From an uncultured Bacteroidia bacterium (GTDB taxonomy: Bacteria > Bacteroidota > Bacteroidia > Bacteroidales > UBA932): a DNA stretch of 64,000 nt. Positions 1-64,000 of the stretch are shown here, piece by piece (within the stretch, counting starts at the first letter, position 1; the number at the start of each line of letters is the position of its first letter). The stretch is taken from the NCBI GenBank assembly GCA_902785065.1, contig CACZXH010000005.1, forward strand, positions 1-64,000, read 5' to 3'. Made by a program: the position numbers and the translations under genes. The notes under the pieces are model-generated. The model searched no databases, was not told the DNA's origin, and saw only the letters and a list, made by a program, of their open reading frames with translations.

Positions 1-1260
1 CTTTTCGATGTCGTCCTCGATGATGCCGTCGGTGGAGGGGATGCAGGTGCCGCGGAGGGCGAGGACGGCGGACTGGATGGCGCTGGAGACGCCGGAGGCT
101 ACCTTCATTGCACAGCCGACCTTGGCGCCGTCGCACACCATCCCGGTAATGTTGCCGATCATGTTCTTGATGGCGGCGCACACCTGCCCGTAGGTGCCGC
201 CCTGCAGATAGACGATGCCGCAGGCGGAGCCGGTGGAGGCCACCACGCAGCCGCAGAGGGCGGAGAGCTTGCCCAGGAAACCCTTGATATGGATGGCGAC
301 GAGGTTCGACAGGATGAGCGCCCGAGCGAGGGGCTCGTCGGCGATGCCGTACTTGAGCGCGTAGGCGATGATGGGCATCGACACGGTGATGCCCTGGTTG
401 CCGCTGCCGCTGTTACTCATCGCAGGGAGCGTGCAACCGGCCATGCGGGCGTCGGAGGCCGCGGCGGTGAGGCCCATCGCATAGCTCATCAGGTCGTCGC
501 CGAAAACTTCCAGCTGGTTCTCGCGGATGGCTTTGCCCACACGGAGGCCATAGTCTCCGTCCAGACCCTCTTTCGCGAGGGCGAGGTTCAGTGTACGGTC
601 CTCGAGAATGAATTTGATGTCCTCGAAATCGGCCGTGCAGGCGAAATCGAAGATTTCCCGGACGGTCAGCCCGTAGTCCAGCGTGGTGCGGTCCTTGACG
701 GCCGCGCCGGATTCGGAGCTCATCAGGATGCGGTCCGCGAAGCTGGTTTCCACGATCTTGTCGTGGTCGTCCTCAATGACGGCGTAGGCGCGGGGATGGA
801 CTTCCGCCGACGCCTGGATGCCTTCGCCCATCGACACGGTGGCTTTCACGTACAGGAGGTGGTCCGTGTCGGCGACGGAGATGGCGACGCGTTTCCCCTT
901 GACCAGTTCCTTGGCGCGGGCGACGGCGCTGTCCGAGACGCCCTGGAGAACCTCCAGACCGCGGGCCGGGTCGCCGCACACGGCGCCGAGCGCGGCCGCG
1001 ATGGGCAGGCCCACCATCCCGGTCCCGGGGATGCCCACGCCCATCCCGTTCTTGAGGATGTTGCCGCTCACTTCCACGGCGATGCGGAAATCGGCCGTCT
1101 GCCGCCATAGGGGGCAGTCGCCGCAGTGCGAGCAGTTCTCGGAAATAATGTCCACGGCCTTTGCGACGGCGAGGGCGACGGCGATGGGTTCGGTACAGCC
1201 CAGGGCGGGTTTCACTTCCTTGTGGATGAGTTCGATGAGTTCGGCTTGGCGGTCAGTCAT
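1..1260 (-). CDS. L-cysteine desulfidase family protein (UPF0597/YhaM), 3' end cut by window
   Basis: Read from the minus strand: 420 codons are present and the C-terminus runs off the left edge. The family (COG3681, E. coli CyuA, 436 aa) includes [4Fe-4S] enzymes that cleave L-cysteine to pyruvate, ammonia and sulfide in the cytoplasm. Visible hallmarks are EVKPALGCTEPIAVALA at residues 15-31 (C22 is a cluster ligand in the family), the GMGVGIPGTG loop, and SNSGSGNQGI further on. About 15-30 residues are probably missing. Odd feature: a C43-x2-C46-x2-C49 patch just after the N-terminal helix that I do not recall from typical members. The ATG is 23 nt downstream of a TACATTTG box. Family assignment is firm; cysteine as substrate is inferred. 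Confidence 0.88.
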   Translation of the reverse strand, partial: MTDRQAELIELIHKEVKPALGCTEPIAVALAVAKAVDIISENCSHCGDCPLWRQTADFRIAVEVSGNILKNGMGVGIPGTGMVGLPIAAALGAVCGDPARGLEVLQGVSDSAVARAKELVKGKRVAISVADTDHLLYVKATVSMGEGIQASAEVHPRAYAVIEDDHDKIVETSFADRILMSSESGAAVKDRTTLDYGLTVREIFDFACTADFEDIKFILEDRTLNLALAKEGLDGDYGLRVGKAIRENQLEVFGDDLMSYAMGLTAAASDARMAGCTLPAMSNSGSGNQGITVSMPIIAYALKYGIADEPLARALILSNLVAIHIKGFLGKLSALCGCVVASTGSACGIVYLQGGTYGQVCAAIKNMIGNITGMVCDGAKVGCAMKVASGVSSAIQSAVLALRGTCIPSTDGIIEDDIEK

Positions 1261-1283
1261 AGGCTCCAGGGTGGGGACAATGA

Positions 1284-1315
1284 CAAATGTAGCCCCTTTT
1301 TGCACGAAAAGCAAA
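1284..1315 (-). promoter_or_regulatory. Bacteroidetes-type promoter for the cysteine desulfidase gene
   Basis: On the minus strand TTTG (1315-1312), a 20-bp spacer and TACATTTG (1291-1284) match the -33/-7 consensus. It physically overlaps the divergent promoter of the GH3 gene (1299-1330). Confidence 0.6.
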
Positions 1316-1330
1316 TATTCCGTATCTTTG
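1299..1330 (+). promoter_or_regulatory. Bacteroidetes-type promoter for the GH3 lipoprotein gene
   Basis: TTTG at 1299-1302, 20-bp spacer, TATCTTTG at 1323-1330, then a 30-nt leader to the ATG at 1361. It overlaps the minus-strand promoter at 1284-1315. Confidence 0.65.
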
Positions 1331-1360
1331 AGAATCCGATAAAACTGAAACCAAGATACG

Positions 1361-3691
1361 ATGAATCTCTGCAAGAACCTGCTGAAGGCCTCGGCCTTCG
1401 TCCTCGCCGCCGCGTCCGCCCTCGCGTGCGGAAGCAAAGCCCCCGCCGTCCAACCCGCCATTGAGCCCGACGCCCAGGTAGAGGCCAAAGTCGAACAAGT
1501 CCTCAAGGGGATGACCCTGGAGGAGAAGGTGGGCCAGATGGTCCAGATCACCATCGACTACATCACGAACGAGACCCGCGACGATGTGGACCCGGCGAAG
1601 ATGGACGTCCTCTTCGGAAAGTACAAGGTCGGTTCCGTCCTGAACGTGCTCCAGGGCCATTCCTTCGACCGTGCGAAGACGGCCGACTATATCTCCAAGA
1701 TCCAGGAAAGCTCGATGAAGAACATCGGCATCCCGTGCATCTACGGCCTGGACATGATCCACGGCGCCTCCTACCTGACCGACGGCTCGTTCTATCCGCA
1801 GGAAATCAACCTCGGAGCCACTTTCAACCGCGAATACGCCCAGATGATGGGCCACGCGATGGCCTACGAAACCCGCGCCGCCCAGTGCCCGTGGGTGTTC
1901 TCCCCGGTGATGGACCTCGGCCGTGACCCGCGCTGGCCGCGTCAGTGGGAGAGCTGGGGCGAGGACCCGTACCTTCAGGCCGAGATGGCCCGCGTGGAGA
2001 CGATCGCCCTGCAGGGTTCCGATCCCAACCACATCGGCCTGGAGAACGTGGCCGTGAGCATCAAGCATTTCATGGGTTACGGCGTGCCGCACACCGGTAA
2101 GGACCGCACCCCGGCCTACATCGCCGAGAACGACCTCCGCGAGAAATACTTCCGTCCGTTCAAGGAATGCTTCCAGGCCGGCGCGCTGACCGCGATGGTC
2201 AATTCCGCCTCCATCAACGGCATACCCACCCACGCCAACAAGACCCTCCTCACCGGCTGGGTGAAGGAGCAGCTGAACTGGGACGGCATGCTGGTGACCG
2301 ACTGGGCCGACATCGACAACCTCTTCACCCGCGACCACGTGGCGGCGGACAAGGCCGAGGCCGTGGCGATGGGCATCAATGCCGGTATCGACATGATCAT
2401 GGACCCGTATGATCCCGAGTGCTGCAACGTCATTATCGGCCTGGTGAAGGACGGCCGCATCCCGATGGAGCGGGTCGATGACGCCGCCCGCCGCGTAATC
2501 CGCCTGAAGGTCCGCCTGGGCCTGTTCGACAACCCGACCTGGGAGCACGCGTATCCGGAGTACGCGTCCGAGGCCTTCGCGAAGCAGTCCTATGACGCCG
2601 CCGTCGAGTCCGAGGTGCTCCTCAAGAACGAGGGGATCCTGCCGCTGAAGGGCACCGAGCGTATCCTGGTGACGGGCCCGAACGCGAACAGCCTCCGCAC
2701 CCTGAACGGCGGCTGGTCTTACACCTGGCAGGGCGAGGGCGACGCCTTCGTCCCGCAGTACAACACCATCCTGGAGGCCCTGCAGGCGCGTTTCAAGAAG
2801 GTTACCTATGTCCCCGGCGTGGAGTATGACAACGCCTTCGGCAGCTGGCAGAGCGAAAATGCCTCCGGCATTGCCAGGGCCGTCATGGCCGCTCGTGGGG
2901 CCGATGTGATTGTCGCCTGCGTGGGCGAGAACACCTACTGCGAGACGCCCGGCAACATGAACGACCTGAACCTCTCCGAGAACCAGAAGGAACTCGTCCG
3001 GAAACTTGCTGCTACCGGCAAGCCGGTCATCCTCGTGCTGAACGAGGGCCGTCCGCGCATCATCGGCGACATCGAGCCGCTCGCGAAGGCCGTCGTGGAC
3101 GTGATGCTTCCGTCCAACTACGGCGGCGATGCCCTGGCCGCCCTCCTCGCCGGTGACGAGAACTTCTCCGGCAAGCTTCCGTTCACCTATCCCAAGTACA
3201 TCAACTCCCTCCATACCTACGATTACAAGGTTTCCGAGCACCGCGAGGTGATGGACGGCGCCTACAACTACGACGCCATCATGGACGTCCAGTGGGCCTT
3301 CGGCCACGGCCTCAGCTACACGAGCTTCGCCTACAGCGACCTCAAACTCGAGAGCCCGGCGGACTTCAAGGCCGGCGATGAGCTGAAGGTCTCCGTCAAG
3401 GTCACCAACACCGGCGACCGCGCCGGCAAGGAGGCCGTCCTGCTGTACAGCTCCGACCTCGTCGCCTCCCTCATCCCGGACGTCAAGCGGCTCCGCGGCT
3501 TCGAGAAGGTGGCCCTGGAACCGGGCGAGACTAAGACTGTCTCCTTCGTGGTACCGGCCTACGAGCTCGCCTTCGTGGGCGCCGACGGCAAGTGGCGCCT
3601 GGAGGCCGGCGACTTCCGCCTCTCCTGCGGCGGCCTCGGCGTGATGGCCCGCTGCACCGAAACCAAAGTCTGGGAAACCCCGAATATCTAA
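1361..3691 (+). CDS. GH3 family beta-glucosidase-like lipoprotein
   Basis: Protein of 776 aa. Signal peptide with lipobox ALAC (Cys 23), so a lipoprotein, probably at the outer membrane or facing the periplasm. The GH3 N-terminal barrel (about 40-390) contains KHFMGYG and the nucleophile loop LVTDWADI with D314 as likely catalytic Asp. It is followed by the GH3 C-terminal domain (about 410-640) with GENTYCETPG, and a fibronectin-III-like domain with HGLSYTSF. Length and order match BglX-type beta-glucosidases. The NagZ-type KHFPGHG...H motif is absent, so beta-N-acetylhexosaminidase activity is not supported. The sugar kinase starts 3 nt after its stop, so the two are an operon. Glucose specificity is inferred from family. 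Confidence 0.9.
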   Translation: MNLCKNLLKASAFVLAAASALACGSKAPAVQPAIEPDAQVEAKVEQVLKGMTLEEKVGQMVQITIDYITNETRDDVDPAKMDVLFGKYKVGSVLNVLQGHSFDRAKTADYISKIQESSMKNIGIPCIYGLDMIHGASYLTDGSFYPQEINLGATFNREYAQMMGHAMAYETRAAQCPWVFSPVMDLGRDPRWPRQWESWGEDPYLQAEMARVETIALQGSDPNHIGLENVAVSIKHFMGYGVPHTGKDRTPAYIAENDLREKYFRPFKECFQAGALTAMVNSASINGIPTHANKTLLTGWVKEQLNWDGMLVTDWADIDNLFTRDHVAADKAEAVAMGINAGIDMIMDPYDPECCNVIIGLVKDGRIPMERVDDAARRVIRLKVRLGLFDNPTWEHAYPEYASEAFAKQSYDAAVESEVLLKNEGILPLKGTERILVTGPNANSLRTLNGGWSYTWQGEGDAFVPQYNTILEALQARFKKVTYVPGVEYDNAFGSWQSENASGIARAVMAARGADVIVACVGENTYCETPGNMNDLNLSENQKELVRKLAATGKPVILVLNEGRPRIIGDIEPLAKAVVDVMLPSNYGGDALAALLAGDENFSGKLPFTYPKYINSLHTYDYKVSEHREVMDGAYNYDAIMDVQWAFGHGLSYTSFAYSDLKLESPADFKAGDELKVSVKVTNTGDRAGKEAVLLYSSDLVASLIPDVKRLRGFEKVALEPGETKTVSFVVPAYELAFVGADGKWRLEAGDFRLSCGGLGVMARCTETKVWETPNI

Positions 3692-3694
3692 GCC

Positions 3695-4681
3695 ATGAAA
3701 TCCCTCGAAGAACTCAAAGCCATCGTCGCCCGGTTTGACGTGAAGGGCGAGATCCAGGAGATCAAGCCCCTCGGCAACGGCCTCATCAACGACACCCTCC
3801 TGGTCAAGACCGACGGTCCGGACAACTACGTCCTCCAGCGTGTGAACAACGCGATTTTCAAGGATGTGGACCTCCTGCAGCACAACATCGACTGCGCTAC
3901 GGCCCATATCCGCCGCAAGCTTGCCGGGGACCCGGATATCGACCGGAAAGTCCTCACCTTCATCCCCTGCAAGGAAACGGGCAAGACCTATTGGACCGAC
4001 GGGGAAACCTATTGGCGGGTATCCGTGTTCATCAAGGACGCCTTCACCTACGAGACCGTGGATCCGGAGTATTCCTACTACGCCGGCAAGGCTTTCGGCC
4101 AGTTCGAGGCGATGCTTGCCGACATCCCGGACACGCTGGGGGAGACCATCCCGGACTTCCACAACATGGAGCTCCGCGCCCGGCAGCTCGCCGAGGCCGT
4201 GGCCGCCGATCCCGTAGGCCGGATGGCGGAACCCGAGGTGCAGGCTATCCTGGCTGATCTCAAGCCTTATGAAGAGGAAATGTGCAAGGCGGAGCGCCTT
4301 TATCGCGAGGGCGTGCTCCCCAAGCGCATCTGCCACTGCGACACCAAGGTGAACAACATGATGTTCGACAAGGAGGGCAACATTCTCTGCGTCATTGACC
4401 TGGACACCCTGATGCCATCCTTCGTCTTCTCCGATTTCGGCGACTTCCTCCGCACGGCCGCGAATACGGTCGCCGAGGACGACCCGGCCGTGGAGAAGGT
4501 CGATTTCAAGATGGACATCTTCGAGGCCTTCGCCAAGGGCTATGTGGAGTCCGCCAAGGTGTTCCTCACGCCCGTCGAGCTGGAGAACCTCCCGTACGCC
4601 GCCTGCCTCTTCCCGTACATGCAGGCCGTCCGCTTCTTCGCGGACTACATCAACGGCGACACGTACTATAAAATCAAGTAA
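3695..4681 (+). CDS. APH-fold sugar kinase, N-acetylhexosamine kinase-like, short C-terminus
   Basis: Protein of 328 aa with an aminoglycoside-phosphotransferase/choline-kinase fold. Visible are a nucleotide-binding N-lobe (LGNGLINDTLLVKT), the Brenner motif HCDTKVNNMMFD with the catalytic Asp, and the metal-binding VIDLDTLMPS. Bacteroidales relatives are usually annotated as phosphotransferases or mucin desulfatases and resemble bifidobacterial NahK, which phosphorylates GlcNAc/GalNAc at C1. GH109 alpha-GalNAcase lies next door, convergent, which fits a GalNAc role, but that is inference. The protein ends right after DYINGDTYYKIK, where I recall relatives continuing about 30 residues (YPEHNL...). 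The downstream bases do not encode that tail in another frame, so the C-terminus seems lost. Confidence 0.75.
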   Translation: MKSLEELKAIVARFDVKGEIQEIKPLGNGLINDTLLVKTDGPDNYVLQRVNNAIFKDVDLLQHNIDCATAHIRRKLAGDPDIDRKVLTFIPCKETGKTYWTDGETYWRVSVFIKDAFTYETVDPEYSYYAGKAFGQFEAMLADIPDTLGETIPDFHNMELRARQLAEAVAADPVGRMAEPEVQAILADLKPYEEEMCKAERLYREGVLPKRICHCDTKVNNMMFDKEGNILCVIDLDTLMPSFVFSDFGDFLRTAANTVAEDDPAVEKVDFKMDIFEAFAKGYVESAKVFLTPVELENLPYAACLFPYMQAVRFFADYINGDTYYKIK

Positions 4682-4706
4682 GGCCTTTATCGACAGCCTG
4701 TAGTCC

Positions 4707-6095
4707 CTACTCGGCGAAAGCGTAGGAGAAGCCCTTCAGCTGGTCCCAGGCACCGCGGGTGAAGTCGGGGACTTCCACCGGCATGTTCCCGTTCTCGAGG
4801 GAGAGCCGGGAGAGCGGGGTGACGCAACACCATTCGGCGAGGTCGTACACGTCGATGTCCAGCGGCAGACCGTTGCGGAGGCAGTAGACCATGCGGTAGT
4901 CCATGATATAGTCCATACCGCCGTGGCCGCCCACTTCCTTGGCGAGGGCCACGAGTTCCGGCGTGAGGATCGGGCTCGGGTACTTCTCGAGCATCTCGTC
5001 GGCTGCCGCGCCGCGGTACACTTTCTCCGTGCCCACGGTGTGGGCATCCACCGGCTGACCTTCCTCAAACTCGCGGAAGCAGAGCATCGAGACCGGATAC
5101 TTGGCGGCATAGCCGTCCGTGCCCACGATCTGGTACATCCGGCTGTATGGGCGCGGGGTCATTACGTCGTGCTCCACGAGGATGGTCTTCCCCTTCTCGG
5201 TCCGGATGAGGGTGGTCGTCTGGTCGCCGGCGGCGAAGGTCGCGTCGGGCTTGCCATAGAGCTTTTCGGACATTTTCGCGCCGTTGAAAGGTTCGGTATC
5301 CATCGCCACGAGGGTCTTCATCCGGTCGCCGCGGTGAATGTTGAGTACCTGGCAGACGGGGCCGAGGCCGTGGGTCGGATACAGGTCGCCGCGGTGCTGC
5401 TGGTTCTCCTGGAGGCGCCAGTTGTCCCAGTAAGCCTTCCAGAAAGGATCCAGGTTGTGCTGGTAGGAGCCTTCCGCGTGGATGGGCTCGCCGATGGCGC
5501 CGGCCTGGACCATCGCCAGGGTGCTCAGCTCGAAGAAGTCATAGCAGCAGTTCTCCAGCATGATGCAGTGCTTGCGCGTGCGCTCGGAGGTGTTGATGAG
5601 GGCCCAGATGTCCTCCAGGGTGCCCGCAGCGGGCACTTCGACAGCGGCGTGCTTGCCGTTCTCCATCGCGCAGAGGGCGACGGGAACGTGGTGGCTCCAG
5701 TCCGTGCAGATATAGACGAGGTCGAGGTCCTCCTGCTGGCAGAGCGCCTTGTAGGCATCTTCCGCGCCGGTGTATTCCTTGGCGGCGGGCATGCCGCGCT
5801 TGGCGAGGACGGCCTGGCTTTCAGCCACACGCTCGGGGACGACGTCGCAGAGGGCGGTAATGACGGCGCCGGGGACATAGGTCAGGCGTTCCACGGCGTC
5901 TCCGCCGCGCATGCCGAGGCCGACGACGCCGATGCGGACGGTCTCGAGGGGTTCGGTCCGGAGGCCGATGACGTTCTCCTGGCCGGCCGGACGCGCGGGG
6001 ACGTCAGTCTTCAGGACGGTAGGGGCGGTTTTTGTCTTGCATCCGGTGGCGAGGAGCGCACCGATGGCAAGCAGAAGAAAGAAGTTCTTTTTCAT
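4707..6095 (-). CDS. GH109 (alpha-N-acetylgalactosaminidase family), Gfo/Idh/MocA fold lipoprotein
   Basis: Protein of 462 aa from the ATG at 6095. That start gives a clean signal MKKNFFLLLAIGALLATGC with lipobox Cys 19; the upstream in-frame start would place eight extra residues before it. The Rossmann NAD site VGLGMRGGDAVERL and the GH109 signatures ENCCYDFFE, HNLDPFWKAYWDNWR and HRGDLYPTHGLGPVCQ are all visible. GH109 enzymes hydrolyse terminal alpha-GalNAc by an NAD-dependent oxidation/elimination mechanism, for example on mucin O-glycans or blood group A. The gene is convergent with the sugar kinase (25-nt gap) and divergent from manC. A TATCTTTG box sits upstream at 6124-6117. Family is secure; substrate is inferred. 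Confidence 0.88.
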   Translation of the reverse strand: MKKNFFLLLAIGALLATGCKTKTAPTVLKTDVPARPAGQENVIGLRTEPLETVRIGVVGLGMRGGDAVERLTYVPGAVITALCDVVPERVAESQAVLAKRGMPAAKEYTGAEDAYKALCQQEDLDLVYICTDWSHHVPVALCAMENGKHAAVEVPAAGTLEDIWALINTSERTRKHCIMLENCCYDFFELSTLAMVQAGAIGEPIHAEGSYQHNLDPFWKAYWDNWRLQENQQHRGDLYPTHGLGPVCQVLNIHRGDRMKTLVAMDTEPFNGAKMSEKLYGKPDATFAAGDQTTTLIRTEKGKTILVEHDVMTPRPYSRMYQIVGTDGYAAKYPVSMLCFREFEEGQPVDAHTVGTEKVYRGAAADEMLEKYPSPILTPELVALAKEVGGHGGMDYIMDYRMVYCLRNGLPLDIDVYDLAEWCCVTPLSRLSLENGNMPVEVPDFTRGAWDQLKGFSYAFAE

Positions 6096-6116
6096 AAGAA
6101 TGTGGTCTTTGGTCCC

Positions 6117-6124
6117 CAAAGATA
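6117..6124 (-). promoter_or_regulatory. -7 box of GH109 promoter
   Basis: TATCTTTG on the minus strand, 21 nt before the ATG at 6095. No clear TTTG is seen at the -33 position. Confidence 0.45.
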
Positions 6125-6183
6125 AGGTTTTTCAGCGAAAAATGGCTAACTTGCAGCCGCGCAATTCAAAATTATTCCAAATT

Positions 6184-7236
6184 ATGATGGATACCCACGT
6201 CGTCATCATGGCCGGCGGCATCGGAAGCCGCCTCTGGCCCCTCTCCACGCCGGAACGCCCGAAGCAGTTCATCGACGTCCTGGGGGTGGGGAAGTCGCTC
6301 ATCCAGCTGACGGTGGAGCGCTTCCTGCCCGTGTGCGCCCCGGACAAGTTCTGGGTGGTCACCTCCGAGAAGTATGTGGATATCGTCCGGGAACAGCTGC
6401 CGGACATCCCCGCCGACCAGATTCTGGCGGAGCCGGAGGCCCGGAATACAGCCCCCTGCATCGCCTATGCCTGCTGGAAGATCGCCCAGCGCCATCCCGC
6501 CGCAAATATCGTCGTCACCCCGGCCGACGCCCTGGTCCTGAAGACCGATGCGTTCGCCGAAGCCATCCGCAAGGCGCTCGCAGCGACGGAGGGGACCGAC
6601 GCCATCGTCACCGTGGGCATTACGCCGACGCGTCCGGAGACGGGTTACGGCTATATCCATGCGTCCGAAGCCGTGCCCGGGGAGGTCGTGAAGGTATCGG
6701 CCTTCAAGGAAAAACCCGACGCCGCGACGGCGGAGGCCTATCTCGCCGACGGCCATTACTTCTGGAACGCGGGTATCTTCGTGTGGAATGTGAAGACCAT
6801 CACCCGTCAGCTGCGCGCCTACGCGCCGCAGATCGCCGGGGTCATGGACACCATCGCCCCTGCCCTGTTCACCGACGCGGAGGCTTCCGTCCTGCGGAAA
6901 CTGTTCCCCACCTGCGACAAGATTTCCATCGACTATGCCGTGATGGAGAAGTCCCGCAACATCTACGTCGTCGCCGGGGACTTCGCCTGGAGCGACCTGG
7001 GAAGCTGGGGCTCCATCAAAACGCACATCGAACCCGACACCGACGGAAACACCGTCGTGGGCGGTGACGTCCGTCTTTTCGGTTGCAAGGACTGCTTCGT
7101 CCACACGGCCGGCGAAAAGACCGTCGTGGTGGAAGGCCTTGAAGGATATATCGTTGCGGAATCGGCGGACCGCCTCCTCGTCTGCCGCCTCTCCGAGGAG
7201 CAGCGGATCAAGGAGTTCTCTTCCGAAAAAAATTAA
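6184..7236 (+). CDS. manC: mannose-1-phosphate guanylyltransferase
   Basis: Protein of 350 aa from the ATG at 6184. The upstream in-frame extension is non-homologous sequence antisense to the GH109 gene. It makes GDP-mannose from GTP and mannose-1-phosphate for glycan and GDP-fucose synthesis. The pyrophosphorylase signature MAGGIGSRLWPLS followed by RPKQF is at the N-terminus; TPADALVL, GYGYIH, FKEKPD, FWNAGIFVW and SDLGSW follow in the family order. Length matches the single-domain GMPP type without the isomerase domain found in ManC/AlgA bifunctional enzymes. A weak TAACTTGC box lies at 6147-6154. It is upstream of, and separate from, the tRNA-Lys promoter. Confidence 0.92.
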   Translation: MMDTHVVIMAGGIGSRLWPLSTPERPKQFIDVLGVGKSLIQLTVERFLPVCAPDKFWVVTSEKYVDIVREQLPDIPADQILAEPEARNTAPCIAYACWKIAQRHPAANIVVTPADALVLKTDAFAEAIRKALAATEGTDAIVTVGITPTRPETGYGYIHASEAVPGEVVKVSAFKEKPDAATAEAYLADGHYFWNAGIFVWNVKTITRQLRAYAPQIAGVMDTIAPALFTDAEASVLRKLFPTCDKISIDYAVMEKSRNIYVVAGDFAWSDLGSWGSIKTHIEPDTDGNTVVGGDVRLFGCKDCFVHTAGEKTVVVEGLEGYIVAESADRLLVCRLSEEQRIKEFSSEKN

Positions 7237-7244
7237 AAAAATCC

Positions 7245-7274
7245 TTGCGGAATCAAAAATAATGACTACCTTTG
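7245..7274 (+). promoter_or_regulatory. promoter of the tRNA-Lys pair
   Basis: TTG at 7245-7247, 19-bp spacer, TACCTTTG at 7267-7274, 25 nt before the first tRNA. Confidence 0.55.
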
Positions 7275-7299
7275 CAATCCCGTTTGGGAAAACAAGGAG

Positions 7300-7372
7300 G
7301 ACTCGTTAGCTCAGTTGGTAGAGCACAACACTTTTAATGTTGGGGTCTCGGGTTCGAGCCCCGAACGGGTCA
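7300..7372 (+). tRNA. tRNA-Lys (anticodon TTT)
   Basis: Cloverleaf of 73 nt. Acceptor GACTCGT pairs with ACGGGTC, D-arm GCTC/GAGC, anticodon stem CAACA/TGTTG with loop CTTTTAA, and T-arm GGTTCGAGCC. CCA is not encoded. Confidence 0.95.
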
Positions 7373-7405
7373 CAAAAGGAAGCGAGTCTTCCGACATACT
7401 GAAAC

Positions 7406-7478
<73 letters not shown>

Positions 7479-7482
7479 CTCG

Positions 7483-7514
7483 AAAAGAGACAGCGAAAGT
7501 TGTCTCTTTTTTTT
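7483..7514 (+). terminator. intrinsic terminator of the tRNA-Lys operon
   Basis: Stem AAAAGAGACA / TGTCTCTTTT with an 8-nt loop, followed by an unbroken T run. Confidence 0.85.
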
Positions 7515-7556
7515 GATTCTTTTTGGAAGCGAAGGGCATTGTTTTTGTTTTTTCGT

Positions 7557-7564
7557 TATATTTG
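7557..7564 (+). promoter_or_regulatory. -7 box upstream of the EF-hand protein gene
   Basis: TATATTTG in a T-rich stretch, 36 nt before the ATG at 7601. The -33 element is not distinct. Confidence 0.45.
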
Positions 7565-7600
7565 TCGGAACGAACACACAAACACTAAATCCAATACAGT

Positions 7601-8128
7601 ATGAATCTCAGTGACATCATCCTCCAGCAGGTGACCAAGAATGTTGCCAGCAGCAACATCCAGATCCCCCAGAACCTTCAGCAGCAGGTCCTCGGCGGCC
7701 TTTCCGATTCCATCCTCGGCTCCCTCGCCAAGACGGCGACGGTTCCGGGCGGACTCGACCAGATCAAGAACCTCCTGACCGGCAAGGCCGATGCGGCGAC
7801 GAGCCCCGTGACCGCGCTCGCCGGCAACATCTTCAACTCCAACGTCCTCTCCAAGCTCAAGCTCGGCGCCGCCGGCGCCGCGCTCCTCGCCTTCATTCCC
7901 AAGATCATGGGCGGCCTGAAGAACATCATCAAGGACCAGGACGGTGACGGCGACGTGGATCTGAACGACGTCCTCCTCACCCTCAAGGGCGGCAGCGGCA
8001 GCATTCTCGGCAGCGTCCTCGGCGGCGTGCTCGGTGGTGGTGCCGCCAAGCAGCAGAAGGCCAGCACGGGCGGCCTGGGCAGCATCCTCGGCGGTGCGCT
8101 CGGCAGCATCCTGGGTGGCAAGAAGTAA
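7601..8128 (+). CDS. small Gly/Leu-rich protein with one EF-hand-like loop, unknown function
   Basis: Protein of 175 aa that I do not recognise as a named family. There is no signal peptide. The N-terminal 60 residues are amphipathic (MNLSDIILQQVTKN...), residues about 85-105 form a hydrophobic segment (LGAAGAALLAFIPKIMGGL), and residues 112-123 (DQDGDGDVDLND) fit a calcium-binding EF-hand/dockerin loop with Asp at ligand positions 1, 3, 5 and 9; position 12 is Asp instead of Glu. The C-terminus repeats GSILGSVLGGVLGG and GLGSILGGALGSILGG. It has its own promoter box and a strong terminator, so it is monocistronic. It could be a self-associating or membrane-active protein; this is speculation. 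Confidence 0.7.
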   Translation: MNLSDIILQQVTKNVASSNIQIPQNLQQQVLGGLSDSILGSLAKTATVPGGLDQIKNLLTGKADAATSPVTALAGNIFNSNVLSKLKLGAAGAALLAFIPKIMGGLKNIIKDQDGDGDVDLNDVLLTLKGGSGSILGSVLGGVLGGGAAKQQKASTGGLGSILGGALGSILGGKK

Positions 8129-8153
8129 GCCTGCGCCTTTCCAGCGATCCAGG

Positions 8154-8184
8154 ACGGGCGGCCCTTCGGGACCGCCCGTTTTTT
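8154..8184 (+). terminator. intrinsic terminator after the EF-hand gene
   Basis: ACGGGCGG / CCGCCCGT stem with an inner CCC/GGG extension and a T6 tail. The tail also forms the TTTG -33 element of the next promoter. Confidence 0.88.
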
Positions 8185-8213
8185 GCAATTGTGAGGGGGA
8201 TTGCGTATTTTTG
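8182..8213 (+). promoter_or_regulatory. promoter of the lipid/aryl-export operon
   Basis: TTTG 8182-8185, 20-bp spacer, TATTTTTG 8206-8213. Only 7 nt separate the -7 box from the ATG at 8221, so the transcript is probably leaderless. Confidence 0.6.
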
Positions 8214-8220
8214 TCTGATT

Positions 8221-8574
8221 ATGTGGAAACTCGTTATCCTGGCCGTCACGCAAAGCGTGTTCCTGTGCGGAGGGCAGGTCCTGCTGAAGCTGGGCCTGGC
8301 CGCGTCGGGGCCTTTCAGCTGGACCTGGTCCTTCTTCAAGAGCCAGCTCACCAACTGGTGGTTCCTGTTGTGCGGCATTTCCTTCGGCGTCGCCACGGTG
8401 CTGTGGCTGTATATCCTGAAGCATTTCCCTTTCAGTATCGCGTATCCGCTGTCGTGCCTGAGCTATGCGTTCGGGATGGTGGCCGCCATCCTCGTGTTCC
8501 ATGAGCAGGTGAACTGGGTGCAGTGGCTCGGCGTGTTCCTGGTCATTTCCGGCTGTGTCCTGATTGCCCGATGA
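8221..8574 (+). CDS. EmrE/ArnE-like four-helix small membrane transporter
   Basis: Protein of 117 aa from the ATG at 8221. An upstream in-frame start at 8191 would lie ahead of the promoter -7 box and is rejected. Four hydrophobic helices fill the whole length, as in the DMT/small multidrug resistance families. Features such as CGGQVLLKLG in helix 1 and FHEQVN between helices 3 and 4 resemble ArnE/ArnF-type flippase subunits more than drug exporters. It is first gene of a chain in which each next gene overlaps or abuts, including a GT2 of the polyprenyl-phosphate type. A role in flipping a lipid-linked sugar or lipid is inferred from that context. Overlaps lolA-like gene by ATGA. Confidence 0.72.
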   Translation: MWKLVILAVTQSVFLCGGQVLLKLGLAASGPFSWTWSFFKSQLTNWWFLLCGISFGVATVLWLYILKHFPFSIAYPLSCLSYAFGMVAAILVFHEQVNWVQWLGVFLVISGCVLIAR

Positions 8575-9092
8575 AACGCTGGCTCCTCATACTCGCCGGC
8601 CTCGCGCTTGCGCTGGCCGCATCGGCCCAGGAAAGCATCCTGGACCGGCTGAAGGCGGCCAATACCTACGAGACGCTGCAGGCGTCCTTCATCCAGACGC
8701 GGCACAGTTCGATGCTCACCAAGGACCTCAAGAGCGAGGGCAGGATGGTGCTTGCGAGTCCCGACCGCATCCGCTGGGAGGTGCTGAAGCCGTATCCCAG
8801 CGTGTTCGTCTCCAGCGGGGAACTGGCCATCTCCGGCCGCCGCTTCCGGATGCCCACGGAGAAGGACTTCACCGCAACTGTTCTGGAAGGGGAGGACCTC
8901 GCCGTGAAGCTGGTGCCGGTCCGCCGGGACCTCAAGTCTCTGTTCCGGGAAATCATCGTCCACGCCGACAAACAATCCCTCCGGATCCAGTCCGCCCTCC
9001 TCATCACGCCGGACGGCGACTGGACGCAGCTGGAGTTCAAGGACCTCGTCGTGAACCGGCCGGTAGATGCCAAACTCTTTGAAAAAGAATAA
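8571..9092 (+). CDS. LolA-like outer-membrane lipoprotein/lipid carrier
   Basis: Protein of 173 aa. Cleavable signal MKRWLLILAGLALALAASAQ, then a LolA-type half-barrel: FIQTRHSSMLTKDLKSEGRMVL, DRIRWEVLKPYPSVFVSSG and ITPDGDWTQLEF. Periplasmic LolA carries hydrophobic lipoproteins; LolA paralogs embedded in aryl-polyene and flexirubin clusters are thought to carry the lipid product. Location inside this operon, not with lolCDE, favours the second role. The ATG at 8571 overlaps the previous stop (ATGA), which fixes the start. Family assignment is moderately sure, cargo unknown. Confidence 0.78.
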   Translation: MKRWLLILAGLALALAASAQESILDRLKAANTYETLQASFIQTRHSSMLTKDLKSEGRMVLASPDRIRWEVLKPYPSVFVSSGELAISGRRFRMPTEKDFTATVLEGEDLAVKLVPVRRDLKSLFREIIVHADKQSLRIQSALLITPDGDWTQLEFKDLVVNRPVDAKLFEKE

Positions 9093-9093
9093 G

Positions 9094-9444
9094 ATGCTGC
9101 AGGGAATCCTCTACGAGACCATGGCCGTCGATGCGGCGGGCGCGACCGTCCGGTTGCTGCCGGAAAGCCCGGTCTATCAGGGGCATTTCCCGGGGTATCC
9201 CATCACGCCGGGCGTTTGCCTGGTGGAGATTGCGCTGGAGCTGATCGCAGCGATGGCCGATCAGGTCGGCCATGACGAGAAGGTCCGGCTCGTGGGGGCG
9301 AAGAACATCAAGTTCACGAGCCCGATTATTCCGACGGAGGGGACGGAACTCCGGTTCAACCTGGGCGGGGAAGGAAGCGAGCGGACCGTCGAAATCCTCT
9401 CCGGAGATACCCTTTGTGCCAAAATGAGCCTGACCGTGGCGTGA
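9094..9444 (+). CDS. FabZ-like 3-hydroxyacyl-ACP dehydratase (hotdog fold)
   Basis: Protein of 116 aa, short for FabZ (about 140-150). The core GHFPGYPITPGVCLVE holds the catalytic His31 and Glu45 at the usual 14-residue spacing. The start at 9094 is 1 nt after the previous stop; the upstream in-frame start lies inside the lolA-like gene. Such mini-dehydratases occur in aryl-polyene and flexirubin clusters where they dehydrate the growing ACP-bound chain. No ketosynthase, ketoreductase or ACP is found in this window, so its partners must be encoded elsewhere or its role differs. Confidence 0.8.
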   Translation: MLQGILYETMAVDAAGATVRLLPESPVYQGHFPGYPITPGVCLVEIALELIAAMADQVGHDEKVRLVGAKNIKFTSPIIPTEGTELRFNLGGEGSERTVEILSGDTLCAKMSLTVA

Positions 9445-10151
9445 CCGATCCCCGTCATATATGCGCCGTCATCCCGACGTTCAACAACGGCGGGACGGTC
9501 GCGGACGTGGTCCGCGGCGTTCTCCGGCAGGGACTGCCCGTGTTCGTCGTGGACGATGGCAGCACGGATGACACGCAGCGGAAGCTGGAAGGCCTGGATA
9601 TCCGGATTCTGCGTCACGGACAGAACCGGGGCAAGGGCCGTGCCCTCAAGACCGGCCTGGAAGCAGCACGGAAGCTGGGTTACCGCTTCGCGCTGACCCT
9701 GGACGCGGACGGCCAGCACGATCCTGCCGACATTCCGGCGCTCGTCGCTGCGGCGGGGGAACGGACGCTCGTCATCGGCAGCCGCAACCTCACGGCCGAC
9801 GGGATGCCCGCCGGCAACACCTTCGCGAACAAGTTCTCGAATTTCTGGTTCACCGTCCAGACCGGACGGAAACTCCCCGATACGCAGACGGGCTTCCGCG
9901 TCTATCCGCTGGAAGACCTCCCGTCCCTGAAACTCCTGACCGCCCGGTATGAGGCGGAACTCGCCCTCCTCGTCTTCTCCGCTTGGAAGAACCTCCGGAT
10001 CGTCCCGGTCCCGGTGCGGGTGTACTATCCCGAGGACCGCGTGTCCCATTTCCGGCCCTTCGCCGATTTCTTCCGGATCAGCGTGCTGAACACCATCCTG
10101 TGCGTGCTCGCCCTGGTCTATGGTTATCCCCGGATGCTCCTGGGCCGATGA
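9441..10151 (+). CDS. GT2 glycosyltransferase, polyprenyl-phosphate sugar synthase type
   Basis: Protein of 236 aa using a GTG start at 9441 that overlaps the preceding TGA (GTGA); no better ATG exists. GT-A fold of the dolichyl-phosphate-mannose synthase class: VIPTFNNGGTVADVV, VVDDGSTDDT, NRGKGRALKTG, the metal-binding LDADGQHDP, and DTQTGFRVYP. A C-terminal hydrophobic stretch (ISVLNTILCVLALVYGY) suggests membrane association. It probably transfers a sugar to a polyprenyl phosphate or directly to a lipid. Between a FabZ-like dehydratase and an MMPL exporter it matches the GT2 of flexirubin/APE-like loci. Acceptor unknown. Confidence 0.82.
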   Translation: MTDPRHICAVIPTFNNGGTVADVVRGVLRQGLPVFVVDDGSTDDTQRKLEGLDIRILRHGQNRGKGRALKTGLEAARKLGYRFALTLDADGQHDPADIPALVAAAGERTLVIGSRNLTADGMPAGNTFANKFSNFWFTVQTGRKLPDTQTGFRVYPLEDLPSLKLLTARYEAELALLVFSAWKNLRIVPVPVRVYYPEDRVSHFRPFADFFRISVLNTILCVLALVYGYPRMLLGR

Positions 10152-13100
10152 AGAAGCTCATCCTGCATATCTATGACTGGCTGTCGGCGCGCAAGGGGCT
10201 GACGGTCTTCCTCATGGCTGGCATCCTGGGCCTCTGCACCCTGTCCGCCCTGCGGATGCAATATGATGAGGACATTTCCGCGTTCCTGCCGCAAAGCGAG
10301 GAAAGCAAGCGCTATTCCGAGGTCTACAACCGCCTCGGGCAGGACCGGATGGCCATTTTCTTCGAATCCGACGGGGAGGACACCGACCGCCTGCTGGACG
10401 CGATGACCGCCTTCGGCGAGAACTGGGCTGATGTCGATACGGTCACCGTCACCACCGACGGCGATCACGCCATGATCGGCCGCATGGTGCCGGATATGCA
10501 GGTGGCCGCCGATGCCGGCGCCGCGCAGGAGGTGTTCGACTTCATCCATTCCAATTGGCCCTATTTCCTGACGGAGGCCGATTACGCCCGGATGGATTCC
10601 CTCCTCGCGCAACCGGGATTTGTCGATGAAAAGATGGCGGAGAACCAGCGGAGTTTCTATTCGATGGCTTCGTCCTTCTCCTCGCAATATATGCGCAGCG
10701 ACCCGCTGGGGCTGTTTTCTCCCGTGCTGCAGCGGCTGGAGGCGCTGAATCCGGCGACGAAAAGCCGCATGGAGGACGGCTTCCTTCTCACGGCCGACGG
10801 CCGTACCGGCGTCGTCCTGTTCAACTCGCCGTTCGGCGGCAGCGAGTCGGGGAAGAATGCGCAGCTGGTCGCCCTGACGGATACCGTCAAGGCCCGGACG
10901 GCGGCACAGTTCCCGGACATCCGCATCTTCTCGACCGGCGGCCCCGAGGTGGCCGTGGGAAACGCCTCCCGCATCAAGAAGGACTCCTTGCTGGCCATTG
11001 TCATCGCGGCCATCCTCATCTGCATCGTCCTGTGGCTCAGTTACAAGCGCTTCGCCGACGTGTTCTGGATCCTCGTGTCCATCCTCGCCGGCGCGCTGTT
11101 CGCCCTCGGGATCATTGCGTGCTTCAAGAGTTCGGTGTCGCTGATCGTCCTGGGCATCGGGTCCATGATCATCGGCATCGCCGTGAACTACCCGCTCCAC
11201 TATGTGGACCATTTGAAATATCAGCCGGACAAGCGCAAGGCCCTTGCGGACCAGGTCAATCCGCTCCTGGTGGGGAACATCACCACCGTGGGCGCCTTCC
11301 TGTCGCTACTGCTCCTGAAGGCGGAGGCCCTGCACGATTTCGGTTTCATTGGCGCGATGATGCTGGTGGGAACGATTCTGTTCGTGCTGGTGTTCCTGCC
11401 GGTCTTCGTCCCGGCGGCCTCCCGCCCCCGGAACACCCTCAAACTGGACTTCGACCGGCACATCCACCTGTCCCCGAAGGCCCGGAAATGGGTTTTCGCG
11501 GGCTTCCTCGTCCTGACGGCCGTCTTCTGGTGGCTCAGCCGCGACATCTCCTTCGATGCGGACATGCACCACATCAACTACATGACGCAGGAGCAGGAAC
11601 GCGGTTTCACTATTTTGGAAGAGATGGGCGCATCGGCCGACGGCTCTTCGACGGTGTACGTGGTCGCGTCCGGCCGGACGGCGGAAGAGGCATTGGAGCG
11701 CAACGAGGCCATCGCGCGGCTTATGGATGCCGGTGGTTCGATAGGCTCACCAACCGGCACCCAAACGGGGTCACCAGCCGGCATGACCGGCCTCGGCACT
11801 TTCCTGCCTTCGGCCAGGGAGCAGTCCTTGCGCCTCGCCCGTTGGTACGACTTCGTCCAGGTCCACCCGGACCTGAGCGACCGCATCTTCGACGCGGGCC
11901 TGAAGACGGATTTCACGGCCCATGCCTTCCAGCCTTTCTTCGACGTGCTGGACAGGGACTGGGACGTGCAGGACGTGGCCTTTTTCGCCCCGATCACGGA
12001 AACGCTGGGCACGGCAATGTTCCTGAAAGGGAATGACAAGTATCAGTTGGTCAATTACTTGCATACCAACGACTTGGAAGGGACGAAAGCCGCCTTGCGG
12101 GCGAAGCTCCCGGAGGGGACCTTCTGCTTCTCGATGGACGACGTGTCCGGCACGCTCGCGCGCTTGCTGTCGGAGGACTTCGACCGGATCGGCCTCCTGT
12201 GCAGCATCATCGTCTTCTTCTTCCTGGTGCTGTCCTTGGGGCTGCACATGGGCATTACCGCCTTCCTGCCCCTCGTGGTGGGCTGGATTTGGATTCTCGG
12301 GACGATGCGCCTGTTCGGCCTGCAGTTCAACATTGTCAATATCATCCTGGCGACGTTCATCTTCGGCCAGGGCGACGACTATTCCATTTTCATCACGGAA
12401 GGGCTGATGTACGAGTATGCGACAGGCAAGAAGATCCTTCGGTCGTTCAAGAACGCCGTGGTCCTGTCGGCCCTCATCATGTTCATCGGCATCGGCGCCC
12501 TCGTCGTGGCAAAGCATCCCGCCCTGCGGTCGCTGGCCTGGGTGACGATTGTGGGCATGTTCACCGTGGTGGCGATGGCCTACTACCTCCCGCCGCTGGT
12601 TTTCCGCTTCCTGACGACGAAGAAAGGCAAGCCGCGCAAACTGCCTTGGACGCTCGGGAGCGCCCTCCGTACGGGCTTCATCTTCATCGTGTTCCTCCTA
12701 GCCATGCTGGTCCTGTCCATCTGGACTTTCTTCCTGTTCCTGGGAAAGACCACGCCGCGCAAGCGCGAGCGCTTCCGCAAGGCGATGACGAAGACGGCGC
12801 GGCTGGCTCTCAAGGGCATGCCGGGTTGCCCGTACACCTTCTCCAACCCGCACGGGGAGGATTTCTCCAAGCAGGCGGTATACATCTGCAACCACCAGTC
12901 GCATTTCGACATCCTGGCCGTCCTGGCCCTGCATCCGAACGTCATTCTCCTGACGAACGAATGGGTCTGGAACAGCCCGTTCTACGGGTACCTCATCCGC
13001 AAGGCGGAGTTCTATCCCGTCACGGACGGCCTGGAGAAGAACATGGAGCACATGAAAGACCTCGTGTCACGGGGCTATTCCATTGTCATCTTCCCGGAGG

Positions 13101-13666
13101 GGACGCGGAGTCCGGACTGCAAGATCCAGCGCTTCCACCGGGGCGCCTTCCTCGCGGCCCGCGAGCTCGGCCTGCCCATCCAGCCGCTCTATATCCACGG
13201 TTTCGGCTACGCCCTGCCCAAGCATGACTTCCTCCTCCGGAAGGCCGGTTTGTATATGGAAGTGGGCGAGCGGTTCGAGGTGCCGGAGGGCGACCTTGCC
13301 GCCTTCACGCGCAAGGTTCGCCACGATTACGAGCGGGAGTACGCCCGTATCCGCCGGGAGCGCGAGACGCTGGATTATATCATTCCCTATGTCCGGTACC
13401 TGTACCTTTACAAAGGAACGGATGCCTCCACGGAGTTCGGGATGCATCCCGGCGAGTGGTCTGGAATGGAACACCTGAGCGGCGACTCCCTTGTCATCCG
13501 GCATGCCGGATGCGGGGTGAAAGCGTTGCTGATTGCCTTGTCGCACCCCGACATGCAGGTGACAGCCTACGAGGAAGACGAAGACAAGTACCTGACCGCC
13601 ACCCGGATACCGGGTATTCCGGAGAATTTGACGTATATTTGCGGTACATGCGAAGAAAACTCCTGA
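10148..13666 (+). CDS. MMPL/RND-like exporter fused to PlsC acyltransferase and a Rossmann-like tail
   Basis: Protein of 1172 aa from the ATG at 10148, which overlaps the previous stop (ATGA); the longer in-frame version is rejected. Residues 1-800 form an RND exporter of the MMPL family: one N-terminal helix, a periplasmic domain, a six-helix block (about 275-440), a second periplasmic domain, and a second block with the charged GQGDDYSIFITEG helix. Residues about 890-1080 are a PlsC/LPLAT acyltransferase with H916-QSHF-D921 and FPEGTRS (982-988). Residues about 1100-1167 look like half a methyltransferase-type Rossmann fold (GCGVKALLIALSHPDMQVTAYEEDEDK). It probably exports and acylates an envelope lipid. 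A repeat patch interrupts it at 11729-11783. Confidence 0.85.
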   Translation: MKKLILHIYDWLSARKGLTVFLMAGILGLCTLSALRMQYDEDISAFLPQSEESKRYSEVYNRLGQDRMAIFFESDGEDTDRLLDAMTAFGENWADVDTVTVTTDGDHAMIGRMVPDMQVAADAGAAQEVFDFIHSNWPYFLTEADYARMDSLLAQPGFVDEKMAENQRSFYSMASSFSSQYMRSDPLGLFSPVLQRLEALNPATKSRMEDGFLLTADGRTGVVLFNSPFGGSESGKNAQLVALTDTVKARTAAQFPDIRIFSTGGPEVAVGNASRIKKDSLLAIVIAAILICIVLWLSYKRFADVFWILVSILAGALFALGIIACFKSSVSLIVLGIGSMIIGIAVNYPLHYVDHLKYQPDKRKALADQVNPLLVGNITTVGAFLSLLLLKAEALHDFGFIGAMMLVGTILFVLVFLPVFVPAASRPRNTLKLDFDRHIHLSPKARKWVFAGFLVLTAVFWWLSRDISFDADMHHINYMTQEQERGFTILEEMGASADGSSTVYVVASGRTAEEALERNEAIARLMDAGGSIGSPTGTQTGSPAGMTGLGTFLPSAREQSLRLARWYDFVQVHPDLSDRIFDAGLKTDFTAHAFQPFFDVLDRDWDVQDVAFFAPITETLGTAMFLKGNDKYQLVNYLHTNDLEGTKAALRAKLPEGTFCFSMDDVSGTLARLLSEDFDRIGLLCSIIVFFFLVLSLGLHMGITAFLPLVVGWIWILGTMRLFGLQFNIVNIILATFIFGQGDDYSIFITEGLMYEYATGKKILRSFKNAVVLSALIMFIGIGALVVAKHPALRSLAWVTIVGMFTVVAMAYYLPPLVFRFLTTKKGKPRKLPWTLGSALRTGFIFIVFLLAMLVLSIWTFFLFLGKTTPRKRERFRKAMTKTARLALKGMPGCPYTFSNPHGEDFSKQAVYICNHQSHFDILAVLALHPNVILLTNEWVWNSPFYGYLIRKAEFYPVTDGLEKNMEHMKDLVSRGYSIVIFPEGTRSPDCKIQRFHRGAFLAARELGLPIQPLYIHGFGYALPKHDFLLRKAGLYMEVGERFEVPEGDLAAFTRKVRHDYEREYARIRRERETLDYIIPYVRYLYLYKGTDASTEFGMHPGEWSGMEHLSGDSLVIRHAGCGVKALLIALSHPDMQVTAYEEDEDKYLTATRIPGIPENLTYICGTCEENS
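11729..11783 (+). repeat. imperfect palindrome/direct-repeat patch inside the MMPL gene
   Basis: GCCGGTGGT ... ACCAACCGGC forms a near palindrome (11729-11758), and GGCTCACCAACCGGCA (11744-11759) recurs as GGGTCACCAGCCGGCA (11768-11783). It encodes the low-complexity GGSIGSPTGTQTGSPAGM insert in a periplasmic loop. It looks like a captured REP-type repeat kept in frame. Confidence 0.55.
13634..13641 (+). promoter_or_regulatory. possible internal -7 box before the esterase gene
   Basis: TATATTTG inside the 3' end of the MMPL gene, ending 6 nt before the ATG at 13648. No convincing -33 element. Confidence 0.3.
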
Positions 13667-14469
13667 CCATCCTTTTGCTCGTGCTGTGCACGTCCCTGCG
13701 CGCCCAGACCTTGACGGCCTACCTCCCCGAAGGGGAACCGAAAGCCGCGGTGGTCGTGTGCCCGGGCGGAAGCTATTTCTGGCTGGACAAGCATGGGGAA
13801 GGGGAACTCGTGGGCGAGTGGCTGGCTTCGCAGGGCATGGCGGCCTACGTACTGTACTACCATACGGCCGGGGTGCTGGACTTCATCACCTCGTACCGGC
13901 TGCTTTTCCGGGGCGTCCGCCATCCGGACATGATCGCGGACCTGCAGTGGGCCATCCAACTCGTCCGGGCCCGGTACGACGGTCCCGTGGGCGCAATGGG
14001 CTTCTCCGCGGGCGGACACTTGGTGATGAGCGCGGCGGAGTTCTTCGGGACGGATTTCACGGGGGCCGACGCCGGCGCGAACTTGCGTCCGGACTTTGTG
14101 GCGCCCATCTATCCGGTCGTGTCGATGCGTGCGCCCTGCACGCACAAGCGCTCGCGCATCGGCCTGCTGGGGGAGGGACGCACGGGAAACCATGCGCTGC
14201 GGGATTCGCTGTCGCTGGAGTGCCATGTGCGGCCCGATTCACCGCCCGTGTTCCTCCTCCGTTGCGACGACGACCCGGTGGTGGACCCGCACAATGCGGA
14301 CCTGCTGGACGCCGCCTTGACGGAAAAGGGGGTGCCGCACCGTACCATCCGATACCAGCTGGGCGGACATGGATTCGGCGCAAACAAAGAGAAGTTTACG
14401 GAGGAAACGGCCCGTTGGCAGGCCGAGTTCCTCGATTGGATAGCAGAGATTGATTATGGCAGACATTGA
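13648..14469 (+). CDS. secreted alpha/beta-hydrolase (acetylesterase/lipase-like)
   Basis: Protein of 273 aa from the ATG at 13648, overlapping the MMPL gene by 19 bp. That start gives the signal peptide MRRKLLTILLLVLCTSLRAQ, so it is periplasmic or exported. Alpha/beta-hydrolase fold: oxyanion CPGGSY, nucleophile elbow GFSAGG, acid region DDDPVVDPHNA, and catalytic His in LGGHGFG. Members of this group are often carbohydrate or acyl esterases (the pattern resembles BD-FAE/Axe type esterases). Inside this operon it may deacylate or trim the exported lipid, but a generic esterase is equally possible. Confidence 0.8.
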   Translation: MRRKLLTILLLVLCTSLRAQTLTAYLPEGEPKAAVVVCPGGSYFWLDKHGEGELVGEWLASQGMAAYVLYYHTAGVLDFITSYRLLFRGVRHPDMIADLQWAIQLVRARYDGPVGAMGFSAGGHLVMSAAEFFGTDFTGADAGANLRPDFVAPIYPVVSMRAPCTHKRSRIGLLGEGRTGNHALRDSLSLECHVRPDSPPVFLLRCDDDPVVDPHNADLLDAALTEKGVPHRTIRYQLGGHGFGANKEKFTEETARWQAEFLDWIAEIDYGRH

Positions 14470-15754
14470 ATTCGAAAGGCCCGAAGCCATCAAGGCCTAT
14501 CAGGAAGGACGCCTCTCAGAGGCCTTGCGATACCTGGCGGAGCATTCGAAGTACTATCAGCGGATGTTCGACAGCTATCATATCGACATCACGAAGATCC
14601 GGACGCTGGAGGACCTGGTGAAGATTCCTTTCACCGAGAAGAAGGACCTGCAGCTGTTCAACGACGATTTCCTGTGCTGCCCCAAGGAGAGGATCGTGGA
14701 TTACGTCACGACTTCCGGCACGCTGGGGGATCCCGTCACCTTCGGTTGCACGGACAAGGACTTGGACCGGCTTGCGTTCAACGAAAAGAAATCCTTCGCC
14801 TGTGCCGGCGTGAAGCCCGGGGACATCGTCCAGCTGATGACCACCATCGACAAGCGCTTCATGGCGGGATTGGCCTATTTCCTGGGAATCAGGGCGCTAG
14901 GGGCCAGTATTATCCGCGTGGGGAACGGTATCCCGGAATTGCAATGGGATACCATCCTGCGGCTCAAGCCGGACACCATCATGTGCGTCCCGTCCTTCAT
15001 CCTGCGCCTGATCCAGTACGCGGAGGAGCACGGTATCGACTATAAGAACTCCTCGGTACGGCGGATTATCGGCATCGGCGAGGGCCTGCGGGACCAGCAC
15101 TTCGACCTGAATCTCCTCGGTCGCCGGATCAAGGAGAAATGGGATGTGGAGCTGTTCGCGACCTATTCCTCCACCGAGATGGGAGCAACCTTCTCCGAGT
15201 GCCCCTACGGCTGCGGCGGACACGTCCATCCGGAACTCATCATCGTGGAAATCATCGGCGAGGACAATCTGCCGGTGCCTGACGGGGAAGTGGGCGAGAT
15301 CGTCGTGACCACCCTGGGCGTGGAGGGCATGCCGCTCCTGCGTTTCCGGACGGGCGACATGGCCGCAAAGGTCACGGAGCAGTGCCAGTGCGGCCGCTGG
15401 TCGTACCGGCTCACCCCGCTGGTGGGTCGCAAGAACAACATGATCAAGCTCAAGGGGACCACCCTGTATCCGCCGGCCGTGAACGATGTGCTGGATAACG
15501 CAGACTATGTGGAAAACTACGTGGTCATCGTGGATGAGAGCGACGCCGGAACGGACGACGTGCTCGTGAAGCTGGGACTCAAGTACCAGCCGGAGTTCGA
15601 TGCCGTGAAGGACCTCAAGGACCGTTTCCGCTCCCGCATCCGGGTGGCGCCCCGCATCGAGGTCTGTCCCGCGGCGGAGGTGGCGGCCATCCTGTATCCC
15701 GCCAAGTCCCGTAAACCCGTGAAATTCATCGACAACCGGCCCAAGCATGTTTGA
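14456..15754 (+). CDS. PaaK-like AMP-forming acyl/aryl-CoA (or ACP) ligase
   Basis: Protein of 432 aa from the ATG at 14456 (14-bp overlap with the esterase gene). Phenylacetate-CoA ligase family: phosphate loop VTTSGTLGDPV, ATYSSTEMG, a CPYGCGGH and CQCG cysteine set that may bind zinc, FRTGDMAA, and a C-terminal AMP-binding domain from GRKNNMIKLKGTTLYP. These enzymes activate aromatic or other carboxylic acids as adenylates. In flexirubin/APE clusters a ligase primes the aryl starter unit. Here it stands directly before an acyltransferase with an 8-bp overlap. Substrate unknown. Confidence 0.85.
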   Translation: MADIEFERPEAIKAYQEGRLSEALRYLAEHSKYYQRMFDSYHIDITKIRTLEDLVKIPFTEKKDLQLFNDDFLCCPKERIVDYVTTSGTLGDPVTFGCTDKDLDRLAFNEKKSFACAGVKPGDIVQLMTTIDKRFMAGLAYFLGIRALGASIIRVGNGIPELQWDTILRLKPDTIMCVPSFILRLIQYAEEHGIDYKNSSVRRIIGIGEGLRDQHFDLNLLGRRIKEKWDVELFATYSSTEMGATFSECPYGCGGHVHPELIIVEIIGEDNLPVPDGEVGEIVVTTLGVEGMPLLRFRTGDMAAKVTEQCQCGRWSYRLTPLVGRKNNMIKLKGTTLYPPAVNDVLDNADYVENYVVIVDESDAGTDDVLVKLGLKYQPEFDAVKDLKDRFRSRIRVAPRIEVCPAAEVAAILYPAKSRKPVKFIDNRPKHV

Positions 15755-16817
15755 CGACATCCGTCCCTATACCGACGCGGAGATTCCGGCCGCGATGCAG
15801 CGCCTCGTCGCCTATCCCGAATTCCGGGTGGTATGCGGCTATCTGTTCCCGGACAAGCCGTTTGCCGAGGTGGCTGCCGTCGTGGCGTCCTCCCGCACCG
15901 TGGAGGAGTTCCAGGGACGGTTCATGGTGCCTGTGGTGGAGGCCCTGATGGATAAGACGACCGATGGGGTGACTGTGGAAGGGATGGAGAAACTGGATCC
16001 TGCGCAGCGCTATCTTTTCGTTTCCAACCACCGCGATATCGTCATGGACGCCGCTTTCCTGCAGGTGCTGTTGCTCCGGGCTGGCCTCCGGACATCCGAG
16101 ATCACCTTCGGGGCGAACCTCATGCAGGGCGGCCTGGTGGTGGATTTCGGCAAGTCCAACAAGATGTTCCGGGTGGAGCGGCCGAACACGGTTTCTTCCC
16201 CCCGGGCGTTCCTGACGAGTTCCGTGCGCTTGTCGGAGTATATCCGGTGGACCATTACCGGGAAGGGAGAGTCCATTTGGATCGCCCAGCGGAACGGGCG
16301 GACGAAAGATGGGGTGGACGCCACGGACCAGGGCATTATCAAGATGTTCTCGCTGGCGGGCGACATCCTGGACCTGCATATCGTGCCGCTGGCCGTCTCC
16401 TATGAATGGGAGCCCTGCGACGTGCTCAAGGCGGCAGAATTGACCGCCCTGGAACGGGACCACTATTACGAAAAGAAGCCTGGGGAGGACATGAAAAGTA
16501 TCCTCACCGGTGTCACCCAGCCCAAGGGCCGGGTCCATTATACGGTCTGCGATCCGGTGACGGCGGAAGACCTGGCCCCTTGGCAGGCCCTTCCCGTCAA
16601 TGCCTTCTGCCGCGAGACGGCGGCCCTGATTGACCGGCGTATCCGGGCGGGGTACCGGATCTGGCCGAACAACCGCATTGCCGCGGACTACCTGGAAGGC
16701 AATTCGTCTGGGGGGTATACGCCCCGGGAGAAGGCCGTTTTCGAAGCCCATCTCGCCTCCGTACCGGAGGAACTGCAAAACACTGTCCTGAAAATCTACG
16801 CCGGACCCCTGCTATGA
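15747..16817 (+). CDS. Bacteroidales glycerol-acyltransferase family protein (HX5D variant)
   Basis: Protein of 356 aa, cytoplasmic or membrane-peripheral, no signal peptide. It belongs to an acyltransferase family widespread in Bacteroidales, recognised by FDDIRPYTDAEIPAAMQR at the N-terminus, SNHRDIVMDAAF, FGKSNKMFRVER, IAQRNGRTKDG and VSYEWEPCD. The acyltransferase motif reads H-RDIVM-D, that is five residues between His and Asp instead of the usual four; as far as I recall this spacing is shared by the family. It likely transfers an acyl chain to a lipid acceptor. It sits after the PaaK-like ligase with 8-bp overlap. Confidence 0.82.
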   Translation: MFDDIRPYTDAEIPAAMQRLVAYPEFRVVCGYLFPDKPFAEVAAVVASSRTVEEFQGRFMVPVVEALMDKTTDGVTVEGMEKLDPAQRYLFVSNHRDIVMDAAFLQVLLLRAGLRTSEITFGANLMQGGLVVDFGKSNKMFRVERPNTVSSPRAFLTSSVRLSEYIRWTITGKGESIWIAQRNGRTKDGVDATDQGIIKMFSLAGDILDLHIVPLAVSYEWEPCDVLKAAELTALERDHYYEKKPGEDMKSILTGVTQPKGRVHYTVCDPVTAEDLAPWQALPVNAFCRETAALIDRRIRAGYRIWPNNRIAADYLEGNSSGGYTPREKAVFEAHLASVPEELQNTVLKIYAGPLL

Positions 16818-17896
16818 AAAAGATCCTGTCCCTTCTTGTCACCGCCTGCCTGGGCCTGAACCTGTCTGCCCAGGTGTTCACGGACGCATCGGCCTTCCCC
16901 GTGTACGGCAAGGCGTCCGATGCGACCAAAACCCGTTACCAGCGGCTTCCGGCCGCCCTCGAAGGTGTTTCCCGCGGCCCCGTCTGGCGCCTCGGCACCC
17001 AGAGTGCGGGCCTGTACATCCGTTTCCGGTCCAATTCCACGGCCATCCATGCGCGGTGGACATCGACCTATGGGAGCTGGCTGTCGAACATGAATCCGAC
17101 GGGCGTCCGGGGGCTGGACCTGTATATCCTGGCCGACGGCGTCTGGCGTCCCGCCGGCGTCGGCCGTCCTTCCCAGGAGAAGACGACCACCGACTGCATG
17201 GTCAGGAACATGACCCCGGAGTGGCGGGAGTATATGCTGTACCTGTCGCTGTATGACGGGGTCGATTTCCTCGAGATCGGGGTCGACGAGGGGGCTTCCC
17301 TGGAGCAGCCGCTCGCCGCGACGCCGCGCACGGAACGTCCGGTCGTGATGTATGGGACCAGTATCCTGCAGGGGTGCAGCGCGAGCCGTCCGGGCATGGC
17401 CCATACCAGCATGATTTCCCGCGCCCTGGACCGCGAAGTCATCAACCTGGGCTTCAGCGGGAACGCCCTGCTGGACCAGGAAATCGCCCGCCTGATGGCC
17501 TCCGTGCCCGATCCGGGCGTGTTCGTGCTGGACTACGCACCCAACGCGTACGCCCCGATGATCAAGGAGCACGGCGAGGAATTCTTCCGCATCCTCCGCG
17601 ATGCGCATCCCGACGTGCCGGTAATCTTCATCGAGGACGTCATCTTCCCGCACACTCTGTTCGACAGTGCCATCCGGAAGGAAGTGGAGGACAAGAACTT
17701 CGAGCAGAAGGCCCTCTTCGACCGTCTGAAGAGACAGGGGGAGAAGCAGATCTATTTCATCCCTGCCGCGAAGATGACGATGCCGGACGGGGAGACCACG
17801 GCCGACACGATCCATCTGACGGACCTGGGCATGCAGCGCTATGTGGACCTCGTGCTCCCCGTCATCCGCAAGGCCCTGCGCAAAGCGCGTAAATAA
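16814..17896 (+). CDS. secreted SGNH/GDSL-family esterase with N-terminal SGNH_hydro_N domain
   Basis: Protein of 360 aa; ATG at 16814 overlaps the previous stop (ATGA). Signal MKKILSLLVTACLGLNLSAQ. The N-terminal beta-sandwich (about 25-170) resembles the SsfX3/SGNH_hydro_N ancillary domain. The hydrolase domain has GTSILQG carrying the Ser nucleophile in place of GDS, GFSGN as block III, and D-x-x-H in ADTIHLTDLG. Likely a periplasmic esterase acting on acylated glycans or the product of this operon. It is the last member of the overlapping gene chain that starts at 8221. Confidence 0.82.
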   Translation: MKKILSLLVTACLGLNLSAQVFTDASAFPVYGKASDATKTRYQRLPAALEGVSRGPVWRLGTQSAGLYIRFRSNSTAIHARWTSTYGSWLSNMNPTGVRGLDLYILADGVWRPAGVGRPSQEKTTTDCMVRNMTPEWREYMLYLSLYDGVDFLEIGVDEGASLEQPLAATPRTERPVVMYGTSILQGCSASRPGMAHTSMISRALDREVINLGFSGNALLDQEIARLMASVPDPGVFVLDYAPNAYAPMIKEHGEEFFRILRDAHPDVPVIFIEDVIFPHTLFDSAIRKEVEDKNFEQKALFDRLKRQGEKQIYFIPAAKMTMPDGETTADTIHLTDLGMQRYVDLVLPVIRKALRKARK

Positions 17897-17900
17897 TTGC

Positions 17901-17908
17901 TATCTTTG
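17901..17908 (+). promoter_or_regulatory. -7 box for the HSDR_N/cca/xerC/hpf group
   Basis: TATCTTTG 6 nt before the ATG at 17915. No clear -33 TTTG. Confidence 0.45.
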
Positions 17909-17914
17909 CAGCAA

Positions 17915-18328
17915 ATGCCGATTCACAGCGATATGGTTTGGGATCCGCTCCGGAAAAAGAGCGTCCGGCTGACCCCCGAGGAGGAGGTCAGGCAGTGGTT
18001 CATTTCCGTGCTGCACGAAGGAATGCAGGTACCCGAGCATATGATGATGAGCGAGGTTTCACTGACCTGGAACGGCCTGGACTACCGGGCCGATATCGTC
18101 GTCTACGACCGGGAGGCGCATCCGCTCCTCGTTGTGGAATGCAAGCGGCCGGAAGTGGAGCTGACGCAGGAGGTGGTGGACCAGGCTATCCGCTACAACA
18201 ACGCGCTGGACGTCCGTTACATTGTGATTACCAACGGATTGAAGACGTTCATGTTCGAACGTCATACAGACGGGTTCGTCTTTGTGGAAAAGGCTCCGCA
18301 GTGGGAGGACATGCTATGTCGACGATAA
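17915..18328 (+). CDS. stand-alone type I restriction HsdR_N-like nuclease-domain protein
   Basis: Protein of 137 aa from the ATG at 17915, although the ATG at 17933 (MVWDPLRKK) is possible and would sit farther from the -7 box. It is a single PD-(D/E)xK domain of the HSDR_N type: RADIVVYD with the catalytic Asp, then LLVVECKRP giving the E-x-K pair, and a conserved QAIRYNNALDVRYIVITNG segment. There is no helicase or HsdM/HsdS nearby. Bacteroidetes commonly carry this short protein next to housekeeping genes. Function is unknown; DNA or RNA processing is a guess. It overlaps cca by 13 bp. Confidence 0.78.
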   Translation: MPIHSDMVWDPLRKKSVRLTPEEEVRQWFISVLHEGMQVPEHMMMSEVSLTWNGLDYRADIVVYDREAHPLLVVECKRPEVELTQEVVDQAIRYNNALDVRYIVITNGLKTFMFERHTDGFVFVEKAPQWEDMLCRR

Positions 18329-19755
18329 CGGAAGGATACCTGGACGCGCCGGTTTTCGGACTGGTGTCGGACGTGGCGGCGGACCTCGGGGTGCGCGCCT
18401 TCGTCATCGGCGGTTATGTCCGCGACTGTTTCCTGGGCCGGCCCAATACGGACATTGACATCGTGGTGGAGGGGAGCGGCATCGCCCTCGCGGAAGCCGT
18501 GGCGGCGAAGGTCCATACGAACGTGAGCGTGTTCCGCAACTTCGGCACCGCCATGCTGCACTACAAGGGCATCGAGGTGGAGTTCGTGGGCGCGCGCAAG
18601 GAATCCTACAACCGCGATTCCCGCAAACCGATCGTGGAAGACGGTACGCTGGAAGAGGACCAGCTGCGGCGGGACTTCACCATCAACGCCATGGCCTTCA
18701 GCCTGTGCAAGGAGGATTTCGGCGCGCTGGTCGATCCTTTCGGCGGCATCCGCGACCTCGCTGCCGGCATCATCCGCACCCCGCTCCAGCCCGAACAGAC
18801 CTATAGCGACGACCCGTTGCGCATGCTCCGCGCCATCCGTTTCGCCGCGCAGCTCTCTACCCCCGAGCACCCTTTCACCATCGTCCCGGAATCGCTGGAC
18901 GCGATGCGGGCGATGAAGGACCGTCTGAAGATCCTTTCCTCGGAACGCATCGTGGAGGAGGTGAACAAGATGCTCGTCACCCGGAAGCCGTCCATGGCTT
19001 TCCGCCTGATGGACGAAACCGGCCTGCTGGAGCAGTTCCTTCCGCAGCTGGTGCAGCTCAAGGGCGTGGAAACCGTCGAGGGAAAGGGCCACAAGGAAAA
19101 CTTCTCCCATACCCTGCAAGTGCTCGACAACGTGGCGGAAAGCGAGGAAGGGGAGCCGAATGTCTGGCTTCGCTGGGCCGCGCTCCTGCACGATATCGGA
19201 AAGCCCGCTTCCAAGCGCTACGCGCCGGGCCAGGGCTGGACCTTCCATGGGCACGAAGTCATTGGCGCCCGGATGGTCCCGAAGATCTTCCAGGGCTTGA
19301 AAATGCCCCTGAACGAGAAAATGAAGTACGTGCAGAAGCTGGTGAACCTGCACCTCCGCCCGATCGCCCTCGTGGACGACGAGGTGACGGATTCCGCGGT
19401 GCGCCGGCTCCTGTTCGACGCCGGAGACGACATTGACGACCTCATGCTCCTCTGCCACGCGGACATTACCTCCAAGAACCCCGCGAAGGTCGCCCGCCTG
19501 CACCGCAACTTCCAGCTGGTGAAGGAGAAACTGGTGGAAGTGGAGGAGAAGGACAAGATCCGCAACTGGAAGAACCCCATCACCGGCGACTACGTGATGG
19601 AGGTCTTCGGTATCGGCCCCTGCAATACCATCGGCCAGATTAAGGAGCACGTCAAGAACGCCATCCTGGACGGCGAGATTCCCAATACGTTCGAGGCCGC
19701 CGACGCCCTGATGCGCGAAAAGGCCGCCGAACTGGGTCTCACGCCGGTGAAATGA
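18316..19755 (+). CDS. cca: CCA-adding tRNA nucleotidyltransferase with HD domain
   Basis: Protein of 479 aa. Start ATG 18316 lies just upstream of the family N-terminus; the longer in-frame extension covers the preceding gene in another frame. Class II nucleotidyltransferase head: GGYVRDCFLG, the metal-binding NTDIDIVVEG, RRDFTINA, DPLRMLRAIRFA. An HD phosphohydrolase domain follows (LLHDIGKP). It adds or repairs the 3' CCA, which is needed here because none of the three tRNAs in the window encodes CCA. Length is typical for Bacteroidetes. Confidence 0.93.
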   Translation: MSTITEGYLDAPVFGLVSDVAADLGVRAFVIGGYVRDCFLGRPNTDIDIVVEGSGIALAEAVAAKVHTNVSVFRNFGTAMLHYKGIEVEFVGARKESYNRDSRKPIVEDGTLEEDQLRRDFTINAMAFSLCKEDFGALVDPFGGIRDLAAGIIRTPLQPEQTYSDDPLRMLRAIRFAAQLSTPEHPFTIVPESLDAMRAMKDRLKILSSERIVEEVNKMLVTRKPSMAFRLMDETGLLEQFLPQLVQLKGVETVEGKGHKENFSHTLQVLDNVAESEEGEPNVWLRWAALLHDIGKPASKRYAPGQGWTFHGHEVIGARMVPKIFQGLKMPLNEKMKYVQKLVNLHLRPIALVDDEVTDSAVRRLLFDAGDDIDDLMLLCHADITSKNPAKVARLHRNFQLVKEKLVEVEEKDKIRNWKNPITGDYVMEVFGIGPCNTIGQIKEHVKNAILDGEIPNTFEAADALMREKAAELGLTPVK

Positions 19756-19765
19756 TTCTCCTGCC

Positions 19766-20728
19766 ATGATCGACGCATACCTCGCATATATCCGGGACAT
19801 CCGGCGGTATTCGCCGCGGACGCAGGCGGTCTATGGGGATGTGCTGGCGGATTTCTCGCGGTTCTGCGAGGGAGAGGTCGTGGCGTCAATGACCCCGTCA
19901 ATGCTGCGGCGCTATGAGGCAGACTGCATCAACCGGGGATTGAAGCCGCGGACGGTGCATCAGCACATGTCGGTGCTCAGCGGATTCTGCCGGTTCCTGA
20001 TGCAGAAGGGCGTCCTGAAATCCAATCCCGCCCGCAATGTCAAGCGTCCCAAAATGGAGAAGCGCCTGCCGGAATTCTATCAGGAAAAGTCGATGGATGA
20101 ATACTTTGCGGCCACCGACCACTGGGCCGGGGAGGACGAACTGGCAATCCTGCGAAGCTATGGGCCGGCCCCGACGGACAAGACCGCCGTGGAGCTCTAC
20201 CGCGCCCGCCTGCGCCGCCTCATCGTCAGCCTGCTCTTCGGAACGGGCATCCGCCGGGCGGAACTCATCGGCCTCCGGACGGACTCGTTCAACCCGGCCA
20301 GGCAAGTGCTGCGGGTCGTGGGTAAAGGCGACAAAATGCGAGAAATTCCGGTGGTCCCTTCACTTTGTCACGAAATTTGCTTATATTTGAATGCGGTTGA
20401 GTCGATGAGAGGCAGCGCGCCGCCCGCGGAAGGCCCCCTCCTCGTGACGGAAAAGGGCAGGCCCCTGTACCCCAACTACGTGGACCGGACCATCAAGGCG
20501 GAACTCGACGGCTACGGCATTACCGGGAGGAAATCCCCCCACGTGCTCAGGCATTCGGTCGCCACGGCCCTCCTGGACGACGGCGCCGACCTGAACTCCA
20601 TCAAGGAAATGCTCGGCCATGCGAACCTCGCCGCCACGCAGGTGTACACGCACAACTCCGTCGACCGGCTGAAGAAAGTGTATAACAACGCCCATCCCAG
20701 GGCAAAAAACGGAGGCTCAAATGATTAA
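19766..20728 (+). CDS. xerC: tyrosine recombinase XerC/XerD family
   Basis: Protein of 320 aa. N-terminal SAM-like core-binding domain (1-100) and catalytic domain with all six residues: R163 (GTGIRRAEL), K187 (VGKGDKM), H259 and R262 (PHVLRH), H285 (LGHANL), Y294. Its place directly before hpf, with overlapping genes, matches the housekeeping Xer gene of Bacteroidales that resolves chromosome dimers. It is not flanked by att sites or phage genes. An insertion around residues 117-147 precedes the first catalytic Arg. An AT-rich promoter-like patch lies inside at 20364-20389. Confidence 0.9.
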   Translation: MIDAYLAYIRDIRRYSPRTQAVYGDVLADFSRFCEGEVVASMTPSMLRRYEADCINRGLKPRTVHQHMSVLSGFCRFLMQKGVLKSNPARNVKRPKMEKRLPEFYQEKSMDEYFAATDHWAGEDELAILRSYGPAPTDKTAVELYRARLRRLIVSLLFGTGIRRAELIGLRTDSFNPARQVLRVVGKGDKMREIPVVPSLCHEICLYLNAVESMRGSAPPAEGPLLVTEKGRPLYPNYVDRTIKAELDGYGITGRKSPHVLRHSVATALLDDGADLNSIKEMLGHANLAATQVYTHNSVDRLKKVYNNAHPRAKNGGSND

Positions 20729-21011
20729 TGTGAAGTCCCTGAAGTTCGATGCAGCCAAGGATCTGCTCGACTATGTGGAGAAGAAAGTCGGCAAGGTGGA
20801 GAAGTTCTTCGACAACCTCGGCGACATCGACGTCACCCTCTCTCTCTCCCCGGAACCCGAGAACAAATGTGTCCGGCTCCAAACCCGTTTCCCCGGTGAA
20901 GACCTCGTGATCGAGCGTCACGCGCATACCTTCGAGGAAGCCGTCACCGAAGCGGCTGACGCGATGAAGGAAAAGATCGTCCGCGCGAAGGAAAAACGGT
21001 TCGAGAAATAA
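20721..21011 (+). CDS. hpf: ribosome hibernation-promoting factor HPF/YfiA family
   Basis: Protein of 96 aa, short HPF form. The beta-alpha-beta-beta-beta-alpha pattern is visible with VEKKVGKVEKFF, a charged strand region and the C-terminal helix EEAVTEAADAMKEKI. It binds the 30S decoding centre in stationary phase. ATG at 20721 overlaps the end of xerC by 8 bp, so translation may be coupled. A terminator follows immediately. Confidence 0.9.
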   Translation: MINVKSLKFDAAKDLLDYVEKKVGKVEKFFDNLGDIDVTLSLSPEPENKCVRLQTRFPGEDLVIERHAHTFEEAVTEAADAMKEKIVRAKEKRFEK

Positions 21012-21029
21012 TCCTTTGACAACCTTATC

Positions 21030-21053
21030 GGCGGCCTTCCGGCCGCCTTTTTT
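21030..21053 (+). terminator. intrinsic terminator after hpf
   Basis: GGCGGCC TTCC GGCCGCC stem-loop followed by T6. Confidence 0.9.
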
Positions 21054-21070
21054 CTTGGAATAAATTGACT

Positions 21071-22726
21071 ATGAAAAAATTATGCACCTGTCTCCTGCTG
21101 GCCCTGCTGCTATGCGCGCCTTTGGGGGCGCAGGGGTTCCTGAAAGGGAAAATCCTGTATTTCGACGCCGGGGACAATCTGAGCGAACGGAGTGGAAGCA
21201 GTTTCAAGTTCTCCCTCCTCGGCGGCTTGTCGGTGAGTTCTTCCCTGTCCCTCTTCTCCGTGGAGCGCGCCTTGGAAAAGGCGGCGGACGATAACGATAT
21301 CGCCATGGTTTTCTTCCGGCCCGATATGGTTTCGGCCGGCATGGCCGCACGGGAGGAACTGCGGCAGAGCCTGGCGCGTTTCGCCGCGAAAGGGAAACCG
21401 GTCGTCTGCTACGGCGTCTCATTTGATACAGGTTCCTATTATCTGGGATCCGTGGGCGACCGCGTCTTCATGCATCCCGGGTCCAGCGGGACTTTGATGG
21501 GACCTTCTTCCACCCAGCTATATTACAAGGACTTGCTGGATTCCCTGGGCGTCCGGATCCAGCTGATCCGGCACGGCAGCTACAAGTCGGCCGGCGAACC
21601 CTATGTCCGCAGCGAAATGAGCGAGGAGAACCGGCAGCAGTACCAGGCCCTGCTCGGGTCCATGTGGGAGCCGATGGTGGAGGAAATGGCCTCCTCCCGC
21701 GGCATTCCTGCCGATTCGCTCCGCGCGTGGATCACCTCCCTCCAGCTTTCTACGTCCCGTGATTGGCTGGAAAAAGGTCTTGTCGACGGCCTGAAGTTCC
21801 GCGACGAGATGGAGGATTACCTCTGCCACCTGTTCGGCAAGGCCGATGTGGACGACCTGAAGAAAGTTTCGATGTCCGAGTATGTCGAGTCGCTCAGGGA
21901 CAATGGCTCCAAGAAGGTCGCCGTCCTGTACGCGGAAGGGGAGATCGTCCGCTCCGGAAGCGGGATTGCCGGCGAGAAGTTCGCCCGCGAGATCGCGAAG
22001 GTCCGGGCCGATTCCTCCATCAAGGCCGTGGTCTTCCGGGTCAATTCCCCCGGCGGCGAAGTCGTGGCCTCGGAGATGATCCGCCGCGAGATCGAGGCGC
22101 TCCGGAAGGACAAGCCCGTCATCGCCAGCTACGGAGACTATGCCGCCTCGGGCGGCTACCTGATCTCGGCGGGAACGGACCGGATTTTCGTGGACAACGC
22201 CACCCTGACCGGGTCCATCGGCGTGTTCGGTCAGGTCGTCTCGTACGGGGAAGCGCTGAGCAAAAAACTGCATATCCATCCGTTCACCGTCGGAACGCAC
22301 GAACACAGTGACATGGGTTCCGGCATGCGCCCGTTGGACGAGCGGGAACTGGAGCGGTACCAGGCGGATATCGACGGCATCTACGATGATTTCGTCCGGG
22401 TGGTGTCCGACGGCCGCGGCATGGACCGGAATGCCGTCGAGGCCGTGGCGCAGGGACGCGTCTGGTCGGGCGTCGACGCCTTGAAAAACGGCCTGGCCGA
22501 CGAGAAAGGCATCCTGCTGGATGCCGTCAAATATGCGGCCAAGCGGGCCGGCCTGGACAAGTACGGCATCGCGGTCTACCCCGAAAAGAATGACCTGCTG
22601 GGCGAGATCCTGTCCCTGGCCAAGGAAACGGACCAGCCGATGATCCGCATCCGGGAGATTCTGCCGGCGGGCTTCACCACCGTTGCCCGGATGCCTTATG
22701 TGGAACTTGACAAGAACGGAAGATGA
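21071..22726 (+). CDS. sppA: signal peptide peptidase SppA, 67K type
   Basis: Protein of 551 aa from the ATG at 21071; an in-frame TTG two codons upstream is less likely. N-terminal hydrophobic segment (MKKLCTCLLLALLLCAPLG) that looks cleavable or acts as anchor. Tandem protease halves as in E. coli SppA: the general base K172 in RHGSYKSAGEP (first half) and nucleophile S360 in DYAASGGYL (second half). It degrades released signal peptides in the membrane. The PorT-like gene overlaps its stop by ATGA. Confidence 0.92.
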   Translation: MKKLCTCLLLALLLCAPLGAQGFLKGKILYFDAGDNLSERSGSSFKFSLLGGLSVSSSLSLFSVERALEKAADDNDIAMVFFRPDMVSAGMAAREELRQSLARFAAKGKPVVCYGVSFDTGSYYLGSVGDRVFMHPGSSGTLMGPSSTQLYYKDLLDSLGVRIQLIRHGSYKSAGEPYVRSEMSEENRQQYQALLGSMWEPMVEEMASSRGIPADSLRAWITSLQLSTSRDWLEKGLVDGLKFRDEMEDYLCHLFGKADVDDLKKVSMSEYVESLRDNGSKKVAVLYAEGEIVRSGSGIAGEKFAREIAKVRADSSIKAVVFRVNSPGGEVVASEMIRREIEALRKDKPVIASYGDYAASGGYLISAGTDRIFVDNATLTGSIGVFGQVVSYGEALSKKLHIHPFTVGTHEHSDMGSGMRPLDERELERYQADIDGIYDDFVRVVSDGRGMDRNAVEAVAQGRVWSGVDALKNGLADEKGILLDAVKYAAKRAGLDKYGIAVYPEKNDLLGEILSLAKETDQPMIRIREILPAGFTTVARMPYVELDKNGR

Positions 22727-23463
22727 AATACAGGAAGATCATCCTTTGGGCGGCCCTGACACTGGTGGTGTCGACGGCCTTCGCCCAGACCGAGGCCAAC
22801 CGGAACCGGTTGTCCGAAATCGAGAAAATGGAAGTCAAGGCCAAGAAGGGCGGTCCGAAATTCGACCGGTTCGGAATCCGGCTCGTGCCGGAGATCGGAT
22901 ATGGGGCCCATCTGGTCAAGTCGGAAGACTTCCGTTCCCAGGGGCTGGACTCCGGACAGGCTTACTTGCAGGCCCTGGACGTGTTTTACCGGCCGTTTGT
23001 GTGGGGAAGCGTGCACGTAGGCGCCGCAATCGGCATGGACTGGTTCAAGATCCGGGATATGCTCTTTGTGCAGGACGATGAGCACAACATCATGGTCGCG
23101 CCGTTTCCGGAAGAAGACATGGAGAAAGATGCGAAAAACCGTTCCTCCGTCACGAAGTGGATGGTGACGGTTCCCGCCACCCTCCAGTTCCATTTCGGAA
23201 AAGCCACCGTCCGGCTGGGTGCCGAGGCGCAGTACTCTTTTGCTCCCAAGGTCAGGCTGGACATCTCGAAGAAGGATTTCCGGGAATTTACGGAGAGCAA
23301 AGGAGCAAAGATCCGGAACTTCGGCTACGATTTCCTGGCCGCGGTCTCTTTCGGGCACTTCGGCATCTACGGCAAGTTCCAGCCCGCCTCCGCCCGGCGG
23401 TTCCCAGAACCGGGGCCCACGATGTCCACCTGGACGGTGGGCGTCTGCCTGACAACGTTCTGA
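22723..23463 (+). CDS. PorT-like outer-membrane beta-barrel protein
   Basis: Protein of 246 aa with signal MKYRKIILWAALTLVVSTAFAQ. After a charged linker (to about residue 50) alternating hydrophobic strands dominate (GIRLVPEIGYG, VHVGAAIGMDW, ATVRLGAEAQYSF, HFGIYGKFQP) and the last residues are TVGVCLTTF with a terminal Phe, typical for OM barrels. It resembles the OMP_b-brl/PorT group, whose best-known member supports gingipain secretion. Specific function is not known. Translationally coupled to sppA. Confidence 0.65.
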   Translation: MKYRKIILWAALTLVVSTAFAQTEANRNRLSEIEKMEVKAKKGGPKFDRFGIRLVPEIGYGAHLVKSEDFRSQGLDSGQAYLQALDVFYRPFVWGSVHVGAAIGMDWFKIRDMLFVQDDEHNIMVAPFPEEDMEKDAKNRSSVTKWMVTVPATLQFHFGKATVRLGAEAQYSFAPKVRLDISKKDFREFTESKGAKIRNFGYDFLAAVSFGHFGIYGKFQPASARRFPEPGPTMSTWTVGVCLTTF

Positions 23464-23482
23464 TCCAACACTGGCTTATTGT

Positions 23483-23514
23483 AATCTGCGGAAGTCAATT
23501 TCCGCAGATTTTTT
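23483..23514 (+). terminator. intrinsic terminator after the PorT-like gene
   Basis: AATCTGCGGAA / TTCCGCAGATT stem with a 6-nt loop and T tail. Confidence 0.85.
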
Positions 23515-23515
23515 A

Positions 23516-23523
23516 TATATTTG
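23516..23523 (+). promoter_or_regulatory. -7 box for the second GH3 gene
   Basis: TATATTTG right after the terminator, 22 nt before the ATG at 23546. -33 element unclear. Confidence 0.4.
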
Positions 23524-23545
23524 TAAGTTATTAAACGCTGACCGA

Positions 23546-25792
23546 ATGAACTGCAGATCCCTCCTCCTCGGCCTCGCTCTAGTCGCTGTCGCGTGCGGGC
23601 AGGCTCCCCAGAAGAAATCGAACCTTCCCGTCTATCTGGACGACGCCCAGCCCCTCGAGGCAAGGGTGGAAGACGCCTTCTCGAAGATGACCCTCGACGA
23701 GAAGATCGCGATGGTCCACGCGCAGTCCAAGTTCAGTTCGCCGGGCGTGCCGCGCCTGGGCATTCCGGAGGTGTGGTGCACCGACGGTCCCCACGGCATC
23801 CGCGCGGAAGTGCTCTGGGACGAGTGGGACCAGGCGGGCTGGACCAACGACTCCATTACGGCGTTCCCGGCCCTGAGCGGCCTGGCGGCCACCTGGGACC
23901 GCGAGCTCTCCCGCCTGTACGGCAAGAGCATCGGTGAAGAGGCCCGCTACCGGAACAAGACCGTCCTGCTGGGCCCGGGCGTGAATATCTACCGCTTCCC
24001 GCTGAACGGACGCAACTTCGAGTATATGGGCGAAGATCCGTATCTCGCGGGCGAAATGGTGGTTCCCTACATCGAGGGCGTGCAGTCCAACGGCGTCGCG
24101 GTGTGCGTGAAGCACTACGCACTGAACAACAGCGAGGTGAACCGCCACACGGCGAACACCATCGTGGACGACCGCACCCTGTATGAAATCTATCTCCCGG
24201 CCTTCAAGGCAGCGGTCCAGAAGGGCCACGCCTGGTCCATCATGGCCGCCTATAACCTGTACAACAACGAGCACCTGTGCTCCAACGAGGTCCTGCTGGA
24301 CAAGATCCTCCGCGGGGAATGGGGCTTCGACGGCGTGGTGATCAGCGACTGGGGCGGCGTGCACAACACGCTCCAGACCGCGAAACACGGCGTGGACCTG
24401 GAATACGGTTCCTGGACTGATGGCCTCACCATGGGCAAGACCAACGCCTATGACAGCTACTACCTCGCGAAGGCCTACAAGGAGGCCATCCAGAAGGGCC
24501 AGATCGGCACCGAGGAACTGGATGCCCGCGTGAAGCGGCTTCTGCGCCTCATTTTCCGCACGTCCATGGACCGCAACCGCCCGTTCGGCAGCCAGACTTC
24601 GCCGGAGCATTACGCTGCGGCGCGCAAGATCGGCGCCGAGTCCATCGTCCTCCTCAAGAACGACGGCGGCGTCCTGCCGATGGCCGCGAAGCCGGGCAAG
24701 ATCCTCGTCGTGGGCGAGAATGCCGTCAAGATGATGACCGTGGGCGGCGGCTCCTCCTCGCTGAAGGCGAAGCTGGAAGTTTCCCCGCTGGACGGCATCA
24801 AGGCCCGCTGGCCCGAAGCCGAGGTTGTCTGGGAGCGCGGCTATGTGGGCGACGTGGGCGGTGAGTACAATGGCGTGTCCACCGGCCAGGATCTCCGCGA
24901 ATCCCGCGACGCGGCCACCCTCATCGCCGATGCTGTGAAGGCCGCGGAAGGCGCTGACTACGTGATCTTCATCGGCGGCCTGAACAAGGCCGACCGGCAG
25001 GATTCCGAGGGTCTGGACCGCGTCCAGTACGGACTGCCTTACGGCCAGGACGCCGTGATCGAGGCGCTGGCCGCCGCGACGGACAAGCTCGTCGTGGTGA
25101 ACATCTCCGGCAACGCCGTAGCGATGCCGTGGGTGGAGAAGGTTCCCGCCATCGTCCAGGACTGGTACCTGGGCACCCAGGCCGGCCATTCCCTGGCCGA
25201 TGTCCTGTCCGGCGACGTGAACCCCTCCGGCCATCTGCCGTTCACGATTCCCGTCTCCTATGCCGACAATCCCGTCCAGACGGAAAAGCAGTATCCCGGC
25301 ATCCTCCGGGACGGCACCATCGACGGCATGCCGGTCCTGGATATGGAATATACCGAAGGCATCTACGTGGGCTACCGCTGGTATGACATCCACGGCGGCG
25401 TCCTCTTCCCGTTCGGCTACGGCCTGAGCTACACGACCTTTGCGTTCGGCGAGCCGAAGATCGACAAGAAGTCCATGAAGGAGAACGGCACCGTGACGGT
25501 GACCGTGCCCGTCAAGAACACCGGTGCCGTCGCCGGCGCCGAGGTCGTCCAGCTGTACATCACCGACGTAGAGGCCTCCGTGGGCCGTCCCGCCAAGGAG
25601 CTCAAGGGTTTTGCCAAGGTGTGCCTCGAGCCCGGTCAGAAGGCCGATGTGAGCTTCACCATTGACAAGGAAGCCCTCAGCTTCTTCGATGCGGACAAGC
25701 ACGCCTGGGTGGCCGAGAAGGGCACCTTCCGCGCCCTTGTCGCCGCTTCCGCGCAGGATGTGAAGGGCTCCGTCGAGTTCGAGCTGAAATAG
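23546..25792 (+). CDS. GH3 family beta-glucosidase-type lipoprotein
   Basis: Protein of 748 aa. Lipobox LVAVAC (Cys 17). GH3 N-domain with CTDGPHGIR, GPGVNIYRFPLNGRNFEYMGEDP, KHYALNNSE and the nucleophile D268 in VISDWGG. The C-domain includes VGGGSSS and LDRVQYGLP; an FnIII-like module closes it (FGYGLSYTTF onward). This layout matches plant-type/BglB-like GH3 beta-glucosidases or xylosidases, a different subfamily from the GH3 at 1361. It overlaps holA by one base (TAGTG), which is curious because holA is a housekeeping gene. Confidence 0.9.
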   Translation: MNCRSLLLGLALVAVACGQAPQKKSNLPVYLDDAQPLEARVEDAFSKMTLDEKIAMVHAQSKFSSPGVPRLGIPEVWCTDGPHGIRAEVLWDEWDQAGWTNDSITAFPALSGLAATWDRELSRLYGKSIGEEARYRNKTVLLGPGVNIYRFPLNGRNFEYMGEDPYLAGEMVVPYIEGVQSNGVAVCVKHYALNNSEVNRHTANTIVDDRTLYEIYLPAFKAAVQKGHAWSIMAAYNLYNNEHLCSNEVLLDKILRGEWGFDGVVISDWGGVHNTLQTAKHGVDLEYGSWTDGLTMGKTNAYDSYYLAKAYKEAIQKGQIGTEELDARVKRLLRLIFRTSMDRNRPFGSQTSPEHYAAARKIGAESIVLLKNDGGVLPMAAKPGKILVVGENAVKMMTVGGGSSSLKAKLEVSPLDGIKARWPEAEVVWERGYVGDVGGEYNGVSTGQDLRESRDAATLIADAVKAAEGADYVIFIGGLNKADRQDSEGLDRVQYGLPYGQDAVIEALAAATDKLVVVNISGNAVAMPWVEKVPAIVQDWYLGTQAGHSLADVLSGDVNPSGHLPFTIPVSYADNPVQTEKQYPGILRDGTIDGMPVLDMEYTEGIYVGYRWYDIHGGVLFPFGYGLSYTTFAFGEPKIDKKSMKENGTVTVTVPVKNTGAVAGAEVVQLYITDVEASVGRPAKELKGFAKVCLEPGQKADVSFTIDKEALSFFDADKHAWVAEKGTFRALVAASAQDVKGSVEFELK

Positions 25793-26835
25793 TGGCCGCG
25801 AAATCCTATACCGAGACGGACCGGCAGGTCCGCAGTCTCATCGAGGAGGTCAAGTCCGGCGTCTTCAAGCCGGTGTATCTCCTGATGGGGGAGGAGCCGT
25901 ATTATCCCGACCTCCTGTGCCAGGCAATCATCGACAACTGCCTGCAGGACTGGGAAAAGGATTTCAATGAGCTTATCTGCTATGGGGCCGATGTCGATGC
26001 CGACGCGGTGATCACCGCGGCGCGGCGGTTCCCGATGATGGCGGAGCGGCAACTGGTGGTGGTGAAGGAGGCGCAGGCGATGAAAACGCTCGAGGACCTC
26101 GCCCTCTACTGCCAGAAACCGCTGGATTCCACCGTTTTGGTCATCCTGATGCACGGGGCTTCCGCCGACAAGCGCAAGTCGCTGTACAAGACCGTCCTGA
26201 AGCAGGGCGTCATCGTGGAATCCCTGCCCCTGCGCGATTACGAGACGGAGAAATGGGTTATGACCTATTACGCCGAGCGGGGGTTGCAGATCGACCCGGA
26301 AGGTGCGCGGCTGCTGGTGGAATCGACCGGGACCGACCTCGCAAGGATCGCCGTCGAAACGGAGAAACTCCTGAAGAACCTCCCCGAAGGCGTGAAGGCC
26401 ATCACGCCGGAGGACATCGAAAAGAACGTGGGCATCAGCCGGCAGTTCAGTGTCTTCGAGTTGACGAAGGCGCTGTCCTTCCGCGACGCCGCCCGGGCCG
26501 TGAAGGTGGCCCGGAACGTCGGCGAATCCCCGAAGTTCGCGATGCCGATGGCCGTGAGCATGCTGTACACGCACTTCAACCGCATCCTGCGCTACCATGC
26601 CCTGCTTCAGGCCGGACAGGGGGGCGACGGCGCCGCCAAGGCGAAGGTCCTGGGCGTGAATCCGTATTTCTTCAAGGAATACGATGCGGCCGTGAAGAAA
26701 TACTCGCTGAAGCAGACGATGCGTGTCATCTCCCTCCTGAACGACTACGACTTCAAGGGGAAGGGCGGCGAAGTGGGGGAGGCCACCCCGGCGGACCTGT
26801 TGGTGGAACTGACGACGAAAATTTTGAACATTTAG
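25792..26835 (+). CDS. holA: DNA polymerase III subunit delta
   Basis: Protein of 347 aa with GTG start sharing the last base of the upstream TAG. The clamp-loader delta subunit opens the sliding clamp. Visible are the N-terminal GVFKPVYLLMGEEPYYPDLLCQ (degenerate Walker region typical of delta), RRFPMMAERQLVVVKEA, and the C-terminal collar domain with NPYFFKEYDAAVKKYSL. Transcription probably depends on the GH3 promoter unless a distal promoter lies within the GH3 gene. Confidence 0.9.
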   Translation: MAAKSYTETDRQVRSLIEEVKSGVFKPVYLLMGEEPYYPDLLCQAIIDNCLQDWEKDFNELICYGADVDADAVITAARRFPMMAERQLVVVKEAQAMKTLEDLALYCQKPLDSTVLVILMHGASADKRKSLYKTVLKQGVIVESLPLRDYETEKWVMTYYAERGLQIDPEGARLLVESTGTDLARIAVETEKLLKNLPEGVKAITPEDIEKNVGISRQFSVFELTKALSFRDAARAVKVARNVGESPKFAMPMAVSMLYTHFNRILRYHALLQAGQGGDGAAKAKVLGVNPYFFKEYDAAVKKYSLKQTMRVISLLNDYDFKGKGGEVGEATPADLLVELTTKILNI

Positions 26836-26845
26836 TAAAAATTTA

Positions 26846-26875
26846 TTGCAATTCAATAATTTCTTTCTATATTTG
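26846..26875 (+). promoter_or_regulatory. promoter of the ABC exporter operon
   Basis: TTG 26846-26848, 19-bp spacer, TATATTTG 26868-26875, 17 nt before the ATG. Confidence 0.6.
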
Positions 26876-26892
26876 CAGAAAACAACACCGTT

Positions 26893-27756
26893 ATGGCAAT
26901 CATAGAAGTCAAACATGTGACCAAGCATTTCGGGCCCAAGGTGGCGCTGGACGACGTGTCCATCGACATCCCCGAAGGAAAGATCTTCGGTCTGCTGGGG
27001 CCGAACGGAGCGGGCAAGTCCACGCTCATCCGCATCATCAACCGCATCACCATGGCGACCGCCGGCGAAGTCTGGTTCTACGGCCGTCCCATCACGGATG
27101 AAGACGTCGCGCACATCGGCTATCTGCCCGAGGAGCGCGGCCTGTACCGCAAAATGAAGGTCGGCGACCAGGCGATGTACCTCGCGCAGCTGCGGGGCAT
27201 GTCCTCCCGGGACGCCGCCCGCGCGCTCAAGGACTGGTTCGTCCGCTTCGGCATCCAGGACTGGTGGAACAAGAAGGTGGAGGAACTCTCCAAGGGTATG
27301 GCCCAGAAGGTCCAGTTCATTACCACCGTCGTGCACAAGCCGTCCCTGATGATCCTGGACGAGCCGTTCTCCGGCTTCGACCCGGTCAATGCGGACCTCA
27401 TCCGCAAGGAAATCCTCCGGCTCAAGGAGGAAGGCGCGACGATTATCCTCTCCACGCACAACATGGAGTCGGTGGAGGAGCTCTGCGACGAGATCGCCCT
27501 CATCAACAAGGCCCGGCTGGTCGTCACCGGCGGGACGGATGACATCCGCCACCGCTTCGGCGAGGACAACGTCGAGATCGAGTACACGGAGGATTTCGCC
27601 CGCAAACAGGAGGTCCTCACCCGCGAGAAGGCGCCGGCCCGCCTGACCGAACTCATCGAGGGCGGTATCCGGATCAACGCCTACCGCGAGCTCGTCCCGC
27701 GCATGAACGACATTTTCATCAAACTCGTAACTGAAACGGAAGGGGAGGGCAAATAG
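26893..27756 (+). CDS. ABC transporter ATP-binding protein (NatA/ABC-2 type)
   Basis: Protein of 287 aa. Walker A GPNGAGKST (36-44), signature loop LSKGMAQKVQF (a Lys/Met variant usual in this subfamily), Walker B LMILDEPFSGFDP with D156/E157, H-loop STHNME, and a C-terminal DUF4162-like extension after residue 220. Cognate permease starts 1 nt later. NatA-type systems export sodium, peptides or drugs; substrate cannot be told. Confidence 0.92.
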   Translation: MAIIEVKHVTKHFGPKVALDDVSIDIPEGKIFGLLGPNGAGKSTLIRIINRITMATAGEVWFYGRPITDEDVAHIGYLPEERGLYRKMKVGDQAMYLAQLRGMSSRDAARALKDWFVRFGIQDWWNKKVEELSKGMAQKVQFITTVVHKPSLMILDEPFSGFDPVNADLIRKEILRLKEEGATIILSTHNMESVEELCDEIALINKARLVVTGGTDDIRHRFGEDNVEIEYTEDFARKQEVLTREKAPARLTELIEGGIRINAYRELVPRMNDIFIKLVTETEGEGK

Positions 27757-27757
27757 T

Positions 27758-29155
27758 ATGAATCTCAAGAAATTAGGCATCATCATCCAGCGGGAATACC
27801 TGAACAAGGTCAAGAAGAAGTCCTTCCTGCTCACCACTTTCGGCGTTCCGATCCTTTTCGCGGGCATGTACGCCGTGATGCTCTTCGTGATGCTCAAGGC
27901 GGAGGGCGATTCCAAGCGCATCGCCGTCATCGACAACTCCGGCATCGTGATGGAGAAGCTCGAGAACACCAAGCTGATCACCTTCACGCAGCTTTCCGAG
28001 ACGGATCCCGAGGCGGTCAAGAACCGGCTGGGCGAGTATGACGCGGACGTCCTCCTGTACATCTCTCCGCTGGACAGCGCCACCAAGTCCGTGACGGCGA
28101 CCACCTACGCCGACAAGCCCATGGGCATGGAGACGGCCGAAGCCATCGAGCACCGCATCAACGACGCCGTGGAGGCCTACCGTATCGACTCCTATGACAT
28201 TCCCGGCCTGGAGCAGATCATGGAAGACGTCCATTCCAACGTCCATCTGACGTCCTACACCGTGGACGAGGAGGGCAAGGAGACCATCTCCCAGAGCGAG
28301 GTCTACATGATTGTGTCGATGGTCCTCGCGATGGCCCTGTACATGTTTATCGCCCTGTTCAGCGGCATGGTCATGTCCAGCGTGATCGAAGAGAAGACCA
28401 GCCGCGTGGTGGAGGTGCTCGTCTCTTCCGTGAAGTCCACCGAACTCATGTTCGGCAAGATCATCGGCGTCGCCCTCGTGGCCCTGACGCAGTTCCTGCT
28501 ATGGATTGTCCTCACGGGGGTGATCATTGGCATCCTGGGCGGCATCGTCGGCATGGACAAGATCACGGGTACCTTGAGCCAGAACCAGGTGGAGACGATG
28601 CCGGGAATGACGTCCATGAACGACGCCATGGGGAACACCCTCAGCATGGAACAGCTCCAGGCCCTGACCGACACGACCGCCGTGGCCGAAGGCCCGACCG
28701 GCATGGAGGCCGTCCTGGGCACGCTCGGCTCCCTGAACTACACGCAGCTCATCGTTTCCTTCCTGCTGTTCTTCCTGTTCGGCTACCTGCTGTATGCGTC
28801 GCTGTTCGCGGCCATCGGCTCGGCCGTGGAGAACGAGGCGGACACCCAGCAGCTGCAGATTCCGGTGACGATCCCGCTGTTGCTCGGATTCTTCATCGCC
28901 TTCTACGCCTTCCGGGCCCCGGAAAGCAGTATCGTCTGGTGGGGATCGATGATTCCCTTCACCTCGCCGATCGTCATGCTGGCCCGCCTGCCGTTCGGTG
29001 TCCCGATGTGGGAACTCTGCCTGTCCATCGGCCTCCTCATCCTGACCTTCTTCGTCTGCGCGTGGGCGTCTGCGAAGATTTATAAGGTGGGCATCCTGAT
29101 GTACGGCAAGAAATCGACCTTCAAAGACCTTTGGAAATGGTTAAAGCAAAACTAG
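27758..29155 (+). CDS. ABC-2 type permease (NatB-like)
   Basis: Protein of 465 aa. One N-terminal helix (LLTTFGVPILFAGMYAVML), a periplasmic domain of about 130 residues, then five to six helices beginning at ALYMFIALFSGMVMSSVIEEKTSRVVEVLVSS, the ABC-2 hallmark. A Met-rich loop (about 265-310) lies between helices. Pairs with the ATPase upstream. The next gene begins inside its 3' end. Confidence 0.9.
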   Translation: MNLKKLGIIIQREYLNKVKKKSFLLTTFGVPILFAGMYAVMLFVMLKAEGDSKRIAVIDNSGIVMEKLENTKLITFTQLSETDPEAVKNRLGEYDADVLLYISPLDSATKSVTATTYADKPMGMETAEAIEHRINDAVEAYRIDSYDIPGLEQIMEDVHSNVHLTSYTVDEEGKETISQSEVYMIVSMVLAMALYMFIALFSGMVMSSVIEEKTSRVVEVLVSSVKSTELMFGKIIGVALVALTQFLLWIVLTGVIIGILGGIVGMDKITGTLSQNQVETMPGMTSMNDAMGNTLSMEQLQALTDTTAVAEGPTGMEAVLGTLGSLNYTQLIVSFLLFFLFGYLLYASLFAAIGSAVENEADTQQLQIPVTIPLLLGFFIAFYAFRAPESSIVWWGSMIPFTSPIVMLARLPFGVPMWELCLSIGLLILTFFVCAWASAKIYKVGILMYGKKSTFKDLWKWLKQN

Positions 29156-29973
29156 CCGCGCTCTGTCTCCTCGCCGCGGTCTCCTGCGCGCAGCAGGGGC
29201 CGCGGATGGAGTGGAAGCGCGTTGCCATGGACGGCAGCCGGACCGGCGTGGTCCCGGTGAATGCCGAGAACGTGGACACCGCCCTGGGCGCGTTCGAGGA
29301 TGATTACATCGCCCCCAACGGGCGGCATTTCACGGACGGAGCGACCCCGGAAGTGGCCGCGATGCTCATGGAGGTCCAGCCCAGGATGGCGCACCTCAAG
29401 GAAGTGGTGGGCCACAACGCCCGGTTCATGGACAATCCCCGGACCGAGTGCGACCTCCCGATCGGCAACCTGGCCGCGGACGCCCTCCGCGCGAAGGCGG
29501 CCGACTATTTCCAGGTGCCGGTGGAGTTCGCCCTCACCAACTACGGCGGCATCCGCATTCCGATGCCGGCAGGGGCCGTCACCCTGGACGACATCGAGTC
29601 CATGTTCCCGTTCAAGAACTATATGTGCCTGGCCAAGTTGCGGGGGAGTGAACTGACCCGCCTCCTCGAGCAACTTGCGAAGACGCCGGCCTTCCAGGCC
29701 GTGAGCGGCTGTCGGGTGAAGGTCAAGGCCCACGAACTCGTGGAGGCCGAGGTGGATGGCGCGCCCATCGACCCGAAACGCCTGTACAATGTGGCCACGA
29801 TCGACTTCCTCCTTTCCGGCGGAGACGGCATCGCCGTCGGTGCCCGGGCCGAGGACGTGAAGCTCACCTCGGTGCTCATGAAGGACGTGATGCTGGATTT
29901 CATCCGTGCCAAGGAAGCGGCCGGCGAGATCATCGACTATCAGAAGGACGGACGTGTCGTCATGGAGGACTAA
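29137..29973 (+). CDS. 5'-nucleotidase C-terminal domain lipoprotein
   Basis: Protein of 278 aa from the ATG at 29137, a 19-bp overlap with the permease gene; the in-frame TTG two codons earlier is less likely. Lipobox LAAVSC. It carries the 5_nucleotid_C fold, the substrate-binding half of UshA-like enzymes: ECDLPIGNLAADALR, LTNYGGIRIP, LDDIESMFPFKNY and NVATIDFLLSGGDG. The metallophosphatase half is the next gene, 3 nt away, so a bipartite enzyme is likely. Confidence 0.88.
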   Translation: MVKAKLAALCLLAAVSCAQQGPRMEWKRVAMDGSRTGVVPVNAENVDTALGAFEDDYIAPNGRHFTDGATPEVAAMLMEVQPRMAHLKEVVGHNARFMDNPRTECDLPIGNLAADALRAKAADYFQVPVEFALTNYGGIRIPMPAGAVTLDDIESMFPFKNYMCLAKLRGSELTRLLEQLAKTPAFQAVSGCRVKVKAHELVEAEVDGAPIDPKRLYNVATIDFLLSGGDGIAVGARAEDVKLTSVLMKDVMLDFIRAKEAAGEIIDYQKDGRVVMED

Positions 29974-29976
29974 GGT

Positions 29977-30843
29977 ATGGACAAGACAGCAAGAATCCTC
30001 TTCATCTGCCTCTCCGTGGCCCTGGCCGCGGGTGTGGGCTATTTCTGGCAGACGCGGAAAGCGGAGCCGGACACCCATCTGGTTATCCTGCATACGAACG
30101 ACACGCACAGCCACTTCGAGCCGGTGCGGGACGACGAGTATCCCGGCATGGGCGGCATCATCGAACGGGCCGCCTATCTGGACAGCGTCCGCGTGGCGGA
30201 AGGCCCGGAGAACGTGCTCCTGCTGCATGCGGGCGACTTCAGCCAGGGAACGACCTACTTCTCCGAACTGGGCGGCAACCTGGAGATCCAGGCGCTCAAT
30301 GCGATGAAGTACGATGTGGTCACCCTCGGCAACCACGAGTTCGACAACGGTCTGGAGGACCTGGGCCGGCGGCTTTCCTCGCTGGAAATGCCGGTTGTCG
30401 TGTGCAACTACGACTTTTCGCCCTTCGAGGCGGGGAAGTATATCAAACCGTATGTGATTGTAGAGAAGGCTGGCCTGAAGATCGGCGTGATCGGTGTCCT
30501 GTGCGACCTCAAATCGATGGTCGCCGGTGACATCGCCGAGCGCGTCCCTGAATTTCCGATGGTGGAGACCGTGCAGAAGTATGCGGACCTCCTGAAGGTC
30601 GACGAGGGGTGCGACCTCGTGATCGCCCTCACGCATATCGGCTACGAGGAGCACACCCCCGGCGACATCACCGACCCGATCCTGTGCTCCAAGACTCGGA
30701 ACCTCGACCTCGTCGTGGGCGGCCATTCGCATACTTTCCTGGAGGAAATGGTGTATCTGCCGAACGTGGACGGCGTTCCGACGCCCATTGTCCAGGACGG
30801 ATGCTATGGCATCTTCTGGGGAAGGATTGATTACAGTCTGTAA
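29977..30843 (+). CDS. metallophosphatase (5'-nucleotidase catalytic half)
   Basis: Protein of 288 aa with an N-terminal membrane anchor (ILFICLSVALAAGVGYFW), so periplasmic side. Dinuclear metal site motifs: HTNDTHSHFEP, LHAGDFSQGT, LGNHEFDNG, ALTHIGYEEH and GGHSHTFLEE. Together with the preceding gene it reconstitutes a UshA-type nucleotidase/UDP-sugar hydrolase, but with the two halves as separate genes and the C-terminal half encoded first. Terminated by the hairpin at 30867. Confidence 0.9.
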   Translation: MDKTARILFICLSVALAAGVGYFWQTRKAEPDTHLVILHTNDTHSHFEPVRDDEYPGMGGIIERAAYLDSVRVAEGPENVLLLHAGDFSQGTTYFSELGGNLEIQALNAMKYDVVTLGNHEFDNGLEDLGRRLSSLEMPVVVCNYDFSPFEAGKYIKPYVIVEKAGLKIGVIGVLCDLKSMVAGDIAERVPEFPMVETVQKYADLLKVDEGCDLVIALTHIGYEEHTPGDITDPILCSKTRNLDLVVGGHSHTFLEEMVYLPNVDGVPTPIVQDGCYGIFWGRIDYSL

Positions 30844-30866
30844 ATAGTTCGGGCTATAACCGTGAT

Positions 30867-30903
30867 AATCGGGAGGGCGAAACGCCCTCCCGATTGCGTT
30901 TTT
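30867..30903 (+). terminator. intrinsic terminator after the nucleotidase genes
   Basis: Thirteen-base-pair stem AATCGGGAGGGCG / CGCCCTCCCGATT with AAA loop, then GCGTTTTT. Confidence 0.85.
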
Positions 30904-30958
30904 ATCACAAAGAATATATTCGAAACAATGAATATCCTTAATAATTTTTAAGGAATTG

Positions 30959-30990
30959 CTTGTAAATTAAAAAATTTTATTATATATTAG
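30959..30990 (+). promoter_or_regulatory. promoter and AT-rich leader of the SusCD operon
   Basis: CTTG 30959-30962, 20-bp spacer, TATATTAG 30983-30990 (one mismatch). A 53-nt leader without clear hairpin precedes the ATG at 31044. The whole 30904-31043 gap is strikingly AT-rich compared with its surroundings. Confidence 0.45.
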
Positions 30991-31043
30991 CGCTTTAAGA
31001 ACCTGAAACAATTATTCACTTTAACCTTATTTAGCCTTATCTA

Positions 31044-34000
31044 ATGAGAACCAAGCTGTTAACCTATCTGTTCTGTGTCGGTTCCCTCTTGTTAGGCATG
31101 GCAACTGCCTTTGCGCAGACCCGCACGGTCCGCGGTACGGTGGTCTCCTCCGACGACGGAGACGCCATCGTGGGTGCATACGTGTATGTGGAAGGCGCCA
31201 ACAAGATCGGAACCATGACAGACCTGGACGGCAACTTTGTCTTGGACAAAGTTCCGCAAAGCGCCAAGAACCTTGTGGTTTCCTTCATGGGCTACGAGGA
31301 GCAGACAGTTCCGGTGAAGGACAATGTCCGCATCGCCCTGAAACCGGATTCCGAGATGCTGGAGCAGGCGGTCGTCACCGGTATGACCTCGGTGGACCGC
31401 CGCATGTTCACCGGTTCCTCCGTGAAGGTGGACGCCGATGAGGCCAAGCTGAACGGTATCGCCGACATCTCCCGTTCCCTGGAAGGCCGTGTGGCCGGTG
31501 TCTCCGTGCAGAACGTCTCCGGTACGTTCGGCACGGCCCCGAAGATCCGCGTCCGCGGCGCCACCTCCATCTACGGCTCCTCCAAGCCGCTGTGGGTGGT
31601 GGACGGTGTCATCATGGAGGACGTGGTCGACGTCGATGCGGAAGACCTCAGCTCCGGTGACGCCAACACCCTGATCTCCTCGGCCATCGCCGGTCTGAAC
31701 TCCGACGATATCGAGAGCTTCGACATCCTGAAGGACGGCTCCGCGACTTCCATCTACGGTGCGCGCGCCATGGCGGGCGTCATCGTGGTCACGACCAAGA
31801 AAGGCCGTGCGGGACACAGCAGCATCAGCTACACCGGTGAGTACACCGTCCGTCTGAAGCCGAGCTACTCCAACTTCAACATCATGAACTCCCAGGACCA
31901 GATGTCCATCTACCAGGAACTGGAGCAGAAGGGCTATCTCCTCTATGCGGGAACGGCCAACGCCTCGGACAGCGGTATCTACGGTAAGATGTACCAGCTG
32001 ATCAGCCAGTTCAACGAGACGGCCGGCCAGTTCGGCCTCCCGAACACGGAGGAGGCCAAGGCCGAATACCTCCGCGCCGCCGAGTACCGCAACACCGACT
32101 GGTTCGACCGGCTGTTCACCTACAATGTCCAGCACAACCATTCCGTGTCGATGTCCGGCGGTACGGACAAGGGCAACTACTACGCCTCCCTGTCCATGAT
32201 GGACGACCCGGGCTGGTCCGTGCAGAGCGCCGTCAAGCGTTACACGGCCAACATCAACTCCACGTTCAAGATCGTCGAGAACCTCTCCCTGAACCTCATC
32301 GGCAACGCCTCGTACCGTAACCAGCGCGCGCCGGGAACCCTGGGGTCCACCATCGACGCCGTGAACGGCGCCGTCCAGCGTGACTTCGACATCAACCCGT
32401 ACTCCTACGCGCTGAACACCTCCCGCGCCCTGGACCCGGATGAATTCTATACGCGCAACTATGCTCCCTTCAACATCTTCCATGAACTGGAGAACAACTA
32501 TCTGGATCTGGACGTGACGAACGTCCGCTTCCAGGGAGAACTCAAGTGGAAGCTGTTCGGCCACCTGGAGCTGGCCGCCCTGGCGGCCTACAAGTTCGCC
32601 GGCACCACCCGTGAGCATTACATCCGCGATGACTCCAACCAGGCCCAGGCCTACCGGGCCATGTCCACCACCACCATCCGCGACAGCAACTCCTTCCTCT
32701 ACACGGATCCTGACGTGCTGTTCGCCGTGCCTGAATCCATCCTGCCCGTGGGCGGTATCTACCAGCGCACCGACAACAAGATGAACGGCTGGGACGCCCG
32801 TGTGTCCGCGAACTACAGCCAGACGTTCGGCCGGATCCACCAGGTGAACGCCTACGCCGGCGCCGAGGTGAACTCCATCGACCGTCACGAGATCTGGTTC
32901 CGCGGCTGGGGCATCCAGTACGACATGGGCGAAATCGCCAACTACAATTACAAGGTCTTCAAGAAGGGCGCCGAGGACAATGCGCAGTACTTCACCATGG
33001 GCAACTCCCATGAGCGCCGCGCCGCGTTCTTCGGAACCGCCACATACTCCCTGTTCGGCCGGTACAGCCTGAACGGAACCGTCCGTTACGAGGGCTCCAA
33101 CCGCCTGGGCAAGAGCCGCCAGGCCCGCTGGCTGCCCACCTGGAACGTGTCCGGCCGCTGGAACATCAGCGACGAATCCTGGATGCGCCCCCTGCAGCCG
33201 GTCCTGTCGCACGCGGCCTTCAAGGCTTCCTACTCGCTGACCGCTGAAAGCGGCCCGTCCTGGGTGACGAACTCCGACGTGGTCATCGAGGCTTACAACC
33301 CCTGGAGAAACAACGTGAACGACCGGGAGACCATTCTGACGATCTCCGACCTCGCGAACCCGGACCTGACCTTCGAGAAGAAGCACGAGCTGAACCTCGG
33401 TCTGGAACTGGGCTTCTTCGACAACCGGGTCAACTTCACGGGCGACTGGTACAAGCGTAACAACTACGACCTGATCGGCCGGACCAACACCCAGGGCCTC
33501 GGCGGACAGGTGATCAAGTACGGTAATGTGGCTTCCATGAAGTCCGACGGCTTCGAGCTGTCCCTGACGACCCAGAACGTCCGTACGCGGGACTTCAAGT
33601 GGACGACCAACTTCATCTACTCCCACTCCCGCAACGAGGTCACCAAGCTGTATAATTCGCTCCGTGTCATCAACCTGGTGAGCGGCACCGGTTTCGCCCA
33701 GGAGGGCTATCCGAACCACTCCATCTTCTCCATCCCGTTCCGCGGCCTGAACGAGGAAGGTATCCCGACCTTCGTCGACCAGGACAGTGTCTGGGATCCC
33801 GACACCCAGACGCTCACCGAGAACATCTCCACCACGGGCATCTACTTCCAGACCTCCGATCCCGACAAGCTCCACTTCCTGGAGTACTCCGGTGTCGCCG
33901 ACCCGACGGATGTCGGCTCCCTCGGCAACACCTTCGAGTGGAAGGGTCTGCGTCTGAACGTGTTCCTCACCGGCTCCTTCGGCAACGTGGTCCGTCTGGA

Positions 34001-34418
34001 CCGTGTGTTCAAGTCCCGTTACAGCGACCTGATCGCCATGCCGCGTGAATTCAAGAACCGCTGGGTGGTTCCCGGTGACGAGGCCGTCACGACCATCCCC
34101 GTGATCGCCAGCCGTGTCCAGAACACGAACGACACGCACCTCTCCTACGCCTACAACGCCTACAACTACTCGACGGAGCGCATCGCCCGCGGCGACTTCA
34201 TCCGCCTGAAGGAGGTCTCCCTGAGCTATGACCTTCCCAAGAAGTGGGCCCAGGCCATCTTCTGCAACACCCTGTCCCTGAAGCTCCAGGCCACGAACCT
34301 GACGCTGCTGTACGCCGACAAGAAACTGAACGGCCAGGATCCGGAGTTCTTCAACACCGGCGGTGTCGCCGTTCCGGTTCCCCGTCAGTTCACCCTTACC
34401 CTGAAGGTCGGAATCTAA
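31044..34418 (+). CDS. SusC/RagA-family TonB-dependent outer-membrane transporter
   Basis: Protein of 1124 aa. Signal peptide to FAQ (about 25), CarboxypepD_reg-like domain (about 28-105), TonB-dependent plug (about 135-255: SLEGRVAGVSVQNVSG, IRVRG, PLWVVDGVIMED, ILKDGSATSIYGARAMAGVIVVTT), then a beta-barrel to the terminus ending FTLTLKVGI. It imports a nutrient held by its SusD partner using TonB energy. The operon lacks glycoside hydrolases and contains an HExxH lipoprotein, so oligopeptide or glycopeptide uptake (RagA-like) is possible; this is inference. No anti-sigma/ECF pair is adjacent. Confidence 0.95.
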   Translation: MRTKLLTYLFCVGSLLLGMATAFAQTRTVRGTVVSSDDGDAIVGAYVYVEGANKIGTMTDLDGNFVLDKVPQSAKNLVVSFMGYEEQTVPVKDNVRIALKPDSEMLEQAVVTGMTSVDRRMFTGSSVKVDADEAKLNGIADISRSLEGRVAGVSVQNVSGTFGTAPKIRVRGATSIYGSSKPLWVVDGVIMEDVVDVDAEDLSSGDANTLISSAIAGLNSDDIESFDILKDGSATSIYGARAMAGVIVVTTKKGRAGHSSISYTGEYTVRLKPSYSNFNIMNSQDQMSIYQELEQKGYLLYAGTANASDSGIYGKMYQLISQFNETAGQFGLPNTEEAKAEYLRAAEYRNTDWFDRLFTYNVQHNHSVSMSGGTDKGNYYASLSMMDDPGWSVQSAVKRYTANINSTFKIVENLSLNLIGNASYRNQRAPGTLGSTIDAVNGAVQRDFDINPYSYALNTSRALDPDEFYTRNYAPFNIFHELENNYLDLDVTNVRFQGELKWKLFGHLELAALAAYKFAGTTREHYIRDDSNQAQAYRAMSTTTIRDSNSFLYTDPDVLFAVPESILPVGGIYQRTDNKMNGWDARVSANYSQTFGRIHQVNAYAGAEVNSIDRHEIWFRGWGIQYDMGEIANYNYKVFKKGAEDNAQYFTMGNSHERRAAFFGTATYSLFGRYSLNGTVRYEGSNRLGKSRQARWLPTWNVSGRWNISDESWMRPLQPVLSHAAFKASYSLTAESGPSWVTNSDVVIEAYNPWRNNVNDRETILTISDLANPDLTFEKKHELNLGLELGFFDNRVNFTGDWYKRNNYDLIGRTNTQGLGGQVIKYGNVASMKSDGFELSLTTQNVRTRDFKWTTNFIYSHSRNEVTKLYNSLRVINLVSGTGFAQEGYPNHSIFSIPFRGLNEEGIPTFVDQDSVWDPDTQTLTENISTTGIYFQTSDPDKLHFLEYSGVADPTDVGSLGNTFEWKGLRLNVFLTGSFGNVVRLDRVFKSRYSDLIAMPREFKNRWVVPGDEAVTTIPVIASRVQNTNDTHLSYAYNAYNYSTERIARGDFIRLKEVSLSYDLPKKWAQAIFCNTLSLKLQATNLTLLYADKKLNGQDPEFFNTGGVAVPVPRQFTLTLKVGI

Positions 34419-34434
34419 ACAAGGAGGATAATTT

Positions 34435-36024
34435 ATGAAAAGATACGCTTATATCATTACGGCTTTCCTGAGCCTGACCGCAGGACTCTCCTCCTGCGAC
34501 AAGTTCCTGGACACGATGCCTGACAACCGAGCCGAGCTCAACACGCCGGAGAAGATCAAAGCCCTCCTCGGAGACGCCTACTCCCGGACGGACTACATGA
34601 TGGTGACCGAACTGCTGGCCGACAACATGGACAACAACGCCGCCGTCATCACCGCTTCGGCCGACCGCTTCTATGAGCAGGTGTGGAACTGGGAGGACGT
34701 GACCGAATCCAACAACGAGTCTCCCGAGAACATCTGGCAGAACAACTGGGGCTCCATCGCCGCCGCGAACCAGGCCCTCGAGGCCATCGAAGAGCTGGGC
34801 GGCAAGGAGAATCCCGACCTGGCCGGCTCCTACGGTGAAGCCCTCCTGGCCCGCGCCTACGGCCACTTCATCCTGGTCAATGTCTTCTGTCTCAACTATA
34901 ATGCGCAGACCAGCGCCACCGATCCCGGCATTCCGTACATGGACAAGCCCGAACAGGGCCTGAGCCCGCAGTACGAGCGCAGCAACGTGGCCGAGGTGTA
35001 CCGCCGCATCGACGAGGACATCCAGGAAGGCCTGAAGTATGTCACCGACGACTATGTGGTCCCGAAGTACCATTTCAACGTGCAGGCCGCCTACGCTTTC
35101 GCCGCCCGCTTCTATCTCTATTATGAGCAGTGGGCCAAGGCGGTCGAGTATGCGAACAAGTGCCTGGGTGTCGTTCCCGAGCTCCGGGATTATGCCGAGC
35201 TGGAGAACAACTATCCGGACAAGGCCACGACCAGCGCCGCCTATGTGCGTTCGGACCGCAAGTCCAACCTGCTCCTCCAGACCGGCGCCTCCAACCAGGG
35301 CCTCTTCTGGGGCAACTACAGCGGCTCCTACAAGCATTTCGGCCATACGACCAACCTGGCGCTGACGGAGACTTTCTACGGCCGCGTCCCGTGGCTGGCC
35401 GAGGACCAGGCGATGAACGCTTCCGCCTACAAGATGACGCCGAAGAACTATTCTTCCTCCCGTCTGCGCTACACCATCTGGTGGACTGTCCCCTATGAGT
35501 TCGAGGTGACCAACCCGGTGGCCGGCACCGGCTACCGCCGCACCATCTATCCGGCCTTCACCACGGACGCCTGCCTGCTGGACCGCGCCGAGGCCAAGAT
35601 CATGCTGCGCGACTTCAACGGCGCCATGGACGACCTCAACCTCTGGGCGACCAACATGTTCGTCAACCCGGTGAACATCACGCCCGAGCAGGTGAACGAG
35701 TTCTACAAGGCGATGGATTATTACACCTGGTTCGAACCCACTCCCAAGAAGCATCTGAATCCCGCCTTCCAGATTGACGCCGAAGGCTCCGTGCAGGAGA
35801 GCATGCTTCAGTATGTGCTTCACAGCCGCCGCATCGAAACCATGGGATTCGGTATCCGCTGGTTCGACATCAAGCGGTACGGCATCAAGATTTACCGCCG
35901 CGTTTCGGACGGAGACGGCGTGATTAGCAGCGTGACCGACTCCCTGGAGGTGAACGACCTCCGCCGTGCGGTCCAGATCCCGCTCCGCGTCCGTGACGCC
36001 GGTTTCGAAGCGAACAAGCGCTAA
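34435..36024 (+). CDS. SusD/RagB-family substrate-binding lipoprotein
   Basis: Protein of 529 aa. Lipobox LSSC (Cys 21) with CDKFLDTMPD, the typical SusD N-terminus. Tetratricopeptide-like helices include LLARAYGHFILVNVFCLNY and AAYAFAARFYLYYEQWAKAVEYANK. The C-terminal region has ETMGFGIRWFDIKRYGI, the usual R-R-E-x6-G-x-R-W-x-D-I-x-R-W/Y signature of the family. It caps the SusC barrel. Gap of 16 nt from susC. Confidence 0.95.
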   Translation: MKRYAYIITAFLSLTAGLSSCDKFLDTMPDNRAELNTPEKIKALLGDAYSRTDYMMVTELLADNMDNNAAVITASADRFYEQVWNWEDVTESNNESPENIWQNNWGSIAAANQALEAIEELGGKENPDLAGSYGEALLARAYGHFILVNVFCLNYNAQTSATDPGIPYMDKPEQGLSPQYERSNVAEVYRRIDEDIQEGLKYVTDDYVVPKYHFNVQAAYAFAARFYLYYEQWAKAVEYANKCLGVVPELRDYAELENNYPDKATTSAAYVRSDRKSNLLLQTGASNQGLFWGNYSGSYKHFGHTTNLALTETFYGRVPWLAEDQAMNASAYKMTPKNYSSSRLRYTIWWTVPYEFEVTNPVAGTGYRRTIYPAFTTDACLLDRAEAKIMLRDFNGAMDDLNLWATNMFVNPVNITPEQVNEFYKAMDYYTWFEPTPKKHLNPAFQIDAEGSVQESMLQYVLHSRRIETMGFGIRWFDIKRYGIKIYRRVSDGDGVISSVTDSLEVNDLRRAVQIPLRVRDAGFEANKR

Positions 36025-36041
36025 CCTTAATCGAATCGACC

Positions 36042-36983
36042 ATGAAGAATGTATTGAAATATTCCGTCTTCGTGCTGGCCGTGTTCGCCGCCTTCTCCTG
36101 CAACCGGGATGAACTGAGCGACCAGAGCATCATCCAGGTCAGCCTGCAGCCGAAGAACGATTTCGACCTCTGGCTCGACGCCAATTTCGTCACGCCGTAC
36201 AACATCTCCGTGAAATGGCGTTACGACCAGAACGAGACTTCGCTGAGCTACTACACCATTCCGGCCGATCTGGACTGCTCCATCACGATGGCGCACCTGA
36301 TCAAGTACCTGTGCATCGATTCCTATGACGAAGTGGCGGGCGTGCTGTTCACCCAGCACTATTTCCCCAAGATGTTCACCTTCATCGGGGAATGGGAGTA
36401 CAACAACGCCGGAACCATCCGCCTGGGCACCGCCGAAGGCGGCAAGAAGATCAACCTCACCGGCATCAACTACCTGCCCAAGGTCATGGCCGGCCAGTGG
36501 GGTGACTACCGCTCCGATCCCACGAAGAACCTGAACCACTACTACATCAAGACCATCCATCACGAGTTCACGCACATCCTGAACCAGACCAAGGACTATC
36601 CGACCGAGTTCAAGACCCTGACGCCGAACGACTACGTGCAGGATGCCTGGAACGACGCCCTCTACCGCGGAAAGAACCTGCCCCTCGGCTTCATCTCGAA
36701 CTACGCCCGCAAGGAAGACCGGGAAGACTTCGCCGAGCTCCTTTCCATGTACGTGACCAACACGCCCGCGCAGTGGGCCGCATGGATGGAGGCCGCCTCC
36801 GTGGACGAAGAGGGGAACCCCGCTTCCGGCGCCGACATCATCACCTCCAAGATGGAGATCGTCAAACGTTACATGATGGATACCTTCGGTATCGACGTGG
36901 ACCGTCTCCGGGAAGTGGTCATCCGTCGCCAGGACGAGGTCGCCGCCGGTCTTGTGGACCTGACATCCCTTGAGATCAATTAA
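36042..36983 (+). CDS. substrate import-associated zinc metallohydrolase lipoprotein
   Basis: Protein of 313 aa. Lipobox AAFSC (Cys 20). Zinc-binding HExxH at 174-178 (HHEFTHILNQ), with a possible third ligand in DREDFAELLSMY. Size, SusCD linkage and motif match the TonB-linked metallohydrolase lipoprotein family (TIGR04549, putative zinc-binding metallopeptidase). It probably trims the substrate at the cell surface before import. Protease activity is inferred only from the motif. Confidence 0.88.
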   Translation: MKNVLKYSVFVLAVFAAFSCNRDELSDQSIIQVSLQPKNDFDLWLDANFVTPYNISVKWRYDQNETSLSYYTIPADLDCSITMAHLIKYLCIDSYDEVAGVLFTQHYFPKMFTFIGEWEYNNAGTIRLGTAEGGKKINLTGINYLPKVMAGQWGDYRSDPTKNLNHYYIKTIHHEFTHILNQTKDYPTEFKTLTPNDYVQDAWNDALYRGKNLPLGFISNYARKEDREDFAELLSMYVTNTPAQWAAWMEAASVDEEGNPASGADIITSKMEIVKRYMMDTFGIDVDRLREVVIRRQDEVAAGLVDLTSLEIN

Positions 36984-36996
36984 ACGGAACAAGCTT

Positions 36997-38352
36997 ATGA
37001 AATACAATAGACTGATAGCTTGCATGCTGGCCGGGGCCCTGGCGGCCCTCTCCTTCCAGTCCTGCCTGTTCGAGCAGGAGGACCTCTTCGACAAGTCCGC
37101 CTCCGAACGGCTGTCCGCGGCTCTGGAAAACGCCCAGAAGGTCCTTCAGGAGCCCAGTCAGGGATGGTTGATGTACTATTATCCCGACAACGAGCAGCTC
37201 TATGGCGGTTACAACTACATCGTGAAGTTCTCTCCTTCCGAGGCGACCGTATGGTCCGAGAACATCGAAGGCTCCTACTCATCCACCTATCGGATGGGCA
37301 CGGATGACGGCCCGGTCCTGTCCTTCGACTCCTTCAATTACGGCTTCCATTATTTCGCCACTCCTTCCGGGGGCAGCGGAAACCTGTATGGCGAGACCGG
37401 CATGTACCAGGCCCACCGGGGTGACTTCGAGTTCGTAATCCTGAGCGCGACTCCCGAGGAAGTCCGCCTGAAGGGCAAGCGTTCCGGTTGCCTGGTCGTC
37501 ATGGTCCCGTTCAGCGGGGATCCCGAACAGTACATCAGCTCCGTCAATGACATGATCGAGCAGATTTTCGTGAGCAGCTTCGACGGCACCATCGGCGGAG
37601 AGCAGGGCCATATTTTCCTGGACCTGTCCAACCGTCAGGCCTATGTCTCCCTCACGGACGAACAGTACGAAGGCAAGGAGTTCAAGATGCCGTACATGTA
37701 CACGGACAAGGGCATCCGCCTCTACAAACCGGTGGAAGTGGGGACGCATACCGTCTCCGAACTGGTGTGGGAAGCGGATACGCAGAAGCTCCTCTCCGTC
37801 GCCGGCGCCTCTGACGCCATCGACCTGGTGGGCACCCTGCCCGAGGGCTGGCACGCTTATGATGATTATCTGGGGAACTGGACGCTGACCTTCAACAGCG
37901 AAAAGAACACCATGGAGGGTATCGTCATCTCCCAGACCGAGCGGGGCAAGTCCTTCACCATCTCCGGACTCAGCAATCAGTTCGACGTCGTGGCCACGTA
38001 CAATCTCGGAACGGGCAAGATGACCCTGCTTTCGCAGATTGTGGGCAAGGACGAGAACAACTACGACATCCGGATGGCCTCCTGGGATTCCAAGGCCGGC
38101 TACGTGAACTATGGCAACACCATCGGCTTCACCCTGACCTTCGGTCCCAATGCCGAAGGCGTGGACGACGCTTCCACCATCTACTTCGCCGACAACCGCG
38201 TTTGGGGTACGTACGTGGTGAGCGGTTTCATCCTGTACCGGATGAGCGGCAGCACCCGTATCGGCAACGCCCTCGACCCCTGGCTCTTCAGGACGGGCAT
38301 CTCCAATCCCAACCGGCTTGCCTCCCCGTCGAAACTCACCCGCGCTAACTGA
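36997..38352 (+). CDS. DUF4302-domain lipoprotein of the SusCD locus
   Basis: Protein of 451 aa from the ATG at 36997; the longer in-frame start lies in the previous gene. Lipobox FQSC. The opening EQEDLFDKSASERLSAAL is diagnostic for DUF4302 proteins, which accompany SusCD plus HExxH lipoproteins. The rest is beta-rich (YIVKFSPSEATVWSEN, GFTLTFGPNAEG). Probably a surface-exposed binding protein. Function unknown. Confidence 0.85.
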   Translation: MKYNRLIACMLAGALAALSFQSCLFEQEDLFDKSASERLSAALENAQKVLQEPSQGWLMYYYPDNEQLYGGYNYIVKFSPSEATVWSENIEGSYSSTYRMGTDDGPVLSFDSFNYGFHYFATPSGGSGNLYGETGMYQAHRGDFEFVILSATPEEVRLKGKRSGCLVVMVPFSGDPEQYISSVNDMIEQIFVSSFDGTIGGEQGHIFLDLSNRQAYVSLTDEQYEGKEFKMPYMYTDKGIRLYKPVEVGTHTVSELVWEADTQKLLSVAGASDAIDLVGTLPEGWHAYDDYLGNWTLTFNSEKNTMEGIVISQTERGKSFTISGLSNQFDVVATYNLGTGKMTLLSQIVGKDENNYDIRMASWDSKAGYVNYGNTIGFTLTFGPNAEGVDDASTIYFADNRVWGTYVVSGFILYRMSGSTRIGNALDPWLFRTGISNPNRLASPSKLTRAN

Positions 38353-38360
38353 TTGGAATT

Positions 38361-39857
38361 ATGAGAAAGTATCTGAATATCACGCTGGCCGTCCTTGCCA
38401 TCGCCTTGCTGGCGGCCTGTAACAAGGAGAAGCCCGTGGAGGACACTTCCGTGAAGCTCTCCGTCCTCAATTCCCAGGTGACCTTCAACTGCCAAGGTGG
38501 TGAAGGAACGATCCAGGTGGAGGCGGAAGGCGCGGTGAGCGCCACCTCCGACCGCTCCTGGGCCTCCGTCTCCGTGAACGGAAAGACGGTCTCCGTCCAT
38601 GTCGACCCTTGGGGAAAACTGGAAAGCCGTTATGCGAAAGTGACCATCCGGAGCGGCGAAGAAAAAACGGATGTCGCGGTTCTTCAAACGGGCGTCACCC
38701 TCTCCTTCGAAGGCTTGTCCCTGTTGGATGAGACCACGCTGATGGGCGAAGCCGGCACTTACCGGTTCCCGTTCGTTTCGGAGAGGGACCTGACGGTCAC
38801 CAGCGACAATGACTGGCTGAGCGTCCGTGTCGAGGACGGAGAAATCGTCGTCGTCACGAAGGACAATCCGGACAAGGCGGTCCGCCACGGCAGCATCCAG
38901 TGCACCTACGGCGAGGCCTCTTCCTCCGTCGATTTCGTCCAGTATCCGATTTTCGAGAAGACCGAAGACTGGGTGCTGTCCTTTGAGGGCAGACAGGAAA
39001 TCTCGGGCAACACCTACGCCGTGTTCAAGAACACGGTGCAGGCCGATCAGGGCAAATACGCGCTCTGGTATGAGACTCCCGGCGCCTATGCATCCAGCGG
39101 CATGCCCGAGGACGTATTCGTCCGCGACGTCGTCTATTCCGACCTGACTGACGCCTTGTGGGAGATTGTCGCCTCTTACAATGGCAAGTATAAATTCTCC
39201 GACTTCCTGTCTTCGGGCACGGATACGGACGGTTGGACGGAAATGACGGACGGCGATTACTGGGTGTATGCGGTCGGTCTGGATGGCGAAGGCTATCCGA
39301 CGGGCTGGTATGCCGCCTCCCTGCTGAAGGTGGGCGAACCCACGCCGTACGAGAAGTGGCTCGGCAGCTGGAGCGTACCCCGCGGGGACGGCGCCGACAT
39401 CTGGATCGTCGAACCCAATGAGGAGGACAAGTCGTACAAGGTCAGCGGCATCGCCGGATTCGATGCGAACGATTATGCGGAAGGCGCCTTTGTCGCCATC
39501 GTCAACTTCGACGCTGAAACCGAGGAAATGGTCTTCGCCGTGTATGAGAACACAAGCGTGACCTGGCAGGACAGCTCCCGAGGCGCGATGAACGCGCTGC
39601 TCTCCGGCCAGTACACGAACGTAGAAGGCAAGACCTACTACAACTCGGGTGTCGGCAACGTGATCTGCCGGGCCAAGCTGTCCGAGGACGGCCTGACCGC
39701 CGATCTGACCCCGGGTTCCGTCACCTCCGCCGGTGCTCCGGCCTTCTTCTACAACATCCGTTGGTACGGTCGTTACACCAATTCCTCCGGTTCACGCTCC
39801 GGCGTGTCCTGGGGCGGTTATGAGACCGCTCTCCCGAACGTCATGACCAAGCAGTAA
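38361..39857 (+). CDS. BACON-domain lipoprotein of the SusCD locus
   Basis: Protein of 498 aa. Lipobox LLAAC (Cys 20). Two BACON-like Ig domains in tandem: residues about 30-112 (SATSDRSWASVSVNGKTVSV, a YAKVTIRSG strand) and about 115-200 (TVTSDNDWLSVRVEDGEIVVV). The C-terminal 290 residues are beta-rich and end with aromatic/Ser-rich sequence. BACON modules bind carbohydrate or mucin, or act as spacers. As last gene of the locus it may display a surface glycan-binding role analogous to SusE/F. Confidence 0.8.
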   Translation: MRKYLNITLAVLAIALLAACNKEKPVEDTSVKLSVLNSQVTFNCQGGEGTIQVEAEGAVSATSDRSWASVSVNGKTVSVHVDPWGKLESRYAKVTIRSGEEKTDVAVLQTGVTLSFEGLSLLDETTLMGEAGTYRFPFVSERDLTVTSDNDWLSVRVEDGEIVVVTKDNPDKAVRHGSIQCTYGEASSSVDFVQYPIFEKTEDWVLSFEGRQEISGNTYAVFKNTVQADQGKYALWYETPGAYASSGMPEDVFVRDVVYSDLTDALWEIVASYNGKYKFSDFLSSGTDTDGWTEMTDGDYWVYAVGLDGEGYPTGWYAASLLKVGEPTPYEKWLGSWSVPRGDGADIWIVEPNEEDKSYKVSGIAGFDANDYAEGAFVAIVNFDAETEEMVFAVYENTSVTWQDSSRGAMNALLSGQYTNVEGKTYYNSGVGNVICRAKLSEDGLTADLTPGSVTSAGAPAFFYNIRWYGRYTNSSGSRSGVSWGGYETALPNVMTKQ

Positions 39858-39876
39858 GTTCTGACGTCTTACGAAT

Positions 39877-39910
39877 CGAGGCCGTCCCTTCCGGGGCGGC
39901 CTCGTTTTCT
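39877..39910 (+). terminator. intrinsic terminator of the SusCD operon
   Basis: CGAGGCCGTCCC TTCC GGGGCGGCCTCG stem-loop (one G-U) followed by TTTTCTTT. Confidence 0.88.
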
Positions 39911-39922
39911 TTCAGCGGAAAG

Positions 39923-39998
39923 AGATTTCTCCATGCGCTGCGCTTGGTCGAAATGACAAACGGTCGTTCTTGTCATTTCGAGCGAAGTCGAGAAATCT
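39923..39998. repeat. REP-like inverted repeat (TGTCATTTCGAGCGAAG family)
   Basis: AGATTTCT at 39923-39930 and CGAAATGACA at 39949-39958 mirror TGTCATTTCG at 39971-39980 and AGAAATCT at 39991-39998, giving two opposed copies of the unit around a 12-nt centre. The unit recurs at 43808-43849. The right edge provides bases of the yicC stop codon. Confidence 0.8.
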
Positions 39999-40887
39999 AC
40001 AGAATGTTCATCGACTGTTCCCGGATCTTCTCCAGTTCGTCCTTCATCCGGACGACCAGCCGCTGGATGCCGGCGTGGTTCGCCTTGGAGCCGGTGGTGT
40101 TGATCTCGCGGCCCATCTCCTGGATGATGAAGCCGAGCTTCTTGCCGGGGTAGGGTTCGCCGTCGATGGTTTCCATGAAGTAGCGGCAGTGCTGGCGCAG
40201 ACGGACCTTTTCCTCGTTGATATCGTACTTCTCGAGGTAGAAGATGAGTTCCTGCTCGAAGCGGGCGGGATCGGGCTTCTGGGCCAGTTCCTCGAGGTTC
40301 TTGAGGAGGCGGGCCTTCACGCCCTCGATCCGTTCGCCTTCCAGCTTCTCCACCTCATCATAGAGGCCAAGGATGGTCTGTACGCGGCCGGTTACGTCCT
40401 TGTACAGGGCGACGCCTTCCTGGCTGCGGAAAGCCTGGAGATGGTCCAGGGCCTCGTCAATGGCGGCTTCCACGGCCGGCCAGTCCTCTTCGCCGATGGC
40501 GTCGGCCTTCTTCGTGTCCACCACATCGGGCAGGCGGAGGAGGGCGGCGAGAAGTTCGCTATTGGCCTCGTCGCCGGGGGCGGAGAAGCCCGGGAGTTCC
40601 CGACGGAGGCTCAGGACCTGGCTGTAATAGGCCTTCAGCGCTTCGGCGTTAATAGGACGGGCGGCATCGGCGGCACCGGCCTCATAGGTGAGGAAGAAGT
40701 CGATGGTGCCGCGCTGCAGACGCTCGGCGAGCTTCTTCCGCACGGGGATGTCTTTCTCCTTCGGGAGGATGGAGGTCTTGATATTGATATCCGCACTCTT
40801 GCTGTTCAGAGTGCGGATTTCGACGGTGAGTTTTCCACCTTTCAGCTGGGCTTCGGCCTTGCCGTAGCCGGTCATCGACTGGATCAT
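39997..40887 (-). CDS. yicC: YicC family endoribonuclease
   Basis: Protein of 296 aa starting at 40887. Opens with MIQSMTGYGKAE, the YicC signature, then VEIRTLNSKSADINIK, and ends with the DUF1732 region: EELIFYLEKYDINEEKVRLRQH and KLGFIIQEMGREINTTGSKAN. YicC proteins are metal-dependent endoribonucleases implicated in RNA turnover. Its ATG overlaps the serine palmitoyltransferase stop (ATGA). Its TAG stop lies at the edge of the REP-like element. The longer in-frame upstream extension is antisense noise within spt. Confidence 0.92.
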   Translation of the reverse strand: MIQSMTGYGKAEAQLKGGKLTVEIRTLNSKSADINIKTSILPKEKDIPVRKKLAERLQRGTIDFFLTYEAGAADAARPINAEALKAYYSQVLSLRRELPGFSAPGDEANSELLAALLRLPDVVDTKKADAIGEEDWPAVEAAIDEALDHLQAFRSQEGVALYKDVTGRVQTILGLYDEVEKLEGERIEGVKARLLKNLEELAQKPDPARFEQELIFYLEKYDINEEKVRLRQHCRYFMETIDGEPYPGKKLGFIIQEMGREINTTGSKANHAGIQRLVVRMKDELEKIREQSMNIL

Positions 40888-42074
40888 TTGATGATGTCTA
40901 AGGACTTGAATACCTTGGTGAGGGCGGTGACGGCGCGGTCCACCTGCTCCTTGGTGTGGGTGGCCATCAGCGCGAAGCGGACGAGGGTGTCCTGCGGGGC
41001 GCAGGCCGGCGGGATGACGGCGTTGATGAACACGCCTTCGTCGAACGCCATCTTGGTGACCATGAAGGTCTTTTCCAGGTCGCGCACATAGAGCGGGATG
41101 ATCGGGCTCTCGGTGTCGCCGATCTCGAAACCGGCGGCGCGGAACTTCATCAGCGCGTAGTTCGTGACATCCCACAGGGACTTGATACGCTGCGGCTCCT
41201 GCTGGAGGATGTGCAGGGCTTCCAGGGCGCTGGCCGTGGCGGCCGGGGTGGCGGAGGCGCTGAAAATGTAGGTGCGGGCGGTGTGCCGGAGCCAGTTGAT
41301 AATGATCTTGTCCGCCGCGACGAAACCGCCGATGGAGGCGAGGGACTTGGAGAAGGTCCCCATGATGATGTCGATATCCTTCGTCAGGTTGAAGTGGTCG
41401 CAGACGCCGCGGCCCTGGCGGCCGAAGACGCCGAGGCCGTGGGCCTCGTCCACCATGATGACGACGTTGTCGTACTTGTGCTTGAACTCGACGATGTCCG
41501 GGAGCTTGCACAGGTCGCCTTCCATCGAGAAGACGCCGTCCACGACGATGAGCTTCACGGAGTTCTTGGGGCAGCGGCGGAGGCAGCGCTCCAGGTCCTT
41601 CATGTCGTTGTGCTTGTAGTGCAGCGCCTTAGCGAAGGACAGGCGGCGTCCGTCCACGATAGAGGCGTGGTCGCGGTCGTCGCAGATGATGAAGTCGTCG
41701 CGGGTGAGGAGCTGCGGGATGACGCCGGAGTTCACCGTGAAGCCGGTGGAGAAGCACAGGGCTTCGTCCTTGCCCACGAAGGCGGCCAGCTCTTTCTCGA
41801 GCTGGACGTGGATATCCAGGGTGCCGTTCAGGAAACGGGAGCCGGCGCAGCCGGAACCGTATTGCCTCAGGGCCTTGACGCCCGCCTCGATGACACGCTC
41901 GTCGCCGGTGAGGCCGGTGTAGGCGTTGGAACCGAACATGAGGACTTTGTGTCCCTCCATTTCGACTTCCGTACCCTGTTTGCTCTCGATTTCACGGAAA
42001 TAGGGGTAAACCCCTTTCTCTATCATTTTTTGCGGCAGGTCATACTTTGCCAGCCTTGCATGCAGTAAACCCAT
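40884..42074 (-). CDS. spt: serine palmitoyltransferase (alpha-oxoamine synthase)
   Basis: Protein of 396 aa. PLP-dependent fold type I: H136 (RDHASIV), D209/H212 (VDEAHGLG) and the PLP lysine K243 (GTFSKSLASIGGF). The start MGLLHARLAKYDLPQKMIEKGVYPYFREIES and the overall sequence match Bacteroides sphingolipid-forming Spt rather than glycine C-acetyltransferase. It condenses serine with a fatty acyl-CoA/ACP to 3-ketosphinganine, the first step of Bacteroidetes sphingolipid synthesis. Precedes yicC on the same transcript; divergent from glnS. Confidence 0.9.
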   Translation of the reverse strand: MGLLHARLAKYDLPQKMIEKGVYPYFREIESKQGTEVEMEGHKVLMFGSNAYTGLTGDERVIEAGVKALRQYGSGCAGSRFLNGTLDIHVQLEKELAAFVGKDEALCFSTGFTVNSGVIPQLLTRDDFIICDDRDHASIVDGRRLSFAKALHYKHNDMKDLERCLRRCPKNSVKLIVVDGVFSMEGDLCKLPDIVEFKHKYDNVVIMVDEAHGLGVFGRQGRGVCDHFNLTKDIDIIMGTFSKSLASIGGFVAADKIIINWLRHTARTYIFSASATPAATASALEALHILQQEPQRIKSLWDVTNYALMKFRAAGFEIGDTESPIIPLYVRDLEKTFMVTKMAFDEGVFINAVIPPACAPQDTLVRFALMATHTKEQVDRAVTALTKVFKSLDIIK

Positions 42075-42127
42075 TTACTTGTTCGTTTTAGTACGGTGCG
42101 AAGTTAGTAAAAATAATTTAAAATGCG

Positions 42128-42135
42128 TACCTTTG
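42128..42135 (+). promoter_or_regulatory. -7 box of glnS
   Basis: TACCTTTG, 21 nt before the ATG at 42157. The divergent spt gene has only a weak TAACTTCG on the opposite strand nearby (about 42108-42101). Confidence 0.45.
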
Positions 42136-42156
42136 CCACCTATAAGGTAATATACC

Positions 42157-43806
42157 ATGGAAGAACGCAAACTGAATTTCCTCGAAGAAATCATCGAAGC
42201 CGACCTCGCGTCGGGCAAAGTGGACGCCGTCATGACCCGCTTCCCGCCGGAGCCGAACGGCTACCTGCACCTCGGGCACGCCAAGTCCATCTGCCTGAAT
42301 TTCGGCCTCGCGCAGAAGTACGGCGGCAAGACGAACCTCCGCTACGACGACACGAACCCCACGAAGGAGGACACCGAGTACGTGGACTCCATCAAGGAGG
42401 ATATCCAGTGGCTGGGCTTCCATTGGGACAAGGAACTCTACGCGTCCGACTACTTCGACCAGCTGTACGAATGGGCCGAGGACCTCATCAAGCGGGGGCT
42501 CGCCTATGTCGATGACCAGAACCAGGAGGAGATCCGCCTGAACCGCGGTACCGTGGACAAGCCCGGCACCCCGAGCCCCTGGCGCGACCGCACCCCGGAG
42601 GAGAACCTGAAGCTCTTCCGCGAGATGAAGGCCGGCAAGTACGCGGAAGGGGAGAAGGTCCTCCGCGCGAAGATCGACATGGCCCATCCGAACATGATGT
42701 TCCGCGACCCGCTGCTGTACCGCATCAAGTTCGCGCACCATCACCGCACGGGCGACAAGTGGTGCATCTACCCGATGTACGACTACACCCACGGCCAGTG
42801 CGACTCCATCGAGCACATCACCCACTCCATCTGCACCCTGGAGTTCGACGTGCACCGTCCCCTGTACGACTGGTTCATTGAGACGCTGGGTATCTATCCA
42901 TCTCACCAGTACGAGTTTGCGCGCCTCAACCTCACCTATACCTTGATGTCCAAGCGCAAGCTCCTCGAGCTCGTGCAGAAGGGCCTTGTGAGCGGCTGGG
43001 ACGATCCTCGGATGCCCACGCTTTGCGGCGTCCGACGCCGCGGCTACACCGCCGAGGCGCTCCGCATGTTCTGCGACAAGATCGGCGTTTCCAAGCGCGA
43101 CCAGCTGATGGACATCCAGCTTCTCGAGTGGTGCGTCCGTCAGGACCTGAACGCCCGGTCCAACCGTTACATGGTGGTCCAGGATCCGATCAAGGTCACC
43201 CTCACCAACTATCCGGAGGGACAGGTCGAGTGGTTCGACTGCCCGCTGAACCCGGCGGAGCCGGAAGGCGCGACCCGCAAGGTCCCCTTCACCGGCGAGC
43301 TCTACATCGACCGCGCGGACTTCATGGAGGACGCTCCCAAGAAGTTCTTCCGCCTCAAGCCGGATGGCGAGGTGCGCCTCAAGTACACCTACATCATCAA
43401 GTGCAACGAGGTGGTCAAGGACGAGGACGGCCGCGTCGTCGAGCTCAAGTGCACCTACGATCCCACTACGCACCCGACCACGGGCGAGTGGCGTTCCGTC
43501 AAGGGCACGATCCACTGGGTCTCCGTCCCGCACGCGAAGGAAATCGAACTCCGGAACTACGACCGCCTCTTCACCCTGGCCGACATGTCCCAGGTCCCCG
43601 AGGACAAGGACTACAAGGACTTCCTGAATCCGGAGTCCCTCGTCGTGGGAGAGGGCTGGGCGGAACCCGCCCTCCTGGACGACGCCTCCGGCATCGCGGT
43701 CCAGTTCGAGCGCACCGGCTACTACGTGAAAGACAAGGACTCCACGCCCGAAAAGGCGGTCTTCAACAAGACCACCGCGCTGAAGGACTCCTACAAGCCC
43801 GAGTAA
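42157..43806 (+). CDS. glnS: glutamine--tRNA ligase
   Basis: Protein of 549 aa. Class I synthetase of the GlnRS subfamily: HIGH-type motif PEPNGYLHLGH (31-41), RYDDTNPTKEDTEYVDSI, GxDxGG-like YPMYDYTHGQCDSIEHITHSICTLEF region, and KMSKS-type LMSKRK. The C-terminal anticodon-binding beta-barrels run from about residue 340. Length is typical. Its stop is 1 nt from a REP-like repeat that separates it from a convergent glycosyltransferase gene. Confidence 0.96.
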   Translation: MEERKLNFLEEIIEADLASGKVDAVMTRFPPEPNGYLHLGHAKSICLNFGLAQKYGGKTNLRYDDTNPTKEDTEYVDSIKEDIQWLGFHWDKELYASDYFDQLYEWAEDLIKRGLAYVDDQNQEEIRLNRGTVDKPGTPSPWRDRTPEENLKLFREMKAGKYAEGEKVLRAKIDMAHPNMMFRDPLLYRIKFAHHHRTGDKWCIYPMYDYTHGQCDSIEHITHSICTLEFDVHRPLYDWFIETLGIYPSHQYEFARLNLTYTLMSKRKLLELVQKGLVSGWDDPRMPTLCGVRRRGYTAEALRMFCDKIGVSKRDQLMDIQLLEWCVRQDLNARSNRYMVVQDPIKVTLTNYPEGQVEWFDCPLNPAEPEGATRKVPFTGELYIDRADFMEDAPKKFFRLKPDGEVRLKYTYIIKCNEVVKDEDGRVVELKCTYDPTTHPTTGEWRSVKGTIHWVSVPHAKEIELRNYDRLFTLADMSQVPEDKDYKDFLNPESLVVGEGWAEPALLDDASGIAVQFERTGYYVKDKDSTPEKAVFNKTTALKDSYKPE

Positions 43807-43807
43807 T

Positions 43808-43849
43808 TGTCATTTCGAGCGAAGTCCGAAGGACGGAGTCGAGAAATCT
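43808..43849. repeat. second REP-like element, with inner hairpin
   Basis: TGTCATTTCGAGCGAAGTCC at the left and GAGTCGAGAAATCT at the right match the 39923-39998 unit, with an extra TCCGAAGGA mini-hairpin between them. Its right end overlaps the TAG stop of the convergent minus-strand gene. Confidence 0.75.
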
Positions 43850-44609
43850 ACTTCAAGAACTCCAGCATCAGTTTCCGCCAACCCAGCCGGACCCGATACA
43901 CGAGATTGCCCCAGGTCAGACGGCCCGGGGTATTTTCTTTCCCGGTCGGAGGATGAAGCGTGTATTTCAGGTATGGAACGTTGCGGGCGTTGAGACCCTT
44001 GCCCAGCAGGAGGGCCGGGTGGATGCCATGGCGGAGGAAGATGGGCTCCAGGCATAGCTGGTCGCGGGGGATGCCGGTCGAAAAGCCTTTCCACCAGGCT
44101 TCGTCCAGGGCCTGGACTTCGTCGAGATTGTGCTCCCGGAAGATCAGGTTGTTCTCGTAGAGGCCGGCGTGGCGGGGAAGGCCTTCGCCAGTCCATTTCC
44201 GGGATAGCCGGAAGGCCGTCCGAGTATCGACCTTGTCCTTCAGGTAACAGTATTTAAGTTCCTCATACACACAGTCCCGGTCCGGATGCTCCACCTGCGC
44301 GAAAGGGATCTCGTCGGCGATAAGCCGGTCCGCGATGCGGTAGAATTCGGCGTCGACGATGCGCAGGTTTGCGTCCATGTACACGCTGAATTTGTACTCC
44401 GGCAGCGCCTTGTGGGGGAGGATCTTCGGATACCGCGAGCGGACGACCGGGTCCGGGCTCTCGTACGGAATCTTCCGCAGCTGCCACACCCCGTCCTGCC
44501 CCTCGGTGTCCGTGAAGCAGACGTAATCCCAGTCCGGCGCCACGGCGGCGGGCTGTTCCAGGCGGTCGTAACCGCCCGTCAGGCAGGTGTATATGACTTT
44601 TCGGTTCAT
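43848..44609 (-). CDS. DUF616-like glycosyltransferase domain protein
   Basis: Protein of 253 aa starting at 44609. The N-terminus MNRKVIYTCLTGGYDRLEQP, then DWDYVCFTDTEG, RYPKILPHKALPEYKFSVYMDANLRI and a His/Asp-rich core (EHPDRDCVYEELKYC) match the DUF616/TOD1-type putative glycosyltransferases that occur in Bacteroidetes capsule loci. MDAN may serve as the DxD-like metal site. It overlaps the flippase/TupA gene upstream by ATGA, so both are expressed together. Donor and acceptor unknown. Confidence 0.72.
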   Translation of the reverse strand: MNRKVIYTCLTGGYDRLEQPAAVAPDWDYVCFTDTEGQDGVWQLRKIPYESPDPVVRSRYPKILPHKALPEYKFSVYMDANLRIVDAEFYRIADRLIADEIPFAQVEHPDRDCVYEELKYCYLKDKVDTRTAFRLSRKWTGEGLPRHAGLYENNLIFREHNLDEVQALDEAWWKGFSTGIPRDQLCLEPIFLRHGIHPALLLGKGLNARNVPYLKYTLHPPTGKENTPGRLTWGNLVYRVRLGWRKLMLEFLK

Positions 44610-46963
44610 CGGATGGGGAGTTTCACTTGGTCGCCCAGCTCTTTCAGGAATTCGGGGGTATAGAAGTCCATCCGGCCCATCAGGGAGGCGAAGGTCATTT
44701 CGCCGAAGTAGAGCTTGCCCTGGACTTCGTAGAAGTCGACCCGGACCTCGGGGAGGCCTTCGGAGAGTTTCGCGGCGGCCGCAAGCATCTGCGGAAGCGT
44801 CTCGGGCTTCGGGAGCGAGCAGCCACCGTCGCGATAGTGCTCGGTGAAGACCGAGGCTTCCGGGCGCGGGTTCCAGTCGAGGTCGTAGACATTGACATAG
44901 ACGGCCTCGGCGGTGCGGCCGTGGCAGGCCCAGATGCAGTAGGGCTTTCCGTCGAAGCACCAGATTTTGTAGTCGACAGGAACGGACTCGCCGCTGTCCA
45001 GGAACTGTTCTGCGAGGATGCACGGTTCGATACCGTTGTAGTGCATCTCTCCGTGCCGGTAGCCGTATTGGACCTTCAAGGCTTCGTCCAGGGCCGCCGC
45101 GACCGTGGAGCGGTCGGTAAAGCGGTCGACTATGTGCGTGGAGCCGCTGTCGTGGTTGCATTTAAGGACGAACTTTTCCGGAAGCGAGTCCCAAGGAATG
45201 TCCTTGGCATGCTTCCAGGTGCCGAGAAGCGGCACCAGAAGGTCGCCCAGGCCTTTTGCCTTCACGTATTCGCGCACGGCGACCTTATCGGAGAGGGGAG
45301 TCCAGGCCGATATGTCCGAACGGCACATCAGCCACTGGATTTTCTCGTTGAGGTCGCGGGGATGATCCAGGTCCAGGTCTGTCCCGAACTTGCGTTTCCA
45401 TTCCCTGCGGGCCACCTTTTCATAACGGTGGTCCAGCTCCCATTCGTGCCATTTGCGGCCCAGGAAGCGGCGGATCTCGTGGCGCTCGCCGGGCTTCAGG
45501 CCCACGAGTGCGAGGACCGCCGCGGTGACGCAGCCGGTGAGGACGATGCCGCCGATTTTCGCCCAGGCACTTTCCAGCGGAAGGAGGCGGTAGAGGACGA
45601 GCCAGCCGATGAGGAGGACGGCGGCGAGGGCGGGCCGTAGATAAGCCTCTTTCAGGAACTTGCCGATCCTGAAGCCGAACTGGTAATGCAGCAGAACAAG
45701 CTGGATGACGCGGCTCAGGAGGTCCGCCGCCACGAAGCAGATAATGATGGTATAGGCCGGATAGCCGGCCCGGAACAGCAGCCAGCCGGCGACGAGGCAG
45801 AGGAGGTACAGGACGCTGAATTCGATCTTGTACCACTTGACGCGGCCGTAGGCATTGATGAGCTGGGCGAGGCCGGCCGAGGTGGCCGAGGCGGCGGCGA
45901 CCAGCAGGGTCCACCGGCACATCAGCACCGTCCCGGCGGGGATCTTGGCGCCCAGCCAGAGGTTCAGGATGAAGTCCAGTTCGCTCCAGAGCGGGAAGAA
46001 GAGCAGGAGGAACAGGAGGATGCAGATGCGGCAGACGCGCTCCGCAAGGGCCACCGAGCGGCTGGCGTTGCCCGCGCCGATGTTCTGCGTGATCTGCGGC
46101 GCGGCGGCCGTGTCGAAGTTCGCAATGAACTGGTTCACGTAGTTCTGGACCGTGCCGGCATAGAAGTAGGCCGCGTTCACCGTCGTGCCGAAGAAGGCGT
46201 TGATGAGCATGTTGGAGCCCTGTGAGCGGGCGATCATCGACGCGGAGGAGAGGAGGTTGTAGTTGTTGAAGACCAGGACCTCCCGATAGGATTTCCGTTC
46301 CCGCACGAACTTCCAGCGGATGATGTCCGGCCAGTTCCGGCGGCACAGCCAGCGGTACACGACGAGGCTGATCCACGTCGTGACGCTCATCAGGAGGGCG
46401 TACAGCCGCAGGCCGTTGCCCTTCCAGTACAGGAGGCCGATGACGAGCCCGAGCTTCACGAGCGCATTGACTATGTCCACCACCGCGACGGTGGCGAAGC
46501 GTTCATGGACATTGAACAGGCTCTGGAAAGGGACGTTGGCGATGCCCAGGCATGCGACGACGGTGGAGACCTGGAACACGAACATGGCGTCGGCCTCCTT
46601 CCCGGACGGAACGTTCAGATAGTGGTGGATGTACCACAGGCCAATGGACTCTAACAGCAGGAACAGCACGAGAGCGCCGCCGATGTGGATCACGTGGCAG
46701 ACGTTGAACATCCGGTTCGTGTCTCCGTCGGCCTTGCCCATCTCGAAGTTCATGAAGCGGACGGTGGTCGCGGTGAGGGCGCCGGTGATGAAGGCGATGA
46801 GGGCGACGGTAGACCCCACGGCGCTGTAGATACCCACGTCCGAAGCCCCGAGGGCCTGCAGCACCAGCCGGCTGGTGATGAGCCCCACGAGGATCGTGAC
46901 TGCCATCCGGATATAGATGACAATCGTGTTGCGGGCGATCCGGATATTCGCGCTCGTGGCCAT
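44606..46963 (-). CDS. Wzx-like polysaccharide flippase fused to TupA-type ATP-grasp domain
   Basis: Protein of 785 aa from the ATG at 46963; the longer in-frame start lies in the divergent gene. Residues 1-500 contain about 12-14 helices of the MOP/MATE superfamily (IYIRMAVTILVGLITSRLVLQALGASDVGIYSAVGS at the start, typical of Wzx). After a soluble linker (about 505-560), residues about 560-785 match the TupA-like ATP-grasp family: NEKIQWLMCRSDISAWTPLSDK, LPEKFVLKCNHDSGS, VPVDYKIWCFDGKPY, EVRVDFYEVQGKLYFGEMTF. TupA-like enzymes add amino acid or related units in teichuronopeptide and capsule synthesis. Fusion suggests coupling of repeat-unit modification with export. Confidence 0.85.
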   Translation of the reverse strand: MATSANIRIARNTIVIYIRMAVTILVGLITSRLVLQALGASDVGIYSAVGSTVALIAFITGALTATTVRFMNFEMGKADGDTNRMFNVCHVIHIGGALVLFLLLESIGLWYIHHYLNVPSGKEADAMFVFQVSTVVACLGIANVPFQSLFNVHERFATVAVVDIVNALVKLGLVIGLLYWKGNGLRLYALLMSVTTWISLVVYRWLCRRNWPDIIRWKFVRERKSYREVLVFNNYNLLSSASMIARSQGSNMLINAFFGTTVNAAYFYAGTVQNYVNQFIANFDTAAAPQITQNIGAGNASRSVALAERVCRICILLFLLLFFPLWSELDFILNLWLGAKIPAGTVLMCRWTLLVAAASATSAGLAQLINAYGRVKWYKIEFSVLYLLCLVAGWLLFRAGYPAYTIIICFVAADLLSRVIQLVLLHYQFGFRIGKFLKEAYLRPALAAVLLIGWLVLYRLLPLESAWAKIGGIVLTGCVTAAVLALVGLKPGERHEIRRFLGRKWHEWELDHRYEKVARREWKRKFGTDLDLDHPRDLNEKIQWLMCRSDISAWTPLSDKVAVREYVKAKGLGDLLVPLLGTWKHAKDIPWDSLPEKFVLKCNHDSGSTHIVDRFTDRSTVAAALDEALKVQYGYRHGEMHYNGIEPCILAEQFLDSGESVPVDYKIWCFDGKPYCIWACHGRTAEAVYVNVYDLDWNPRPEASVFTEHYRDGGCSLPKPETLPQMLAAAAKLSEGLPEVRVDFYEVQGKLYFGEMTFASLMGRMDFYTPEFLKELGDQVKLPIR

Positions 46964-46969
46964 AGACTG

Positions 46970-46977
46970 CAAAATTA
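46970..46977 (-). promoter_or_regulatory. -7 box of the flippase/TupA gene
   Basis: TAATTTTG on the minus strand, 6 nt before the ATG at 46963. No -33 element is apparent. Confidence 0.4.
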
Positions 46978-46989
46978 GCAAAAAATGTC

Positions 46990-46997
46990 TATATTTG
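46990..46997 (+). promoter_or_regulatory. -7 box of the membrane acyltransferase gene
   Basis: TATATTTG, 6 nt before the ATG at 47004, only 12 bp from the divergent -7 box. Confidence 0.4.
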
Positions 46998-47003
46998 TAT
47001 GTT

Positions 47004-48179
47004 ATGGCACCATCGAACACCGACCGTGAAATCTGGATCGACTGGCTGCGGGTGATCGCCTGCTTCCTGGTCATGGCCACGCACAGTTGCGAGCCGTTCT
47101 ATCTGGGCGGGGAAGGATCCCTGATCCTGACGAAAGCCGATGCGTTTTGGATGGCTATCCTGAATGTCCTGCCTCGGGCTTGCGTTGCCCTTTTCGTCGT
47201 CGCGTCCAGCTATCTGCAGTTCCCCCTGCATTATACGACCGGGGAGTTCTTTCGCCGCCGGGCGGCCCGCATCCTCATTCCGTTCGCGGTCTGGAGCATC
47301 GTGTACGCCCTGGTCTGGGGTGAACCGGTGCAGAACTTCCGGGACCTGCTGCTGAACTTCAACTACGCGGCCGGCCATCTGTGGTTCGTCTATATGCTCG
47401 TGGGCCTGTATCTCGTGATGCCGCTGCTGTCTCCCTGGGCGGAGAAAGTGGGGAAACGCGAGCTCCAGATCTATCTGGCCCTCTGGCTTTTCACGACGTT
47501 GATTCCCCTGATCCGCCAATGGGTGGGCGGTGCCGCGCCGGTTATCTACGGCCCGTCGGGCATCCCGAATGCCGCCAAGTATCCCCTCTGGGGCGAAGCC
47601 AGCTGGAATACCTACGGTGTGTTCTACTACTTGAGCGGTTTCATAGGGTACCTGCTGCTGGGGCTGTATTTCCGCAAGTTCGTGGGTGAGTTGTCCTGGA
47701 AAAAGACGCTGGGCATCGCCCTGCCCGTCTTCCTGGCCGGCTTCGCCATTTGCTCCGCCGGCTTCCTGCGCCGCGTCTGGGCCGATAGCGGCGGGGTATT
47801 TCCAGTCGAGGGACCGGTGGGCCTGGCCGCCCTCTGGGAGGGCCCCTGGCTCAACGACACCTTCGGCGTCGCCCTGATGACCATCGGCTGGATCCTCTTG
47901 CTCCGGAAGATCACCACCGGCGGCAAGTTCTACGAGAAGGTGCTCCTGCCGGTGAGCAAGGCCAGCTACGGGATGTATCTCTCGCATATGGTCCTCCTCG
48001 GCCTCATTTCGGCCTGGCTGCGGTCGTCGCTGGGGCTTGGCGCCGACGGCGTGCTCGGCCCCGTTTGGACCACACCGGTCCAGATCCTGGGGACGGCCCT
48101 CCTCTCCTTCGTGAGCGTCGCGCTCGTCTGTGTCCTGGTCCAGCGGATTCCGCGGGTGGGGAAGTGGATAGTCGGATAG
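47004..48179 (+). CDS. acyltransferase 3 family membrane O-acyltransferase
   Basis: Protein of 391 aa from the ATG at 47004. About ten helices. The N-terminal IDWLRVIACFLVMATHSCEPF carries the conserved R and H of the acyltransferase-3 (OafA/WecH/YiaH) family; FFRRRAARILIPFAVWSIVYAL and GHLWFVYMLVGLYLVMPLL are also typical. It probably O-acetylates a surface polysaccharide or lipid carrier-linked sugar. It heads a three-gene unit with two GT2 genes and faces the flippase gene across a 40-bp divergent promoter region. Confidence 0.85.
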   Translation: MAPSNTDREIWIDWLRVIACFLVMATHSCEPFYLGGEGSLILTKADAFWMAILNVLPRACVALFVVASSYLQFPLHYTTGEFFRRRAARILIPFAVWSIVYALVWGEPVQNFRDLLLNFNYAAGHLWFVYMLVGLYLVMPLLSPWAEKVGKRELQIYLALWLFTTLIPLIRQWVGGAAPVIYGPSGIPNAAKYPLWGEASWNTYGVFYYLSGFIGYLLLGLYFRKFVGELSWKKTLGIALPVFLAGFAICSAGFLRRVWADSGGVFPVEGPVGLAALWEGPWLNDTFGVALMTIGWILLLRKITTGGKFYEKVLLPVSKASYGMYLSHMVLLGLISAWLRSSLGLGADGVLGPVWTTPVQILGTALLSFVSVALVCVLVQRIPRVGKWIVG

Positions 48180-48183
48180 GGGT

Positions 48184-49131
48184 ATGCCGGAGGTAAGCGT
48201 CATCATCGTGTGCATGAACCGGCCGGACCTGCTGTATCCGTGCCTGGAAGGGATCCGTGCCCATACCACGGTGTCCTATGAGGTCCTGGTGGTCGCTTAC
48301 CTGTTCTCGACGGAAAACCTCGCACGGCTCCGGGCGGACTGGCCCGATGTCAAGGTCGTCGAAAGCCGCGAGCTCCGGGGCTTCTCGGAGAACAACAACC
48401 TCGCTCTCCGGCAGGCGGCGGGGAAGTACTGTTTCATTGTCAATGACGACACGCTGATGGCCATGCCGGTCATGGACGCTCTCGTGGCCGATTTCGGTCG
48501 GCTGCCCGCCGACGCCGCCATCGTTTCGCCCAAGATCGTCTTCCCGGACGGCCGGGTGCAGACCAACGGCCGCGCCCCCTGGACCGCCTGGCGCTATGTG
48601 AAGCATTATCTGCACCAGGTCGACGAAACCGTCCCGACGCCCTGGTCCATGCAGGACGGACTCTTCCGGACCTGGACCGTCAACGGCGCCTGTTTCCTGA
48701 TCCGGACGGACGTTTTCCGCCAGGCAGGCTGGTTCGACGAGAACTATACCTTTACTCCAGAAGACATCGCCATTGGTCATAAAATCAATGAGATGGGATA
48801 CACCGTCTGGTCCGATGCCGATGTGACGATCACCCATCTGGCGGGCGGCACTGTCTCCCGGATGGAGGCGGCCATCAAACCCACGCGGGTGCGGGGCGCG
48901 CTGCAGTTCTACAGTGGCGGTAACCCCGTCAAGTACGGGCTGCTGGGCGCATTCGTCTGGTGCGTCGAGGCGCTCCGGCGGTTGAAGTACTTGTTTGCCG
49001 ACAAGTCCGACCCTGGCAGCCATGCGGCCATCATGGACGCGACGGCCCGGAATGTCATGCGTTCCATTTTCACCCGGCGCTCCACCAAGGAGATTTTCAC
49101 GCAGTTGTACCACGAAGTCCGCGGCCTATGA
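48184..49131 (+). CDS. GT2 glycosyltransferase (rhamnosyltransferase-like)
   Basis: Protein of 315 aa. GT-A fold: VSVIIVCMNRPDLLYPCLEGI at the N-terminus, LRGFSENNNLALRQAAGKYCFIVNDDT with the metal-binding DD, NGACFLIRTDVF and GWFDENYTFTPEDIAIGHKINEMGY. Resembles WbbL-like rhamnosyltransferases. Soluble, cytoplasmic face. The next GT2 gene overlaps by ATGA. Confidence 0.88.
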   Translation: MPEVSVIIVCMNRPDLLYPCLEGIRAHTTVSYEVLVVAYLFSTENLARLRADWPDVKVVESRELRGFSENNNLALRQAAGKYCFIVNDDTLMAMPVMDALVADFGRLPADAAIVSPKIVFPDGRVQTNGRAPWTAWRYVKHYLHQVDETVPTPWSMQDGLFRTWTVNGACFLIRTDVFRQAGWFDENYTFTPEDIAIGHKINEMGYTVWSDADVTITHLAGGTVSRMEAAIKPTRVRGALQFYSGGNPVKYGLLGAFVWCVEALRRLKYLFADKSDPGSHAAIMDATARNVMRSIFTRRSTKEIFTQLYHEVRGL

Positions 49132-50048
49132 ATATCCTCGTCATCGTCGTCACGTACAACGGCCTGAAATGGCTGGACCGGTGCCTCGGGAGCGTCCGCG
49201 CCTCCGAGCTCCCGGCGGACCTCTACGTCTGGGACAACGACTCCACGGACGGATCGGCGGACTGGGTCCAGGGTCATTTCCCCGAAGCGAAACTCGTCCG
49301 CAGCGCGGACAACCTGGGCTTTGCCGAGGCCAACAACATGGGCTTCCGCTACGCCCTGGACAAGGGCTACGACTACGTCTATCTCCTGAACCAGGACGCC
49401 TGGATCGAACCCTCCACCCTCGGCACCCTCGTCGCCGCCTCGGAAGCGCACCCCGACTACGCCGTCCTCAGCCCCCTCCAGATGACCGACGGCTTCAAAG
49501 ATCTGGACAAGCAATTTGAGAAGGCCTTTGCACCGGAGGGCATGCACTTCCAGAAACGTCGCTGCGCGACCCCTCCCAAATGGGCCCCTCCCTCTTATGA
49601 TGCCGAGGGTGGCACAGTTTCTGGAAGTGCATGCCCTCCGGTGACTGTCATTCGCATCATGGCCGCGCATTGGCTGATTCCGCGGAAGGCGCTGGAAACC
49701 GTTGGAATGTTCGACTCGCTGTTCCCGATCTATGGGAATGACGACAACTGGTGCGACCGGGCCCGGTATCACGGGTTCAGGGTCGGCATCGTGCCCGAAG
49801 CGCGGGCCGTACACGACCGGGCGTATCGGCAGGAACCCAAGGAGAAGGTCATCTACCGGAACTATTACATGGGCTCGCTCGTGCGGCTGTGCGACATCAA
49901 CCGCCCGCTGTGGGAACGCTTCCTGTTCGTGTGCCTGTTCACGCTCGTGAAGGCCGTAAAATACGGAAGCATCCTGCCGTTCAAGCACTTCCGCGCTCTT
50001 TGCAGGATGCTTCCGGAGATCCGTCAGGCCCGGAAGGCCTTCCGCTAG
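49128..50048 (+). CDS. GT2 glycosyltransferase carrying a palindromic 38-codon insertion
   Basis: Protein of 306 aa. GT-A motifs: ILVIVVTYNGLKWLDRCLGS, VWDNDSTDGS, NLGFAEANNMGFRYAL, YVYLLNQDAWIEP, and FPIYGNDDNWCDRARYHGF. Between DKQFEKAF and TVIRIMAAHWLIP lie 38 codons (49530-49643) coding a Cys/Pro-rich, unrelated-looking stretch that coincides with a 113-bp inverted repeat. Removing it would leave an intact frame reading KAF-TVIRIM. Whether the enzyme tolerates the insertion is unknown. The stop codon shares CTAG (50045-50048) with the convergent fucP stop. Confidence 0.85.
   Translation: MNILVIVVTYNGLKWLDRCLGSVRASELPADLYVWDNDSTDGSADWVQGHFPEAKLVRSADNLGFAEANNMGFRYALDKGYDYVYLLNQDAWIEPSTLGTLVAASEAHPDYAVLSPLQMTDGFKDLDKQFEKAFAPEGMHFQKRRCATPPKWAPPSYDAEGGTVSGSACPPVTVIRIMAAHWLIPRKALETVGMFDSLFPIYGNDDNWCDRARYHGFRVGIVPEARAVHDRAYRQEPKEKVIYRNYYMGSLVRLCDINRPLWERFLFVCLFTLVKAVKYGSILPFKHFRALCRMLPEIRQARKAFR
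49531..49643. repeat. 113-bp palindromic element inside a GT2 gene
   Basis: A 27-bp left arm (49531-49557, CACCGGAGGGCATGCACTTC...) is the exact reverse complement of the right arm (49617-49643, ...GTGCATGCCCTCCGGTG). The 59-bp centre has a GTCGC/GCGAC hairpin and a GC-rich tract. It looks like a REP/MITE-type insertion. Confidence 0.85.
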
Positions 50049-51349
50049 ATGCGGTTCCGGTGCACCCGGAGGCCGTAAACCGCAATGACCACGAAACACA
50101 GGGCCGGCAGGATGAACGAGACGTTCACCGCCGGCATGCCGAGGACTGTGCCCTGGTCGATGATCATGGCCTGGAACGGCGGCAGGACCGAGCCGCCCAG
50201 GATGGCCATGATGAGGCCGGCGGCGCCGAATTTGGCGTCCTCCCCGAGCCCTTCGAGGGCGATGCCGTAAATGGTCGGGAACATCAGGGACATGCAGGCG
50301 GAGACGGCGACGAGGCAGTACAGGCCGACGATGCCCTGGAAGATAATGACACCGAGGGCGAAGGCGAGACCCGCGAAAGCGAAGCAGTAGAGCATTTTCC
50401 CGGGCTTGAAGTATTTCATCAGGTACGTGCAGATAAACCGGCTGCAGCAGAAGAGGATCATCGCGGCGATGTTGTACTTCTGCGAGAGGACTTCCGCATC
50501 GATCTCACTCATCCCGCGCTCCATGAAGATCCGCGTCCCGTACTGGATGATGAAGGTCCAGCACATGATTTGCACGCCCACATAGAAGAACTGCGCCAGC
50601 ACGCCCTCGCGGTAGCGGGGGATGCCGACGAGCCGCTTCAGCGAGGCGCCCACGGTCTGGGAACTTTCCTCGTGCACCGCCGGCATCTTCTTCAGCAGGA
50701 TCAGCAGGAACATCGCCACGATGACGATGCCGATGATGACGTACGGGGTGATGAGGATTCCCAGGTCGGACTGCTTCATCGCCTCGAACTCCGCGTCGGA
50801 CAGGGTGGCCCGGGCGGCGGAGTCCATCGGGTTCAGGCGGGCCTGGATGAAGTTCATCGCCACATACATGCCGCACAGCGAGCCGATGGGGTTGAAAGAC
50901 TGCGCGAAGTTCAGCCGCCGGGTGGCGGTCGCCGGGTCGCCCATCGCGAGGATATACGGGTTCGCGCTGGTCTCCAGGAAGCTGAGGCCGCAGGTGAGGA
51001 TGAAATACGCGATCAGGAAAGGCCAGTAAGAGCCCGTGGAACGCGCGGCGATGAACAGGAACGCCCCCGTCGCGTACAGGCCCAGGCCCATCAGGATGCC
51101 GCTCTTGTAGGAGAAGCGCCGGATGAAGATGGCGGCCGGGAGGGCCATCGCGAAGTACCCGCCGTAGAAGGCGACCTGCGTCAGGGTGCCCTGCGTCACG
51201 CTCATCCGGAAGATCTTGGAGAACGCCTTCACCATCGGGTTCGTGATGTCGTTCGCAAAGCCCCACAGCGCGAAGCACGCGGTGATCAAAATAAATGGCA
51301 GTAAATAATTTACGCCTTCGTACTTGAAGAAACTGTTTTTCTCTTTCAT
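50045..51349 (-). CDS. fucP: L-fucose/H+ symporter (MFS, FucP type)
   Basis: Protein of 434 aa. Twelve helices. FucP hallmarks: LPFILITACFALWGFANDITNPMV in helix 1, FYGGYFAMALPAAIF, and LSFLETSANPYIL in helix 4. Imports L-fucose with protons. Start 2 nt after the fucI stop, so both form an operon; its upstream partner fucI appears frameshifted. Overlaps the convergent GT2 by the shared CTAG. Confidence 0.9.
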   Translation of the reverse strand: MKEKNSFFKYEGVNYLLPFILITACFALWGFANDITNPMVKAFSKIFRMSVTQGTLTQVAFYGGYFAMALPAAIFIRRFSYKSGILMGLGLYATGAFLFIAARSTGSYWPFLIAYFILTCGLSFLETSANPYILAMGDPATATRRLNFAQSFNPIGSLCGMYVAMNFIQARLNPMDSAARATLSDAEFEAMKQSDLGILITPYVIIGIVIVAMFLLILLKKMPAVHEESSQTVGASLKRLVGIPRYREGVLAQFFYVGVQIMCWTFIIQYGTRIFMERGMSEIDAEVLSQKYNIAAMILFCCSRFICTYLMKYFKPGKMLYCFAFAGLAFALGVIIFQGIVGLYCLVAVSACMSLMFPTIYGIALEGLGEDAKFGAAGLIMAILGGSVLPPFQAMIIDQGTVLGMPAVNVSFILPALCFVVIAVYGLRVHRNRI

Positions 51350-51351
51350 GA

Positions 51352-53060
51352 CTATTTCTTAAACAGCGGGCCGTAAGCAGCACACGCACGGTAATCGGCT
51401 CCTTCCGGGTCCATGCCGAAGGCGCGCCAGGTGGAGGGACGGAAGATATCCTTTTCGGGAACGTTGTGCATGCACACCGGGATGCGGAGCATGGAGCAGA
51501 GGGTGATGAGATCCGCGCCCACGTGGCCATAGACGATGGCTCCGTGGTTCGCGCCCCAGTTGTCCATCACGCTGTATACGTCCTGGAACGGGCGCTTCGA
51601 CAGGTCCAGGCGTGGGGCGAACCAGGTCGTGGGCCAGCCTTTGTCGGTGCGGTCGTCCAAGATGCGGAACTGCTTCTCGGAAACATCCACCGTCCACCCT
51701 TCCGCAAGCTGGAGCACGGGACCGAGGTTTTTGACGATGTTCATCCGGATCATCGTGCAGGGCATGCCGCCCTTCGAGAGGAACTTGGAGGAGAAGCCGC
51801 CGCCGCGGAAGTATTCGCGGTTCGCGGGCACCCAGACGGTGGCGTCCAGGCAGGCGTCGGCCTCCTCCGGGGAAATCTCCCAGAAAGGCTTCATCGCCGG
51901 TTTCCCGTCGATGGCGCACTGTCCGCTGCCGTCCAGCGAGGCGGCGCCGGAGTTGATCAGGTGGATGATGCCGCCGGCCGCCGGACCCGTGAGCGGCTCG
52001 CCGGTGACCCGCTTCACGGCCTCCGGGCTCCAGTAGGTGCGGACATCGGCAAAGATGGCCGGTCCCTGGGAGACAAGGTGGCCGAGGAGCATCGCGACGC
52101 CGTTCAGGGAGTCGTTCTCCGTCGCGAGGACGAAGGGCTTGCGGATGCCGTTCCAGTCGAAGGAAGAGTTCAGGATGGCCTCCGCGAAGTCGCCGTTGGG
52201 ATAGAAGTCCGTCCACTGGCGCTGGCCCTGGAAACCGCCCAGGATCGCGTTGTGGCCCAGGGATTCCTCCCCGAAGCCCAGCTCCTTGAGCTTGGGATTG
52301 CCCTGCAAGAGGTCGCGGATAATCAGGGCCATCTTCACGACGAAGGCCCAGTCTTCGTCCTTCTCTTCCCGGGTCTTCTTGAGGTCCGGGCGGTTGCACA
52401 CGTCGTCATATTCCCGGCAATGGGCCTTGGCCCAGGCCAGGGCCTTCTCGAACTCCTCGTGGTCGTAGATGCCCCGGTCCATGCGGCGGATGATTTCCAC
52501 CTCGTCGATGCCCTCGCAGCGCATGCCGAGGTAGTCCTCGAAGAAGTCCGGATTCACGATGGAACCGGCGATTCCCATGCAGACGGCGCCGATGGACAGG
52601 TAGGACTTGCCCCGCATGGAGGCGGCGGCGACGGCGGCGCGGGCGAAACGGAGGAGCTTCTCCTCGACGTCCGCCGGAATGACCTGGTTATCCGCGTCCT
52701 GCACGTCGTGGCCGTAGATGCCGAAGGCGGGCAGGCCCTTCTGCGCGTGCGCGGCGAGGACGGCGGCGAGGTACACCGCGCCCGGCCGCTCCGTGCCGTT
52801 GAAGGGGTGACCGTGACCGTGATGGCGACGCCTTCGCGGACGAACTTCTCAGCACAGGCGGCGGCTTCGGCCACGCGGCCGATGGTGGTATCGGCGATGA
52901 CACACTCGACGGGGGAGCCGTCCGCGTAGCGGAGCCGGCCGGACAGGAGGGCGGCGACACTGCGCGCCATGCCCATGGTCTGGTCTTCCAAGGATTCGCG
53001 GACGCCGTTCATGCGGCCGTCGATGGTCGGGCGGATGCCGATTTTGGGGTTGTTATGCAT
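51352..53060 (-). pseudogene. fucI: L-fucose isomerase, frameshifted by an internal deletion
   Basis: The N-terminus is in one frame from the ATG at 53060 ([20 protein letters not shown]... to ...VAITVTVTP), and the remainder ([19 protein letters not shown]... to ...YGPLFKK) is in the next frame, joined near 52803. Comparison with the FucI sequence I know (591 aa in E. coli) shows that about 21 residues around CWCYGSETMDMDP...AIWG plus one base are missing exactly at the junction, consistent with a deletion of about 64 nt. Downstream motifs are intact ([41 protein letters not shown]). L-fucose to L-fuculose conversion would be lost unless a second copy exists or this is an assembly error. Confidence 0.85.
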
Positions 53061-53091
53061 AGTTCGTGGTTCTGGTTATTCGGTTTAATCC

Positions 53092-53122
53092 GAAAGATAG
53101 GGATAATTCGGCGAAAATACAA
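53092..53122 (-). promoter_or_regulatory. promoter of fucI-fucP
   Basis: Minus strand: TTG (53122-53120), 20-bp spacer, TATCTTTC (53099-53092), 31 nt before the ATG. It abuts the secA -33 element. Confidence 0.45.
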
Positions 53123-53154
53123 TTTGTGTATCCGCTGAATTATATGTACATTTG
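53123..53154 (+). promoter_or_regulatory. promoter of secA
   Basis: TTTG 53123-53126, 20-bp spacer, TACATTTG 53147-53154, 38-nt leader to the ATG at 53193. Confidence 0.65.
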
Positions 53155-53192
53155 TAAGATAATATTTTTTACTGGAATTTGAGAAGCAATTT

Positions 53193-56100
53193 ATGGCACT
53201 CGCAGATATACTGAAGAAAGTTTTCGGCTCCAAGTCCGACCGGGACATGAAGCAGGTGAAGCCCATGCTGGACAAGGTCCTCGCGGCCTATCCCGGCATC
53301 GACGCCCTCTCCGACGATGAGCTCCGGGCCCGTTCCGCCGCGCTCCGCGCGAAGATCCTCGCCGTCGAGAAACCCTTCGAGGACCGCATCGCCGAAATCA
53401 AGGCCGAACTGGAGAAAGACATTCCCGTTTCCGAGAAGGAAGCCCTCGCCACCGAATCCGACAAGCTCGTCAAGGACGAGGACGACGCCATCGAGAAGTG
53501 TCTCGACGAGATCCTCCCCGAGGCCTTCGCCATCATGAAATCCACCGCCCGCCGCTTTGCGCAGAACGAGACCATCACGGTCACAGCGACGGACTTCGAC
53601 CGCGACCTGGCGGCCCACGGCCGCGATTTCGTCCACATCGAGGACGACAAGGCCGTCTGGCAGAACCACTGGGTCGCCGGCGGCAACGAGATTACCTGGG
53701 ACATGGTCCATTACGACGTGCAGCTCATCGGCGGTATCGTCCTGAACGGCTCCCTCAAGACCAACAAGGAGCAGCGCGGCAGCATTGCCGAGATGGCGAC
53801 CGGTGAAGGCAAGACCCTCGTCGCGACCCTCCCGGTGTTCCTGAACGCACTCGCGGGCAAGGGCGTCCACGTGGTTACCGTCAACGACTACCTGTCCAAG
53901 CGTGACTCCGAATGGATGGGCCCGCTGTACCAGTTCCACGGCCTCAGCGTGGACTGCATCGACAAGCACCAGCCCAACTCCGACGCCCGCAAGAAGGCGT
54001 ACGACTGCGACATCACCTTCGGCACCAACAACGAGTTCGGTTTCGACTACCTGCGTGACAACATGGCCACCCGGATGTCGGACCTCGTTCAGCGGAAGCA
54101 CCACTACGCCATCGTCGACGAGGTGGACTCCGTCCTCATCGACGACGCCCGTACCCCGCTCATCATTTCCGGCCCGATGGCGAAGGCCGCGGACGACGAG
54201 CAGTTCATGGAGTACCGCCCCTACGTGGAGAACCTGTACAACAAGCAGCGCGCCCTCGTCAACACGACCCTGAACGAGGCCAAGAAGGCCATCGCCGCCG
54301 GGGACGAGGCGGAGGGCGGCAAGCTCCTCCTGCGCTGCCACAAGGGTCTCCCGAAGTACCAGCCGCTGATCAAGTTCCTGTCCGAGCAGGGCATGAAGGC
54401 CCTCCTGCAGAAGGCCGAGAGCTATTACATGCAGGACAATGAGCGCGAGATGCCGCAGGTCACCGACGAACTCTACTTCGTCATCACCGAGATCCAGAAC
54501 AGCGTGGACATGACCGACAAGGGCCACGAGGTCCTCGCCAACGCCGTGTCCGACCCGAACTTCTTCGTGCTCCCCGACATGGGCTCCGCCATTGCGGAAA
54601 TCCAGAACGACGCCACCCTCACCCCGGCCCAGAAGGCCGAGAAGAAGGACGCCCTCATGGAGGACTTCTCCCTCAAGAGCGAGCGCGTCCATACCGTGAT
54701 CCAGCTCCTCAAGGCCTATGCGATGTTCACCAAGGATATCGACTACGTGATCGTGGACAACAAGGTCAAGATCGTGGACGAGAGCACGGGCCGTATCATG
54801 GAGGGCCGCCGCTGGAGCGACGGTCTCCACCAGGCCGTGGAAGCGAAGGAAAACGTGAAGGTGGAGGCCGCGACGCAGACGTTCGCGACCATCACCCTGC
54901 AGAACTACTTCCGCATGTACCACAAGCTCGCGGGCATGACCGGTACCGCTGAAACCGAGGCGGGTGAGTTCTGGAGCATCTACAAGCTGGACGTCGTGTC
55001 CATCCCGACCAACCGGCCGGTCATCCGCGACGACCAGGACGACATTATCTACAAGACCAAGAAAGGCAAGTTCAACGCCGTCATCGACCGTGTGGTCGAG
55101 CTCACGAACGCCGGACGTCCGGTCCTCGTGGGTACTACCGACGTGGAGACTTCTGAACTCCTCGCGCGTATGATGCGCCTCCGCGGCCTGCGTCCGAACG
55201 TGCTGAATGCGAAGGAGCACGCCCGGGAAGCGGAGATCGTGGCCCAGGCGGGCCAGAGCGGCAAGGTCACCATCGCCACCAACATGGCGGGCCGTGGTAC
55301 CGATATCAAGCTCACCCCGGAGGTGAAGGCTGCCGGCGGTCTCGCCATCATCGGCACCACCCGCCACGACAGCCGCCGCGTCGACCGCCAGCTCCGCGGC
55401 CGCGCCGGCCGTCAGGGCGACCCGGGTTCCTCGACCTTCTACATTTCCCTCGAGGACGACCTCATGCGCAAGTTCGGTTCCGAACGGATCGCCGGGGTCG
55501 TGGACAAGCTGGGCATGGGCGATGACGAGGCCCTCGTCTCCGGCATGCTGTCCAAGTCCATCGAAACCGCGCAGAAGCGCGTGGAGGAGAACCACTTCGG
55601 CTGGCGTAAGCGTACGCTGGAATACGACGACGTGATGAACTATCAGCGCGAGGCTGTCTACGCCCGCCGCCGCAACGCCCTCTCCGGCGAACGCATCGAG
55701 ATCGACGTCCAGAACATGATGCAGGACACCGCGAACATCATCGCCGAGAAGGCCGAAGGCATGGACTACGCCTCTTTCGAGGAATATGTGATCGCGACCC
55801 TGTCCATCGACCTGGGCTTCGACCCGGACTTCTACGAGAAGGCGAAGCCGCAGGAAATCGCCGACAAGCTTTGCGCGCACATGCAGGAGGTGTACGACCG
55901 CCGTATGGACGCGATGGTGGAGAAAGTGAACCCGATCATCAAGCAGGTGTACGAGAAGCAGGGGTCCATGTACGAGAACATCGCCATCCCCATCTCCGAT
56001 GGCAAGCGGATGCTCAACCTGTCCGTGAACCTCAAGAAGGCTTACGAGACCGAGAGCCGCGAAGTGGCCAAGTCCCTGAGCCGCTCGGTCATCCTGTACG

Positions 56101-56507
56101 AGATCGACGAATACTGGAAGCAGCACCTGCGTGACATGGACGACCTCCGTCAGAGCGTCCAGAATGCTGCCTACGAGCAGAAGGACCCGCTGGTGGTCTA
56201 TAAGCTGGAGAGCTACAACCTCTTCTCCCAGATGCTCGAGGAGCTGAACGAGGCAGTCCTGACCTTCCTCCTCCGCGCCTTCATCCCGCTCCGCGACGCC
56301 AACGAGGCCCGTGCCCCGCGCCCGGCCACGCAGCCCCGCCGCGACCTGAGCCAGATGCGCACCAACGATCCTTCCCAGCTCTCCACCAACGGCGAGCAGA
56401 AGGCCCGCACCCCGATCCGCGTGGACAAGCGCGTGGGGCGCAACGATCCCTGCCCTTGCGGCTCCGGCCTCAAGTACAAGAACTGCCACGGCAAGGGGAT
56501 TGCGTAG
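53193..56507 (+). CDS. secA: preprotein translocase ATPase SecA
   Basis: Protein of 1104 aa, the long Bacteroidetes form. Motor domain with Walker [14 protein letters not shown]-type [47 protein letters not shown] and [25 protein letters not shown] follows. Family-specific insertions lie in the NBD1/PPXD region (about 145-170 and 345-470). The C-terminus [17 protein letters not shown] is the zinc-binding SEC-C motif contacting SecB/ribosomes. Drives post-translational export through SecYEG. Confidence 0.97.
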
Positions 56508-56527
56508 AAAAACAACAATTATAAAAT

Positions 56528-56962
56528 ATGGCTAAACCAATGGAACCTGTCAATGTGAACGAAGTGAGCCGGATCTCCGCCGGTACCACTTTCAAGGGTG
56601 AGATCACCACTCCTACCGACCTCCGCGTCGACGGCATCTTCGAGGGCAAGATCTGCTCCAAGGGCCGCGTCGTCGTGGGCGAGAAGGCCCAGATCAAGGG
56701 CGACATTATCTGCCAGAACGTCGACTTCACCGGTACGATGCACGGCAACTTCTACGTCAAGGACACCCTGTCCCTGAAGGGTGGCTGCACCATCGAGGGC
56801 GACCTGAACATCAAGCGCCTCCAGGTGGAGCTCGACGCCAAGTTCAACGGCAATTGCCGGATGATTTCCGAGGCTGAGTTCGACAAGATCGTGGCCCAGA
56901 TGACCGGCCGCCCGCTGCCGCAGGCCCCGGCGCAGCCCACTCCGGTCCAGCCGCAGAAGTAG
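56528..56962 (+). CDS. bactofilin family polymer-forming protein
   Basis: Protein of 144 aa. The bactofilin (DUF583) beta-helix is visible from residue 14: SRISAGTTFKGEITTPTDLRVDGIFEGKICSKGRVVVGE and following repeats with hydrophobic residues every 17-18 positions; the C-terminal tail is Pro/Gln-rich (QAPAQPTPVQPQ). These proteins form cytoskeletal filaments near the membrane. Follows secA by 20 nt and is terminated by the hairpin at 56983. Confidence 0.92.
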   Translation: MAKPMEPVNVNEVSRISAGTTFKGEITTPTDLRVDGIFEGKICSKGRVVVGEKAQIKGDIICQNVDFTGTMHGNFYVKDTLSLKGGCTIEGDLNIKRLQVELDAKFNGNCRMISEAEFDKIVAQMTGRPLPQAPAQPTPVQPQK

Positions 56963-56982
56963 TTGCTCAACTAGTTGAAGTA

Positions 56983-57022
56983 TAAGTGGTAAAACAATTA
57001 TGTTTTACCACTTAACTTTTTT
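56983..57022 (+). terminator. intrinsic terminator after bactofilin, abutting the next start codon
   Basis: TAAGTGGTAAAACA / TGTTTTACCACTTA stem with a 4-nt loop, then AC and T6. The ATG of the next gene is only 7 nt past the T run. Confidence 0.8.
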
Positions 57023-57028
57023 GTTATA

Positions 57029-57472
57029 ATGGAAAAGACTGAAAAATACCGCCTGCTGGAGCGGCAAGTAGCCGCCTTGCTGGAAGGAGAAACGGATGTC
57101 ATCGCGAAGATGGCGAACATCGCCGCCGTCCTGCACGGAACCTTCGGATTCTGGTGGACCGGTTTCTATCGAGTCGCGGGGGACGAGCTCGTCCTCGGCC
57201 CTTTCCAGGGCCCCGTTGCCTGCATGCACATCCCGTTCGGGAAGGGGGTCTGCGGCACGGCCTGGAAACGGAATGAAACCGTCGTCGTTCCGGACGTGGA
57301 GCAGTTCCCTGGGCACATCGCCTGCAGCAGTGCCTCCCGCAGCGAGGTCGTCGTCCCTGTCCATGGCCCCGACGGCGCCGTCACAGCGGTCCTCGATATC
57401 GACAGCGACCGCCTTGCCACCTTCGATGAGGAAGACAAGGTTTGGCTGGAGAGAATCGTGACCCATCTGTGA
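57029..57472 (+). CDS. msrC: free methionine-(R)-sulfoxide reductase (GAF-domain fRMsr)
   Basis: Protein of 147 aa consisting of one GAF domain. The three redox cysteines C65, C75 and C99 sit in VACMHIPFGKGVCGTAW and HIACSSASRSE, with the same 10- and 24-residue spacings as E. coli fRMsr (C84, C94, C118). It reduces free Met-(R)-sulfoxide using thioredoxin. The N-terminal FWWTGFYRV is typical. Starts just behind a terminator without an obvious promoter except a TAACTTTT stretch overlapping the terminator tail. Confidence 0.92.
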   Translation: MEKTEKYRLLERQVAALLEGETDVIAKMANIAAVLHGTFGFWWTGFYRVAGDELVLGPFQGPVACMHIPFGKGVCGTAWKRNETVVVPDVEQFPGHIACSSASRSEVVVPVHGPDGAVTAVLDIDSDRLATFDEEDKVWLERIVTHL

Positions 57473-57504
57473 TTTGCAACTTTCGCTTTTTCACCTTATC
57501 TTTG
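57473..57504 (+). promoter_or_regulatory. promoter of tRNA-Val/tmRNA
   Basis: TTTG 57473-57476, 20-bp spacer, TATCTTTG 57497-57504, 11 nt before tRNA-Val. Confidence 0.65.
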
Positions 57505-57515
57505 CAATCCTTTTC

Positions 57516-57590
57516 GGGCGATTAGCTCAGTTGGTTCAGAGCACCTGCCTTACAAGCAGGGGGTCGACGGTTCGAATCCGCCATCGCCCA
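57516..57590 (+). tRNA. tRNA-Val (anticodon TAC)
   Basis: Cloverleaf of 75 nt: acceptor GGGCGAT / ATCGCCC, anticodon stem CCTGC/GCAGG with loop CTTACAA, T-arm GGTTCGAATCC. CCA not encoded. Nine nt upstream of tmRNA, so likely cut from a joint transcript. Confidence 0.95.
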
Positions 57591-57599
57591 CACCGCAAT

Positions 57600-57896
57600 G
57601 GGGGTGTTTTGGTTTTGACAGCGTTGATGTCGGACGGTAAGCACGCCGGGCGTTGGAACCTTGCCCGTTAATCTCAGATTCCAAAAATCAGTTGCCAACA
57701 ACAACTACGCACTCGCTGCCTAATTTGGCCAAGCCAATTAGCTTAATCCGCGACGCCTAGGCTGCGCCGCCGACGAGTATCCCTCGGACGTTCCGCCCGG
57801 TATCGGCCGACCCAGGGGTATCATTCCGACCGGGACGCTCCGGTGGACGCCTTTCAAACCGGCTAAGATACAGCGGTTCGAGTCCGCTCACCTCCA
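57600..57896 (+). ncRNA. ssrA: transfer-messenger RNA (tmRNA)
   Basis: The 5' GGGGGTG pairs with 3' CACCTCC; the 3' end has a T-arm AGCGG-TTCGAGT-CCGCT and the 5' side a GGTTTTGACAG alanine-tRNA-like region. The tag reading frame at 57694-57723 encodes ANNNYALAA followed by TAA. It rescues stalled ribosomes with SmpB. At about 297 nt it is shorter than the 350-400 nt usual for tmRNA, so one pseudoknot may be missing. Confidence 0.93.
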
Positions 57897-57898
57897 CA

Positions 57899-57930
57899 AA
57901 AAAAGTCAGCCGTTGTGGCTGACTTTTTTG
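57899..57930 (+). terminator. bidirectional terminator between ssrA and the sialidase gene
   Basis: AAAAGTCAGCC / GGCTGACTTTT stem flanked by A and T runs, so it can serve both convergent transcripts. Confidence 0.85.
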
Positions 57931-57932
57931 TG

Positions 57933-59060
57933 TTATTCTTTCAGGGACCGGCTGACGCCCCTGGCTGCCTCGTGAAGCCGGGGGAGGAAAGGCGTCAGGT
58001 CGCGGAAGCCGATTTCTTCCGTCCGCGCATCGTGCTCCCAGACAACGCCGCAGACCCCTCCCCGGAAATCGACGGCGGAGTAGCCTGCGGACGGGGTCGT
58101 ACCGGTCAGCCGGACTACCGGGGTCCAATGGAGGGCATCCGGACTTGCCCAGACCGTAATCCGGTTCCGGCGGTTGTATTCCGTCGGGTCGCAGAAGGAC
58201 ATGAGGTAGAAGTCATCGCCCCCGAAAGAGGCCCTGCAGAGGGTTCCCTGGCAGATCAGGTTCGGGTCGAAGGGATTCTCCACCGGTATGAGCCGGTTCC
58301 CCGCCTGGTCGAACCGGTACAGCGGTCTTTGATGCCCGTCCGACTCGTTGCGGCAGTTCAGATACACCGCTCCGTCCGGTCCGAGGTAACAGATGCTTTC
58401 ATTATCCCCGGCCGTCGGGGAAGGCTGCGTGTAGGCCCATCCGGCCCCCGGTCGTTTGTACAGGATGGCGCTGTACCAGCGCCCGTCACCCCTCCCCATG
58501 CAAGGGATATACAGCGTTCCGTCCGGCCCCTGGATCCCGTTCGCCGGCGAAGGTACCATCCAATCGCAGGAAAGGCCGTCCCACGCCGTTTCAGGGACAC
58601 GCTCGATGGCCGACCAGGTAGCCCCGTCGTCGTCGGAATGCACATAGCACGTTGCGATCTCGGAAACCGAAGCATCCATCGCCATCCCGGAAGCCGTGGT
58701 CGTCGCCAGGAAAAACAGATAAACCCGCCCGGCCGGACCATGCGCGCCGGCCGCATCCACCGTAAAGCACGGATTCATGAACTTTCCCCATCCTCCGGCA
58801 TCATAGGCCAGTGTCTCCAGGTCATGGACCCAACCACCTTCCCGCTCCCTCCGGGCGATAAAGATGCCGGTCAGGGATCCGTCGGAGGTTGTGGGTCGAT
58901 GCTCCGTAGCTGCCAGAAAAGTGCCCTGAACCGTGACGACAACGGCAGGAATGCGCTTCTTCGCCCCTTCTTGCTCCGCAGAAAATACCCGTTCCGCTTC
59001 CTGTCCCCAAGCGCCCGTCACAAGGGCCCATCCGGCCAGTAAAGTAAGTAATCTCTTCAT
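57933..59060 (-). CDS. GH33-like exo-alpha-sialidase
   Basis: Protein of 375 aa with signal MKRLLTLLAGWALVTGAWGQ. Sialidase features: Arg of the RIP motif (R36 in KKRIPAVVV), one clear Asp box SDDDGATW (142-149), E221 with R237 (ESICYLGPDGAVYLNCR), R300 in RNRITVWAS, and the Tyr/Glu pair Y327/E342 (AGYSAV, GVVWEHD). The Arg triad and Tyr-Glu nucleophile pair appear complete. It would release sialic acid from host glycans in the periplasm or at the surface. No nanA/nanE lies in the window. 31 nt downstream of the NlpC/P60 gene. Confidence 0.85.
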   Translation of the reverse strand: MKRLLTLLAGWALVTGAWGQEAERVFSAEQEGAKKRIPAVVVTVQGTFLAATEHRPTTSDGSLTGIFIARREREGGWVHDLETLAYDAGGWGKFMNPCFTVDAAGAHGPAGRVYLFFLATTTASGMAMDASVSEIATCYVHSDDDGATWSAIERVPETAWDGLSCDWMVPSPANGIQGPDGTLYIPCMGRGDGRWYSAILYKRPGAGWAYTQPSPTAGDNESICYLGPDGAVYLNCRNESDGHQRPLYRFDQAGNRLIPVENPFDPNLICQGTLCRASFGGDDFYLMSFCDPTEYNRRNRITVWASPDALHWTPVVRLTGTTPSAGYSAVDFRGGVCGVVWEHDARTEEIGFRDLTPFLPRLHEAARGVSRSLKE

Positions 59061-59091
59061 AGTAAACGGATTGCTATCAGAAAAACGAAGG

Positions 59092-59751
59092 TCAGTCCTT
59101 CAGGATCCGGCCCGCACCCATGTAGCGCATCATGAAGTAGGGCTGGGTGGAGCGTTGGATTTCGACGCCGTTGGAGGTGGAGGCGTGGATGAAGCGGAAC
59201 ATGCCGCGTTCCAGGTCCACGTCCACGACGATGCCTACGTGGCCGATTTCACGGATGTTGTTCCGGGCGCCGAAGAAGACGAGGTCGCCCTTGCGCAGGT
59301 CGGAGAAGCTTTCGACCGGGACGCTGTCCCTGAACTGCATCACGGAGTTGTGGGGCAGGTTGTATCCGAATTCCCGGAAGACGTAACTGGTGAAGCCCGA
59401 GCAGTCGAAGCGGTCGGGACCCGGGGCACCGAGCCGGTAGGGGACGCCGATAAAGGTTTTGGCGTAGTCCAGGAGCTCGTCAACCAGTTCCCGGGGCGGT
59501 TCGGGAAGCGGGACGACGCCGCTGGAAGTGCGGATGCCTTCATTCGATTTCGGAACGGTAACGCCGGAGCGGACCAGGTCGATGGAATCCATCACGGCCT
59601 GCGCCCGGGCCCGCGAGCGGGCGATATCGGCTGCATCCGTGAGGGGCGGAATGATGGGTGCATCGGCCTCCTTCACGGACGGAGCGTGCCGCGTGATGCC
59701 ACACGAAACGACCGCCAAAAGGGTCAACAGGAGGATTCCGCTTCTTTTCAT
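59092..59751 (-). CDS. NlpC/P60 (C40) peptidoglycan endopeptidase lipoprotein
   Basis: Protein of 219 aa from the ATG at 59751. This gives the signal MKRSGILLLTLLAVVSC with lipobox Cys 17; the longer in-frame start adds 14 residues upstream of the promoter -7 box. Catalytic triad C117 (FDCSGF), H171 (IGHVGIV) and H189 (FIHASTS). The linker (30-90) is Pro/Asp-rich. Cleaves D-glutamyl-diamino acid bonds in stem peptides, as in Spr/NlpC-type envelope hydrolases. Confidence 0.92.
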   Translation of the reverse strand: MKRSGILLLTLLAVVSCGITRHAPSVKEADAPIIPPLTDAADIARSRARAQAVMDSIDLVRSGVTVPKSNEGIRTSSGVVPLPEPPRELVDELLDYAKTFIGVPYRLGAPGPDRFDCSGFTSYVFREFGYNLPHNSVMQFRDSVPVESFSDLRKGDLVFFGARNNIREIGHVGIVVDVDLERGMFRFIHASTSNGVEIQRSTQPYFMMRYMGAGRILKD

Positions 59752-59756
59752 GCCTG

Positions 59757-59787
59757 CAAAGTTCGCAAAATCCTCCCATTTTGCAAA
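59757..59787 (-). promoter_or_regulatory. promoter of the NlpC/P60 gene
   Basis: Minus strand: TTTG (59787-59784), 19-bp spacer, GAACTTTG (59764-59757), 5 nt before the ATG at 59751. Confidence 0.5.
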
Positions 59788-59800
59788 AATCAAGCCCGGT

Positions 59801-62752
59801 CTAGTCTTTCACTTCCAGGAATATATCATAAACCGAGAACCCGTTTCCGCCGAACAGATTGGCGACGGCGAGGTAGGCATTGCCTTCATCGTCCTTTTCG
59901 GCCGCCCGCCTTAAATGCCGGAGTTTGCCGTTGGGGTAGCCTTCGGAGAACCTGGGCTGGAGCATACGGTCGCATTCCAGGGCCGCCTCGACCAGGCCGG
60001 CTCCGTGGCCCCGCCAGATGGACCCGAACCGGAATTCCATTACGTCGGTTCCCAGGGGGAAGTCGCCTGTCCGGATTTCGTAGGAGTTGAGGTAGGACGT
60101 CTCTCCCTCGTTGGCGTAGCGGTCGACCCCGTGATCATCGATTTCAACGAATTGGTGGTACAGGTTGTAAGTGGACGTAGAATGCGACTTGTAATAGCCG
60201 GGAAGGCTGGTTACGGCCGTGTTCTCCCGGATAATGACCGTCGGGGATACGAGCTCTTCTATGGGGGATCGTCCGCCTGCCGGAACGACCATGCCGCCCA
60301 CCTGGTAGCCCGGATTGTCCGAATGGATATAAGGTCCGATGGCGCCGATCAGGTAAATCTCCAGATAGCCCATGTCCACGGGCGCGGACCGCTCTCCGGT
60401 TTCGGCATGGATGACCCGCGCTTTCAGCGGGAACCGTCCATAGCCGGTGTAGGAAGCCGGGCGGTCCACCGCCGTCAAGACCAGCTTGTCCGACCGTCCT
60501 TCTATGGTGAATTCTTCCGGGCCCGCCACCTCATAAGATAGCTCGGTCTTGACTGGAAGCGGAAGTTCAAGTGAAATCTCGGAACCATTGACAGAGAATG
60601 TCTTGCCGTTTCTATAGGAGGTCAATCCGAGTGCGGCGGAAGGCTCGATGCCCAAGGCTTGCAAGTACGCCGGCTCTACGGCGAGCGCTTCGTAGATGGG
60701 CAGGTTGTTCTCGATAACGCCCAGGCAAGTCCCTGCGGTGGAAGCAAAGGGATTGAGGATGGCAAGGTCGGTCTCCGCCACAGGAAGGTTCGCCGAGGGA
60801 GCGCCCTGATACCAGGCGGTGCCGATGACGGCCCCGTCTTCCCAGGAGAGTTCCTTCCCGTAGGCGCTCAGGCGCGCGACTTGGAAGGTGATCGGAACGG
60901 TGAGCAGGAGCAGGTCGTCGTCCCTTTTCCGGAGGAATCCGGCATCGACAAAGTCGCCGCAGCCGGAGACCCAGATCCAGTCGGTGGGGAAGAGCAGCCG
61001 CTTGATGAGGTCCAGGTCGAACTTCTTCCGTTCGGTGCCCGTGAATTCGGATCCGTCGGCCCGGAAATACCGAAGCATGCTTTTCTGCACCTTCCCGTCC
61101 GGGGACAGGGTGTACCGGTCCATGCTGAACCGCAGCAGGGGCGCATGAATGGCGATTTCCACTTCCTGCGACCCGGTTTCCACCCCGGCGGCGTTGAAGT
61201 GGTGCAGGATGATGGTCCCGGTCCCGGCGGCCAGTCCCGCGAGGCCGATGTTCATCAGGGAACCCGATACGCCGGCTTCCCGGACCTCCAGGATTCCTTC
61301 GCTGCCGGCCTTTACCTCAGCGTCCACCCGGACGATACCGCCCCGCGGGACTATTTGCAGGTACCCGGTCTGGGCGACATAAGCCGGCGCCTCGGTCAGG
61401 ATCACATCCAGGGTCGTGGGCCAGGAAGCCGTGACGGTGCGCTGGTCTGTGGCATTCTTTGCCGCCGATCCGGCCGTGACGAGGCAGGTCATGCCCTCCT
61501 GCAGGTTATCGGCCGCCTGGAGCCGTACATAGCCCGTGGCGACGCCCTCCTCATCGGCTGCGTACGTGATGGATGTCACGGAAAGCCGGCCGGAGGGGTC
61601 GCAAGAGGCGGAAATATCCTCCTGGGGCAGATTCGTCACGAAATACAGGTCGATGCTTTCTCCGGGCATGACGGCCGGCGATTCCGTCCCGGAGAACTTG
61701 AAGAAATGCGACGCGGGGGTCGGGTCATCCGGCCCGGGCAGGACGATCTTGATGGTCTTGAACAGGTTCCGGACAATGTCGAAGTCCGAGCGCATGTCCG
61801 TCTTTCCCAGGTAAATGGCGTAGCCCAGGTTCAGGTATTCTCCGCCTGAACGGTTCACCTTGACCGACAGGTCGATGTACGTGCAGTTCCGGAGGGCTTC
61901 GAATCCGAGGTCTTTATAGACCGTTTTCCAGCTCTCCGCCCCTTCTTTGTGTCCTTGGCAGTTCTCGAGCATGTACAGCGTGACGGCATGGCCGTTCCCG
62001 CCCTGCTGGATCTCATCCAAGTCCTGTTCCGTGGCCCGGTCGTATTCCACGAGCTTGGCCGGGTCGTCCTGGCGGTAGTTCTCGACGAAAAAGGGAACCT
62101 CCGTGTTGGCATTCTCCACAATCATGTGCATGGCCTGGACGTGCCAGCCTTCCTGCTCGATCCGGGACAGGTCGAACCAGAGATTGTACTTGGCATAGAG
62201 CTTCTTGACGGGGATTTCCAGCCCGTCGCCTGGCGAGGACAGGAACACCCCCTCCTTGATGCCGGCCATCGGCATCCCGTATCCCTCTGTTTCCAGTTGC
62301 TTGAGCTCGGAAGGGTTCCGGCTGGTGAACCGGAGCGCCTCCAGCTCGGCCTTTTTCAGGCCGGGACGCGCGTAGGAAGCCAGGTCCAGGTCGCCATAAT
62401 TGACGATGGCATAGATGTCCATTGTGACGCCGGTCGGCAGGGACCAGCTGAAGTTCTTCTGGCGGGGGAAGACGGCGACCGGCGTCCCATCCTGTCCGCC
62501 GCTCCCCGGGGTGTAGGTGAGGATCGTGCCCGTCTTCGCGTCGAAGGCGAAGAGGGCGGCTTTCTGGAAGTTCTCGACCTCGATGTCCACGATGGACCGG
62601 GTACCGTCTTCCGCCCCTTCCTCCCGGCCCAGGGTGACGGTTACGTCGACGTAGCGCACGGTCGCTTCCGGCTGGTCCGGTTCGGCCTCCCGGCAGGCAG
62701 TGAAGGGGAGGAGAACTCCCAGGGACAATGCGATTAACTTGTTATTTTTCAT
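59801..62752 (-). CDS. DUF4906-type fimbrial tip/adhesin lipoprotein
   Basis: Protein of 983 aa with signal peptide and lipobox PFTAC (Cys 20). The N-terminal 330 residues resemble fimbrillin folds (VTVTLGREEGAEDGTRS, MDIYAIVNYGDLD, YGMPMAGIKEGV, KKLYAKYNLWFDLSR); the remainder is made of Ig-like beta domains with a terminal unit (GNAYLAVANLFGGNGFSVYDIFLEVKD). Bacteroidales DUF4906 proteins with this design are found last in Mfa/Fim-type operons and are thought to form the fimbrial tip. Assembly through lipoprotein processing is inferred from family. Shares the motif set with the smaller protein upstream, suggesting duplication. Confidence 0.78.
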   Translation of the reverse strand: MKNNKLIALSLGVLLPFTACREAEPDQPEATVRYVDVTVTLGREEGAEDGTRSIVDIEVENFQKAALFAFDAKTGTILTYTPGSGGQDGTPVAVFPRQKNFSWSLPTGVTMDIYAIVNYGDLDLASYARPGLKKAELEALRFTSRNPSELKQLETEGYGMPMAGIKEGVFLSSPGDGLEIPVKKLYAKYNLWFDLSRIEQEGWHVQAMHMIVENANTEVPFFVENYRQDDPAKLVEYDRATEQDLDEIQQGGNGHAVTLYMLENCQGHKEGAESWKTVYKDLGFEALRNCTYIDLSVKVNRSGGEYLNLGYAIYLGKTDMRSDFDIVRNLFKTIKIVLPGPDDPTPASHFFKFSGTESPAVMPGESIDLYFVTNLPQEDISASCDPSGRLSVTSITYAADEEGVATGYVRLQAADNLQEGMTCLVTAGSAAKNATDQRTVTASWPTTLDVILTEAPAYVAQTGYLQIVPRGGIVRVDAEVKAGSEGILEVREAGVSGSLMNIGLAGLAAGTGTIILHHFNAAGVETGSQEVEIAIHAPLLRFSMDRYTLSPDGKVQKSMLRYFRADGSEFTGTERKKFDLDLIKRLLFPTDWIWVSGCGDFVDAGFLRKRDDDLLLLTVPITFQVARLSAYGKELSWEDGAVIGTAWYQGAPSANLPVAETDLAILNPFASTAGTCLGVIENNLPIYEALAVEPAYLQALGIEPSAALGLTSYRNGKTFSVNGSEISLELPLPVKTELSYEVAGPEEFTIEGRSDKLVLTAVDRPASYTGYGRFPLKARVIHAETGERSAPVDMGYLEIYLIGAIGPYIHSDNPGYQVGGMVVPAGGRSPIEELVSPTVIIRENTAVTSLPGYYKSHSTSTYNLYHQFVEIDDHGVDRYANEGETSYLNSYEIRTGDFPLGTDVMEFRFGSIWRGHGAGLVEAALECDRMLQPRFSEGYPNGKLRHLRRAAEKDDEGNAYLAVANLFGGNGFSVYDIFLEVKD

Positions 62753-62778
62753 TTTCTTATGTTTTGTTGCTTGAATGA

Positions 62779-63765
62779 CTAGTTCAGATCGGTTTCCCCG
62801 CCGTCATCCCAGCCGTCGGCGATGTGGAGGCCGCTCTGGGTGTCGATCAGGTCATTGTCGTGTTTCCAGTCGTCGTATTGCAGTCCGTCCGAAAGGTAAC
62901 GGATGGTCCAGTCGTACCGGGCATTGCGCCGGAGATCGAAGTCCGAGACCGCATTCTGTCCCAGGAAACTCCGGTAAACAATAGTTCCCGCATAGACGCC
63001 GGTGCCTTCCACCGTCGTTTCCAGGTAGGTGAGCCGGCTGCTCCGGTTTCGGACCTCATCATTCGAATCGGGACTCTTCTCCCGGGAGGTCCGGATGCCA
63101 TCGATGGTTCCCTGCCGGTTTTCCGGGACATAGAAGACGAATGTACCGGACGCAGTCCCGGCACCCGCGTGGAATTCCTGCTGGTCCCAGTCCTCGGCCA
63201 TCACGGTTTCGCCAAAGGGACGGAGCACGCGGTTGAGGTTGCGCACATGGACCGACCGGATGGCGGCGCCTTCCCATTCGCAGGAAAGGTGGGCGGTCAC
63301 CTTGGCCAGCAGCCGTTCCACCGGAATGCTGGTTCCCTGGCCGGGCCATGTCAGTTTCCCGGCCATCGGGAGGCCCCGGGCGGCCAGCGACTCCGTCCCT
63401 TCCGTATAGGAAGGAATCCTATAGGTAAGTGATGCCAATTCGCTCTCCGAACGGGGAATGGATGCTGTCATATCGCCCATGTTCACCAGGGCGTAGACGG
63501 TATGGGTCTTGTTTGGATCCAGGCTCAGGGCCATGGCGTCCAGACCGGTCGGGAAGTGGCCGATGGCCGCGAGCGTGCCGCCCGCATAGGCGGCGAGGGT
63601 GACCCCCGTCTTCTTCGTTTCAATGTCCGGCGCCGTCAGGAGCGACCGCGTGGGCAGGTCCTGAAAAGACAGGTCCAGGGTCCGGAAAACCATCTCCGGC
63701 CGCTCCCGGCCACAGGAAATGAGGAGCAGGACCGCAAGGACCGTAGGAATGGATATTCTTTTCAT
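62779..63765 (-). CDS. fimbrillin-like lipoprotein (short DUF4906/Mfa-type subunit)
   Basis: Protein of 328 aa with lipobox LLISC (Cys 18). The motifs THTVYALVNMGDM, RGLPMAGKLTW, VERLLAKVTAHLSCEW and YDWTIRYLSDG parallel the N-terminal region of the 983-aa protein (IYAIVNYGDLD, YGMPMAGI, KKLYAKYNLWFDLS), so it is a fimbrial structural or accessory subunit. Gap of 26 nt to the next gene and 10 nt to the previous one; one operon on the minus strand. Confidence 0.7.
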   Translation of the reverse strand: MKRISIPTVLAVLLLISCGRERPEMVFRTLDLSFQDLPTRSLLTAPDIETKKTGVTLAAYAGGTLAAIGHFPTGLDAMALSLDPNKTHTVYALVNMGDMTASIPRSESELASLTYRIPSYTEGTESLAARGLPMAGKLTWPGQGTSIPVERLLAKVTAHLSCEWEGAAIRSVHVRNLNRVLRPFGETVMAEDWDQQEFHAGAGTASGTFVFYVPENRQGTIDGIRTSREKSPDSNDEVRNRSSRLTYLETTVEGTGVYAGTIVYRSFLGQNAVSDFDLRRNARYDWTIRYLSDGLQYDDWKHDNDLIDTQSGLHIADGWDDGGETDLN

Positions 63766-63775
63766 GATTCTCGGT

Positions 63776-64000
63776 TTATTGTTCGACTAGCGGGAACGTC
63801 GCCCCTTCTTCCCAGTCCGCGATGCGGACGTCGATCAGGCCCCGGACGAGGTCCACGGCCACGTAGATATCCTGGAGTTCCTCCGTCTTCCAGCTGTATC
63901 CGAGCCGGTCGATATACTCGCCCAGGGGAAAGCGGGCCGGGACGGACCCTTCCGGCCGGATGGTGACCGCCAGGTCGTTGTCGCCCTGCCGCGGGACGCG
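63776..64000 (-). CDS. Mfa2/FimB-type fimbrial anchor protein, C-terminal fragment
   Basis: Only the last 74 codons lie in the window; the gene continues beyond the right edge. The readable sequence includes VPARFPLGEYIDRLGYSWK, then TEELQDIYVAVDLVRGLIDV and RIADWEEGATFPLVEQ. Together these match the conserved C-terminus of Mfa2/FimB anchors (FPLGEYI, GYSW, LQDIY, DW-x-x-G). It would anchor and cap the fimbria at the outer membrane and is the first of three fimbrial genes seen here. Confidence 0.65.
   Translation of the reverse strand, partial: RVPRQGDNDLAVTIRPEGSVPARFPLGEYIDRLGYSWKTEELQDIYVAVDLVRGLIDVRIADWEEGATFPLVEQ

Follow-up and report, generated by a model that had tools for sequence, protein, structure and literature searches.

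A palindromic element within a glycosyltransferase gene

The window (the whole stretch of DNA that was analysed, 64,000 nucleotides) contains a GT2 glycosyltransferase gene whose reading frame runs uninterrupted through a long palindrome. A single frame is open from 48960 to 50048, with the ATG at 49128 read from the sequence as its likely start. The encoded protein (queried without its last residue) matches PF00535 over residues 5-132 (E = 1e-18), and no solved structure was found for it at E 0.001. The features of the locus, with the basis of each assignment in brackets, are:

49128..50048, + strand: GT2 glycosyltransferase gene, carrier of the element, 306 aa plus stop (ORF, PF00535)
49530..49643, + strand: 38 codons of the GT2 frame (114 nt, APEG...CPPV) spanning the element (sequence, ORF)
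49531..49557, + strand: left arm, 5' strand of the outer stem P1 (inverted-repeat search)
49558..49570, + strand: core hairpin P2, GTCGC-TGC-GCGAC (fold, family alignment, pair count)
49575..49584, + strand: core hairpin P3, CCCA-AA-TGGG (family alignment, pair count)
49590..49594, + strand: 5' strand of the pseudoknot, CCCTC (family covariation)
49601..49614, + strand: core hairpin P4, TGCC-GAGGGT-GGCA (family alignment, pair count)
49605..49609, + strand: 3' strand of the pseudoknot, GAGGG, inside the P4 loop (family covariation)
49617..49643, + strand: right arm, 3' strand of the outer stem P1 (inverted-repeat search)

Inverted-repeat and ORF checks reproduced exactly the two perfect 27-bp arms, the 59-nt centre and the open GT2 frame that had been reported in a preliminary description of the locus; the arms (27 nt each) are 100% complementary, 59 nt lie between them, and the unit totals 113 bp. 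The palindrome begins at 49531, one base after the start first assigned to it, and the interval 49530-49643 does comprise exactly 38 codons of the frame. Among the longest 25 of the 42 inverted repeats (>= 22 nt) in the window, it is the sole fully complementary pair. Its RNA fold reaches -75.9 kcal/mol; the 200 dinucleotide-shuffled controls give -37.1 (sd 3.2), which places it at z = -12.0, and not one control (0/200) folds as well, so the palindrome is not a product of chance.

Eight GT2 homologues from the same genus are free of the element and have a shorter, dissimilar loop, and in three further genomes (G005, G019 and G062) a copy occupies this loop of the orthologue, with both orientations represented and the encoded peptides differing. 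What is conserved in this loop is thus not the protein sequence, and the conserved orthologous segment that had been named beforehand as the mark of a native palindrome was not found. No clean pre-insertion GT2 site was met among the relatives compared. The empty-looking gene of G061 resembles, in its sequence, what a deletion between GAGG repeats would leave of a filled gene, so that the suggestion that excision would restore KAF-TVIRIM could not be confirmed; the insertion in GT2 appears to be old.

Copy number and distribution

Searching the source genome (G000) and its relatives with the 113-bp unit, a check proposed at the outset for the sake of empty sites, recovered further copies but no clean empty GT2 site. 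A covariance model built from 18 copies located 22 copies in G000 at E < 1e-9 and one weak copy (two opposite-strand rows of the same sites were left out of the count). At E 0.001 the model matched 83 of 101 genomes of the genus and gave no match in the other 18, with 0 to 33 matches per genome, counts that are lower bounds, part of the candidates having been scored. Across the family, matches were obtained at E 1e-5 in 34 of 119 genomes and 11 of 25 genera; both the genus and the family samples were drawn from larger groups. The genus may be Cryptobacteroides. A plain DNA query matched 21 of 61 genomes, all of them from the same genus (37 of its genomes were searched), and none of the 24 genomes from other families of the order, while a pattern scan of genome contigs returned at least 80 loci, titled Bacteroidales or Bacteroidia and once Candidatus Coprenecus. 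No Rfam family reached its gathering cut-off for the 17 loci submitted (five hits, all to miRNA families, lay far below the cut-offs). We found no description of this element family in the open-licence literature, and it is apparently undescribed.

A conserved core enclosed by variable arms

Each copy consists of a 25-33-bp stem (P1) around a core that is roughly 60 nt long or longer, in which three hairpins and a pseudoknot are arranged. The core reads, in order, P2 (GTCGC..GCGAC), CCCTCCC, P3 (CCCA..TGGG, with a variable loop), a second CCCTCCC and P4 with the loop GAGGGT; three genomes of another genus have it almost without change, and stems of up to about 33 bp occur in copies from another genus. 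The arms are unlike between copies and complementary within each copy, and their consensus is slight (a purine/pyrimidine pattern, GGGT, AACC/GGTT). Over 18 copies, 90.6% of the P1 cells are paired, with both-side changes at 23 of 26 pairs, and covariation over the whole structure amounts to 0.564, compared with 0.155 when shuffled and 0.08-0.13 when slid. Of 169 model rows, 123 were kept once duplicates and opposite-strand rows had been dropped. In a set of 110 copies aligned at the core edge (a copy had to match a motif anchor and to form five or more of the eight pairs at steps 4-11, a light pairing filter), P1 pairing stays at 77-100% from step 0 to step 25 and has fallen to background by about step 29.

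The pseudoknot is formed by CCCNN before P4 pairing with NNGGG in the P4 loop. It was counted by requiring GG in the P4 loop and the CCCTCCC motif while leaving the covarying bases free, and it is fully paired in 254 of 259 contexts (some of which may be one genome under two records) and in 15 of the 20 variant contexts. The pairs are CTC/GAG (239), CCC/GGG (6), CGC/GCG (4), CGT/ACG (3), CAT/ATG (1) and CAC/GTG (1), and five contexts are not fully paired. Covariation of such a non-nested kind argues for a functional single-strand fold.

A second subfamily (L092, L094-L097 and L101) is set apart by a long P3 (GTCTCCTGCG...CTTGTATCC) and, in most copies, by a CCCCC/GGGGG pseudoknot (L092 differs); several of its copies lie near a predicted gene end. 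Against the usual pattern of unlike arms, six copies in G016 (L284-L289) have mostly common arms and may represent a recent burst.

Copies inside genes

At least 8 of the 23 copies in G000 lie in frame inside conserved genes, as established by homology, the carriers being the genes for GT2, a THUMP-like methyltransferase, an ABC ATPase (where the copy follows Walker A and precedes the Q-loop), an APH-RapZ protein, a YgiQ-type radical SAM protein, TrmB, RibF and an aminotransferase. The original view of the palindrome as a REP/MITE-type element lying in frame is thereby upheld: the family is multicopy, it is found in frame in many unrelated genes, and the eight GT2 homologues mentioned above have no insert.

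Judged by codon usage, 36 of 117 copies are flanked left and right by coding sequence of the same strand; the frame was kept in 32 of these (26 stop-free, six with a stop) and changed in four, and some of the six stop-holding and four frame-changing copies may lie between neighbouring genes. Gap lengths at the orthologous sites compared in detail are multiples of three. Visual reading of 29 copies, spread over nine gene sites, gave 19 in plus and 10 in minus orientation with respect to the carrier gene; a strand tally from codon scores gave 13 plus and 10 minus of 23, and is rough (the strand of L188 is wrong, and L232 and L256 are inconsistent). As the frame is kept, the lengths come in threes and both orientations occur, the inserted segment is most simply read, from the sequences at hand, as translated in either orientation into an extra protein loop.

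Two further observations concern gene context and orientation. L098 lies in one open frame of 704 aa that covers an aminotransferase and a DAP epimerase, which may reflect either gene fusion or a frameshift in the assembly. In G016, copy orientation fits replication in 9 of 12 stretches (one mixed stretch was dropped, and GC skew is weak), and this tally was given no weight.

History at shared sites

When relatives are aligned, the same sites recur across species with the element in either orientation, and among the relatives are cores that have been inverted or swapped as well as in-frame remnants of deletion. At the YgiQ site, for which 15 relatives were searched, the core was read in five (G005, G081, G050, G019 and G011) in two orientations and was absent in nine; the site is split in G105, where it was left unread. 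At YgiQ, G061 has the core in plus and G062 in minus orientation, within arms that are nearly the same. The GT2 site of the trio G005/G061/G062 holds a minus copy in G005, a plus copy with nearly the same arms in G062 and the scar-like form in G061. In-frame remnants were recovered in G003 from RibF and from the APH-RapZ gene. Two different subfamilies occupy the same place at an M20-peptidase site, and one copy there (L444) has lost most of its core and still has perfect 23-bp arms. Eight copies of G014 have cores that are nearly alike and arms that are unlike, except for two neighbours in L274 and, partly, L278.

G000, G003 and G092 all have a copy at the ABC site, of a single core subtype; 3-4 of the 71 core bases are changed, versus 12-30% in the flanks. 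The core is also better conserved than the flanks at the TrmB and helicase/lipoprotein sites and at the methyltransferase site of G092 versus G003; the G000 methyltransferase rows (core 26/59) were dropped from this comparison, because the symmetric arms had matched opposite strands. At the OAHS-upstream site (G005/G061), 9 of 82 core bases are changed versus 43/178 and 17/168 in the flanks, so the core is there no better conserved than one flank.

No site offered a recent insertion together with a clean empty counterpart, and empty-looking sites may be scars. The check for target-site duplications likewise met no clean empty site, and the short repeats that were seen fit deletion scars. A fresh inverted duplication of the target was not supported as the source of the arms, since these were not found in empty-looking relatives (YgiQ, TrmB and ABC sites), and it is further disfavoured by several empty-looking sequences that fit short-repeat deletions of the filled form.

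Other repeats were observed at two of the sites. In L441 (aminotransferase site of G005) a second palindrome-like repeat (TTGTCATTTCGACC...GAGAAATCTC) stands, in frame, in place of most of the core; a member of one repeat family seems to have inserted into the site of another. In L105 (methyltransferase site of G078) a different repeat (TCCACCAAAAC...CCGTGGA) is present at the same protein loop, which may therefore accept several inserts.

Maintenance of arm complementarity

Fourteen orthologous comparisons yielded 38 compensated and 17 uncompensated arm differences, with transitions making up 12 of the 38; the count is approximate, for the methyltransferase comparison could pick opposite strands and two indels shift columns. 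Drift mediated by G.U pairs would favour transitions, and with only 12 in 38 we infer arm-to-arm copying at the DNA level or replacement of the whole unit. The 17 uncompensated differences indicate that the arms are not always kept equal. Counting against copying at the DNA level, A.C exceeds G.T among arm mismatches in the 110 copies (56 versus 22, p = 1.5e-4), an excess that fits tolerance of G.U in RNA of the other strand and could reflect an RNA function of the G-rich strand. Hypermutable arms were ruled out by nearly identical arms in close species (L223/L224/L238 and L110/L232).

Search for a mobilising enzyme

Y1_Tnp genes were detected in 74 of the 83 genomes that have the element and in 4 of the 18 that lack it (p = 3e-8), and in 37/40 versus 1/7 of the better ones; the association is not independent, as related species share both traits. 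Nine element-bearing genomes had no detected Y1 gene, among them G014 (70% complete), which has many copies. A model scan gave no copy at 29 of 30 Y1_Tnp loci. The single locus with a copy (L148, in G121; about 0.9 expected by chance) holds a diverged one (L148:691-832), situated some 86 nt past the 3' end of the Y1 transposase gene and provided with a covarying CGC/GCG pseudoknot. Several Y1 loci hold different hairpins of their own, and RAYT-size Y1 transposase genes in L142, L144 and L155 have their own inverted repeat (TGCTCGTACNGGTCC), unlike the element; RAYT loci were not seen to serve as parent copies.

No association was recovered for the other candidates, whether IS110 (13/83 versus 2/18, p = 1.0), RT (26/83 versus 6/18, p = 1.0) or rve (30/83 versus 7/18, p = 1.0), and reading the ORFs between neighbouring copies in G121, G118 and G061 revealed no obvious transposase of a composite element. 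A route through a Y1/HUH (RAYT-type) transposase is the leading candidate mechanism.

Proposed origin and alternatives

The element is a folded and probably mobile DNA, widespread in gut Bacteroidales, that is found between genes and in frame inside ordinary ones. We favour (with a probability of roughly 0.6) the view that it belongs to a set of short palindromic, non-autonomous elements found in one Bacteroidales family, which are mobilised in trans and tolerated in protein loops. The view draws on features read at the sequence level: the family itself, its covarying structure, the in-frame copies, the sharing of sites, the core inversion and the in-frame deletion remnants. The unit (about 110-190 bp) folds as a single strand, its long P1 closing a four-way junction of three hairpins plus the pseudoknot, and would be mobilised in trans in this folded state, most likely by a Y1/HUH transposase. 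Copies lie between genes and in protein loops, the persisting ones keeping the frame open, and translation of an in-gene copy, the simplest reading, would add some 35-75 residues to the protein as an extra loop. Sites persist for long, and within a site the core is inverted, exchanged or partly deleted as the arms mostly stay complementary; arm equality would be maintained at the DNA level (by arm-to-arm copying or whole-unit replacement), and the extra loops would be tolerated rather than useful.

Far more tentatively, we entertain the possibility that the mobile element is of a new kind: its pseudoknotted single-strand core would be inverted and exchanged within palindromic docking stems at fixed sites; the loops of housekeeping and surface-sugar enzymes would in that case be rewritten repeatedly, and the stems would be re-copied and so stay complementary.

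Core conservation in excess of what a neutral relic needs (the OAHS site excepted) counts against the mobile-element reading. It could instead point to a structured RNA that is useful to the host (a binding or processing site), selected at each place and active through its G-rich strand, an explanation with which the pseudoknot covariation, the conservation of core over flanks at the ABC, TrmB, helicase/lipoprotein and methyltransferase (G092 versus G003) sites, the nearly unchanged core in three genomes of another genus and the A.C over G.T bias agree. We nevertheless hold it to be unlikely, given the occurrence of both orientations (19 plus and 10 minus among 29 copies), the 18 of 101 genus genomes with no match, the in-frame loss at sites, an OAHS core no better conserved than one flank and the lack of an Rfam family at cut-off.

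On another reading the copies no longer move and descend from a palindromic transposon that has died out, with recombination among copies and template switching from arm to arm keeping them homogeneous. This would account for the sites common to many species, for the eight nearly alike G014 cores with mostly unlike arms and for the 23-bp arms that are still perfect in the internally deleted L444; it is distinctly improbable in view of the spread from 0 to 33 matches per genus genome (a floor) and of a core that is conserved, with its pseudoknot covarying, across genera. The genes ribF and trmB are normally regarded as important, and the position of the element between conserved blocks of such genes might suggest an intron-like or translational-bypass element that is removed at the RNA level. 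This we judge very improbable, as the coding copies compared in detail are stop-free multiples of three, a constraint that an element removed from the RNA would not be under. A palindrome native to the GT2 gene is practically untenable, even though copies occupy this loop in G005, G019 and G062 as well, because the core is multicopy, is found in unrelated genes and between genes, and is absent from eight GT2 homologues of the same genus.

Comparison with known systems

In-frame palindromic DNA in genes is best known from Rickettsia. As mobile palindromes tolerated in protein loops, the elements described here would add to it a case of different structure from common gut bacteria, in which the question how selfish DNA can enter proteins and leave them unbroken is testable in many species, and a codon site that is filled, inverted, swapped or deleted amounts to a natural experiment. 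The data also suggest that some odd low-complexity protein loops in these bacteria are inserts, which bears on annotation and structure prediction.

The Rickettsia palindromic elements (RPE) are, according to passages of PMC10969869, short multicopy palindromes lying in frame inside many unrelated genes. Our element is likewise short, palindromic, multicopy and in frame in unrelated ORFs (a likeness of lifestyle), but the RPE host belongs to another phylum, and the element has a pseudoknotted three-hairpin core and arms that are unlike between copies. It also has no single conserved peptide, several frames and both orientations giving different ones.

REPINs are described, in portions of PMC3116915 and PMC3733652, as inverted pairs of a conserved repeat, extragenic and near RAYT genes. 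The element shares with REPINs and REPs its palindromy, multiple copies and hairpins, and Y1 transposase genes are present in most of the same genomes. It differs in that the core is conserved and the arms vary, with no conserved inverted REP pair as arms, and no RAYT gene flanked by the repeat was met in 30 Y1 loci (which had one diverged, one-sided copy). CGTC-tagged REPs, in the part of PMC3733652 that treats them, are palindromes with no known dedicated transposase, some intragenic and also present in Bacteroidetes, with single 8-9-bp stems and loops of mostly 4-5 nt. Our element too is a palindrome with no known dedicated transposase and with some intragenic copies, whereas its 25-33-bp stem encloses three hairpins and a pseudoknot. 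Terminal inverted repeats are a trait it has in common with MITEs.

Integron attC sites combine variable self-complementary arms with few conserved bases and fold from one strand. The arms of the element are similarly variable yet self-complementary, and its fold is that of one strand; its copies lie inside and beside chromosomal genes and, unlike attC sites, were not seen as cassette arrays. On balance, we regard the element as REP/MITE-like, closest in lifestyle to the RPE and different from them in architecture.
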